Shown here: in pieces, positions 1 through 38,343 of the stretch
Layout of the letters: each line of letters opens with the position of its first letter
Position numbering within the stretch: position 1 is the stretch's first letter
DNA from: a virus
Strand: one strand, 5' to 3'
Virus record (IMG/VR): IMGVR_UViG_3300044630_001545
Span: 1 to 38,343 of that record
DNA length: 38,343 nt
Made by a program: the position numbers and the translations under genes
Notes under the pieces: generated by a model
The model's input: only the letters and a program-made list of their open reading frames with translations
The model's database searches: none
What the model was told of the DNA's origin: nothing

Positions 1-114
1 ACCCGAACCAGCGAACTGGTTCACAAACGACATATTGCGAGCGACGCGCCAGAAATCACGGCTCCACGCCGTGAGTTGATCACTAGTCAGCGCCGCAAAG
101 TTAGTAAGAGCCAT
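1..114 (-). CDS. Major capsid protein, N-terminal 38 residues (truncated by window edge)
   Basis: Reading leftwards from an ATG at 114 gives 38 residues that stay open to base 1. The peptide starts MALTNFAALTSD and continues with AWSRDFWRVARN and FVNQFAGSG. A Trp-Ser-Arg-Asp start followed by an aromatic-rich helix and a F-x-G-x-G turn is typical of the N-terminus of N4-gp56/DUF4043-type capsid proteins. A strong ribosome site (AAGGAG) lies 8 bases before the ATG. Position supports the call: it follows terminase, portal and scaffold in the usual head-gene order. The rest lies outside the window, so the family assignment rests on a short stretch plus context. Confidence 0.72.
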   Translation of the reverse strand, partial: MALTNFAALTSDQLTAWSRDFWRVARNMSFVNQFAGSG

Positions 115-377
115 TTGGCTTCTCCTTCATATTGCGTTACAAAATCTAGTAATGCACATGCATTACCAGCCTATAGCCGACTTGTGGTGCGGCTAAACCG
201 TTTCCCCGTATCGTGGGGTCACGACTTAGCGCGTATTAACGAGGCGCGACCTCGGCATGTTTTACGCCCATGCATGGCGAAATCAGCACGTTTTTTACGT
301 GTGCGACACGGCTGGATATCGTTCCAACGGACGAGTTCAGTTGTAGATTAACAACAGCGTATAAAGTTCGCAACTAT
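115..377. other. Intergenic spacer before capsid gene
   Basis: About 260 bases without a convincing gene between the 42-residue basic protein and the capsid ATG. It is the only real gap inside the head operon, so it is a plausible place for an extra capsid promoter or an mRNA processing site. A TAGCCG/CGGCTA inverted repeat and the palindrome at 149-166 are visible. I found no clear sigma-70 promoter and no U-tract terminator. Confidence 0.4.
149..166. repeat. 8-bp inverted repeat GTAATGCA-CA-TGCATTAC
   Basis: Perfect 8-base arms around two bases, 35 bases upstream of the capsid ATG. As DNA it could bind a dimeric regulator. As RNA the two-base loop is too tight unless the stem opens, and no U-run follows, so it is not an intrinsic terminator. 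Confidence 0.45.
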
Positions 378-506
378 TTAATAGGAATATTTCTTCTTGG
401 CCGACTTCTTAGCAGGCTTTTTAGCGCTGTGTGTCTTACCCGGCATCATGGTGCCGTCCGGCATACGGTGCATCGGGCCCTTTCCGCCTTTCTTCTTCAT
501 CTTCAT
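378..506 (-). CDS. Tiny basic head-region protein (42 aa)
   Basis: ATG at 506 with AGGAG seven bases upstream; the product is 42 residues, about one third Lys/Arg. It begins MKMKKKGGKGPMHRMPDG and ends in repeated AKK motifs before YSY. The core GPMHRMPDGTMMPGKTHS is a pattern I recall from very short proteins beside capsid genes in many podovirus-like phages; no function is established. Strong positive charge suggests nucleic-acid or capsid-interior contact, which is inference. It is the last of five small genes between scaffold and capsid. Confidence 0.72.
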   Translation of the reverse strand: MKMKKKGGKGPMHRMPDGTMMPGKTHSAKKPAKKSAKKKYSY

Positions 507-523
507 ACGCTCATCTCCTGTGG

Positions 524-775
524 TTAACGGTACCGCGCGGTCTTCTTGGCGATACGCTTGGGTTGCTTCGAGAACTGCTCGCCCTTAGCAAGCGAACGAC
601 GCTTGTTACGGGTAGTAGCAGCATACTCCTGAGGGGACAGCGCCTGCTGAGCTTTCTTCGGCAGATACCGTTCGCCAGTCGCCTTCGAGCCTTGGGTACT
701 GTTCTTACCAGAACGAGTGCCCCACTCTTCCCGAGTCCACTTCTTGAGGGACTTCTGTGACTTGGCTAACCCCAT
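524..775 (-). CDS. Small basic head-region protein (83 aa)
   Basis: ATG at 775 with AAGGA about seven bases upstream. The 83-residue product is rich in Lys, Arg, Ser and Thr and holds the segments LKKWTREEWGTRSG, TGERYLPKKAQ and EYAATTRNKRR. I recall near-identical segments in small proteins between scaffold and capsid genes of many phages. It starts three bases after the stop of the upstream gene and ends 17 bases before the next start, so it is part of the same transcript. Function is unknown; no catalytic motif or membrane segment is visible. Confidence 0.78.
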   Translation of the reverse strand: MGLAKSQKSLKKWTREEWGTRSGKNSTQGSKATGERYLPKKAQQALSPQEYAATTRNKRRSLAKGEQFSKQPKRIAKKTARYR

Positions 776-778
776 GGA

Positions 779-958
779 CTAGTCCTTCTTCATCTTACGA
801 AGAGTCATGGCCAAGCGGGCTCGCTGACCAGTCTTGCCTGGCTTCTTAGCTGCTGCTTTCAGCTCCTTAGCCGGAATCTTCTCACCCTTCTTGACGCCCA
901 TGCTCTTACGCAAGGCACCGGGTTTCTTGATCGCGTCTTTGATCCAGTTCTTAGCCAT
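779..958 (-). CDS. Small lysine-rich head-region protein (59 aa)
   Basis: The gene runs from an ATG at 958 that overlaps the previous stop codon (TAATG), a sign of translational coupling. The 59 residues start MAKNWIKDAIKKPGALRKSMG and are rich in Lys and Ala. The motif IKKPGALRKxMGVKKGEKIP recurs in short phage proteins of this position. No enzyme motif is seen. With its neighbours it could coat or condense DNA, or bind the inner capsid, which is inference from charge and position only. Confidence 0.72.
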   Translation of the reverse strand: MAKNWIKDAIKKPGALRKSMGVKKGEKIPAKELKAAAKKPGKTGQRARLAMTLRKMKKD

Positions 959-1137
959 TACTTATACCCTCCGCCTGACTTTTTGTACTCTACCGCTAGC
1001 ATCTGTGCTTTGCGGGCGCTCCATTGGCCTGGTTTACCGCCTTTTCCACCGGCTTTGATGCGCTCAAAGATCTGTTTACGCATCGTCGGCTTGGTGTAAT
1101 TGCCAGCGGCATTGACCTTTGACTTGGCCTTAGCCAT
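958..1137 (-). CDS. Small basic head-region protein (59 aa)
   Basis: The start is taken at the ATG at 1137, which overlaps the preceding stop as TAATG and has AAGGTG eight bases upstream; an earlier start at 1161 would run into the neighbouring gene without a ribosome site. The product holds NAAGNYTKPTMRKQIF, KAGGKGGKPGQWSARKAQ and a Gly-Gly-Gly-Tyr-Lys end. I recall this pattern as a widespread DUF of small phage proteins. Its role is unknown. It is coupled to genes on both sides by shared stop/start bases. Confidence 0.8.
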   Translation of the reverse strand: MAKAKSKVNAAGNYTKPTMRKQIFERIKAGGKGGKPGQWSARKAQMLAVEYKKSGGGYK

Positions 1138-1421
1138 TACCACTTCACCTTGTCGGCCCAATACGCCGCAGACATCTTGCCCTTGGCGATATTCTTAGAG
1201 TGGCGGGCTTTGAAGGACTCGCGGCGGTTACGGTATGACTCGGACTCCCCCTTTTTACGGGGGGAGCCGCTCACGCCTTGCTGGCCAAAGCGAATCGTCT
1301 TCACTTGGTCGCCCGACTTAGCCACAACTACGTGGCTTTTCGTCGGATGACTCGGTGTGCGCTTAGGTTTGTTGTAGCCAGAGACACCGGCTCGGGCTAA
1401 ACGTGAGTCGCGGGTAGCCAT
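1137..1421 (-). CDS. Conserved basic phage head-region protein (94 aa)
   Basis: ATG at 1421 overlaps the scaffold stop codon as TAATG. The 94 residues contain RAGVSGYNKPKRTPSHPTKS, a VVVAKSGDQVKTIRFGQQG stretch and a C-terminal SFKARHSKNIAKGKMSAAYW segment. This arrangement is one I recall from many phage genomes, always near portal or capsid genes, and usually annotated as hypothetical. No metal-binding cluster or membrane helix is seen. Conservation and position argue for a structural or assembly role. Confidence 0.83.
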   Translation of the reverse strand: MATRDSRLARAGVSGYNKPKRTPSHPTKSHVVVAKSGDQVKTIRFGQQGVSGSPRKKGESESYRNRRESFKARHSKNIAKGKMSAAYWADKVKW

Positions 1422-2431
1422 TAGACGACATCGCCTCTTAATCGCTTGAGGGTGGCTGCCGGAAGCGCGTTAAATTCGTCTTCCGTAAGCTGCATGACGT
1501 CGAACGCCTTCTCACCACGCGCTGCAGAGCTCTCACCCGGCATATCAGGCGGCTGAGCCTCAGCAGCCTTCATCTTGCGGGCGATATCAGCGCGCTTTTT
1601 AGCGACTTCATCGACTACAGGAGCCTTTGAAGCGGTCGGAGCTGACGCCAAAGACGGCTCTACCGGTGCGCCGGGGTCTAAACCGTACTCGCGGATGACA
1701 AACTTAGCCGCTTTTGACAGCGCGGCCACCGGATTGTCGCCTTTCACGATGAATGCATCGCGCAGATCGATCACTTCCTGAGTGTAGGTCTCGTTAAAGT
1801 CTGAGCTAGACCGATCAAAGACCGGGAAATTTGTCTCCAACTCAGCTGCGGCCTGCTGCAAAGCCGACATTTGCTGGCTCTGAGTGACCTTCTGCTCCAT
1901 TTTCTGGGTCAGTTCGAACTCAAGCTGAGCGCGTTCGGCTCGGCGGATCTCCTGACGGAGGGCTGCGGCCTTCTCATGCTGCCCGTCCAGCACCATGTTC
2001 TGATACTCGACCTCTTTCACCGCAAAATCGTAGGTGTCAGGGGCCGTTTCCGCCGCATTTTTTGCGGCCATTAGGTCGTCAAGCTGCTTCTGAAGCGCTT
2101 TCTGCTTAGCCAACACCTCGTCGAGGCGAGACTTCGGCACCATTGGCTTCTTAGATTCCGGTTCCGGCGCAATTTTAGGCTCAGGCGTAGCAGTTTCCTG
2201 CGCTACTGGCTCGGTGGCCGGTTCAACTTCGGCCTTCTGCTCCGGAACAACCGGTGCTTCAGGCTCTTCGATGGCCGGTTCGCTGGCCGGTTCAGCAACA
2301 GCCGCCTGCGGCTCGACCTTAGGCTCTTCTCCTAAGCCAAAATTCAGGTCGATAGTGGACGGAGCCGAGTCCTCGACAGGGTCGGAACCAGGCATCCGGT
2401 CAAAGCTAACGTCTTTCTTGTCCTCAGACAT
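1421..2431 (-). CDS. Capsid scaffolding protein (336 aa)
   Basis: Placed between portal and capsid, where podoviruses encode the scaffold. The N-terminal third is acidic and full of Pro-Glu-Ala repeats (about residues 20-100). Residues about 100-190 are charged and predicted helical, with coiled-coil character (LDEVLAKQKALQKQLDDLM). A basic segment follows (VAKKRADIARKMKAAEAQ) and the C-terminus ends in a short helix, LPAATLKRLRGD, of the kind that contacts coat protein in P22. The ATG at 2431 is preferred over a TTG at 2437 because AGGAG lies seven bases before it. No protease motif is visible, so a self-cleaving scaffold is not supported. Confidence 0.75.
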   Translation of the reverse strand: MSEDKKDVSFDRMPGSDPVEDSAPSTIDLNFGLGEEPKVEPQAAVAEPASEPAIEEPEAPVVPEQKAEVEPATEPVAQETATPEPKIAPEPESKKPMVPKSRLDEVLAKQKALQKQLDDLMAAKNAAETAPDTYDFAVKEVEYQNMVLDGQHEKAAALRQEIRRAERAQLEFELTQKMEQKVTQSQQMSALQQAAAELETNFPVFDRSSSDFNETYTQEVIDLRDAFIVKGDNPVAALSKAAKFVIREYGLDPGAPVEPSLASAPTASKAPVVDEVAKKRADIARKMKAAEAQPPDMPGESSAARGEKAFDVMQLTEDEFNALPAATLKRLRGDVV

Positions 2432-2441
2432 ACTCAATCTC

Positions 2442-4592
2442 CTATTGTGGGGTCAACGGCCGCATGTTCGGGATGGGTCGCGGCGTACCCTGGTTCTGCG
2501 TCTTTGCTGCCGTCTGCATAACAGTGGCTGCGATACGCGTCGCTGCAGCGGTCTCCTGCTGCGAACGACGAGTCTGGTTGGTAAGCGAAGCCAGCTCACG
2601 CCGCAGCTGCAACTCCTGCTCCTTGAGGGCGATCTGCGTTTGCAGTTCGGCCATCTTGAGCTGAGGCTGTACGTCTGCAACGTCCTGCACCTTGGCGATG
2701 TTGATCGCGGCTTCGGACTGCAACTTCTGCACTTCCGCCTGCATACGGGCCAGCTCCAGCTGCACCTGCTGCATCGCGATCTCCGCCTGCATTGCGCTGG
2801 CTTCCATCTGCTCCGGAGTCTGCTCGACACCAGTCATCATGCGGATGCGCTTGGCAAGCTCGGCCTTACGGGCCAAGTGGCTGTATTCAATGATGGCGTC
2901 ATCCGGGATAGCGACACCAACCTGACGCAGGTTAAGAGCCTCGGCGAACTGCATCTCGTCGAACGAGTCACGCGCCGGGGCGGTACCGATTACAACGTCG
3001 TATTCACCGAGCGTCAAATCATTGACGACGCGGCCCTCCGGAGTCATCTCGTTAATAACGAGCGGCTCGCGGGGCTTGAGCGGGTCATCTTCGTTTGTGA
3101 TCTGGATCACTCGCTGTTCAGTATAGAACTTCTGAACGAGGTTCAACACCTTCTCAGCGAGATAATGGCGAGTCTTACGCAGGTTATCGAGCGGAACCTG
3201 GATCATGATGACCCCACGGTTCTGCTTGGCCTGGATAGCGATACCCGAGACTTCAGCGCCGTCCGACCCAAGCATCGAGTCGTTCACACCGCTGATGGTC
3301 TTGATGTTAAGCGCCGCCTTCTGGCTGATGCGGTCGAGGCCGGTCGGAATCTGGTTCGGCTGAATTTTGACCGGTGGGTTTGATCCACGGTTGTACTCGA
3401 GCACCAGGCCAGTTTCAGCGCCGTGTTCCTCGAGGTCATCCGCTGTCATGCCGACGAGCGAGCCACTCTCCACCATCCAGCCACTGTTGGCCGTGGTGTT
3501 GACGATGTGTAGTTCCTGACTCGCGATCTTGTTCAGCTGCTCCTGCGGGGAGAGCAGATTGCGAACCATGCCGAACGGGCGGCCTCGGCGGAAGTACGCG
3601 AAGTACGGCACGATGGTGAAGTCATCGTACGGTGACCAATCGTCGTGAAGGACGATCTTGTCGCAGGTGACAGTCCAGCGAACCCGTCGCACGACCTTAG
3701 AGATCAGGCTTAGGTTGTACTGCTTGGCAAACTTCTTCGCCTTCTGCTCACCCCAGTTCTCAGGCACTTCGCGCTGATCGCCGGTGTTCGGGTCGACGAA
3801 GAAATCAGCGCGACCCATCTTACGGTACTGACGCGCGATGACGCGTAGCGCACGCACATTGCGATAATCTTCGTTGCCAGGGATAGCAGCACCCAAGTAA
3901 TCCTGGCTGGTATCCGTCTTACCGTAACGGGTCTCTTCGTACTCAATTGAGTCACGCCCAAAACCGTTACCATTCTCGGCCACGAAGCGAAGCGACTCCG
4001 CCTTGTCCTTACCGTAGAGTTCCTCGATCTCATCGAGAGTCATCCACTTAGTCTCGAACACCTCGTTCCAGGTCTTAGGGTCGTACTCCTTCGCATCCGG
4101 ATCAATCAGGATGTCGAGAGGATCTTTGGCCGTGATGCGGATCTCACCTTCAACGTGATCCGTGAAGTCCATCCGGACGTCAAAGTAACCACGACCGTCC
4201 ATGATGAGGCCATCGCTGAACACCGCCTGCTCAACCCAGTCGAGCTTGTTGTTGTCCGCGATCTGCATGTACAGCTTAGTCAGTACGCTCGCCACGTCCT
4301 GATCGCCACCACGGCGAGGTTTGAACTGCACGTCAGCACGGCGCGTGGACTGTTCTCCGAGGACCGTGTTCACTGTCGGGAGAATGGTGTTGATGGTCAG
4401 TGCCGGACGGCCTTCCGCTTCGAGTGCGGCAAGATCTACCTGATCCCACTGGTCGCCGCGATAGAACGCGTCGCACTTCTTAGCCATCTCGACATACTGC
4501 AGATGTCCGTTGTCACGGGCCCGGACGTACCGGTTCCACTGCTGCTGGGCGAGCTGCTGATCTTCGATCGACTGGGTTTTGATCTTAGCCAT
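2442..4592 (-). CDS. P22-type portal protein (716 aa)
   Basis: The length matches the P22 portal (about 725 residues). The N-terminal part has the family pattern FYRGDQWDQ, then EGRPALTINTILPTVNTVLG. The middle contains DPLDILIDPDAKEYDPKTW and RNLLSPQEQLNKIASQELH. The last 120 residues form a long Gln/Ala-rich helix, like the P22 portal barrel. The protein would form the dodecameric ring at one capsid vertex through which DNA is packaged and ejected. I prefer ATG 4592 to a GTG at 4601. The gene begins two bases after the large terminase stop and ends just before the scaffold ribosome site. Confidence 0.93.
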   Translation of the reverse strand: MAKIKTQSIEDQQLAQQQWNRYVRARDNGHLQYVEMAKKCDAFYRGDQWDQVDLAALEAEGRPALTINTILPTVNTVLGEQSTRRADVQFKPRRGGDQDVASVLTKLYMQIADNNKLDWVEQAVFSDGLIMDGRGYFDVRMDFTDHVEGEIRITAKDPLDILIDPDAKEYDPKTWNEVFETKWMTLDEIEELYGKDKAESLRFVAENGNGFGRDSIEYEETRYGKTDTSQDYLGAAIPGNEDYRNVRALRVIARQYRKMGRADFFVDPNTGDQREVPENWGEQKAKKFAKQYNLSLISKVVRRVRWTVTCDKIVLHDDWSPYDDFTIVPYFAYFRRGRPFGMVRNLLSPQEQLNKIASQELHIVNTTANSGWMVESGSLVGMTADDLEEHGAETGLVLEYNRGSNPPVKIQPNQIPTGLDRISQKAALNIKTISGVNDSMLGSDGAEVSGIAIQAKQNRGVIMIQVPLDNLRKTRHYLAEKVLNLVQKFYTEQRVIQITNEDDPLKPREPLVINEMTPEGRVVNDLTLGEYDVVIGTAPARDSFDEMQFAEALNLRQVGVAIPDDAIIEYSHLARKAELAKRIRMMTGVEQTPEQMEASAMQAEIAMQQVQLELARMQAEVQKLQSEAAINIAKVQDVADVQPQLKMAELQTQIALKEQELQLRRELASLTNQTRRSQQETAAATRIAATVMQTAAKTQNQGTPRPIPNMRPLTPQ

Positions 4593-4593
4593 T

Positions 4594-6225
4594 TTATGCA
4601 CTCATCGCGGATTTTTGGCGGGGTCCGCGAGTAAGAGAGATGAGTTTGTCCCGCCAAGACGGTATATGTACAACTGGGGCCTGATACGTGGAGAACTCGG
4701 TCATCATCAGACCGATCCACGACAGGGCGTCGACCTGGTCATCGTGAGTTCCATTCGGGAACCGCAGTAACTCTGCGATCAAAGGACCAGAGAACGCTGC
4801 ATCGCGCGGGAAGTACACCTTCCCCTGCTGCATGCGCCCCTGGATAGCTCGAGCACGCGCTTCTTTGTCACGGCGTCCGGTTTTCAGATCTTTGAAGTAC
4901 GCCTCAAACAGCCCGCGCTCACGCACGCGCTTTTCGAGGAACGGCCCGAGGGCCATTTCGATATGCCCCTTTTCGATGCCGATGATCGAGGGCTTCCACT
5001 GCTCGTAGAGGTCAAGTATCCGTTCGACCAATTCGAAGCCGTCGAACCGCCCGCGCACAACGTCCATCACGAACATGTCATCGCGGTCGTTGATGCCAAC
5101 GACGATGCCGACGCTGTAGTCGTTTCGGTCGTTCTTACCGATAGCCAAGTCCCACGCGCAGTAGTAACGCATGGCGTCTTCGTCGATATCCTCGGGGTCA
5201 TAGTAGTTAACCATGCCACGGGTGAAGTACTGACCATCATCTGCTACGGGGTTCTGCTGATAGAGCGCTGACCAGTCCCTGGGGCCTACTGCTTTTTCGA
5301 TTCGCCGGAGCGCTTCGACGCTGTACCTTTCCGGGTGGAGGGCTTCACCAGCCTTACGGAACTCTTCGTCTTCTTCGGCGATGGCGGGATATCTGACGAC
5401 TTCCCACTCGTCTCCACCTTGAAGAGCCGATTTAAGAAGTCGGCCAGCCAGGTCATCATCATGCCACCTCGTTAGGATTACCAACACACCGCCGCCAGGA
5501 GCAAGACGGGTGTATGCCGTTGATGTATACCAATCCCAGTTCGCATCCCGGTTGTTCTGACTCTCTGCGTCCTCGCGGTTCTTAACCGGATCGTCGATAA
5601 CGAGAACGTGTGCACCCTTACCGGTGATACCACCACCGACGCCGGCAGCTACGAAGCCACCGCCGCCCGTGGTTAGCCACGCTTCAGCACTTTGACTATC
5701 CGGATCCAGGCGCGTCTTGAAGACCGCTTTATATGTCGGTTCACGAAGTACTTGGCGTACCTTACGGCTAAACCCCATTGCAAGCGAACCCGAATACGAG
5801 CAACTAATAAACTCATGCTCAGGGTTACGGCCCAGATGCCAAGCCGGAAACGAAACCGACGCCAGCGTACTCTTACCGTGGCGGGGAGGCATGAATAGCA
5901 TGAGACGCGGAGACTTCTGATCCACGACGTCACGCGAGAACTGTTCGAGCCTTTTGCAGACATCTTTGTGTACCCAACCGGCGTTGTAGTCAGGGTTGAA
6001 CTTCTCCACGAACGGCAGCAGCCGCTTACGGGACAAGATCCGCGAAGCAAGCTCCTTTTGAGCCTGCTCCTTCACAGTTAGTTCCGGTGACTTCACCGGC
6101 TCGACAGCCGCAGCTGGAGGTAAGCCCTCCTGCTCGTCCGCTTTACAGTAGACACATACCCGTTCCTTCTTGTTCGAGTACAGGGTCTCAGGATGTAATG
6201 TCTTACACCCTCTGCACTCCAACAT
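4594..6225 (-). CDS. terL: Terminase large subunit with N-terminal zinc ribbon (543 aa)
   Basis: ATPase-nuclease motor that pumps DNA into the prohead. The Walker A motif PPRHGKST is at about 113-120 and Walker B VLVIDDP at 207-213. The C-terminal RNase H-like nuclease shows AWDLAIG, a GIEKG acidic position and the final HDDQVDALSW metal-binding motif. Unusually, residues 4-27 carry two Cys pairs (CRGC and CVYC), a putative zinc ribbon ahead of the ATPase. The start is uncertain: ATG 6225 is chosen over an in-frame TTG at 6243, which would overlap the small terminase gene; neither has a good ribosome site. Confidence 0.95.
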   Translation of the reverse strand: MLECRGCKTLHPETLYSNKKERVCVYCKADEQEGLPPAAAVEPVKSPELTVKEQAQKELASRILSRKRLLPFVEKFNPDYNAGWVHKDVCKRLEQFSRDVVDQKSPRLMLFMPPRHGKSTLASVSFPAWHLGRNPEHEFISCSYSGSLAMGFSRKVRQVLREPTYKAVFKTRLDPDSQSAEAWLTTGGGGFVAAGVGGGITGKGAHVLVIDDPVKNREDAESQNNRDANWDWYTSTAYTRLAPGGGVLVILTRWHDDDLAGRLLKSALQGGDEWEVVRYPAIAEEDEEFRKAGEALHPERYSVEALRRIEKAVGPRDWSALYQQNPVADDGQYFTRGMVNYYDPEDIDEDAMRYYCAWDLAIGKNDRNDYSVGIVVGINDRDDMFVMDVVRGRFDGFELVERILDLYEQWKPSIIGIEKGHIEMALGPFLEKRVRERGLFEAYFKDLKTGRRDKEARARAIQGRMQQGKVYFPRDAAFSGPLIAELLRFPNGTHDDQVDALSWIGLMMTEFSTYQAPVVHIPSWRDKLISLTRGPRQKSAMSA

Positions 6226-6239
6226 TGGGATCTCGTCAA

Positions 6240-6779
6240 TCAAGGCGCTTCTGGCTCCAGATAGTCGGTGTCTTTGCCCGCCAACTTCAGCAAGTCCTCA
6301 TCACTCATCCGCTCCATCTGGGCGGTATTCACGTTGATGTTGATCTGCGTCGCGTTATCTGGTGCAGCCAACCCGTGCAACTTCACGAGCGAGTCCACCG
6401 TATTCTTCATCTCCGTCGAGGTGGCCGCTGCGTTGTACGCGTCCAGATACATCTGGTGTGCGTGCGAGCGCGTGAACTTCACCTCTTCGCGCATCTGTTC
6501 GCGGAAGTAGTCCAGCGCTTTTACGACAGACGGGTGCTTAGCTGCATCGAGTGCGTTGCGATAACTGGCATAACCAGCCGCTCGCCCTGCTGCAGCAATA
6601 GTCATCCCGCGAGCCATGTAGAGAACCAACCGCTCCTGTTGTACAGTCAGAGAACTCATCGTCAGCCCCATGTATGGGGTCAACGACTGGAACTCGACAT
6701 GTGACATCAGCTCATCAGAATGAGCCGTGTCAGTGGATAGGGGTGCCTGGTTCTCTTGTTGAATCGCTGAGGTCTCCAC
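6240..6779 (-). CDS. Terminase small subunit (179 aa)
   Basis: Lies directly before terL. Residues about 40-110 contain a helix-turn-helix-like DNA-binding segment (LTVQQERLVLYMARGMTIAAAG, then AAGYASYRNALDAAKHPSV). The stretch KNTVDSLVKLHGLAAPDNAT followed by short beta segments fits the C-terminal part that contacts the large subunit. The GTG start at 6779 overlaps the upstream gene by 50 bases; an internal ATG at 6707 would remove the overlap and cannot be excluded. The protein should recognise the packaging start site. Sequence support is family-like rather than motif-exact. Confidence 0.83.
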   Translation of the reverse strand: METSAIQQENQAPLSTDTAHSDELMSHVEFQSLTPYMGLTMSSLTVQQERLVLYMARGMTIAAAGRAAGYASYRNALDAAKHPSVVKALDYFREQMREEVKFTRSHAHQMYLDAYNAAATSTEMKNTVDSLVKLHGLAAPDNATQININVNTAQMERMSDEDLLKLAGKDTDYLEPEAP

Positions 6780-7008
6780 CTACTTCTACGTCCAGATATA
6801 CAAAAACCGGTGCCTGATCACCCAGCTTATGCAGGGCGATATGGGTCAGGTACTCGTGGAGGGTTGTGGGGTTTTTGGTCAGCGAGGCCACTATGGCCTC
6901 GGCTATATCCCCATCGTAGACCAATACTTCGTGACCGCCCCTGTAGGCAGTCCCGATGATGGCCTCGTCAAAGCCCTCGATAGCGAACACCTGGACTTTC
7001 GGCAGCAT
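6730..7008 (-). CDS. Conserved small phage protein (92 aa)
   Basis: ATG at 7008 with only a weak AGGG upstream. The segment GFDEAIIGTAYRGGHEVLVYD, then EYLTHIALHKLGDQAPVFVY, resembles a common short phage family with the pattern FDxAIxG...VxVYD...EYxxFNxxGAYxGxxxPxFV, whose function is not known. Here the middle and the usual Gly-Ala-Tyr are changed. It sits between the HNH nuclease and the small terminase and overlaps the latter by 50 bases, so the two may be translated together. Confidence 0.72.
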   Translation of the reverse strand: MLPKVQVFAIEGFDEAIIGTAYRGGHEVLVYDGDIAEAIVASLTKNPTTLHEYLTHIALHKLGDQAPVFVYLDVEVGGDLSDSTREPGTPIH

Positions 7009-7029
7009 TTATATTAGCCCTGATACTGT

Positions 7030-7503
7030 CTAATCACAAGAGTACTGGTAAATGGTCTTAACCCACCAGTACAACATGTCTGTACTTAGGCTTTGTTTTA
7101 ACATGTTGGCTCGGTACGCCACCAGCTGAACGTTACCCGGTACATACCCCAGCGTACTGTCGATTCTGTCGATACTGGCATTAAAGTCCTTAATACCAGA
7201 CCCGTCGTTGTGGTGTGTCAGGACAACCCCTGATATCGCACAACGACCGTCTTGCAACTGCCAGAGTTCGACTAGCTGGTCGACCGTAATCTCGTAACTG
7301 GTAAACCTCCGTTTCTTACTGGTGTCCTTGCTCTTGGATAAAAGGTTCGAGAGATACGGTCTGTAGCCAGTGGACCGTTGTTGACGGTTAGAGGCTAGTT
7401 TGCAGGGGCGACACATGTTCCTCAGTGTCCCGCCTTTATGCTGCTCGAACGACGCTAGTGGCAACTCCTTTTGGCACCGTGAACAGATTTTAGTGTCCGT
7501 CAT
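7030..7503 (-). CDS. HNH endonuclease with zinc ribbon (157 aa)
   Basis: An N-terminal ribbon (C7, C10, C31, C34; CSRC and CRPC) precedes a basic linker. The HNH core follows as GRCAISGVVLT, then SIDRIDSTLGYVPGNVQLV and ANMLKQ, matching the phage HNH pattern of D-R-I-D...G-Y...G-N-V-Q...N. The protein should nick or cut DNA. HNH genes next to terminase often either assist cos/pac cleavage or act as free-standing homing nucleases; the sequence cannot decide. ATG 7503 is chosen over a TTG at 7545 that would add 14 residues; no clear ribosome site is seen for either. It is the first gene of the leftward operon. Confidence 0.88.
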   Translation of the reverse strand: MTDTKICSRCQKELPLASFEQHKGGTLRNMCRPCKLASNRQQRSTGYRPYLSNLLSKSKDTSKKRRFTSYEITVDQLVELWQLQDGRCAISGVVLTHHNDGSGIKDFNASIDRIDSTLGYVPGNVQLVAYRANMLKQSLSTDMLYWWVKTIYQYSCD

Positions 7504-7695
7504 CAGTGGCTCGTGGGCCGTGGTTAGTGGGCGGAGTATACGCAAAACGCGTCTGCAAAAAAATTCTATAAAAATTTTTTTGGATTTTGCTTTTCGAGAG
7601 GGGGGTAGGGGGGTCGGTTTTTTCTGTCTGAATTACTCACACACTATCTCCCCCCCTCGGCTCCAGCACCAACCCCTTTCCCGGAATTTAGCCAT

Positions 7696-7732
7696 TGGAA
7701 CCTTGTTTTCTAACCGTTTCATGGAACCTTGT
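7696..7732 (+). repeat. Two direct copies of TGGAACCTTGT, 26 bp apart
   Basis: Exact 11-base copies at 7696-7706 and 7722-7732. The start-to-start distance is 26 bases, about two and a half helical turns. They lie about 90-125 bases before the first early gene and could be binding sites for a regulator. Confidence 0.5.
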
Positions 7733-7783
7733 CCCCCAGTAACCCCCAACGTTTCACGCTCATCGCTTCGCGATTCGCGGTCA

Positions 7784-7821
7784 GTATCTACTATGTATCT
7801 ACACTAACTAGGAGTATCTAC
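7784..7821 (+). repeat. Three direct copies of GTATCTAC next to first early gene
   Basis: Copies at 7784-7791, 7795-7802 and 7814-7821. The last lies between the AGGAG ribosome site (7810-7814) and the ATG at 7823. A protein bound here, on DNA or RNA, could control the first early gene. Confidence 0.5.
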
Positions 7822-7822
7822 C

Positions 7823-7996
7823 ATGGATCAGTACAACCAAACCTCCAACAACCAGACCCAAGATCAAACCCCAGACGCTGGATACATCGCAGCTGAGAAA
7901 GCTAAAGAAGCATCCAAGACTGTCATCGCATACGCCAAAGAGAAGCCTGACATGGCAGCTCTATTCGTCCTCGGCGTACTCAACCTCTTCACCTAA
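7823..7996 (+). CDS. First early protein, small amphipathic (57 aa)
   Basis: ATG at 7823 with AGGAG eight bases upstream. The product has a polar Asn/Gln-rich start (about 20 residues), an Ala/Lys-rich amphipathic helix (YIAAEKAKEASKTVIAYAKE), and a short hydrophobic end (ALFVLGVLNLF). As the first gene of the early operon it may act on host functions or membranes; this is inference. A similar pattern returns in the 55-residue protein at 9304, so the two may be paralogues. No known family recognised. Confidence 0.68.
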   Translation: MDQYNQTSNNQTQDQTPDAGYIAAEKAKEASKTVIAYAKEKPDMAALFVLGVLNLFT

Positions 7997-8048
7997 TCCA
8001 ACCGGGAGGGACCTCCAACCTCCCATCTCTAACCACAGGTAACTAACC

Positions 8049-8204
8049 ATGAACATCCGCACTTCAACCATTCTCATCATCGGTTCCACCCTCGAGTTCT
8101 GCATAGCATGGCTCATGCCCAGCTACGAAATCCTTATTGCATGCCTGGCTGCATCATTCCTTACAGCCTGGGTCGCCTTCATCAGTGCCTCACATCAGGA
8201 CTAA
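8049..8204 (+). CDS. Small membrane protein (51 aa)
   Basis: ATG at 8049 with a weak AGGTAA upstream. Two hydrophobic segments can be seen: residues about 6-24 (STILIIGSTLEFCIAWLM) and 27-46 (YEILIACLAASFLTAWVAFI), joined by a very short turn, so a helical hairpin in the inner membrane is likely. It ends six bases before the next gene. Function unknown; small two-helix proteins in early operons can act in superinfection exclusion or host takeover, but nothing here proves it. Confidence 0.65.
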   Translation: MNIRTSTILIIGSTLEFCIAWLMPSYEILIACLAASFLTAWVAFISASHQD

Positions 8205-8209
8205 CACCC

Positions 8210-8416
8210 ATGACAACTACCAACGTACAACTGCTCGAGAAATACGCGTACGACAACTACGACCTCGGCGGCCATTGGGTCGCCGAGTGTTGGTCGACCG
8301 AGGACTACGTGCAGGTCCTGTACGACTGCAAGAACGACCTCGAGGAAGCGAAGCTCGAGTTGCGTGCCTACTGGAACCGGGTCAACGAACAAGCGGCCGA
8401 GTGCCGGTGGGAGTGA
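8210..8416 (+). CDS. Hypothetical early protein (68 aa)
   Basis: ATG at 8210 is taken because it follows directly after the previous stop; an in-frame ATG at 8108 would overlap the membrane-protein gene. The product is acidic and Trp/Tyr-rich at the N-terminus (AYDNYDLGGHWVAECW) followed by a charged helix (DCKNDLEEAKLELRAYW). No domain recognised. Its stop codon is the first base set of the repeat cluster at 8414. Confidence 0.62.
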   Translation: MTTTNVQLLEKYAYDNYDLGGHWVAECWSTEDYVQVLYDCKNDLEEAKLELRAYWNRVNEQAAECRWE

Positions 8417-8495
8417 CCACTAACAACGGACCATTGCCATGTGCCCGTTGCCCGTGGTCAGTGGTCCGTTATCTCCTGCAACAGAATAGTGGTCA
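8414..8495. repeat. Cluster of TGACCAC / GTGGTCA motifs and crossing inverted repeats
   Basis: TGACCAC at 8414-8420 is answered by GTGGTCA at 8454-8460 and 8489-8495, with GTGGTCC at 8461-8467. AACGGACCA (8425-8433) pairs with TGGTCCGTT (8462-8470). As RNA these two stems (7 and 9 bp) cross like an H-type pseudoknot; as DNA they are repeated half-sites. Another TGACCAC lies on the far side of the origin-like region at 8901-8907. Confidence 0.5.
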
Positions 8496-8683
8496 GATAT
8501 GCATGTCAATTCTGCACATGTGTGCAGCCATTTGGCCAATGTGTGCACCCTTTATGGCCGTGTGTGCACACAAAATGGTGGTTGTGTGACGCAATTAAAT
8601 CCTACTGATCTACGTAAGTCGTTGATTCCTAACGAAACACCTAAAATGTGTGACGTGTGTGCAGGGATTTTCCAAGTTCAGTT

Positions 8684-8717
8684 CGTATATAGAGACGTGT
8701 ATTTTTTATATACGTCT
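8684..8717. repeat. Central AT-rich hairpin of the origin-like region
   Basis: CGTATATA (8684-8691) is repeated inverted as TATATACG (8707-8714). An alternative fold pairs AGACGTGTAT (8693-8702) with ATATACGTCT (8708-8717) around five T bases, ten pairs with one G-T. It stands near the centre of the iteron dyad and could be extruded or melted first. Confidence 0.5.
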
Positions 8718-8861
8718 TAAATTTGAATTGAATTCTAAAAAAGACTGCACACACTGCACACATATTGATTTATAAAGAAAAATTGCTGCACACACCTTCT
8801 CTCGAAGGGTGCACACATGCCGTTTTTCCTGCACACATTGACCTAAACCCGTCACACAGTC

Positions 8862-8870
8862 TGTGGATAA
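8862..8870 (-). promoter_or_regulatory. Consensus DnaA box
   Basis: Plus strand TGTGGATAA, exactly the complement of the consensus DnaA box TTATCCACA. It is four bases after the last iteron, which strengthens the origin call. I found no second perfect copy nearby. Confidence 0.65.
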
Positions 8871-8947
8871 CTCAGACTTTGACCCCTAACCACGGTCAAC
8901 TGACCACTAATAGTTTCACCTGTGAACCAATATAGGACACCTAACCA

Positions 8948-9274
8948 ATGACACCTGTCATCTATCACGACTCACTGCCAGTGAACAGTTTGGACCTGTT
9001 CTACGCCCACATAACCAAAAACATCACCGATCCAGTGCACGAGCTCTGCGCGGTTTCGCCCCCAATCCCCTTGCGCTCAGGCATGGGCTGGTACGTCGGC
9101 CGTGCCTCCTTCAACTACGATGGCAATGCCAAGCGTTGGTGGTACGAGCCGTACGACCGTATCTCCGACTACTATCAGACCATGGACGAAGCAGCTGATG
9201 CCGCGTCCTGGCACCGTTGGGGTGCACCCCCAGAACTTACGCTCGCCCCTTCGGGGCTCGCGGTCAGTGAGTAA
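8948..9274 (+). CDS. Hypothetical early protein (108 aa)
   Basis: First gene after the origin-like region; ATG 8948 with AGGA about ten bases upstream. The product has many Trp/Tyr residues (SGMGWYVGRASFNYDG, KRWWYEPYDRISDYY) and a helical acidic part (MDEAADAASWHRWG). No membrane helix, signal or known catalytic motif. A TTCAC-CT-GTGAA inverted repeat at about 8914-8926 lies shortly before the start and could be an operator. Confidence 0.65.
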   Translation: MTPVIYHDSLPVNSLDLFYAHITKNITDPVHELCAVSPPIPLRSGMGWYVGRASFNYDGNAKRWWYEPYDRISDYYQTMDEAADAASWHRWGAPPELTLAPSGLAVSE

Positions 9275-9303
9275 TGTGTGTTCGGTAACCAAGGTAACTA
9301 ACC

Positions 9304-9471
9304 ATGCAGCAGCTAGATCTACCCTTACAAACCAACCGTGTACAACGAGCCATGGACAAAGCACGTGGGGCACTTGAATACGTCAAGGCGCACCCGGACG
9401 AAGTCCTTCTGGCCGTCATTACACTAATGCTCCTCGATATCGAGGGCGACATAGACGATCTGGAGAAATAA
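9304..9471 (+). CDS. Small amphipathic early protein (55 aa)
   Basis: ATG 9304, with AAGGT eight bases upstream. The product shows QRAMDKARGALEYVKAHPDE followed by hydrophobic LLAVITLMLLDIEG and an acidic end. The order (Ala/Lys helix, Tyr-x-Lys, Pro-Asp, hydrophobic segment) parallels the 57-residue protein at 7823. No known family recognised. It is followed after three bases by the next gene. Confidence 0.62.
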   Translation: MQQLDLPLQTNRVQRAMDKARGALEYVKAHPDEVLLAVITLMLLDIEGDIDDLEK

Positions 9472-9474
9472 CCA

Positions 9475-9645
9475 ATGTCTAATCCTTACAACACAACCCT
9501 CAATCTGAACGTCGTCAACTGGGACTGGTTAAATGACCACGAACAACGGATGACTGACCACGAATCACTGGACGTGGATATTGAATCCACGCTCGATGAT
9601 GTCGGCGAAGCCAACGACTTGGCTAAGCTGATCCGCGAAAAGTAA
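9475..9645 (+). CDS. Acidic small protein (56 aa)
   Basis: ATG 9475, three bases after the previous stop. The product is strongly acidic (many Asp/Glu) with LNLNVVNWDWLNDHEQRM and VDIESTLDDVGEANDLAKLI. Small acidic phage proteins sometimes mimic DNA, but this one has no recognised homologue and the idea is only a possibility. The coding sequence holds two TGACCAC motifs (9534, 9555) like those around the origin. Confidence 0.58.
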   Translation: MSNPYNTTLNLNVVNWDWLNDHEQRMTDHESLDVDIESTLDDVGEANDLAKLIREK

Positions 9646-9679
9646 ACAACTGTCCACTATCAACCATAGGTAATCAATC

Positions 9680-10333
9680 ATGGCTATCAAAGACCAATCG
9701 TTCATCCCCAACGTTATCGGCTACATGTCCGAGAAGAACACCACCCTTGGTTCCATTGCCAAGTACGTGGAGTCGCAGCAAGCGGACGATCCGCTCGAGC
9801 GTATTGCTCTTGCCTTCTTCCGTTTGCAGCGTGAGCGTCAAGCCGCTGTCCGCGCTGAACTTGATCAGGGAGTCCCGGTTCCGGGCCCTGAGTTCAAGCC
9901 GGAGCGTCTGCTCACCTTCGTTCAGTCCGTCATGAACGGCGTCTGTTGGGCGGCTCGCCGCCTGTACATCGCTAACGACAAGACGGCTGCCGAAGATCTC
10001 GGCAACGGTATCGACTTCTCCCAAGACGTCGGTGACTGGGTCGGTGTCTACGCTTCCAACGAGCGTATCCCCGAGCTGGTCGACAGTGACTATATGGCAC
10101 TGAACCGTTTGCACACTCTGCTCGGCGCCAAGATGGCGTACCTCACCGACATCAGCCCGCTGTATCACTTCGAGCAGCGAGCCCGCGATGAGGACGGCAA
10201 CTGGTACGTCGACAAGACCTGCGCGTCTTTCCAGGAAGCGCTGCCTCTCATGGATGAGATCGTCACGCGGTTGCAGCAGGAGTCCGAGGCCAACGAGGTC
10301 GAGGACTTCATGAAGCAGCTGCGCGCCGCTTAA
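9680..10333 (+). CDS. Hypothetical early protein (217 aa)
   Basis: ATG 9680 with AGGTAA upstream. Mostly helical, charged and soluble; segments include DDPLERIALAFFRLQRERQA, NGVCWAARRLYIANDK and the acidic C-terminus EANEVEDFMKQLRAA. No known domain or motif recognised. Codon use differs from its small neighbours in being richer in GC and in preferred codons (CGT, CTC, AAG), which suggests strong expression. It is followed by a structured leader before the next gene. Confidence 0.78.
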   Translation: MAIKDQSFIPNVIGYMSEKNTTLGSIAKYVESQQADDPLERIALAFFRLQRERQAAVRAELDQGVPVPGPEFKPERLLTFVQSVMNGVCWAARRLYIANDKTAAEDLGNGIDFSQDVGDWVGVYASNERIPELVDSDYMALNRLHTLLGAKMAYLTDISPLYHFEQRARDEDGNWYVDKTCASFQEALPLMDEIVTRLQQESEANEVEDFMKQLRAA

Positions 10334-10446
10334 GGTCCCAGAGAGAAGGTTGGCCGTCATCCTTACCCAAAACGGCACCATGCTCTCCCCCTTCGGCCAT
10401 AAGGTCAGAGGGGGAGAAACTAGGGCGAGAAGGGCGGTAGCGTGCC
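10334..10446 (+). other. Structured intercistronic segment
   Basis: Two hairpins: GCCGT/ACGGC near 10352-10375 and a 9-bp stem TCTCCCCCT (10384-10392) with AGGGGGAGA (10409-10417) around 16 bases. No U-tract follows, so it is not a standard terminator. It may protect the mRNA of the abundant upstream gene or control the next one, whose start lacks a clear ribosome site. Confidence 0.45.
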
Positions 10447-10767
10447 ATGCAGTATTTCAGACCAGACTTTGACAACGAATACGATTCACTAAAAAGAGAA
10501 CACGGTGAGTACCAGGTGTTATGGGCTAGCGTACTACTGCAAGCTGTTCGTGATTTCGATAGCCGGTATCTCGGCGAACGCGAACAGGCTCTTAACTATG
10601 TGTACTCACGACAGAATCACGTCGGGTCCTTCAGCTGGGTATGCGACGCATTAGGTCTAGAAACAGACCGTATACGCCAGATGTGCGTAACCCGCGACGG
10701 ACGTAAACGACTAATCGGTAACAACGTAGGAAACAGGAAAACCAATCATGACGACCATCAAAACTGA
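10447..10767 (+). CDS. Small phage protein with WVCDALGLE motif (106 aa)
   Basis: ATG 10447; no good Shine-Dalgarno. The pattern is a helix (YQVLWASVLLQAVRDFDSRYL), a YVYSRQNHVGSFSWVCDALG segment, then LETDRIRQMC. I recall this layout (a helix, then F-x-W-V-C-x-x-L-G-L-D-x-x-x-x-R) from many short phage and prophage proteins of unknown function. The LGLETDRIRQ part looks like a helix-turn-helix. It overlaps the next gene by 20 bases. Confidence 0.72.
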   Translation: MQYFRPDFDNEYDSLKREHGEYQVLWASVLLQAVRDFDSRYLGEREQALNYVYSRQNHVGSFSWVCDALGLETDRIRQMCVTRDGRKRLIGNNVGNRKTNHDDHQN

Positions 10768-11014
10768 CATCCGCGAACATATCCGTGACGCCATCTTCGA
10801 AGTAACCAAAGACGGTAATCTCGAGATGGAAAACCTTCAGACTCTTATTAAAGAACTAGCCGGTGGCATCGGCTTTGTGTTCGGTGCCATGCAGATCGCT
10901 GCAGGTAAATCGATCCCGCCTGATCTTATCAACGAGAGCATCGACGAGATTGCCACTTACATTAAGGAAGTGGTCACAGCCGTCGGTAAGTTTGAGCCGC
11001 CAAAGGCTAACTAA
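10748..11014 (+). CDS. Hypothetical helical protein (88 aa)
   Basis: ATG 10748 with AGGA about nine bases upstream, inside the end of the previous gene. The product is almost wholly helical; a mildly hydrophobic Gly-rich stretch (ELAGGIGFVFGAMQIAAG) could touch a membrane or a partner. No family recognised. It is the last gene before a strong intrinsic terminator. Confidence 0.68.
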   Translation: MTTIKTDIREHIRDAIFEVTKDGNLEMENLQTLIKELAGGIGFVFGAMQIAAGKSIPPDLINESIDEIATYIKEVVTAVGKFEPPKAN

Positions 11015-11129
11015 TTACGTGCTAACATATTCGAACCGGAAACTTAGGGCCTGGCCAGCAGTAATGTATGGCCTCCACCGGACGCTTGGAGATGGCTAAC
11101 CCTCTATCCAGCCCTAGTTTCCACCTATT

Positions 11130-11168
11130 AAAAGCCCGATGGAGCTGCCAGCTCTGTTGGGCTTTTTT
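11130..11168 (+). terminator. Rho-independent terminator
   Basis: AAAAGCCC (11130-11137) pairs with GGGCTTTT (11159-11166), enclosing a second small stem GAGCT/AGCTC, followed by a run of six T (11163-11168). It ends the first early transcript after the 88-residue gene, 115 bases downstream of its stop. Confidence 0.85.
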
Positions 11169-11183
11169 ATTTGCTAGCCCAAT

Positions 11184-11384
11184 ATGACTACTAAATCTAC
11201 AGCTTTACAGATAGCAGACTCACTTGAGAAAAACGGCGAAGGCTGCACTTGCTGCGCTTACGCTAGCTTCGAATGCTGCTGCGAAGCAGTGTGGGGAAGC
11301 GACTACACCCGAGAAGCCGCCGCCGAACTGCGCCGCCTTCATGCCGAGAACGAACAACTGCGGAATGCAGTAATAGCCGAATAG
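11184..11384 (+). CDS. Cys-rich small protein (66 aa)
   Basis: Starts 16 bases after the terminator with no ribosome site, so its transcript may begin at or very near the ATG. Six cysteines are packed into residues 21-33 (CTCCAYASFECCC), a likely metal site. The rest (ALQIADSLEKN, then REAAAELRRLHAENEQLRN) matches a common phage helix pattern with AAxELRRLHxENxxLR. Function unknown. The motif is unusual because most relatives I recall lack the Cys cluster. Confidence 0.68.
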   Translation: MTTKSTALQIADSLEKNGEGCTCCAYASFECCCEAVWGSDYTREAAAELRRLHAENEQLRNAVIAE

Positions 11385-11395
11385 GAGCAACCGCG

Positions 11396-11617
11396 ATGAC
11401 GCGCGAAGACATCATCCGCATGGCGCAAGAGTGCCAACTGATCGGTATGCGTCCGCATCTTGACGGTATTTATGAGGAAGCACTTCAACGCTTCGCCGCT
11501 CTCGTTGCCGCCGCCGAGCGTGAGGCGTGTGCTTTGTTGTGCGAGGAGACTCGCTTTCCAGACAGTTACACGGCTATCCGTTGCGCCGCCGCGATTCGGG
11601 CGAGGAATGAAGAATGA
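11396..11617 (+). CDS. Small phage protein of the AAEREACA type (73 aa)
   Basis: ATG 11396, AGGAG eight bases upstream. The layout MTREDIIRMAQEC, then LQRFAALVAAAEREACALLCEE and CAAAIRARNEE is a pattern I recall very often from phages and prophages of Pseudomonadota. No function known. The stop overlaps the next ATG (ATGA). Confidence 0.82.
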   Translation: MTREDIIRMAQECQLIGMRPHLDGIYEEALQRFAALVAAAEREACALLCEETRFPDSYTAIRCAAAIRARNEE

Positions 11618-11796
11618 AGCCTGACACATACCGCATTCTTGAAATGGCCGTACGCGACGGCATTGCTATCGGCTATCGTCGCGCACACAAACACAACGAC
11701 AACCCTGACCAAGAACAACTAATCGATGCCATCGAACAAGCTGTTATGGGACAGATCTGTCAATGGTTCAAATTCGAAGACATACAAGACATATGA
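11614..11796 (+). CDS. Conserved small phage protein (60 aa)
   Basis: ATG 11614 overlaps the previous stop by four bases. The sequence YRILEMAVRDGIAIGYRRAHKH, then AIEQAVMGQICQWFKFED, matches a recurring phage pattern with A-H-K-H and I-x-x-x-I-x-x-x-V-M-x-x-I-x-x-W-F. Function is unknown. The next gene starts within its stop codon (ATATGA). Confidence 0.8.
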   Translation: MKPDTYRILEMAVRDGIAIGYRRAHKHNDNPDQEQLIDAIEQAVMGQICQWFKFEDIQDI

Positions 11797-12029
11797 AAAC
11801 ACTTAACAGAAAATCATTCCAAGTAATGGTCGTCTTTAAATTTAACGGAGTCGACGGAGTCAACACCGAAGACGCCGACAAGATTGTCCAAGAACTGACC
11901 GATGCTACCCAAGACTGGCAGATCGAACACGGTGCCGATGCAGTGTGGGTCGAAGACGCCATCCTGTACGATCGAGATACCGGTGACCAACTGGAAGCTT
12001 GGGACGAAGCATGGGGCAAAGAGACCTAA
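11793..12029 (+). CDS. Hypothetical acidic protein (78 aa)
   Basis: The ATG at 11793 overlaps the previous stop as ATGA; an earlier in-frame ATG at 11763 lies inside the upstream gene and is less likely. The product starts with a beta-like stretch (FQVMVVFKFNGVDGV), then is acidic with a helix (EDADKIVQELTDATQDW). No family recognised. Confidence 0.68.
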   Translation: MKTLNRKSFQVMVVFKFNGVDGVNTEDADKIVQELTDATQDWQIEHGADAVWVEDAILYDRDTGDQLEAWDEAWGKET

Positions 12030-12051
12030 ATAACAAAGGAGGCTTTCACCG

Positions 12052-12336
12052 ATGAGTACTTGGAACCACCGCTTTATAGTAACTCGCGACCGATTCCTCG
12101 ATGAGGATGGCGAGTTCATCCAGCTAGCCGAAGTCTTTTACGATGAAGACGGCAAGCTATCAGCGTATGCCAGACCACACCTTGTATTCGATGACATGGA
12201 AGGCGTAAACAATTTTATTTTACGCATCATGCGAGCAGCTCAGTTGCCGCTGCTTCACGAAGACGACTTCCCTCGCGACGCTAACTTAACCCAAGAACGG
12301 GACTACTCAGGACTGTTCGAGGACGACGAACAATGA
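12052..12336 (+). CDS. WNHR-type small phage protein (94 aa)
   Basis: ATG 12052 with a near-perfect AAAGGAGG nine bases upstream, the strongest ribosome site of the region. The pattern WNHRFIVTRD, then AEVFYDEDGK, a helix LRIMRAAQLPLLHEDDF, fits a widespread family of short phage proteins (WNxRxV...EVYYDEDGK...), whose role is unknown. Strong translation is expected. The stop overlaps the next ATG. Confidence 0.82.
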   Translation: MSTWNHRFIVTRDRFLDEDGEFIQLAEVFYDEDGKLSAYARPHLVFDDMEGVNNFILRIMRAAQLPLLHEDDFPRDANLTQERDYSGLFEDDEQ

Positions 12337-12449
12337 TCCGTGCAATCTATGCATTTATCAAACGTATTAACTCTATTAAAACTTATGACTGGCGTTGGGT
12401 GCCACCACCCAACTGGCGGTCCTGCCGAGGCGGCCGTGATTACTGGTGA
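12333..12449 (+). CDS. Possible 38-residue basic protein (overlapping frame)
   Basis: The ATG at 12333 overlaps the previous stop (ATGA), so coupling is likely. The product starts MIRAIYAFIKRINS and continues YDWRWVPPPNWRSC, GGRDYW. Its frame covers the first 100 bases of the next gene, read in another frame. Either both are made, or one is a false frame, or a programmed or mutational +1 shift joins the two. Confidence 0.45.
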   Translation: MIRAIYAFIKRINSIKTYDWRWVPPPNWRSCRGGRDYW

Positions 12450-12798
12450 ACATCCATACCCTACTTACATATTCACATTCCTACAACCCAATCAACGGAT
12501 CGTAGATCGCGAATACGTATACGACACCCTGTTAGTAGCTGACTACGACGGCGTGTCTTACACAAATCCAGAGTACGTAGGGTTTGAGGTATACAGAGAT
12601 ATACCCGGTACTTCTAGAAAAGAATACCGAAAACTGTACGACAATATTGCTTACGCAGTACAGCACGTTTGGTTTTACAACAAACTTTCTGCTTTAGATT
12701 TACACAAACAAGCTCAACCACAACTACCTGACAACTTAAAAAACATGACCCTGCACTGGCAGGGGTTAACCCAAATAAATCAAGCTATACCTTGGTAG
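12349..12798 (+). CDS. Hypothetical protein (about 149 aa, start uncertain)
   Basis: Long open frame with candidate starts at 12340 (GTG), 12349 (ATG) and 12385 (ATG), none with a clear ribosome site. The central part is Tyr-rich (YVYDTLLVADYDGVSYTNPE, YVGFEVYRDIPGTSRKEYRK) and ends with LHWQGLTQINQAIPW. No family recognised. The first 30 residues overlap the frame at 12333 and look less protein-like than the rest, so the true start or a frameshift is open. Confidence 0.6.
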   Translation: MHLSNVLTLLKLMTGVGCHHPTGGPAEAAVITGEHPYPTYIFTFLQPNQRIVDREYVYDTLLVADYDGVSYTNPEYVGFEVYRDIPGTSRKEYRKLYDNIAYAVQHVWFYNKLSALDLHKQAQPQLPDNLKNMTLHWQGLTQINQAIPW

Positions 12799-12806
12799 GT
12801 ACACAA

Positions 12807-12998
12807 ATGTCACAGATGTATCAATGTAGATCCTGCGGAGAAGTATTCGACGACGATCAAGCAGAATTTATACCTCAAGGTCACGAGATCCATTACGTCG
12901 GCGACGGTAGTTACATCGTACCTGTTGGCGACCCTGCGTGTCCTGCATGCTTTAGCACAAGTTTCGACGATTACGAACCACCTGACGATGAGGAATAA
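12807..12998 (+). CDS. Zinc-ribbon small protein (63 aa)
   Basis: ATG 12807, with TAGGT seven bases upstream. Two Cys pairs, CRSC near the N-terminus and CPAC in the C-terminal half, frame a beta segment; the tail is acidic (DDYEPPDDEE). This fits a rubredoxin-like or zinc-ribbon fold. Partner unknown. The next gene follows after three bases. Confidence 0.72.
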   Translation: MSQMYQCRSCGEVFDDDQAEFIPQGHEIHYVGDGSYIVPVGDPACPACFSTSFDDYEPPDDEE

Positions 12999-13001
12999 AC
13001 G

Positions 13002-13298
13002 ATGTTTCTAGCTGGACTAATCGCTGCTTTAGCCATGATCTTCTTATTACTCAAGTTTAATCTCAAACGCATCGCTAAATACGACATCTTCCTAGACGTA
13101 GTCATTACGTTCTTCTTCATCTGGATCTTCGCCGGTACTTTCGCCGGTATGATGGCTGGCCTCTGGGCCGGTGCTCTCATTTCAATCTTCTTGTGGTGGG
13201 CTAAACGTAGCATCCCGCAAGAAGAACTCCGCTTGCTCAAGACCAAGCGTTTCCCGTACCGCAAGCTTGCTTGGGTACAAGTCATCAAGACCAAGTAA
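13002..13298 (+). CDS. Small integral membrane protein (98 aa)
   Basis: Three hydrophobic segments are visible at about residues 1-18 (MFLAGLIAALAMIFLLLKF), 28-47 (IFLDVVITFFFIWIFAGTF) and 49-66 (GMMAGLWAGALISIFLWW), followed by a basic cytoplasmic tail (KRFPYRKL). The pattern of a Gly/Ala-rich TM protein with D-V-F-L-D-V-V-like turn is one I recall from early regions of many phages. Function unknown; it is not an obvious holin because it sits among early genes. Confidence 0.78.
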   Translation: MFLAGLIAALAMIFLLLKFNLKRIAKYDIFLDVVITFFFIWIFAGTFAGMMAGLWAGALISIFLWWAKRSIPQEELRLLKTKRFPYRKLAWVQVIKTK

Positions 13299-13708
13299 CC
13301 ACTAATGCCTGGCCCCTGGCCGGTAACAACGACCCCCCATATTCCAGGTATTCAGTGCAACTGGAAGACGCGTTGTTGCCAGCTGGGGGTTATGCATCTT
13401 TTTATGCAAGATCTCGCATAACAAACGTGCCGCCTAATCAGCGGCTAGTCTGACCCGGACGATGAGAAGCGCCGTGATAGGCGCGGGTGGCTCGGCAACA
13501 GCTTACCCGTAGCAATACGGATGGCCAATGATGCCTAGGCAGTAATGCCTACCGGCTAACCAACCGGGCGATGGCACTCGATAGTCCCTTGTGGTCGTGA
13601 AGCGGATGGAGGCATGCGTGATGGGGTTGGGGATTCCCGGCTCCTGATGTGCTATAGCGACCGCCGCACAGGGGAAGCATCTTAATTACCCAATGGAGCA
13701 TTAATCAC
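13299..13708 (+). ncRNA. Candidate structured RNA in moxR leader
   Basis: No gene fits in these 410 bases, yet it is dense in stems. GGTAACAACG (13322-13331) pairs with CGTTGTTGCC (13371-13380) and encloses TTCCAG/CTGGAA. GTTATGC (about 13389-13395) pairs with GCATAAC (13416-13422) and encloses ATCTT/AAGAT. GCCGC/GCGGC, GCGCC (13469-13473)/GGCGC (13480-13484), CCGTA-GCAA-TACGG (13507-13520) and TAGGCA-GTAA-TGCCTA (13536-13551) follow; the last two are capped by GNRA tetraloops. TGTGC/GCACA closes the 3' part (13648-13670). Long-range pairs (CCAACC 13560 with GGTTGG 13625; a C-run at 13333 with a G-run at 13385) would make pseudoknots. I cannot match it to a known class. Confidence 0.55.
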
Positions 13709-14707
13709 ATGCGTACTATCCGACCGTCTCAACTCAAATCTGAACTTCGTTCTAACGCGATGGCCCGCGTGCCCAGCATGATCTGGGGCCCGCCGGGGCT
13801 TGGCAAATCACAAATCGTCTATCAGTTTGCTAACACTCTCAGCGCCAAGGTCTTCGAACTTCGCGCCAATCTGTTTGACCCCGTCGACGTTCGCGGCGGT
13901 CTCAAGGTAGTCGAGCAAGCCGATGGTTCATATCGCACCCGCTACGGCGTGCCCGAGGATTACCCCGACACTAACTACCAAGGCGTCGTCGTGCTGCTCA
14001 TTGATGAGCTGCCCAACGCACCAAAGGCCACCCAGAACGCATTGCTGCAGCTGACCCTCGATCGCAAGATCGGCACATACGTGCTTCCAGAAAACACGGT
14101 CATCGTAGCCGCAGGCAACCGATCGCAAGATCGTGCAGCCGTCCACGAGATGCCGACCCCTGTTAAGAACCGCTTTGCCCACTACGTCCTTGAAGCAAAC
14201 ATCGACGACTGGGTTGGCTGGGCTTTGCACAACAACATCGACGATAGCTTGATCTCGTTCCTTCGTTACCGTCCTGGTCTGCTTCACAGCCTCGACGCAA
14301 ACGAATACGCGTTCCCATCGCCCCGTACCTGGGAAATGGTCAGCCGCAAGTTGCCGCACATGGACAACATGTTCTACGGCGTAGCCTCACTTATTGGCGA
14401 CGGCCCGGCTGGTGAGTATCTGGCACATCGTGCCATCCACAAGGAACTGCCGGACATTGATGATCTCATCAAGAATCCGTCAACTACCCGCGTGCCGACT
14501 GACCCGTCAGCGCTTTACGCAATCGCCGGGGCCTTGGCATCACGCGTCGATCAGACCAACTTCAACGCCATCATGCGTTACAACCGACGCATGCCGCGTG
14601 AATACCAGGTGGTCCTCGTACGTGACTGCTTGGCCAAAAACCGTCAGTTGCTCAACGAACAATCATTCAAGGACTGGACGACCGACAACGTTGACGTCGT
14701 AATGTAA
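13709..14707 (+). CDS. MoxR-family AAA+ ATPase (332 aa)
   Basis: Walker A GPPGLGKS at 27-34, Walker B VVLLIDE at 94-100, sensor 1 AAGNR at 134-138 and a likely arginine-finger region NRF at 154-156. The loop DPVDVRGG (57-64) is typical of MoxR proteins. These hexameric chaperones remodel or activate partner proteins, commonly a VWA protein encoded nearby; such a partner lies two genes on. GGAG about ten bases before the ATG is a moderate ribosome site. Rich, regular codon use suggests good expression. It is the first gene after the structured spacer. Confidence 0.93.
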   Translation: MRTIRPSQLKSELRSNAMARVPSMIWGPPGLGKSQIVYQFANTLSAKVFELRANLFDPVDVRGGLKVVEQADGSYRTRYGVPEDYPDTNYQGVVVLLIDELPNAPKATQNALLQLTLDRKIGTYVLPENTVIVAAGNRSQDRAAVHEMPTPVKNRFAHYVLEANIDDWVGWALHNNIDDSLISFLRYRPGLLHSLDANEYAFPSPRTWEMVSRKLPHMDNMFYGVASLIGDGPAGEYLAHRAIHKELPDIDDLIKNPSTTRVPTDPSALYAIAGALASRVDQTNFNAIMRYNRRMPREYQVVLVRDCLAKNRQLLNEQSFKDWTTDNVDVVM

Positions 14708-14717
14708 GGAGATACAA

Positions 14718-15404
14718 ATGGCTTCTGTAAGAATGACCAATGACCTTCGCAGTAATATTCAAAACCGTGCTATTCAAGCTTTCGACACAGCGCGCCCTCG
14801 CCCGGCACCTTCTACGTGGCTTACTGATCGTATGCGAGATGCGATCATTAACTCAGAACCGTACAAGGCCCTCCAGCGATTGTGGGAGACCCGAGACCAA
14901 CACACATTTGTGTCGTTCGGAGGATACCCAAAACCGTTGGAGCGAGAAGCAGTAACTTATGTGTCTGTTTCTTCGGTCAACGGATTTAACCAATCTAACC
15001 AAGTTGCATCGTCGACCCTCGTGTTTGAGTTTGCACCTCAGATAAACGTCTACCGTGCGGCTCGATGGGGTTACCCGGAAATTCGATTCGAAGAACTACC
15101 GGCTAACTTCATACAAGATCTTGCGACGCCGTGTTATGAGCTCTGCCAGGACATCAAAACACACGACGCAAACAAGAACGAATACCACCGCAAGATCAGC
15201 AGCTTGCTTGATCAATGCGGTACGGTAAAGCAGCTGCTGCTTGCCTGGCCTGCGGCGGAATCATTTATTCCGTCTGAGCACATGAACCGCATGTACACCA
15301 AGGTCAACCGCAAACAGCGTGCACAGGAAATCAAGGAAGAAGTTAACTTCGACGATAGTTTCGTAAACGAAATCGTACTAACCGCTAAACTCGTAGGAGG
15401 CTAA
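14718..15404 (+). CDS. Nmad5-like protein in MoxR-VWA cassette (228 aa)
   Basis: ATG 14718 with AAGGAG upstream. The N-terminal part has MTNDLRSNIQNRAIQAF, and the C-terminal third has a charged helix, then KISSLLDQCGTVKQLLLAWP followed by AAESFIPSEH. The sequence order of an L-T-N-x-L-R-x-x-I start and a T-V-K-x-L-L-x-x-W-P end recalls the nucleotide-modification-associated domain 5 (Nmad5) of phages; this match is from memory and not certain. It stands between the ATPase and the VWA gene, so it may be their substrate or adaptor. Confidence 0.6.
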   Translation: MASVRMTNDLRSNIQNRAIQAFDTARPRPAPSTWLTDRMRDAIINSEPYKALQRLWETRDQHTFVSFGGYPKPLEREAVTYVSVSSVNGFNQSNQVASSTLVFEFAPQINVYRAARWGYPEIRFEELPANFIQDLATPCYELCQDIKTHDANKNEYHRKISSLLDQCGTVKQLLLAWPAAESFIPSEHMNRMYTKVNRKQRAQEIKEEVNFDDSFVNEIVLTAKLVGG

Positions 15405-15405
15405 T

Positions 15406-16530
15406 ATGTCTGCTGAAGGCGCTCTCATCAAAGCGCGTTCACAGCTCCTGATGGACCAACCGTTCTTTGGAACGCTGGCCATCCGGCTCCGCCCCGTCCG
15501 TAAAGACGACATCAAGACTGCAGCTACTGACGGCTCTCATTTTTTCTACAATGAAGCCTTCGTATCTAAGCTTGATCCGGTGCAGCTTCGTGGGTTAATA
15601 GCCCACGAAGTTATGCACTGCGTCTTCAACCACATGACGCGGCGACAAGAACGCGACCATTCACTATGGAACGTTGCTTGCGATTACGCAATCAACGACC
15701 ACCTAATCCAAAGCGGATTTATCCTCCCCAAGGGCGGTCTCCACGACCCAGCCTACAAGGACATGTCTGCTGAAGCTATTTACAATCAGCTCAAGAAAGA
15801 TCCCAAGAAGCACAAGCCGTGCGCCTGGGGTATCGTACTTGACGCATCAAGCGGTGACCTCGAGGCAGGCTCTTCTGCCGAAATGGAATCGCAGTGGCAG
15901 ATCGCTGTTGGCGAAGCAGCCTCGGTTGCTAAAGCGCGCGGCAAGATGCCGGGTAGCCTCGAGCACGTCGTGGCCGAAGTCATGTCGCCAAAGGTTGACT
16001 GGCGAACGGTCCTCTGGCCGTTTTTCACGGACCTCGTCAACGATGACTTTAGCTGGCGCAAGCCTAACCGTGCGTACATTTCCGAAGACGAATACCTTCC
16101 GTCAATGCACGAGGAAGCCTGCGGCAAAGTCGCTGTCATGCTCGACACCAGCGGTTCGATCAGCGACGAGCAGGGCAAACTGTTCATCTCTGAAACAGCT
16201 GCTGTCTTGGCACAAGTCCAACCAGAACAAGTTATCTACGTGCAGTGCGACGACGGCGTGCAGTCAGTTAAGGTACTTGAACGCGGACAACGGTTAACGG
16301 ACGACGATCTACGGTTCAAGGGCCGTAGCGGTACTTCGTTCGCCCCGGCTTTCAAACACTTAGCAGAACACCACCCAGACGTCGAAGCGATTGTCTACCT
16401 CACAGACTTGGAAACGTCAGAAGACGACTTTGCCCAGGTTGAAAAACTGGCGACAGCGCCCGTACTGTGGGTGTCCGTCAATCGCCATCGCGAAGCTCCA
16501 TTCGGAACTACTGTTTACCTGCCTGACTAG
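15406..16530 (+). CDS. Metallopeptidase-like VWA protein (DUF2201 type, 374 aa)
   Basis: Two domains. The N-terminal one has a zincin-like HEVMH at 67-71 and the following ACDYAIND (91-98), giving a third ligand. The C-terminal VWA-like domain has a MIDAS pattern: DTSGS at 247-251, Thr310 and Asp334 (YLTDLE). This matches the DUF2201 putative metallopeptidase plus VWA-like family. Together with the MoxR ATPase it likely forms a chaperone pair that acts on a metal-containing or large protein target. GGAGG within the end of the previous gene is five bases before the ATG. Confidence 0.9.
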   Translation: MSAEGALIKARSQLLMDQPFFGTLAIRLRPVRKDDIKTAATDGSHFFYNEAFVSKLDPVQLRGLIAHEVMHCVFNHMTRRQERDHSLWNVACDYAINDHLIQSGFILPKGGLHDPAYKDMSAEAIYNQLKKDPKKHKPCAWGIVLDASSGDLEAGSSAEMESQWQIAVGEAASVAKARGKMPGSLEHVVAEVMSPKVDWRTVLWPFFTDLVNDDFSWRKPNRAYISEDEYLPSMHEEACGKVAVMLDTSGSISDEQGKLFISETAAVLAQVQPEQVIYVQCDDGVQSVKVLERGQRLTDDDLRFKGRSGTSFAPAFKHLAEHHPDVEAIVYLTDLETSEDDFAQVEKLATAPVLWVSVNRHREAPFGTTVYLPD

Positions 16531-16551
16531 TAGAGTACTCTTACTAGTCAG
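16523..16551 (+). repeat. Strong hairpin at the VWA/polymerase junction
   Basis: CTGACTAGTA (16523-16532) pairs with TACTAGTCAG (16542-16551); inner bases GAG/CTC may extend it. It includes the VWA stop codon. No U-tract follows, so it is more likely an mRNA-stabilising or processing element than a terminator. Confidence 0.6.
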
Positions 16552-16574
16552 ACTGACCAGCAAGGTAGGAGACC

Positions 16575-18392
16575 ATGCTTTTAGTTACGCTCGACTTTGA
16601 GACTTACTACGACGTTAAGTTAAGTCTCACGAAAATGACCACGATGGAATACGTCAAGGACCCCAAGTTCAAAGTCTGGGGTGCTGGCATAAAAGTCGGG
16701 AACGAACCAACAGAATGGTACGGAGCAGATGAAGTCGAAGACGCCCTGCGTCAGTTTGACTGGAGCGACGTTATGTTGCTTTGTCACAACACTCTATTCG
16801 ACGGTTACATCCTGGCTCGGCATTACGGCATCACGCCTGCCTACTACCTAGATACTGCAGCCATGGCACGCGGAGCGTTCCCTGGCCAGTCAGCATCGCT
16901 GAAAGAAACAAGCATCCGCTTGTTCCCTGACGACAAGTCAATGCGTAAAGGCGAAGACTTGGTCAAAGCAAAAGGTATGTACGATTTGCCTCCTGACATC
17001 GAAGAAGCAATCGCTAAGTACTGTATTCAAGACGTTGATCTCACATACGCCGTATACAACAAACTTGCTGCCACTTACCCACAATCAGAATTAGATTTAA
17101 TCAACCTTACTACCAGGATGTTCTGCCAACCGGTCTTGAAGATTGACCGTGAACGACTGGCCACGTACCACCAACAGGAATTCACGTACGCTGAAGAACT
17201 GATCAAGGCTTCCGGTCTCGATCGTGAAGTTCTGTCAAGTAATCAGAAGTTCGTTGCACACATCGAGTCACTTGGCATTGTTGCCCCAGTGAAACGAAGT
17301 CCAACTACCAAGCAGATGATCCCGGCGCTTGGCAAAAACGACTCCGGTTGGAAGCAACTTGTTGCGAAATACCCACAACACAAGCACATCTGGGACGCCA
17401 GACAAGCCGTGAAATCACGCATCAGTGAAACACGCGCTAAACGCTTTCTTGACGTAGCGCATCATGACAACACAATCAGCGTCCCGCTCAAGTACTACGC
17501 CGCACATACCGGCCGCTTTGGCGGCACCGAAAAGATTAACCTGCAGAACTTACCGCGTGGTAGCGAGCTACGAAAAACGCTCATTGCTCCGGCAGGCCAG
17601 CTGCTTTATGTAGCTGACTTGTCCAACATTGAAGCTCGCATGCTTGCATGGCTCGCTGGTCAAGAGGATCTTCTTGAGCAGTTTCGTCGAGGTGAGGATA
17701 TATACAGTAACTTTGCGTCGAAGATTTACAACAGACCAATCAACAAGAAAGACCACCCAACAGAACGCTTCGTAGGCAAGACCGCTATTCTCGGTCTTGG
17801 CTACGGAATGGGCCACAACAAGTTCAAGCTGACTCTGGAATCAGGAGCAGCGGGCCCTGCAATGCAAGTCACAGAAGCTGAAGCACTTAACGTTGTCAGT
17901 ACTTATCGTTCGACCTACAACCAAATACCGCTACTGTGGGCCAGGCTTGAGAACCTACTCAAACAGTCGTTGCACCGGGACAACTACAACGTACCGTACC
18001 GCAACGGCGTACTGACGGTCCAGGACCGATCGTTAGTCCTGCCTAACGGCATGGCTCTTAGATACGAAAATCTGCAGATGCTATCCCAGGGGCTGACCTA
18101 CCAGACCCGAGGCGTCATACAAGAAATGACGTACGGCGGACGCATTACAGAAAACGTTATTCAGGCTTTGTCTAGAATCGTAATTACGGACAGTTTATTG
18201 AGGCTAGACAAGCAGTTACGCAATGGCAAGGTAGCCCTGACAGTTCACGACGAGATTGTAATTGTTGCATCTGATCAAAATCCCGATGCTACAATGAAAG
18301 CGATCATTGAGGATTTGTGCACCCCGCCACCTTGGGCACCAGACTTACCGCTTTCAGCTGAAGGCGGCTATGACAGGATGTATAGCAAGTAA
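16575..18392 (+). CDS. Family A DNA polymerase with 3'-5' exonuclease (605 aa)
   Basis: Exonuclease motifs: LDFET (D7, E9), HNTLFD (D76) and Y149-x3-D153. Polymerase motif A is VADLSNIEAR (D348), motif B is R398-x3-K402-x3-L406-x3-Y410, and motif C is HDE (558-560). All expected catalytic residues are present, and there is no 5' nuclease domain. Residue 406 is the equivalent of E. coli Pol I Phe762 and is Leu here. The enzyme should replicate the phage genome. TAGGAG is close before the ATG. The stop is directly followed by the csrA ATG, so they share a transcript. Confidence 0.96.
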   Translation: MLLVTLDFETYYDVKLSLTKMTTMEYVKDPKFKVWGAGIKVGNEPTEWYGADEVEDALRQFDWSDVMLLCHNTLFDGYILARHYGITPAYYLDTAAMARGAFPGQSASLKETSIRLFPDDKSMRKGEDLVKAKGMYDLPPDIEEAIAKYCIQDVDLTYAVYNKLAATYPQSELDLINLTTRMFCQPVLKIDRERLATYHQQEFTYAEELIKASGLDREVLSSNQKFVAHIESLGIVAPVKRSPTTKQMIPALGKNDSGWKQLVAKYPQHKHIWDARQAVKSRISETRAKRFLDVAHHDNTISVPLKYYAAHTGRFGGTEKINLQNLPRGSELRKTLIAPAGQLLYVADLSNIEARMLAWLAGQEDLLEQFRRGEDIYSNFASKIYNRPINKKDHPTERFVGKTAILGLGYGMGHNKFKLTLESGAAGPAMQVTEAEALNVVSTYRSTYNQIPLLWARLENLLKQSLHRDNYNVPYRNGVLTVQDRSLVLPNGMALRYENLQMLSQGLTYQTRGVIQEMTYGGRITENVIQALSRIVITDSLLRLDKQLRNGKVALTVHDEIVIVASDQNPDATMKAIIEDLCTPPPWAPDLPLSAEGGYDRMYSK

Positions 18393-18602
18393 ATGTCCCG
18401 GCTTGTTCTAACAAGACGCTTGAACGAATCAGTCGTGGTACATCGCGAGGGTGACGTCATCGTCACTGTCAAGGTCTGTCGCATAGACAGAAATCAAGTT
18501 CGCATTGCATTTGTCGCAGACAAAACAATAAGCATAGACCGCCAAGAAACTCTGGGCGATGCAATGAACTCTTGTTTATCACCAGATGATAAACAAGAGT
18601 AA
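18393..18602 (+). CDS. csrA: CsrA-family translational regulator (69 aa)
   Basis: The start MSRLVLTRRLNESVVV and the middle RIDRNQVRIAFVADKTISID match the CsrA fold; host CsrA has M-L-I-L-T-R-R and G-N-Q-V-R-I-G-V. The RNA-binding residues LTRR (6-9) and Arg50 (equivalent of Arg44) are kept, so the protein should bind GGA motifs in mRNA as a dimer. It begins directly after the polymerase stop (TAAATG). A phage CsrA could retune host metabolism or time phage translation. The last 35 bases form a strong hairpin. Confidence 0.92.
   Translation: MSRLVLTRRLNESVVVHREGDVIVTVKVCRIDRNQVRIAFVADKTISIDRQETLGDAMNSCLSPDDKQE
18568..18600 (+). repeat. Perfect 13-bp hairpin at the csrA 3' end
   Basis: ACTCTTGTTTATC (18568-18580) pairs fully with GATAAACAAGAGT (18588-18600) around seven bases. 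The stop codon follows at once, then CTTTTAAGGAG, the primase ribosome site. No long U-run; it may act as a CsrA-linked translational switch or an mRNA processing site. Confidence 0.65.
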
Positions 18603-18620
18603 TGCTTTTAAGGAGAACGC

Positions 18621-21164
18621 ATGAAGGTTACGTTTCTTGAGGGGCCAGCTGGCACCTCGCTTAGCAAGCACTACTTCGCCAACGGCGAAACCCGACCATA
18701 CCCACATGTAAAAGACGTAACTTCATACGAACATTCAATACAAGTTTCACAGCTCGGACTCGAGCACCTTGAAAACCTAATCCGTTCACACGGATCTAAA
18801 GGCGACTGCATGCTCAAAGGAGCACTGCGTCGTCCGCTTGTTAATGAAAGCCGAGCACAAAAGAGCGATCGACTGGCCCTCAACGGCCTGCTCGTTCTCG
18901 ACTTTGATGCAATTACATTGCCGCGGCAAATCGTACGTTCGAAGAAACTGAACTCTAGCGACGTACAACTGATCGCTGAACAGATCATCGCTGATCTGCC
19001 AACTGAACTGCACGACGTAAGTTACATCGCACAAGCATCAGCTAGCCTTGGACTTAAGGGCAACCGTATTTCTATGCATATCTTTATGCTGCTCACGGTC
19101 CCGATGCCGCCTAAGTCTATTAAACTTTGGCTGCAAAACCTTAATTACGCCATCCCGGTATTTAAGGATCAGTTAGAACTAAGTGCTAACGGTCAGTCTC
19201 TTAAGTATCCAGTAGACGTGTCAGTTGCTGACAACAGCAAACTAATCTTCATTGCACCTCCGACGTTTGAAGACCCAACTCAGAATCCGTTTACTTCAGA
19301 CGCCGATCGCATTGTCCGAGTAGTCAGAGCAAACGCATCGTTTGACCTGGCTGCTACGATGCTGTCTTTAAATCCTGAGGCGGTATTTCAAACCGGCCAG
19401 CAAATTAAAGACGATCTTCGCGATGTCAAAGGCATTCGTAAAAAGAACGCCAAGTTCCAAACGATGACCATTGATTACCAGGCCCATGAGGTCCTGCTTA
19501 ATCCTGACAAAATGTCCATCACCATTGCTGACACTTCGGCAATGCCATGGATCCGCTGTAACGTAAACGGCGGAGACAGTGGGGCGTACTACTTCAATAT
19601 CGAACGTCCGACTTACATGTACAACTTTAAGGACGAACCGATCTTCGAGATCGAAAAAGCCGACAAAGAGTTTTACAAAAGTATCTTCGAAATCTTCCAG
19701 ACGCATCTTGAAAAGTCTGGTAAAGCTACATACCCAGTTGTGCTCCGTGATTACTATACCGACATCTACTACAACGGCGTCTTTGATCCGAACCTTAACC
19801 AGTTCACAGAAGACTATCCGCTGGTGCCAACAAGCAAGACCAGCATCGAAAGCTTCATGCTTAGCCATGGTCGACCAGAGCCTGACTTTGTCCGTGACGC
19901 TCGGGTAGTCTTCGACCCGACTTGCGAAAGTCCGGCCATTGATTTCGACAACGTACCGTATTTCGTCAACATGTACCGCAAGACTAAGTACATGCTGCAT
20001 CCAGAGATCCCAGCCAATGACTTGTTGTTTGGCCAGGCAAAACTGTTATCTAACCAGTGCCCGTTGATCTACACCCTTATTCACCACGTACTAGGCGGTG
20101 GTGATCAGGAGTTCGAACGGTTCATCAACTGGCTGGCATACATCTTTCAGACCAGAAAGAAAGCTAAAACAGCATGGGTATTGGGCGGCGTACCAGGTAC
20201 AGGTAAAGGTCTGTTCTACAGCCGTATCCTTCGCCCGTTGTTCGGACAAGAGCACGTTCCAATGAAGTCCCTTCAGAGCATTGAAGAGCACTTCAATCTG
20301 TACATGCGTAACGCAATCTTTCTGATCGTCGATGAGTTCCACATGGCTTCGTCGTCAATTGGTGCAATGAAGATTGCTGACAAGCTTAAGAATCAGATCA
20401 CAGAAGACACCATTACAATCCGCGCTATGCGGACTAACCAGACTGAAATCCAGAGTTACACAAACTTCATCTTCCTGACTAACCGTAACGATGCTATCAA
20501 GATCGAAAACGGTGACCGGCGGTACAACATCCCGCCCCGCCAGGAACAAAAACTAGAAGATGCGCATCCTGATTTGCTCAGGAACCTAGACCAGTTAGAC
20601 AACGAGCTATACGCGTTCGCAGGCATCCTTCATACCTTTAAGGTCAACGAACGGATGGTACATACCTGCATCGACAACAACGCCAAAAGCGAAATGCGGC
20701 ACGTCTCGATGTCGATTCTCGAGGAGTTTGCCGAGGCTCTCAAGCGTGGAGACTTGTTGTTTTTTAGCGACATCCTTGATATCAACACAGCTAACGTCCA
20801 GAACATGAACGAAGTAGCCACAGCCCAGCGCATAGTTAAACACTGGATTGCCATGGCTAAAGAGAAGTACACGATCATCCCAATGGAGCATCTGCGTACG
20901 GTATTCCATGTTCAGACCGAGGCTAACCCACGTCTGTCCCAGCGCGAGTTCTCAAAGCAAATGAGCCGCAACGGAATCACATCCGCTCGCAAGCGACCGG
21001 CCAATGCACCTCGCGACGTTAATGTAGTTACAGGAACTGTCGTCAATTGGGAGATCGACGAGCTGGAACGCCAGCGTCTTATCAACACGTACTTTGACGG
21101 TACCGATCAAAGACTGTTACATACCGAAGACAATAGCTATACTAACAAGGTCAATTACAACTGA
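18621..21164 (+). CDS. AEP primase - SF3 helicase fusion (847 aa)
   Basis: The N-terminal part has the archaeo-eukaryotic primase pattern: LDFD at 93-96 (catalytic acidic pair) and a conserved RISMHIF (His153). The C-terminal part is a superfamily 3 / D5-like helicase: Walker A GGVPGTGKG near 520-528, Walker B FLIVDEF near 565-571, motif C ending in LTNRND near 620. One protein would therefore lay primers and unwind the fork, and DUF5906-type proteins do this in other phages. The ribosome site AAGGAG is strong. The gene ends ten bases before the nuclease start. Confidence 0.92.
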   Translation: MKVTFLEGPAGTSLSKHYFANGETRPYPHVKDVTSYEHSIQVSQLGLEHLENLIRSHGSKGDCMLKGALRRPLVNESRAQKSDRLALNGLLVLDFDAITLPRQIVRSKKLNSSDVQLIAEQIIADLPTELHDVSYIAQASASLGLKGNRISMHIFMLLTVPMPPKSIKLWLQNLNYAIPVFKDQLELSANGQSLKYPVDVSVADNSKLIFIAPPTFEDPTQNPFTSDADRIVRVVRANASFDLAATMLSLNPEAVFQTGQQIKDDLRDVKGIRKKNAKFQTMTIDYQAHEVLLNPDKMSITIADTSAMPWIRCNVNGGDSGAYYFNIERPTYMYNFKDEPIFEIEKADKEFYKSIFEIFQTHLEKSGKATYPVVLRDYYTDIYYNGVFDPNLNQFTEDYPLVPTSKTSIESFMLSHGRPEPDFVRDARVVFDPTCESPAIDFDNVPYFVNMYRKTKYMLHPEIPANDLLFGQAKLLSNQCPLIYTLIHHVLGGGDQEFERFINWLAYIFQTRKKAKTAWVLGGVPGTGKGLFYSRILRPLFGQEHVPMKSLQSIEEHFNLYMRNAIFLIVDEFHMASSSIGAMKIADKLKNQITEDTITIRAMRTNQTEIQSYTNFIFLTNRNDAIKIENGDRRYNIPPRQEQKLEDAHPDLLRNLDQLDNELYAFAGILHTFKVNERMVHTCIDNNAKSEMRHVSMSILEEFAEALKRGDLLFFSDILDINTANVQNMNEVATAQRIVKHWIAMAKEKYTIIPMEHLRTVFHVQTEANPRLSQREFSKQMSRNGITSARKRPANAPRDVNVVTGTVVNWEIDELERQRLINTYFDGTDQRLLHTEDNSYTNKVNYN

Positions 21165-21174
21165 GTTAGGTATA

Positions 21175-21924
21175 GTGATTAAACTTACGCAGACGACCAG
21201 GCCGGACTCTGCAGACGGTTTGAATAAACCTGAGAAGTTCGGTCCTGTTGCAACGTGGTCTTATTCAGCACTCAAGACGTTCGAAGAGTGTCGTTATAGG
21301 ACCTACATCCAACGTGTTAAGAAGATCCCTGAACCACCCAGCCCAGCAGCTGACCGTGGTACGGCAATCCACAAACTCGCTGAAGACTTTGTCAAAGCCG
21401 AGATTGGTGAGTTGCCACCTGAGCTAAGCAAATTCGCCGATGAGTTCCACGAGCTTCGTCACTTGTTTGCCGAAGCAAAAGTAGAACTCGAAGGCGAGTG
21501 GGGCTTTAGCATCGAATGGGAACCTGTCGGTTGGATGGTGCCTCAAACCTGGGCACGCATCAAACTCGACGCGCTTGTACATCAGGACGAGACATGCGCG
21601 CGAGTCATTGACTTTAAGACAGGTAAGAAGTTTGGCAACGAAATACCGCACGCACAGCAGTGCTTGTTGTACGCCATTGCTACGTTCTTTCGATTCCCGC
21701 AACTGCAGTTTGTCCGTACCGAGCTTTGGTATCTGGACAAAGGCGAATCTACGCTCCGTAGTTTCACCCGCGAAGAAGCAATGCAATTCGCACCCGGCTT
21801 CCACAGCCGCGCAGTCGCCATGACTACCTGTGAAGATTTCAACCCGACCCCAAGTAAAGACGCATGCCGCTGGTGCCCGTATGGCAAAGGCGAGCATCCC
21901 GAGTGCACATGGGGCGTTAAGTAG
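21175..21924 (+). CDS. RecB/Cas4-like PD-(D/E)XK nuclease with Cys cluster (249 aa)
   Basis: Motifs: RGTAIH (61-66) with the conserved His, RIKLDAL (D132), VIDFKTGK (D146, K148) and a Gln in HAQQCLLYA. One Cys near the start (C39, EECRYR) and three near the end (C231, C234, C244) match the four-Cys iron-sulfur site of Cas4 and AddB nucleases. It should degrade or resect DNA ends with polarity. I take a GTG at 21175 with AGG just upstream; a longer frame from 21094 would overlap the helicase by 71 bases. A terminator follows the gene. Confidence 0.9.
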   Translation: MIKLTQTTRPDSADGLNKPEKFGPVATWSYSALKTFEECRYRTYIQRVKKIPEPPSPAADRGTAIHKLAEDFVKAEIGELPPELSKFADEFHELRHLFAEAKVELEGEWGFSIEWEPVGWMVPQTWARIKLDALVHQDETCARVIDFKTGKKFGNEIPHAQQCLLYAIATFFRFPQLQFVRTELWYLDKGESTLRSFTREEAMQFAPGFHSRAVAMTTCEDFNPTPSKDACRWCPYGKGEHPECTWGVK

Positions 21925-21956
21925 TTCTCCTTAGGCCCGTCTCATTACGGACCTTT

Positions 21957-21983
21957 AGCCCCTCCCAGTGAGGGGCTTTTTTT
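21957..21983 (+). terminator. Rho-independent terminator after RecB-like gene
   Basis: AGCCCCTC (21957-21964) pairs with GAGGGGCT (21970-21977) around CCAGT and runs into seven T. It closes the polymerase-primase-nuclease transcript. Confidence 0.92.
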
Positions 21984-22020
21984 GCGGACATGAATAGTCC
22001 ACGTAACGCAAGGAGAACTT

Positions 22021-22203
22021 ATGACCTTTTTCTTGCGGCTGTTAACAGCCCTAGAAATCATATTAACCCTTAAAAAGTTACGAGAACAAAGTCGTGAAAT
22101 TGCAAACTCAAACTTTAGTAATTCCAGTACTTACCAATACGAAGTTCCGAAAGAGCATAAAACCGCCAAGGACGGACATGCTCAAATCGGGGAAAAGCAA
22201 TAA
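22021..22203 (+). CDS. Small membrane-anchored protein (60 aa), overlapping
   Basis: ATG 22021 with AAGGAG upstream, a better ribosome site than that of the next gene. A hydrophobic N-terminal helix (FFLRLLTALEIILTL) precedes a polar, charged tail. The last 110 bases overlap the Gp88-like gene in another frame. It may be a leader whose translation feeds the downstream gene. No family recognised. Confidence 0.55.
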   Translation: MTFFLRLLTALEIILTLKKLREQSREIANSNFSNSSTYQYEVPKEHKTAKDGHAQIGEKQ

Positions 22204-22780
22204 AAAACTGGGAGGCCTTGTCCGCAAAGGATGGTGGAAAGGCTTCCCTCTCTTTAGCTTGACGCTAGAGGAACGACAGTCTTGTCCGTCGACCTGTGAG
22301 CAGTGGGGTAACTGCTATGGCAACAACATGCCATTTGCCCACAGATACGACCACACCCATCCGTGGTTTGAACGGGCCCTGGCAGCTAACCTTATAGAAC
22401 TATCCCAGAAGTACAAGCAGGGGTTAGTGATTCGTTTGCACGTACTAGGAGACTTCTATTCCGAAGACTACGTTAAGTTCTGGCTGACAATGATGTTGAA
22501 CATTCCAGAGCTGCACGTCTTTGGTTATACCCACCATCGGCACAATAGTCCTATCGGAGCACGCGTGGCCAACCTCAATGAGACGTTCCCGACCAGATGG
22601 AGGGTACGGTTCTCTGACGATCCAAATGTGGACTTCAGCGCACACGTTGTTGCGTCTGAACAACTAGTGCCGCCAAACAACGGCATCGTATGCCCCGAGC
22701 AACTTGGCTTAACGGAATCATGTAGCGATTGTGGCTACTGTTGGCATAGTAAAAAACCTGTATATTTCCTTGAACATTGA
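22094..22780 (+). CDS. Gp88-like Cys-rich protein (228 aa)
   Basis: The sequence KKLGGLVRKGWWKG, then FSLTLEERQSCPSTCEQW, NCYGNNMPFAHRYD, VIRLHVLGDFYSEDYV and HVFGYTHHR follows a phage and plasmid family I know as Gene product 88. Conserved Cys groups (CPSTC..NC and CPEQ..CSDCGYCW) suggest an iron-sulfur or zinc centre. Its reaction is unknown. A GTG start at 22094 keeps the N-terminal segment (FRKSIKPPRTDMLKSGK), which I recall as part of the family; an internal ATG at 22178 with AAGGA upstream is possible. Confidence 0.82.
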   Translation: MKLQTQTLVIPVLTNTKFRKSIKPPRTDMLKSGKSNKKLGGLVRKGWWKGFPLFSLTLEERQSCPSTCEQWGNCYGNNMPFAHRYDHTHPWFERALAANLIELSQKYKQGLVIRLHVLGDFYSEDYVKFWLTMMLNIPELHVFGYTHHRHNSPIGARVANLNETFPTRWRVRFSDDPNVDFSAHVVASEQLVPPNNGIVCPEQLGLTESCSDCGYCWHSKKPVYFLEH

Positions 22781-22823
22781 CGTCTATGCCATTACTATTG
22801 AGTCTTAACTGAGATAACTTCTA

Positions 22824-24173
22824 ATGCTTAAACAATTTGATCATCAAATTAAGACTACTGATTTCCTTCTCAAAGCTCCTCGCGCACTCGTAACGTCTGA
22901 CCCAGGCACTGGTAAGACACGCAGCGTCATCGACGCTTACGCGCAGAGAAAAGAAGGACGTATGCTCGTACTTGCCCCGCTGTCAATCCTGTCAGCTTCC
23001 TGGGGCGACGACATTAAAAAGTTCCAGCCTAGCATTACTTACATTGTTGCTTATGCCAAGAACCGTGAACAGGCTTTCAAAAGCAAAGCTGACGTAGTCA
23101 TTGCAAACCACGACGCTGTTAAGTGGATCGTTAAGAACGAACATCTGTTAACGGGCTTCGATACGTTGTGCATTGACGAGTTCACAGCATTCAAGAACAA
23201 AGATAGCCAGCGCAGCAAAGCAGTCCTCAAGCTTGCTTCCAAGTTTAAGTACCGCATTGCCATGTCCGGTACGCCAAACAGCAACACCATCCTGGACATC
23301 TGGCATCCAACACTGATCGTTGACGACGGTGAACGGCTCGGAAAACGCTTCTACGGTTTCAGGTCCGCTGTCTGCACTTCACGGTTCAATGGCTTTGCCA
23401 ACGAGTGGGTCGACAAGCCCAACGCCCAAGAGATCGTTGCTGCCTCCATTAAAGACATTAACATCCGTTACAAACTTGAAGACTGCATCGACATGCCGGA
23501 GCAATCTGTACATACAATGTGTGTACAACTGACCCCGGAGATCATGAAGCAGTACAAACTGCTCGCCGAAGACTCCGTTCTTTATACCGGTCAGGCAACG
23601 ATCAACGCGATTAACGCAGGCGCACGTGTCAAGAAGCTCCTGCAACTGTGCACCGGTTCGGTTTACACCGAGGACGGTGAGTCACTAGGCGTGCACAACG
23701 AGCGGTATGAACTCGTGATGCAGCTAGTTTCAGAGCGTAAGCATTCACTTGTGGCGTTCAACTGGCGTCACGAACGTGAGCACATGGTCAAGCTTGCCGA
23801 AGAAATGGGCATTGAGTACGCCGTTATTGATGGCGAAACTCCAGCTAACAAACGTAAAGACATTGTCGACCGCATGCAAGCTGGACAGCTCCAGGTAGTG
23901 TTCGCGCATCCCCAGTCAGCTGGCCATGGCCTAACGCTAACCAAAGCAACAACCGTCATCTGGGCGTCTCCGACTTACAACGCAGAGCACTACCAGCAGT
24001 TCAACCGACGTATCTATCGCGCTGGCCAGACTCAGAAAACAGAGATCATCCACATCGCAGCAAGTGATACGTGGGAACCTGACGTCTACACAAAGCTCGA
24101 AGGCAAACTTGAGCGTATGGAAGACCTACTAAACATCCTTAACCAACTAACACCCATGAGGAAAACTGCGTGA
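22824..24173 (+). CDS. SNF2-family DEAD/DEAH-type helicase (449 aa)
   Basis: Walker A DPGTGKT (26-32), motif II IDEF (117-120), motif III MSGTP (147-151) and a C-terminal motif VI FNRRIYRAGQ. The short SNF2/superfamily 2 form, with no extra domains, is common in phage replication modules. It should translocate on double-stranded DNA; roles in recombination or replication restart are likely. Its stop overlaps the next start (GTGA). Confidence 0.93.
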   Translation: MLKQFDHQIKTTDFLLKAPRALVTSDPGTGKTRSVIDAYAQRKEGRMLVLAPLSILSASWGDDIKKFQPSITYIVAYAKNREQAFKSKADVVIANHDAVKWIVKNEHLLTGFDTLCIDEFTAFKNKDSQRSKAVLKLASKFKYRIAMSGTPNSNTILDIWHPTLIVDDGERLGKRFYGFRSAVCTSRFNGFANEWVDKPNAQEIVAASIKDINIRYKLEDCIDMPEQSVHTMCVQLTPEIMKQYKLLAEDSVLYTGQATINAINAGARVKKLLQLCTGSVYTEDGESLGVHNERYELVMQLVSERKHSLVAFNWRHEREHMVKLAEEMGIEYAVIDGETPANKRKDIVDRMQAGQLQVVFAHPQSAGHGLTLTKATTVIWASPTYNAEHYQQFNRRIYRAGQTQKTEIIHIAASDTWEPDVYTKLEGKLERMEDLLNILNQLTPMRKTA

Positions 24174-24544
24174 CTCAAATTAACATTAACGACCTTATTG
24201 AAAAACGCGCTGAAATTAAGCGCGAAAGCGAACTACTTAACGTTCGCCTTAAAGATTTAAAAGCCGCCCAGGACGAAATCGACCTGGCGCTGCTAAAGAA
24301 AATGGATGCCGAGGGTTTATCCCGTACTGCTAACGGCGACTACTCGGTGTCGATTAACGAAGACACGGTTCCAGATGTTGAGGATTGGGATGCCCTCTAC
24401 AATCACATCATTTCGACTCGTGACTTTAGCTTGATCCAACGACGGATAAGCTCAACAGCTTATAAAGAGCTGTTGAAACTCGGGGAAGGAGTCCCCGGCC
24501 TTTCACCAAGGACCATCCGTAAGATCAATTTCCGTTCACTGTAA
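24170..24544 (+). CDS. Coiled-coil phage protein (124 aa)
   Basis: A GTG at 24170 overlaps the helicase stop. Residues 8-45 form a coiled coil (LIEKRAEIKRESELLNVRLK). Then come GLSRTANGDYSVSINEDTVP, DVEDWDALYNHI and a conserved LIQRRISSTAYKELL, ending PGLSPRTIRKIN. This pattern recurs next to helicase and single-strand-binding genes of other phages; function unknown, a DNA-binding or bridging role is likely. Confidence 0.75.
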   Translation: MTQININDLIEKRAEIKRESELLNVRLKDLKAAQDEIDLALLKKMDAEGLSRTANGDYSVSINEDTVPDVEDWDALYNHIISTRDFSLIQRRISSTAYKELLKLGEGVPGLSPRTIRKINFRSL

Positions 24545-24564
24545 ACAAAGGAAGATAAGTAAAC

Positions 24565-25239
24565 ATGTCTAACGCAATCGCTCTTGTATCAGCTAACGTT
24601 CCTGCACACGTCATGCAAGGCACCGGTCTCGGCAACGAGAACGTCGGCCAAAACGTTACTATCCCCCGCGTCAAGCTTCTCCAGAAGATGTCGGACGAGG
24701 TGGACAAGTACAACTCGAAGTACATCCAAGGCGCTGAGCCTGGTCACTTCTTAAACTCGTTGACGGGTCAAAACTACGGCGAAGAGCTGTACGTTATCAG
24801 CCTCCTCTTCAAGAACGAGTTCGTCGTGTGGCGCAATCGTGACTCAGGCGGCGGCATCCTTGGCTCCTTCACGTCAATGGCTGAAGCACAAGAAGCTATC
24901 AAGTTGCAGGCCAAGCCAGAGGATTACACCATTACAGACACGCACTCGCATGTTCTGTTAGTCAAGAATCCGGAAACAGGTGAACTGGACAAGACTCCAG
25001 TAATCATGGACTTCTCCAGCTCCAAAATGCGCATCTCGCGTAACTGGAACTCAATGATCGGCCTTAAAGGTGGTAACCGATTCTCTGGCTTGTGGAAACT
25101 CAAGTCCGTTTCGGTCACCAACAAAGCCGGTGCCCAGTTCATGAACCTCGAAGCCGAGTTCGTAGGCTGGACCACCGAAGAAGACTATGAGTATGCAAAG
25201 GCAGTTTATGCCCAGCACTCCGGTCGGGACATTGGCTAA
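24565..25239 (+). CDS. Conserved phage replication-region protein (224 aa), possible ssDNA binder
   Basis: ATG 24565, GGA upstream. Segments GNENVGQNVTIPRVKLLQKM, GAEPGHFLNSLTGQNYGEEL and a C-terminal FSGLWKLKSVSVTNKAGAQF look like a beta-rich fold. Highly regular codons (CTC, AAC, AAG) suggest abundant expression, as for a single-strand-binding protein. Such conserved proteins sit beside helicase and nuclease genes in related phages. No SSB acidic tail is seen, so the role is inferred from place and codon use. Confidence 0.7.
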   Translation: MSNAIALVSANVPAHVMQGTGLGNENVGQNVTIPRVKLLQKMSDEVDKYNSKYIQGAEPGHFLNSLTGQNYGEELYVISLLFKNEFVVWRNRDSGGGILGSFTSMAEAQEAIKLQAKPEDYTITDTHSHVLLVKNPETGELDKTPVIMDFSSSKMRISRNWNSMIGLKGGNRFSGLWKLKSVSVTNKAGAQFMNLEAEFVGWTTEEDYEYAKAVYAQHSGRDIG

Positions 25240-25248
25240 CTCTAGCCG

Positions 25249-25650
25249 ATGAACGAACACAGCTTTATACGAGCTGTGCATGGTCATCTTCCACCGGAGG
25301 TTTTCCGGTGGAAGATCCATGACACGTTTGCAGGCGGGGTACCTGACGCATTTTACGCAGGCCCCGCTTGCACACTGTTTGTTGAGTATAAGTACGTCAA
25401 ATCGTTACCCAAACGAGACACAAGCCCTATACGTACCTCATTAACAACGCAACAAATCCACTGGCTAAACACGCTTCACAGCATGAACCAACCAGTAGCA
25501 GTAGTAATTGGTTGCGAGAAATCCGCCATCATCTTGACCCACAAAGCATGGGAAACCGAAGTTTTAAAAAAGGACTTTGTCTCTAGCTGCCTTTCGTTCA
25601 CCGATGTATCCAAATGGATACACAGCTTAACCAGCACCGAGGCTTTATGA
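25249..25650 (+). CDS. Small PD-(D/E)XK nuclease (133 aa)
   Basis: GGVPDAFYAG (PD at 32-33) and TLFVEYKYV (E46, K48) form the PD...ExK core of VRR-NUC or Holliday-junction-resolvase-like enzymes. Length fits single-domain resolvases. It probably cuts branched DNA after replication. The first 25 codons hold a strong hairpin. The stop overlaps the next ATG (ATGA). Confidence 0.85.
   Translation: MNEHSFIRAVHGHLPPEVFRWKIHDTFAGGVPDAFYAGPACTLFVEYKYVKSLPKRDTSPIRTSLTTQQIHWLNTLHSMNQPVAVVIGCEKSAIILTHKAWETEVLKKDFVSSCLSFTDVSKWIHSLTSTEAL
25286..25316 (+). repeat. 13-bp perfect hairpin inside nuclease gene
   Basis: ATCTTCCACCGGA (25286-25298) pairs with TCCGGTGGAAGAT (25304-25316) around GGTTT, covering codons 13-23. 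Such strength inside a coding start is unusual and would slow ribosomes or mark a protein-binding site. Confidence 0.65.
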
Positions 25651-25832
25651 CGATCGACAACATAAGTCCGCCTGGTTCCTGGAGAGAAGAAATACTCCGA
25701 GGACCAGCAACTACAACCCAACTCCGCGAAATAATCGCAGAACTTGAACAAGCACTACGAGAAGAAAAAGCCCACCACGCCCGGCTTAAACAAGAGATAA
25801 CGGACCTATGGAAACTAATAAAGTCAGTCTAG
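25647..25832 (+). CDS. Coiled-coil small protein (61 aa)
   Basis: The ATG at 25647 overlaps the nuclease stop. The second half is a coiled coil (LREIIAELEQALREEKAHHA). No membrane part. Function unknown; the next gene starts inside its end. Confidence 0.66.
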   Translation: MTIDNISPPGSWREEILRGPATTTQLREIIAELEQALREEKAHHARLKQEITDLWKLIKSV

Positions 25833-25972
25833 AAGCTGAACTGAAAGACGTAAAACAAGAACTCGAAGCGTACCGTAGCTACCATGCGGAGCAAACGGCT
25901 ACGGAACTCGCGTTAATCATCTTCGGTTTCATCTGCGGAATATGGGTTGGCTACGCAATAGGAGCCACCTAA
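25808..25972 (+). CDS. Coiled coil plus membrane helix (54 aa)
   Basis: Starts 25 bases before the end of the preceding gene. Residues 5-35 are a charged helix and 35-52 a single TM helix (LALIIFGFICGIWVGYAIGA). It could pair with its neighbours to form a membrane complex; no family recognised. The stop overlaps the next ATG as TAATG. Confidence 0.66.
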   Translation: METNKVSLEAELKDVKQELEAYRSYHAEQTATELALIIFGFICGIWVGYAIGAT

Positions 25973-26199
25973 TGACAGACGAGCTGCATTTCGGAGCTGC
26001 GCACGACACAACTAAGATAGCTGTGCTTCGTGAAGCAGTTGATCGAGCTGACAACCTTGCATACGTGCAAGCGCAGTTAATCACTAACCAACAGAATCAA
26101 ATCCAGGATCTTAAAGACCAGTTAGCAGACATGCGAACAAGGCTTAAGACCCTAGAAAGTGAAAACTCAGAACTTAAAACAGCACTAAGTTATGCGTAA
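25972..26199 (+). CDS. Coiled-coil small protein (75 aa)
   Basis: The ATG at 25972 overlaps the preceding stop; a longer reading from 25942 lies inside the earlier gene. Almost all of the protein from residue 20 on is coiled coil (QNQIQDLKDQLADMRTRLK). No known domain. It may oligomerise with the two coiled-coil neighbours. Confidence 0.66.
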   Translation: MTDELHFGAAHDTTKIAVLREAVDRADNLAYVQAQLITNQQNQIQDLKDQLADMRTRLKTLESENSELKTALSYA

Positions 26200-26476
26200 A
26201 CGACTCACACACTACACAAAACCCACCAGGTACAACCTCACTCTTTCGTTCGAGCAGTACAAATTCCTGCTACAACGCAAAAGAGAAGCCATCACCAACC
26301 GAGAGCGTATCAAGTACAAAGACTTGGTAGAGCTTTGGGGCATTAAACAGTACTACATGGCCACGGCTATGAACCGTGGTATCAAGCAGTATGACTACAG
26401 ACTTTGGAAGGAAAAGGTAAACAATGAGCAAGAAAGACGCCGTCAACCCGTCTCATTATCGACGCGGGGATGTTGA
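26192..26476 (+). CDS. Possible DNA-binding protein (94 aa)
   Basis: Very basic. The segment KYKDLVELWGIKQYYMATAMN followed by GIKQYDYRLW looks like a helix-turn-helix with a second helix that enters the groove. The end (about 53 bases) overlaps the DUF3310 gene. A regulatory role near the end of the early operon is a guess. Confidence 0.6.
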   Translation: MRKRLTHYTKPTRYNLTLSFEQYKFLLQRKREAITNRERIKYKDLVELWGIKQYYMATAMNRGIKQYDYRLWKEKVNNEQERRRQPVSLSTRGC

Positions 26477-26651
26477 ATGCATTGATGCACTACGAGCCTG
26501 CCTAACGGAAGAAGAGTTCCGTGGGTACTGCAAAGGCAGCGCCATGGCTTACCTGTGGCGGGATGGAGAAAAAGACGACCCAAAGCAAGAGGCTGGTAAA
26601 GCCAACTGGTATGTACAGTGGCTTCGCGGACTTGATCCTAGGGAAAGCTAA
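26424..26651 (+). CDS. DUF3310 protein (75 aa)
   Basis: Contains AVNPSHYRRGDVECIDAL and GYCKGSAMAYLWRDG, then ANWYVQWL, the pattern of the DUF3310 / SaV family found in very many phages. It has been described as a nucleotide kinase-like protein; that name rests on weak evidence. AGGTAA lies just before the ATG. It is the last rightward gene; its stop codon is directly next to the stop of the converging metallopeptidase gene. Confidence 0.88.
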   Translation: MSKKDAVNPSHYRRGDVECIDALRACLTEEEFRGYCKGSAMAYLWRDGEKDDPKQEAGKANWYVQWLRGLDPRES

Positions 26652-26963
26652 CTACTCCATCGACACCAGCATGTGGTGCAGAAGATGAGAGACCCTGTCC
26701 ACCAGGGCCTCATCTTCTGATAACTCGTAGTAACCAGCCACGTCCAGAATAGCGTGCACCGCTTCATGCAGGAAAACCTGCTGGCGGTTTGTACCTTTTA
26801 AAGAGCCGTGTAGTTCAATCCGGTACTTGTCCGGAATCCACATCCCAACGCAGTCTTTTCCGTTCTTCCATTTGCTGCGGGGGATATTAACTACTTCTAT
26901 TCTGTGCCCGGCCAAGCTAAACGCTTTTGGAATACCGTCATCAATACGCTTGGCAACTGGCAT
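26652..26963 (-). CDS. HExxH metallopeptidase-like protein (103 aa)
   Basis: HEAVH at 66-70 with a following acidic segment (LSEDEALVD, E83 or E85) gives the zincin set of an ImmA/IrrE- or SprT-like peptidase. Small proteins of this type are common in phages, and roles include cleaving repressors; the target here is unknown. AAGGGGG precedes the ATG. The gene lies at the end of the leftward fibre operon and converges with DUF3310 with no gap. Confidence 0.82.
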   Translation of the reverse strand: MPVAKRIDDGIPKAFSLAGHRIEVVNIPRSKWKNGKDCVGMWIPDKYRIELHGSLKGTNRQQVFLHEAVHAILDVAGYYELSEDEALVDRVSHLLHHMLVSME

Positions 26964-26993
26964 ACCGACCCCCTTAACTCATGGACGGTAATT

Positions 26994-27098
26994 TTACCCA
27001 TTCTTCTTAGGGGCAGAGTAGCCCTTAGACGGCTTCTTTTTTTCCATCTTAATTGGCTTAACCGGAGCGTTAAGCACGCATTTTTTACCCTTGTGCAT
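26994..27098 (-). CDS. Tiny lysine-rich protein (34 aa)
   Basis: ATG 27098 with GGAGG five bases upstream, inside the end of the previous gene (14-base overlap). Sequence MHKGKKCVLNAPVKPIK, then KKKPSKGYSAPKKNG. Basic, one Cys, no family. The strong ribosome site is the main evidence that it is a gene. Confidence 0.58.
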   Translation of the reverse strand: MHKGKKCVLNAPVKPIKMEKKKPSKGYSAPKKNG

Positions 27099-27426
27099 TG
27101 TCGCCTCCGACTGGTTTAGGGAACTTTTCCTTAACGGCCATTACCTTCTGCCGCATAGCTTCAAGGTCTGCCCCGCCTTTCCACAGCGCATCTAACTGGT
27201 CCCGAACGTCAGGGTACTCCCTACGCCTAGCCTGATGATACAAAAGATTAGGATCCCCTTCTACACGTTCGTATACGACCCCGTCTACCAACTCGTACCG
27301 TATAGTTTGCGTGTAAGGATTAAAGTGTTTTTTAGGTGCGACAACAACTGGGTACCAATTATCACCGCCTCCACAAACACTTTGCGGACTAGTCTCTGGT
27401 CCATTTTCACCAAACTTCATAAACAT
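27085..27426 (-). CDS. Fibre-associated phage protein (113 aa)
   Basis: The ATG at 27426 overlaps the stop of the large fibre gene (TAATG). The C-terminal YPDVRDQLDALWKGG, then MRQKVMAVKEKFPKP is a pattern common to short proteins after fibre genes (XkdW-like), possibly a fibre chaperone. The first half holds a QTIRYELVDGVVYERV beta segment. Confidence 0.78.
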   Translation of the reverse strand: MFMKFGENGPETSPQSVCGGGDNWYPVVVAPKKHFNPYTQTIRYELVDGVVYERVEGDPNLLYHQARRREYPDVRDQLDALWKGGADLEAMRQKVMAVKEKFPKPVGGDNAQG

Positions 27427-30365
27427 TACCGAATCCCCATTAGCAATGCGTCTATTTGCTTAATATACAAAGTGTTTGGGTATTGTGCTGACAACCTAAT
27501 CTGTACCGAAAGCTCCCTTTTAGTAGTTGGCATACCGCAAAACAAAGTCACGCTAAACATATCGTTAGCGTCCCAGTACGTGCTACCTGTTTCTACATAA
27601 GTACCTACTTGCCCATTAGCAAGAGTAGGTCTACTTCTTGTGTAATTACTTCCTAAAGAATCAGTATAGTTTTCAACGCTAACTGTAGTACTAGTTCCTG
27701 TAGAGGATACAAAAAACACAATACCAGAAGCTCCGGTATCAGCCGTAATAGTATCGCCTACAGAAATATCAAGATCACCTAAGAACGTAATACTCCACCC
27801 AACTTGATACTGAAACCCAGGAAACTCTGGCACTGTTTCGTATATATACGCTTGAGAGCTAGGATACAAAGGACCCAAATCAGGTGTAGCTGTGCCGTCT
27901 CCAATAGGCGCAGCAAAAATCTGAATAAATCCAAACGTAACGTAATTAGATGTATTCTGCACCAAAGCCTGTACATAAGGCTTATGCCCAAGAGAATGAG
28001 TAGACTTAGGAAGCGTCATTGTCAAATACGTTTGTGGCGACGTCGGTATAGCACCGGACGGGTAAGCTGTAGCTGTAACGTATTTAGTAACGTCGCCAGT
28101 CAACTTCTCTACATTCAAAGACCCAATCTTGGCGCCACTAATGTTTGCGTTATTTGCAATCAACGTATCGTCAATTGCCAAGTCTTTAATCTTAAGAACA
28201 TTCCTGCCCAGGTCAGGACGCCAAACAGAATCCAACGTTATACCGTCTATAGACAACCGCGCTGTGTTAATAAATCCAGCCGTAATCTTATCAGCGCTTA
28301 AGCTTGCAATCTTAGCGTCATCAATTGCCGCGTTGCCGATCTTAGCGTTTGTAATCGTACCGTTGCGGATGTACGCATCATTCATGTACACGCCAGCCGG
28401 AACCGACACGCCGTTGATCGTCGTCGGCGTAGCCTGAACGATGAACGGAATAATCGTAGTCTGACCGGGTGACGCAATCGAAAACCGATCGGCACGGACA
28501 ATGAACTCAGAAGACGGAGTACCGTTAACCGGTGCAGTCGATGCTAAACCAAAGCCGCTAACAAAACCGTTAAGGTCAATCTTAACGGTATACTGAGCTT
28601 CTAGCCCCTCGCCAGAGGCTTTTGCATAGTAATTCTGTTGAACAGCAGCTGTCGTCGCGTAGTTAGTCAGCGTATTGTTAAACGTAGCTGTCAGTGTATT
28701 GCTAGCACTAGAGATAGCACTGTCAGTCTGCGTCTTCGTGTAGTAACTGTTAGTCAGCGTTGCTGTAGTTACATAACTCGACAGCGTATTGTTTAACGTA
28801 GTCGTAGACACCAGGTTCTGAACCGATGCGCTAATAGCGCTATCAGTCTGAGTCTTGGTGTAATAGCCGTTCGTCAGTGTCGCATTAGTAACGTAGTTAC
28901 CAAGCGTGCTATTCAGCGTAGTCGTCGAGACCAGGTTAGTCGTCGCCGCCGAAATCGCGCTGTTAGTCTGTGACGCAGTGTAGTAATTATTAGTCAACGT
29001 CGCGTTGGTGACGTAGCCAGCCAACGTGTTGTTGAAGTTCGACGTCAACGTTGAAGACGCCGAAGCAATAGCCGAGTCAGTCGCGGTCTTCGTGTAGTAG
29101 TCGTTAATAAGCGTCGCACGAGTAGCAACAAGACCCGTCGTCGGGTTATTAACCGTGGCCTCAAGGGCATCGGAGCGGCTAGCCAATGCACTGTCAGCTG
29201 TAACACGAGCCTGGCGCTCGCTGTACACAAGACCAGAAGATAGTTGAGTTACATCTGTTCCGGTATAGCTTCCACGGATCTGAGCAGCCAGAGTTTCTCT
29301 AGCTAAAACTTGAGCACTATCAGCATCCGCTCTAGCAGTTACTTCTGTTTGAATTGCAGCAGTGTTAGCCGCAATACGACTATCGTCAGTGGGTACCCAA
29401 CTAGACCCATCCCACCTGTAAACTTTATTGCTGTCATCAGAGTCGTACCAAACGTCCCCAACAACCAAGTTAACAGTAGGCGCAGCAGTTTGTCTGTACA
29501 CACGGTTTTTAGTATTTACTACTGCGCTAACTGTACTAATACTACTAGCTAATGCAGTATCTGCATCCGATCGAATAGTAGCTTCGTTAGTAATAGCCGT
29601 ACCACGAGCATTTGCTTCTGCAAGAATAGCAGCAGAACGCGCTGCTGCCTCAGCCTGGATGGCTGCGTTACGAGCGTTGGTCTCAGCTAAGATACGCGCG
29701 TTAACAGAGCCAGCTAAGCTTGAAGCTCCATCAATCAAATTGATTCTAGCTGCTAGTGCTTGATACAGCTGAGACTCTGTAATCGCACCAGTCAAAACTG
29801 CTAACAGCTCTTCAACGTCAAGAGCGGTCTCTGCCAACGTACCGTTGGCCGAGTTGAACGGACCCTGGATGTCGTACAACGAGACGTGTCGGGCCCAGTA
29901 GTAGTAACTCGCGCCTTCACCCACCGGATCGACAAACGAAATACCCGAACTGATACCGACAAGCTGAGCGTCGCCCAAGATATTCGCGTCGTTACGCCAA
30001 ATCTCGGTATACGAATGCGGCCCGTAGTTCGGGTAGTCCCAGAAGCACGTGATAAGCGAATACCCACCAGTCGCCGTAAAGTTAGTCGGCGCAGTAGGCG
30101 TCGCACTTGGGGGTGGCGGCGGTGGCGGCGGTGGCGGCGGTGGCTTTACATCGTAAGGATTGTTCGCTAGCTCTACGGCAAGACCGGAGTCAATCAACTC
30201 ACGAAGTGTAATCGCTCGATCACGGGCGTCACCGCGTCGCCCGAGACGGATCTCGAGAGCTTCGGAGATGCTCTCAAGGTATCGGCGTAGCGCAGGCGAA
30301 ACGTCCGCTGGCGGTTTCGGAATGCCAGGAACTTCCGTTGCTTTTGTAGTACGTGCTTTCGTCAT
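27426..30365 (-). CDS. Large tail fibre/tip protein with FN3 and DUF1983 domains (979 aa)
   Basis: Order: helical start (1-65), a run of 12 prolines (75-86), a fibronectin type III-like domain (about 92-180, PTNFTATGGYSLITCFWDY), helical repeats of AEANARN type, then several copies of a L-T-N-x-Y-Y-T-K-T-Q-T-D-S-A-I-S repeat (about 415-570). A DUF1983-like block (QYTVKIDLNGFVSGFGLAS, about 583-665) follows, with D-A-K-I-A-S-L-S-A-D-K repeats and a beta-rich end. This resembles the C-terminal half of lambda J-type proteins that hold the receptor-binding site. The ATG overlaps the upstream stop (ATGA). Confidence 0.88.
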   Translation of the reverse strand: MTKARTTKATEVPGIPKPPADVSPALRRYLESISEALEIRLGRRGDARDRAITLRELIDSGLAVELANNPYDVKPPPPPPPPPPPPSATPTAPTNFTATGGYSLITCFWDYPNYGPHSYTEIWRNDANILGDAQLVGISSGISFVDPVGEGASYYYWARHVSLYDIQGPFNSANGTLAETALDVEELLAVLTGAITESQLYQALAARINLIDGASSLAGSVNARILAETNARNAAIQAEAAARSAAILAEANARGTAITNEATIRSDADTALASSISTVSAVVNTKNRVYRQTAAPTVNLVVGDVWYDSDDSNKVYRWDGSSWVPTDDSRIAANTAAIQTEVTARADADSAQVLARETLAAQIRGSYTGTDVTQLSSGLVYSERQARVTADSALASRSDALEATVNNPTTGLVATRATLINDYYTKTATDSAIASASSTLTSNFNNTLAGYVTNATLTNNYYTASQTNSAISAATTNLVSTTTLNSTLGNYVTNATLTNGYYTKTQTDSAISASVQNLVSTTTLNNTLSSYVTTATLTNSYYTKTQTDSAISSASNTLTATFNNTLTNYATTAAVQQNYYAKASGEGLEAQYTVKIDLNGFVSGFGLASTAPVNGTPSSEFIVRADRFSIASPGQTTIIPFIVQATPTTINGVSVPAGVYMNDAYIRNGTITNAKIGNAAIDDAKIASLSADKITAGFINTARLSIDGITLDSVWRPDLGRNVLKIKDLAIDDTLIANNANISGAKIGSLNVEKLTGDVTKYVTATAYPSGAIPTSPQTYLTMTLPKSTHSLGHKPYVQALVQNTSNYVTFGFIQIFAAPIGDGTATPDLGPLYPSSQAYIYETVPEFPGFQYQVGWSITFLGDLDISVGDTITADTGASGIVFFVSSTGTSTTVSVENYTDSLGSNYTRSRPTLANGQVGTYVETGSTYWDANDMFSVTLFCGMPTTKRELSVQIRLSAQYPNTLYIKQIDALLMGIR
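30112..30144 (-). repeat. 9-bp tandem repeat coding for polyproline
   Basis: Plus strand GGTGGCGGC occurs three times in tandem plus a partial copy. It encodes the 12-Pro run of the large fibre. Such units can slip during replication and so vary the linker length. Confidence 0.7.
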
Positions 30366-32080
30366 GTTGAGGAGATCTCATCCATGCTCTGGGCAATACA
30401 AACTTCGTCAATCTCAACTGCGCCTGATACCTGAACCTCCCACACCTGCGCCACCTTAGGCGGCAGACGCATAATAGGTTCACGTAGCGTGCCAACCGTA
30501 GCACCAGCCGGGACAGTAACTGTTTGGGTGTATACGCCACTGGCGTACCCCAAGCTGTATTCAGCAATCAGTACACCGTCAGCCCATACCTTAACGGCGA
30601 CTGGGTACGACTGGGCATAAACCGACACCCAGCTCATGCTGGTAGGTTTCGGCAAAACCAGCTGCTTTGACTTCCAGGTAAGCGTGCGCTTTGTAGCGCT
30701 GCCACGGTACTTACGTATCTTATTGGATACAATTAGGTACAACTCACCGTCTTTCGGGTTCATATAGCCACCTCGAACTTCGCCTTCAGTGGTCAAAGTT
30801 GACAGGGCGGCTTCCTCGGCCCGTGGATCGTAGACAAAGCCCTTGTGGACACCAGCGTCCGTCCAGAACGCCACGTAAGTATTCTCGTGGCGGAAGGCAC
30901 GAAACCCCGTTGGGTTGAACTGAGAGGTCCACTGAGAGGACGTAATTAGTCCTTCGGTGACCACGCGCCCCTCACCACTGGCAACGGCACACAGCCCGTC
31001 TGGCCCTGCGTAAAGGAGGTAGGACCCCATGTCCACTACACTGTTTACGTTGACACAAGCCTGTGGCAGGTCAACACGAATCGCGGTCATAGCACTCGGA
31101 TCGGTGCCAGTGACAAAGTATGGAGTGCCGTTAGTTAGGGCTACGATACCGTTGGCCACGGCTCCAATGGCAACGATGTTCTCCTCAAGCGTGATCCGAT
31201 AGTCGATCGGCCAAGCGTGCGGGAGGAACGGTTCACTGAGACATAGCCGTTTACCGGTAAACCCTGCAAACACACCGTTGGCCACGGCTATCAGGCCCTT
31301 CATCGGGCCATCTGGATACAGACTGGTGTTATCGTTCGGTGGGCCGATCCAGGTCTCGCTCGGCAGAACTTCGCCCAGCCCCGCTGACGGCGTCGTGTCG
31401 ACGTACGTCTGGGTGGCAAGAGATACCTGAGCCACAAACTGAAAGGTCGTGTTGGTCGAGCCGGTGTTCGAGCGGTAGATCCGCTTCAACGAACCGTTGC
31501 CGAAGTTGTAGTTACCGCTCGGCAGGTCGCCAGCGGGCATAGTGATCGTCACCGACTCGGTATCGGTGCGCTCGATAGGAACGGTAGCCGGACTTGGCGG
31601 ACCTTCCTCGCCGAACGCCGTCACAAAAGTGTAGACGTACGATACGTCGTCCGGCGTCTGATCTTCGTCCGCTGTACCAGACTTAGAAATCAGGGGGGCG
31701 TTTGCCGGAGCGGGAACTCCAAGACGGTAGCTGTTAGCCGGATACCCCGAAGTGCCAGCTACGATCGTACTAACCGTGCCGTAGCGCGGGTAATCGTCGC
31801 CGGTAAAGTACAGCCGGGATAGGGTGTCACCAGGTATCGGACCGGGCACGGCCTTAACGCCGTCCTGGTTCCACTCAAGCCAATTGGTATCCCGGTAGAA
31901 ATAGATCGACCGTCGCAGGCCGCTCTGAAGCGTGAATACGTCTACGTCATTAGTGGTCGGGGTCAGTCGCCCGGACTCAAAGTCGACGTTTTCGGCTACC
32001 TGTGCAAACTGATCGGCAAGGAGCCTGGGTGATACGCCCGGTGCAATTCCGCTAAACCGGTCGCGTTTGAAGTAGGCCAT
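30362..32080 (-). CDS. Tail hub/stabilisation protein, P22 gp10-like (572 aa)
   Basis: The start FSGIAPGVSPRLLADQFAQ with ENVDFESGRLTPT, the beta-rich body with repeated WIGPPNDN and AGPDGLCAVAS, and a C-terminal carbohydrate-like domain fit phage tail adaptors and P22 gp10-type hubs. Beta strands dominate and there is no catalytic motif. It should sit under the portal and connect needle or fibres. GAGGT precedes the ATG; the end overlaps the fibre gene. Confidence 0.68.
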   Translation of the reverse strand: MAYFKRDRFSGIAPGVSPRLLADQFAQVAENVDFESGRLTPTTNDVDVFTLQSGLRRSIYFYRDTNWLEWNQDGVKAVPGPIPGDTLSRLYFTGDDYPRYGTVSTIVAGTSGYPANSYRLGVPAPANAPLISKSGTADEDQTPDDVSYVYTFVTAFGEEGPPSPATVPIERTDTESVTITMPAGDLPSGNYNFGNGSLKRIYRSNTGSTNTTFQFVAQVSLATQTYVDTTPSAGLGEVLPSETWIGPPNDNTSLYPDGPMKGLIAVANGVFAGFTGKRLCLSEPFLPHAWPIDYRITLEENIVAIGAVANGIVALTNGTPYFVTGTDPSAMTAIRVDLPQACVNVNSVVDMGSYLLYAGPDGLCAVASGEGRVVTEGLITSSQWTSQFNPTGFRAFRHENTYVAFWTDAGVHKGFVYDPRAEEAALSTLTTEGEVRGGYMNPKDGELYLIVSNKIRKYRGSATKRTLTWKSKQLVLPKPTSMSWVSVYAQSYPVAVKVWADGVLIAEYSLGYASGVYTQTVTVPAGATVGTLREPIMRLPPKVAQVWEVQVSGAVEIDEVCIAQSMDEISST

Positions 32081-32087
32081 GTGTACC

Positions 32088-32345
32088 TCACTTGAGTAGC
32101 AAGGTAACGAGGATTCCCGCCATGCTACAAATTAACGTAAACCCAATAACAATGCCCCAATTGTTTATGTTCTTAATCCCGTCTTCGATCTTGCCAAGAC
32201 GCTCGTCAATGTTCTTCGAGCGCTCTTCGCACATAGCCTCATGGACCGCTAACCGGGAGGAGACCTCCCAGTAGCGGTCATCTGAAGCATGTCCGTTGTT
32301 ACTCGACGACATGGCCTGAAAGTGGCTCAGTTGACTTACTGCCAT
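32088..32345 (-). CDS. XhlA-like membrane protein, possible holin partner (85 aa)
   Basis: A charged coiled-coil helix (RLAVHEAMCEERSKNIDERL) leads to one membrane helix at the C-terminus (NWGIVIGFTLICSMAGILVTL) ending in Lys. This is the XhlA/haemolysin layout. ATG 32345 is chosen because GGAGG is nine bases upstream. It overlaps the preceding gene by 47 bases. The endolysin itself is not in the window. Confidence 0.72.
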   Translation of the reverse strand: MAVSQLSHFQAMSSSNNGHASDDRYWEVSSRLAVHEAMCEERSKNIDERLGKIEDGIKNINNWGIVIGFTLICSMAGILVTLLLK

Positions 32346-32550
32346 TGGCATCAGCCTCCACTCGAACTTTAATAATGTTTGCCAAATTAACGGCCGAAAC
32401 CTCGTGGATAACGGCTTGTCGGCGGGCGGTAATCATCATTTCCTGAGCCTGAGCGTGCAGGGAAATGAGCTCTTTAACCTCGTTTGAGATCTTGTCCAGC
32501 TCATACTGCTTCCCGTCGATGGTCACTGTTGGGGTCATAACGTCGGCCAT
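32299..32550 (-). CDS. Small acidic fibre-region protein (83 aa)
   Basis: AGGAGG seven bases before ATG 32550, a very strong site. A short beta start (TVTIDGKQYELDKIS), then a helix (VKELISLHAQAQEMMITARR). This layout with V-T-I-D-G-x-x-Y is shared by small phage proteins of this place. Function unknown. Confidence 0.75.
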   Translation of the reverse strand: MADVMTPTVTIDGKQYELDKISNEVKELISLHAQAQEMMITARRQAVIHEVSAVNLANIIKVRVEADANGSKSTEPLSGHVVE

Positions 32551-32570
32551 AGGGTATCCTCCTGAGGGTA

Positions 32571-32611
32571 TTTCCTACTCCAATATTAGCACGGCTAATG
32601 CTGGTAGGAAA
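32571..32611. repeat. Nested hairpin between small fibre-region genes
   Basis: TTTCCTAC (32571-32578) pairs with GTAGGAAA (32604-32611), enclosing ATTAGC (32585-32590) with GCTAAT (32594-32599). No T-run follows on either strand. It begins right after the stop of the 112-residue gene and lies just before the ribosome site of the 83-residue gene. Confidence 0.55.
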
Positions 32612-32950
32612 TCAGGCGGTCGGCTCTGGAGCAGGGGCCCACGGGAGAGGCTTCTGTTCCATGGCAAGCTTTTCGACTTCCTTGGCAACGATGAACGCAA
32701 TGTGCGACTTAAGACCCTCTAACAGCGGGTGGTTCTCAATCCACGAAACCAGTTGAGCCTCTGTCAGAGACGGAAATGCAATAAAGTTATTCGGGTCTGC
32801 ATCCGCCAGGTCGAGAGTTATCGGGTGCTCGAACTTCGCTGCCCCGTCTGTACCGGTCACATTTACTTCGACTTCTTTAACCACATCGACCAACCCGTCT
32901 TGTGTCACCACTCGGACGGAGGTAATGCTGTATGAATAACCAATAGCCAT
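32612..32950 (-). CDS. Fibre-region phage protein (112 aa)
   Basis: ATG 32950 with AAGGAG seven bases upstream is chosen over a GTG at 32953. The start GYSYSITSVRVVTQ, followed by a beta segment (EVEVNVTGTD) and a Trp-containing helix (LTEAQLVSWIENHPLLEG), then a basic helix and PLPWAPAPEP, is a pattern of short proteins that follow fibre genes (I know it as a DUF7936-like family). Function unknown. Confidence 0.74.
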   Translation of the reverse strand: MAIGYSYSITSVRVVTQDGLVDVVKEVEVNVTGTDGAAKFEHPITLDLADADPNNFIAFPSLTEAQLVSWIENHPLLEGLKSHIAFIVAKEVEKLAMEQKPLPWAPAPEPTA

Positions 32951-32960
32951 CACGATCTCC

Positions 32961-35018
32961 TTAATTAGGTCTGGATTTTAATGCTTCGATTTCGCGACGA
33001 AGCATTACTACTTCTTTAGCAAGCTCAACGACTGCTGCCATAGCAGCATTTCCATAAGCGACTGACAAATACTCGCCGTCGATAACAGCCTCCGGCATAA
33101 GGCTCTGAAGGCTTTGTGCAGACACACCAACCTGACGCGCGTCTAGGTCAGTACGGCTGTAAGTACCGTTCTTAACTTGAGCAAGCCGCTCAACAAAATC
33201 CTCTGGAAGTTTAGCCCAGTCTTTCTTAAGACGCTCGTCTGAAGACGAAGTGACAGTGCCAAGAGCAATCGCATTTCCGTTTGCGACTACTACAAACGAA
33301 GAGCCGCTCGCACTGCTCGCGCCGTTAGGGCTAAATCCAATAGCGTCGTAACCGCTTATACCAGCACCTGCTTGGTAGTAAGCAAGTCCATACGTTGTCG
33401 CATTGGCAAAACCCCAAATCGGGTTTCTGGAGTTGGTGTAATACGTGTTGTTGTAGAACCCGTTATTACCGCCAGACGTTACCGCCCCAGAGAACGTCGA
33501 GTAAGAACTGTAATTGCTTGTAGTAAGACCACCACTTACAGATCCGGCGCTTCCGGCACTAGTAGCGTAGTTAACGCTAAAGTTAGACGGATTGTAGACG
33601 TACATGTTAGTGCCGTCTGACCCGCCCCAAAGCCACGTAGGCTGACCACTTTGACCGGACCAAATAAAGTTTATATTGGTACCGTCAGATCTCAGCGGAT
33701 AGCCGCGCCCGGTAATAGAAATACCCCAAGTTCCGCTAGCCCCACTTCCTGTCTTCGAAGGGGTATACGTCGTGTAGTTACCAGCGTGAAGGACCTGGTT
33801 ACCGGCTTGCGTCATTGCGCCGGTCGAGTTCATCGTTCCAGCAACGTTTAGCTTATGACCACTATCCGTTGTTGTGCCGATCATCACGTTTCCACTCGGA
33901 TACATGACGGCCAATCGGACAGCTACGTTGTTGCCTTCAATTATTTGGAAGTGATCGCCAGTTGATTGCAAGCGGTAGAAATAGTTTGACGAACTCCCTA
34001 TCTGAAGAAACTTGTCAGAGCCAGTTCCCAGTACTAGGTTGCCCGTCAGAGTTCCACCCGCCAACGTTAGATAGTTGGACAAAGAAGCCGAGGTGACATA
34101 TCCACTCGGGTTAGAGCTGTTATACGGTGTATAACCTAGCGCCGTAGTAACCTGGCCAGACGTAATACTAGAAACAGTTGCGGCGTTACCGGTGACGTTT
34201 ATACCCCAAGTTCCAGACGCGCCAGTTCCCGTAAGCGACGGGCTATAGCTAGTGTAGTTACCGGCATGAAGGACTTGATTTCCACTTTGCTGCAGCGCGG
34301 TAAGCGCATTTACAGCAGCCAAGGTGATAGAAAGGATCTTGTCGTTCCCGCATGCAAAGCTGAACGTACCGCTAGAAGTTCCGCTCGACTGGAACAGTAC
34401 GTTAGTCGATGCCGACACTAACGTCTGCGTTCCGTTAGTGTCGTAACCAACACGTGTCCATAAGCTTTGCGAACCAGTAGGTGAGTTCACACGGATTTGG
34501 GACGACCCACCTGTGCTTATTACAAGCTCACCAGTAAGTGTCCCGCCACTTAACGGGAGATAACTCGAAAGCGAAGAACTAGTAATGTACCCGCTAGGGT
34601 TGCTACTGTTGTACGGGGTAAACCCAAGCGCGCCAGTTACGTCTGCGGACGAAAGCGTGACTGTCCCCGTGCGCGTATTAAAGCTCGTGACGCCACCGTC
34701 GATCTGGATATTGCCGGACCCGAGCACAGAGTTGCCGTTAACGGTCTTGATCGACGTGCCAGAGACGAGGATCGTCTGGTACGTGCTCGCCGCCGTAGCG
34801 CTGGCAAGAGCGTCAGAGATTCCGTAACCGGAAAGCGTCGTCGGCTTGCTCAGGAGATCAGCGAACAGACCACTTGTGGCAACCGTCGACAGCACCGGCT
34901 TGCTGAGCAAGTCGGTGTACTGCCCAGACACAGCGACGGTCGAGAGACCCGCAACGTCGGACGTGTTCAGGGTGCCATCGGCACCAAAGGCTGCAGCAAG
35001 TAGTCTAGCGCGTGACAT
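32961..35018 (-). CDS. Tail fibre with C-terminal S74 chaperone (685 aa)
   Basis: The ends match endosialidase-type intramolecular chaperones: SSSDERLKKDW at 591-601 with the Ser-Asp cleavage site, then GVSAQSLQSLMPEAV and a final coiled coil. The body has repeated collagen-free fibre modules (ALGFTPYNSSNPSGY twice; HAGNYT and TGSGASGTWGI twice) that form trimeric beta structures. The chaperone assists folding and then cuts itself off. The ATG overlaps the previous stop (TGATG). Confidence 0.93.
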   Translation of the reverse strand: MSRARLLAAAFGADGTLNTSDVAGLSTVAVSGQYTDLLSKPVLSTVATSGLFADLLSKPTTLSGYGISDALASATAASTYQTILVSGTSIKTVNGNSVLGSGNIQIDGGVTSFNTRTGTVTLSSADVTGALGFTPYNSSNPSGYITSSSLSSYLPLSGGTLTGELVISTGGSSQIRVNSPTGSQSLWTRVGYDTNGTQTLVSASTNVLFQSSGTSSGTFSFACGNDKILSITLAAVNALTALQQSGNQVLHAGNYTSYSPSLTGTGASGTWGINVTGNAATVSSITSGQVTTALGYTPYNSSNPSGYVTSASLSNYLTLAGGTLTGNLVLGTGSDKFLQIGSSSNYFYRLQSTGDHFQIIEGNNVAVRLAVMYPSGNVMIGTTTDSGHKLNVAGTMNSTGAMTQAGNQVLHAGNYTTYTPSKTGSGASGTWGISITGRGYPLRSDGTNINFIWSGQSGQPTWLWGGSDGTNMYVYNPSNFSVNYATSAGSAGSVSGGLTTSNYSSYSTFSGAVTSGGNNGFYNNTYYTNSRNPIWGFANATTYGLAYYQAGAGISGYDAIGFSPNGASSASGSSFVVVANGNAIALGTVTSSSDERLKKDWAKLPEDFVERLAQVKNGTYSRTDLDARQVGVSAQSLQSLMPEAVIDGEYLSVAYGNAAMAAVVELAKEVVMLRREIEALKSRPN

Positions 35019-35218
35019 CAGGGACGCTCCTCAGGGGCAGTTACTACAGTCGGCCGATCTTTTACCCACAAGTTAATTGGACAACTAGTGTTAGCAATTC
35101 TGATCTTTGCCTGAATAATGCATCCGCATTTCTTGCAGATGCCAAGCAGGTTGTTCTCGCAAGAGGCGCACGCAGTGATTCTTTCGTAGAGAGCCTCTGG
35201 GCTAGCAATATCAATCAT
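35018..35218 (-). CDS. Zinc-binding small protein, DUF6171-like (66 aa)
   Basis: Cys layout C-A-S-C, C-K-K-C-G-C and a later C-P (CASCENN, CKKCGCIIQAK, TSCPINLW) fits DUF6171-like phage proteins with a zinc site. These lie near fibre genes; role unknown. It begins inside the stop of the sulfotransferase gene and ends inside the fibre start. Confidence 0.83.
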   Translation of the reverse strand: MIDIASPEALYERITACASCENNLLGICKKCGCIIQAKIRIANTSCPINLWVKDRPTVVTAPEERP

Positions 35219-35787
35219 GCCGCTAACCTGAAGCTGTCTGCGAAATTATAATCTGTAGCGTACCTTTCTTTCGCAAAATCAATCGCCCTGACCGATAGAC
35301 CAGGCGGGCGTGTTGACGCGTTCATTCTAGGCAGTACCGAGGTAAGACCGACTATGTCTGCGATCGTACTGGCCGCGTTCGCGTAACTGATGACCGTCAC
35401 GTTCGGCCCGTCTAGCCATTCAATCTGTGGCTTGAAAATCTCACCCAACACGCCCGGGGGCTTGGCGTGTGGTTTCCAACGGAACAACCTGTCAATCAGA
35501 GCGTCGTAGTCGGTATCAGGCATACCCAGACTTTCGGCTGCGTATCTGAGAGCGCTTGAGAACCGGTCAACGGGATCGCGGAAGACACCGTAGATCCTGT
35601 AATTCAACAGGTTCGGGAATGCCTCAACTGATTGCCGATATGTAGCGTGCCACGCAAAACCGTAGTCGGTATTCGAAAACACGATTGGGTACTTAAAACC
35701 GTTAGCCACTAAAGACTCACGCAAGGAAGTGCTTCCCGTTCTCGGGACGAGCATGAAAGCAATACGATCCTCCTTACGGTAGACCAT
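35215..35787 (-). CDS. PAPS-dependent sulfotransferase-like protein (190 aa)
   Basis: VPRTGSTSL at 14-22 is the 5'-phosphosulfate loop (P-K/R-T-G-S/T-T), and FRDPVDRFSSA at 69-79 the 3'-phosphate site (R70, S77). The length is shorter than most sulfotransferases (250-300), so some substrate parts may be missing. It would move sulfate from PAPS to a sugar or other group. Its place inside the fibre operon suggests it acts on a surface glycan or on a virion protein; this is inference. Coupled at both ends by overlaps. Confidence 0.83.
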   Translation of the reverse strand: MVYRKEDRIAFMLVPRTGSTSLRESLVANGFKYPIVFSNTDYGFAWHATYRQSVEAFPNLLNYRIYGVFRDPVDRFSSALRYAAESLGMPDTDYDALIDRLFRWKPHAKPPGVLGEIFKPQIEWLDGPNVTVISYANAASTIADIVGLTSVLPRMNASTRPPGLSVRAIDFAKERYATDYNFADSFRLAA

Positions 35788-36233
35788 TACGGAGTGTCTC
35801 CGTCCGAGGTCGGAATAGTAATAGGCGCTTCCTCGTGCGGTTTTGCTGGCTCAAGGAACGATGAAGCCCGCTCCGTGGCAATCAAACCGTTGGCAGCAAA
35901 CACGTTGATGCAGTTTATGACCTGCGGAGCAACCACATGAACTTTTTCTAAACCATCAATCGTTGCTATAGCAAGTTGAACATTTTCATTAGTAGATGCT
36001 CGGATAGCAGCTATCTCTTCGGCGGTAAAGCGCGCCAAATAAGCTTCGTTTGTGACAACCATCCACACAAAGTTTGGCGGGCGAGTCACCTCACCGTCAG
36101 CGTAAAGCCAGCCAGGGCCAGCAAACGCGTGTGGTTGCACAATCCAAAAACCGGTTTCGTCGTCTGGCGGAGTTTCCGACTGACGAACCATGCAAATAAC
36201 CACTCCATCATGGATCTTAAGCCAAGTCTTCAT
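35787..36233 (-). CDS. Tail fibre-associated protein (148 aa)
   Basis: The beginning KTWLKIHDGVVICMVRQSE, the pattern GFWIVQPHAFAGPGWLYAD and TRPPNFVWMVVTNEAYLARF, and the helix ENVQLAIATIDGLEKVHV fit short assembly or cap proteins beside fibre genes. ATG 36233 is near the end of the upstream gene. Function not proven. Confidence 0.68.
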   Translation of the reverse strand: MKTWLKIHDGVVICMVRQSETPPDDETGFWIVQPHAFAGPGWLYADGEVTRPPNFVWMVVTNEAYLARFTAEEIAAIRASTNENVQLAIATIDGLEKVHVVAPQVINCINVFAANGLIATERASSFLEPAKPHEEAPITIPTSDGDTP

Positions 36234-36775
36234 GGTCCAAAGTCCTCAACAAGAATGAATCCAGCTATGCCGTTGCCACCAATGCTGAAGTTAGAGCACC
36301 CATTTCCGTTACTAGCGGAACCGCCGCCGCCACCGCGTCCGTAACTAGCGCCGTGGTTATATAGTCCAACGCTGGCTAACACATAAGCAAAATAAGCTGT
36401 TACGGTGTTATACCCACTGCCATTGCCACCGGCAGCGCATGAAATCCCGTTGAAGCTTGTCGCTCCAGGATTTGTGCTTTGCCAGCTGTAGTACGGATAA
36501 GTACCGCCGTAAAACCATGTACCTGCATTTCCGACTGTGTATGCGGCAGTGGAGACTACCTTTGTCCACTGCTGAAGCCACTGACCAGCAAATCCGTTCG
36601 TACCATAGTTGGTACCATAACAGACACTAGTTCCTCCGCCGCAACCGCCACCACCAATTAGCGTGATACGGCACCAAGAGTTCGCCGCAACCGGCGTGTA
36701 CGTGCCAGAGCCGCTCGTATAGGTGGTGACCTGCCGTGGCTTGGCGTTACCTGTAAATTGACTAAGCGTACTCAT
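36230..36775 (-). CDS. Glycine-rich tail tip/adhesin (181 aa)
   Basis: After a beta start (TTYTSGSGTYTPVAANSWCR) the chain has glycine runs: LIGGGGCGGGTS, GRGGGGGSASNG and SIGGNG. This polyglycine layout recalls the gp38-type adhesins and the Gly-rich tip domain of tail fibres, which recognise host surface proteins or sugars. The start at 36775 overlaps the fibre stop (ATGA); a TTG at 36787 is rejected. Confidence 0.78.
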   Translation of the reverse strand: MSTLSQFTGNAKPRQVTTYTSGSGTYTPVAANSWCRITLIGGGGCGGGTSVCYGTNYGTNGFAGQWLQQWTKVVSTAAYTVGNAGTWFYGGTYPYYSWQSTNPGATSFNGISCAAGGNGSGYNTVTAYFAYVLASVGLYNHGASYGRGGGGGSASNGNGCSNFSIGGNGIAGFILVEDFGP

Positions 36776-38343
36776 GTGAAGATCCAACCTCGTGTTGCGT
36801 CGGCATAGCGCAGTTGGATGCCTGCGTTTGCCTGATCGATTGTCATATTCTCAGCCAGACTGTTGATGTTCTGGCCGTTGCGAGCGATGACGTTATCAAC
36901 CCGCCCGTTCGCTACTGTCACCCACACGACAGCACCTGCTGCCGGTGATGCCGGAAGAGTGACGGTGGTTGCGCCACCTGTCAGTACGTAGTGGTTGCTG
37001 GCTGCCGCAGAAACCGATGTGCTGCTCGTGACGTTGAGCGTCGGAGTGCCACCACTGGCGTAAGAGCCTATATTGCCGCTGTGTATGTAGACCAGCCCAC
37101 CATCAGTCAGCAGGCTGCCAAACAGACGTATGATGCGACCGCCGCCTGCGGCTGTTTGTGTGCCTACGATGTTTAGGCCAGTAGCGTACAGACCAGCGCC
37201 AATTTTTCCGTCGTTGCCGTCAGACTGGCTCGGGTGGCCAAAGCGAACATTCTGCCCAGACGTTACTTCAACACTTCCGGTCATCGTGCCGCCGCTAAGC
37301 GGCAGCGCGTAGCTGCTATAGTTAGCAGCGTGAAGTAGCGTGTTGCCCTTAAAGGTCGGGGCACTCTCGGCCATTGAAGCGCGGAATATTGATGTCCAAG
37401 TGATCGCAGTTCCGGCAGGGGAAGTGCTGCCTTCCCAGCCATGAAACTCAAGTGTCGGAGAGTCAACACCTAGATTTAGGCGATACGCATCTTCGTTTGC
37501 TACTGTTTGCGTTGGTACAGAAGTGCCGTTTGAATTCCAGTACCAGTTGACCCGGCCCATGCCGTCCTGAACATTCAGGCCAAAACTAGCTGACGAGCCG
37601 CCCCACTCAAATGTATTGGCGTTTCGTTCGTAAGCTGGATCACCAAAATATGCGTTTGGCATCTTCACTTCGCCGGTGAAGGTGTCTCCCGCTTTATTCG
37701 AAGGGGTGAAGCCAAGAGCCGTTGTTACGTTAGCCGAGGTCAGCTCACCTCGGATCGTGGCCGAAGATTTGTTCTCGACGTTGCCAAGGCCAACGTCTGA
37801 ATTAGTCAACGTCACTACGCCGGTCTTACCAGCAACCGACGTGACGGCATCAGTAAACGAGAAGACGCCGGTCGAAGAGTTGTACGAGAGAGACCCAGAT
37901 GCAGAGACAGAAGTACGCGCACGAGCCTGCGTGAAGTACAGGTTAGTCGTACCTTCCGTTACCGCATCAGTGCTGCCTGGCGAGGATGCGATCTCAACGT
38001 ACGCCGAACCAGACCAACGATAGGTCTTGTTGGTGTCCAGGGTGACGTAGATCTTTCCCGTCTCGCCGGTCGCCGGGAACGTCGCGAGGTTCGCGTACTC
38101 CAGGACGTCGTCGACGTAGGATGGCAGCTGGGTGGATGGTACCTTTCCGCTGCCATCGAGAGACGCGTAACCGTTGGCTACCCCTTTATTCGCAACGTTC
38201 TCTGGCGTAAACCCGAGAGCGGTAGCAACAGTTTTGTTCTTCCAAAGACCGGTTGCAGATTCGTAGGTTAATACCTGTCCGTCTACTTCTGACGTGATCA
38301 GTACGTCATGGATCTCGTCAAGCTCGTATCCGTTTTGCGGGCG
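36772..38343 (-). CDS. Tail fibre, C-terminal 523 residues (runs off window)
   Basis: The frame stays open to base 38343, so the start lies outside. Modules: TALGFTPENVANKGVANGYA, SLDGSGKVPSTQLPSYVDDV, GKIYVTLDTNKTYRWSGSAY, TEGTTNLYFTQARARTSVSA and VTSVAGKTGVVTLTNSDVGL; these are standard repeat units of phage tail fibres. The C-terminus has HAANYSSYALPLSGGTMTGS and a Gly-rich end before SVSAAASNHYVL. The last part ends in RYADATRGWIFT. Apparent starts within the window (such as GTG 37815) are internal. No S74 domain is visible here, so the fold must differ from the other fibre. Confidence 0.9.
   Translation of the reverse strand, partial: RPQNGYELDEIHDVLITSEVDGQVLTYESATGLWKNKTVATALGFTPENVANKGVANGYASLDGSGKVPSTQLPSYVDDVLEYANLATFPATGETGKIYVTLDTNKTYRWSGSAYVEIASSPGSTDAVTEGTTNLYFTQARARTSVSASGSLSYNSSTGVFSFTDAVTSVAGKTGVVTLTNSDVGLGNVENKSSATIRGELTSANVTTALGFTPSNKAGDTFTGEVKMPNAYFGDPAYERNANTFEWGGSSASFGLNVQDGMGRVNWYWNSNGTSVPTQTVANEDAYRLNLGVDSPTLEFHGWEGSTSPAGTAITWTSIFRASMAESAPTFKGNTLLHAANYSSYALPLSGGTMTGSVEVTSGQNVRFGHPSQSDGNDGKIGAGLYATGLNIVGTQTAAGGGRIIRLFGSLLTDGGLVYIHSGNIGSYASGGTPTLNVTSSTSVSAAASNHYVLTGGATTVTLPASPAAGAVVWVTVANGRVDNVIARNGQNINSLAENMTIDQANAGIQLRYADATRGWIFT

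Follow-up and report, generated by a model that had tools for sequence, protein, structure and literature searches.

A candidate PICI/SaPI-like replication origin with iterons that switch in concert in a clade of lytic tailed phages

The non-coding interval between positions 8417 and 8947 of the viral DNA studied here is, judged by its sequence, very probably the site at which a tailed phage starts to copy its DNA. The reading that we favor, and that we consider rather likely to be correct, is that of a replication origin working like the origins of PICI/SaPI elements, with the phage primase-helicase encoded at 18621-21164 as the reader of its iterons and with participation of the host IHF protein. 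We infer the start site, its reader and the order of events; four features are directly visible in the DNA: the layout of the interval, the conservation of this layout among relatives, the change of its motif in concert, and a conserved IHF consensus sequence.

The DNA under study (the window) is a virus record of 38,343 bases that represents an incomplete genome. It carries genes for a P22-like portal protein, a large terminase subunit, a family A DNA polymerase, a D5/SF3-type primase-helicase, a PD-(D/E)XK nuclease and an SNF2-type helicase. Packaging genes run leftward from position 7545, while early genes run rightward from position 7823. The features relevant to our analysis are the following:

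8417-8947, no strand: non-coding interval holding the proposed origin, flanked by ORF 8211-8416 and ORF 8948-9274, both rightward
8519-8590, plus strand: left outer arm of four iterons, with TGTGTGCA at 8519, 8540 and 8561, TGTGTGAC at 8583, and a perfect palindrome at 8561-8572
8615-8627, minus strand: exact match (TAAGTCGTTGATT) to the IHF consensus YAANNNNTTGATW, in the gap between the left outer arm and the inner pair
8647-8663, plus strand: left inner iteron pair, 9 bp apart
8664-8745, no strand: AT-rich core (72% A+T) with a weak hairpin, the proposed melting site
8746-8762, minus strand: right inner iteron pair, 9 bp apart
8787-8858, minus strand: right outer arm of four iterons, with TGTGTGCA at 8787, 8810 and 8830 and TGTGTGAC at 8851
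8862-8870, minus strand: exact DnaA box TGTGGATAA just right of the last iteron, found in the nearest relatives only
14718-15404, plus strand: Nmad5-family protein with a hypervariable middle, considered as iteron reader and unsupported in this role
16575-18392, plus strand: family A DNA polymerase (Pfam DNA_pol_A, 7e-29), in the same replication module as the primase-helicase
18621-21164, plus strand: primase-helicase with an AEP-like N-terminal part, a D5/SF3-type helicase and a C-terminal winged-helix-like domain (residues about 729-808), the proposed reader and putative self-loading helicase (Pfam, phmmer, structural model)

Twelve copies of TGTGTGCA or TGTGTGAC are arranged within this gap in an inverted 4+2+core+2+4 layout, six on the plus strand (starting at 8519, 8540, 8561, 8583, 8647 and 8656) and six on the minus strand (8746, 8755, 8787, 8810, 8830 and 8851); a further minus-strand copy at 8565 arises by overlap, because the copy at 8561 belongs to the palindrome TGTGTGCACACA. 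The copies follow each other at start-to-start distances of 21, 21, 22, 64 and 9 bp on the left, 90 bp across the core, and 9, 32, 23, 20 and 21 bp on the right. Elsewhere in the 38 kb only one more copy of the 8-mer is present (at 17255, within the polymerase gene), and the densest stretch of 345 bp held between zero and two copies in 200 dinucleotide-preserving shuffles, against the 13 observed. An initial annotation of this DNA had described the six and six inverted copies, their spacing by two helical turns within the 4+2+core+2+4 plan, and the AT-rich core; every copy lies where it had been placed, the measured distances agree with the plan, and the A+T content of the core contrasts with 48% across the window. 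The hairpin that it had seen in the core is real but modest (z = -2.0), and it is not kept in the folded cores of other lineages. Further repeats flank the dyad, on the left at 8417-8470 around GACCACTAACAACGGACC / GGTCAGTGGTCCGTTA and on the right at 8886-8912 (GGTCAACTGACCACTAATAG). The GC skew, whose calculation had been suggested as a check, has no turning point at the proposed origin, and the AT skew changes its sign near 8 kb, where it is confounded by the simultaneous flip in gene direction. A DNA match to the interval was not present among the phage genomes searched.

Relatives of the window were fetched via its MoxR-like ATPase, an alignment of the Nmad5 family, and the primase-helicase. 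When the fetched stretches were searched for inverted clusters irrespective of motif, 69 of them showed this plan upstream of MoxR, many being pieces that overlap on the same contigs; since the dyad finder scored at least 7 in one of 18 control stretches, single weak matches were not used. All through a clade of podovirus-like contigs from metagenomes (about 29 non-redundant relatives), the layout occupies an equivalent place in the genome, namely downstream of the point where packaging and early genes diverge and upstream of the genes for MoxR, the polymerase and the primase-helicase. On the left, an outer arm with two to four copies, one of which is often reversed, is separated by a gap from an inner pair or triple with copies 8-10 bp apart; beyond a core of some 76-113 bp, an inverted inner pair and, after another gap, an inverted outer arm complete the plan. 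According to the initial annotation, close relatives that replicate without the spacing pattern would speak against an origin; we found that the pattern persists while the motif changes.

Judged by the primase-helicase, the nearest isolates are the Pseudomonas phages KPP25, phiR18 and CRPAP1904 and the Aeromonas phage phiA008 (28-30% identity). KPP25 possesses, at the matching genome position, a non-coding gap of 677 bp (26219-26894) with TGTTACGA/TCGTAACA and TCGTGACA copies; they include an inner pair spaced by 8 bp and, across an AT-rich core, an inverted pair with a spacing of 9 bp. Within a coding region, the same phage also carries about 16 tandem copies of a 9-bp unit (GCCAGCCCA; L145, 11090-11350). 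The phage phiA008 has an AT-rich gap that includes an exact match to the IHF consensus (AATCAACAACTTA), but we found no short-iteron dyad in it; among phages bearing Nmad5, a comparable dyad was likewise not seen in ICP2 or in the portions examined of PG11 and Jeremy.

Iterons with the sequence TGTGTGCA are also present in a second, apparently unrelated phage group, Bacteroides-like as judged by its structural genes (L072, L078, L080, L091, L093, L095, L096, L110, L113, L116, L117, L119, L125, L126, L132, L139 and L141). The plan differs there, with approximately three minus-strand copies, 53 bp, seven plus-strand copies, 64 bp and three plus-strand copies, and in L091 the iterons adjoin a gene for a DnaG-type primase-helicase (9326-12613, minus strand). 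A search of this group for homologues of the window-type primase-helicase gave only chance matches to a structural gene. We regard the presence of the octamer in both phage groups as convergent use.

The exact IHF consensus at 8615-8627, which had escaped the initial annotation, lies at a place that is kept among the relatives. For the IHF count, about 29 non-redundant origins were taken from the 69 stretches. The gaps between arm and inner pair contain an exact consensus in 15 of the 29 origins and one with at most one mismatch in 28, while shuffled gaps yielded on average 0.2 exact matches and 4.0 with at most one mismatch (at most 2 and 10); in the cores of these 29 origins the counts were zero and three, respectively. 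The 29 loci are related and hence do not represent 29 independent events, yet the orientation of the site and its side (left or right gap) vary by lineage. By sequence match, the consensus occupies a fixed place within the origin, as in IHF-assisted origins, and an IHF-induced bend between the outer arm and the inner pair appears to be its natural reading. Matters stand differently for the DnaA box, which had been counted as part of the origin: it is indeed exact, but it falls outside the conserved plan: a single copy follows the last iteron closely on its right in the sub-clades nearest to the window (L002-L015, L056, L067), whereas L016, L047, L019, L023 and L025 have none. With one exact box, the interval does not have the cluster of DnaA boxes found in a DnaA-dependent oriC-type origin.

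While the plan is constant, the repeat itself is not. It reads TGTGTGCAG in the clade of the window and in L023, TGTGTGTCA/G in L034 and L019, TGTGTGACG in L063, GTGTGACA in L169, CTGTGACA in L033, GTGAGACA in L024 and L043, TGTGCCA in L032, L051, L058 and L061, TGTGTGCCA in L176, L179 and L246, TGTGTACCA in L025, L066 and L201, TGTGTTCCA in L029 and L031, and TGTGTAGCA in L045 and L065; the iteron comprises 9 bp, and most lineage variants fit the general form TGTGTNNCA. Comparisons of close relatives revealed that the copies change together. Between L031 and L030/L066, TGTGTTCC gives way to TGTGTACC by a change of the same base in all 12 copies (spacers 88% identical), and TGTGCCA in L058 corresponds to TGTACCA in L200 in 13 of 14 copies; the spacers of these switch pairs are still 85-88% alike. 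In the pair L169 and L179, with spacers 71% identical, GTGTGACA is replaced by GTGTGCCA in seven of nine copies and one unswitched relic is left. The origin of L179 (1850-2150) has the appearance of one caught mid-switch, its leftmost copy still being TGTGTGACA when nearly all others are TGTGTGCCA. Change in concert at separate sites spread over 300 bp points to a single trans-acting reader of all copies, and to a specificity of this reader that shifted many times. As far as we could find, the combination of an IHF site with serial in-concert switching of iterons has not been described before.

The protein that we propose as this reader is the product of 18621-21164. It matches DUF5906/VapE-like proteins in Pfam and NrS-1 in a phmmer search (1e-24). 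In its structural model (mean pLDDT 80), residues 370 to 809 align with NrS-1 and with the SaPI5 primase-helicase, and Foldseek combined with VIA-align gave Z scores of 25 for NrS-1, 14.6 for the SaPI5 primase-helicase and 13.5 for D5. Residues 729-808 of the model follow each other as helix-strand-helix-helix-strand-strand, the order of a winged helix; this domain alone had zero matches in Pfam and among PDB sequences. A reader has to be present wherever such an origin occurs; the primase-helicase is present in KPP25 and in nearly all dyad relatives with a long enough contig, as are, in nearly all, the polymerase and the CsrA-like protein. The CsrA-family gene lies between those for the polymerase and the primase-helicase (18393-18602 in the window), and it does so in all sufficiently long relatives. 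One relative (L294) is the primase-helicase frame of the L058 contig with a single in-frame TAA, which may reflect faulty assembly or a defective gene; three others (L301, L302 and L303; 44-50% identity) reside on contigs of 19-61 kb within unrelated bacterial MAGs and are probably of phage origin.

The helicases SaPI Rep and SCCmec Cch2 bind the iterons of their origins through a C-terminal domain and are thought to act as two hexamers (PMC7581432). The primase-helicase is our best candidate for the reader because it accompanies the origins, because its model matches, and because of the precedent set by the related Rep and Cch2 proteins; on the strength of the model and of this analogy, it probably reads the iterons and may do so via its C-terminal domain. 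The initial annotation had instead envisaged an unknown small early protein as initiator, an idea that we disfavor together with the role given to the DnaA box, while its reading of inverted iteron arms around an AT-rich core as an origin is retained. The only replication protein that both accompanies the origin and has a precedent for iteron reading is the primase-helicase. Its C-terminal domain is the most variable segment of the protein and is identical in the window and in L005, which share their iteron class. Covariation of iteron class with segments of the primase-helicase gave p = 0.12, a value to be read against a poorly calibrated null and against equally low p values in sliding windows of other genes; scans of mutual information and residual identity were high in primase windows 291-340 and 781-810 and also in windows of the polymerase, DUF2201, HNH and CsrA proteins. 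The contigs of L179, L066 and L030 stop short of the part of the gene that encodes the C-terminal domain. Residue 804, in the predicted wing, is T or S for TGTGTGCAG types and mostly R for types ending in CA, with L034 (N), L039 (T) and L265 (T) as exceptions. We count the distance of about 10 kb between the origin and the primase-helicase gene against this protein as the reader.

Second in our assessment, and somewhat improbable, is a replication origin in which another phage protein (the Nmad5-family protein or a small early one) reads the iterons and then brings in the primase-helicase. The Nmad5 gene is situated between those for MoxR and DUF2201; its middle is hypervariable, and its ends and neighbours are conserved. 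Its attraction as a specificity factor stems from the pair L179 and L169, whose DNA is 92-100% identical almost throughout, except for the origin, one small accessory ORF and the middle of Nmad5. The two Nmad5 proteins differ by 29 amino acid changes, all within residues 15-145, and dN for residues 31-150 is 0.144, compared with 0.001-0.004 in MoxR, DUF2201 and the polymerase. Moreover, Nmad5 occurs in KPP25 and in every dyad relative compared (the presence of MoxR or Nmad5 being by design, as relatives were selected by either), and phiA008 has the primase-helicase with neither an Nmad5 match nor a short-iteron dyad. This attraction was not upheld across other pairs, however: Nmad5 also diverges where the origin is unchanged (origin 96% and Nmad5 middle 70% identical in L045/L065; 95% and 75% in L005/L003), a formal test found that its divergence does not follow iteron class (p = 0.995), its predicted fold has no trustworthy match to known folds by Foldseek or VIA, and ICP2 lacks such a dyad although it carries Nmad5. 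In Dhillonvirus, Nmad5 elicits a response of the Tmn defence system (PMC11846954), which offers another reason for the variability of this protein. As to other early proteins, the product of 9680-10333 was rejected as reader, being absent from lineages that keep the dyad; L112, which had seemed to carry this gene and the iterons alone, proved to be a truncated relative.

We consider it unlikely that the interval is a transcription control region in which a repressor or activator, perhaps with IHF, acts on the iterons to control early genes, although this could be a second role. The site does lie between early genes near the divergence point, and operator arrays with IHF exist; yet the genes on both sides are co-oriented, leaving a symmetric operator without obvious use, no sigma-70-like promoter was found in 7500-9300, and copies that face inward across a fixed AT-rich core of some 76-113 bp are a trait of origins. 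Still less credible is a cos/pac-like DNA packaging site read by the small terminase subunit and IHF. Such a site would resemble lambda cosB, in which an IHF site likewise accompanies repeated sites, and the small terminase gene is about 1.7 kb away, but the likely TerS genes of L179 and L169 are 99% identical despite the iteron switch, and we know of no packaging site that is built symmetrically about an AT-rich core. A centromere-like partition site, for which it counts that some partition sites are arrays of short repeats, can practically be discounted in a replicon with the gene content of a lytic podovirus-like phage and with no ParA/ParM-like gene recognised among the window ORFs read or scanned.

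Returning to an origin read by the primase-helicase, the winged-helix-like C-terminal domain would bind the iterons, with one assembly per arm. Host IHF would bend the gap of 30-70 bp between the outer arm and the inner pair and thereby bring outer and inner copies together; the strain so created could be released in the AT-rich core, which would melt, and two helicase rings might then load in opposite orientations for bidirectional synthesis with the phage family A polymerase.

The origins of most lytic phages are unmapped, and here sequence alone provides a precise candidate origin for a large clade and for the isolate KPP25. The PICI-type origin plan would thereby be extended to lytic phages. 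In addition, the close relatives constitute a natural series of in-concert iteron switches, which opens to direct test an old question, namely how the specificity of an initiator can shift jointly with that of a dozen scattered binding sites. In Vibrio cholerae satellites and phages (PLE and Odn), an origin-directed nuclease mimics the satellite initiator and selects for changed iterons (PMC8263062), and by analogy this case suggests a driving force for the switching seen here. We therefore put forward, tentatively, a wider proposition: that a widespread clade of lytic phages has the origin organisation so far claimed to be unique to PICIs, and that its iterons and initiator specificity were repeatedly switched together, perhaps under pressure from satellites, superinfecting relatives or initiator-mimicking origin-directed nucleases. 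If this is true, such phage origins would represent natural 'incompatibility types', and PICI replicons might have arisen from them.

Among known systems, the herpesvirus oriS and the papillomavirus and SV40 origins have initiator sites inverted around an AT-rich core; their hosts and initiator domains are unrelated to those considered here, and the likeness is an analogy of layout only. Iteron plasmid origins and the phage lambda ori share with the window iterons, an AT-rich region and sometimes IHF sites and DnaA boxes. Their iterons form one direct array that lies to one side of the AT-rich region, and their initiator is unrelated, whereas the window has inverted arms on both sides, and no Rep or O family member was found among the scanned window proteins. 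Of the solved structures, that of the NrS-1 primase-polymerase comes closest to the window primase-helicase in its helicase and C-terminal part (Z 25), and we know of no description of an iteron origin for NrS-1. The P4 origin with its alpha protein resembles our proposal in that primase and initiating helicase are combined in one protein that starts at short repeats (PMC7145576); it differs from the window in repeat and layout, and our searches reported no P4 alpha match.

The closest counterpart is provided by the PICI/SaPI origins of Staphylococcus and of Gram-negative islands, in which two iteron sets flank an AT-rich region (PMC6092414) that serves as the melting site, as proposed for the window. 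In both cases the replicon encodes a D5/SF3-type helicase (often fused to a primase, and self-loading in PICI/SaPI), which in the window is recognised by the sequence and fold match of 18621-21164, and in both the iteron sequence differs between elements. The PICI/SaPI origin, however, lies immediately 3' of the rep (pri-rep) gene, whereas the window has its origin at 8.5-8.9 kb and the gene from 18.6 kb, a gene order that is the same in relatives; and PICI/SaPI elements are satellite islands with an integrase and phage-dependent induction, whereas the window carries the terminase, portal and polymerase of a tailed phage. Because they are far from the helicase gene and reside in a lytic phage, we do not file the origins described here as PICI origins; what sets them apart is their occurrence in a lytic phage clade, their 9-bp iterons, the strict inverted 4+2/2+4 plan and the conserved IHF site.
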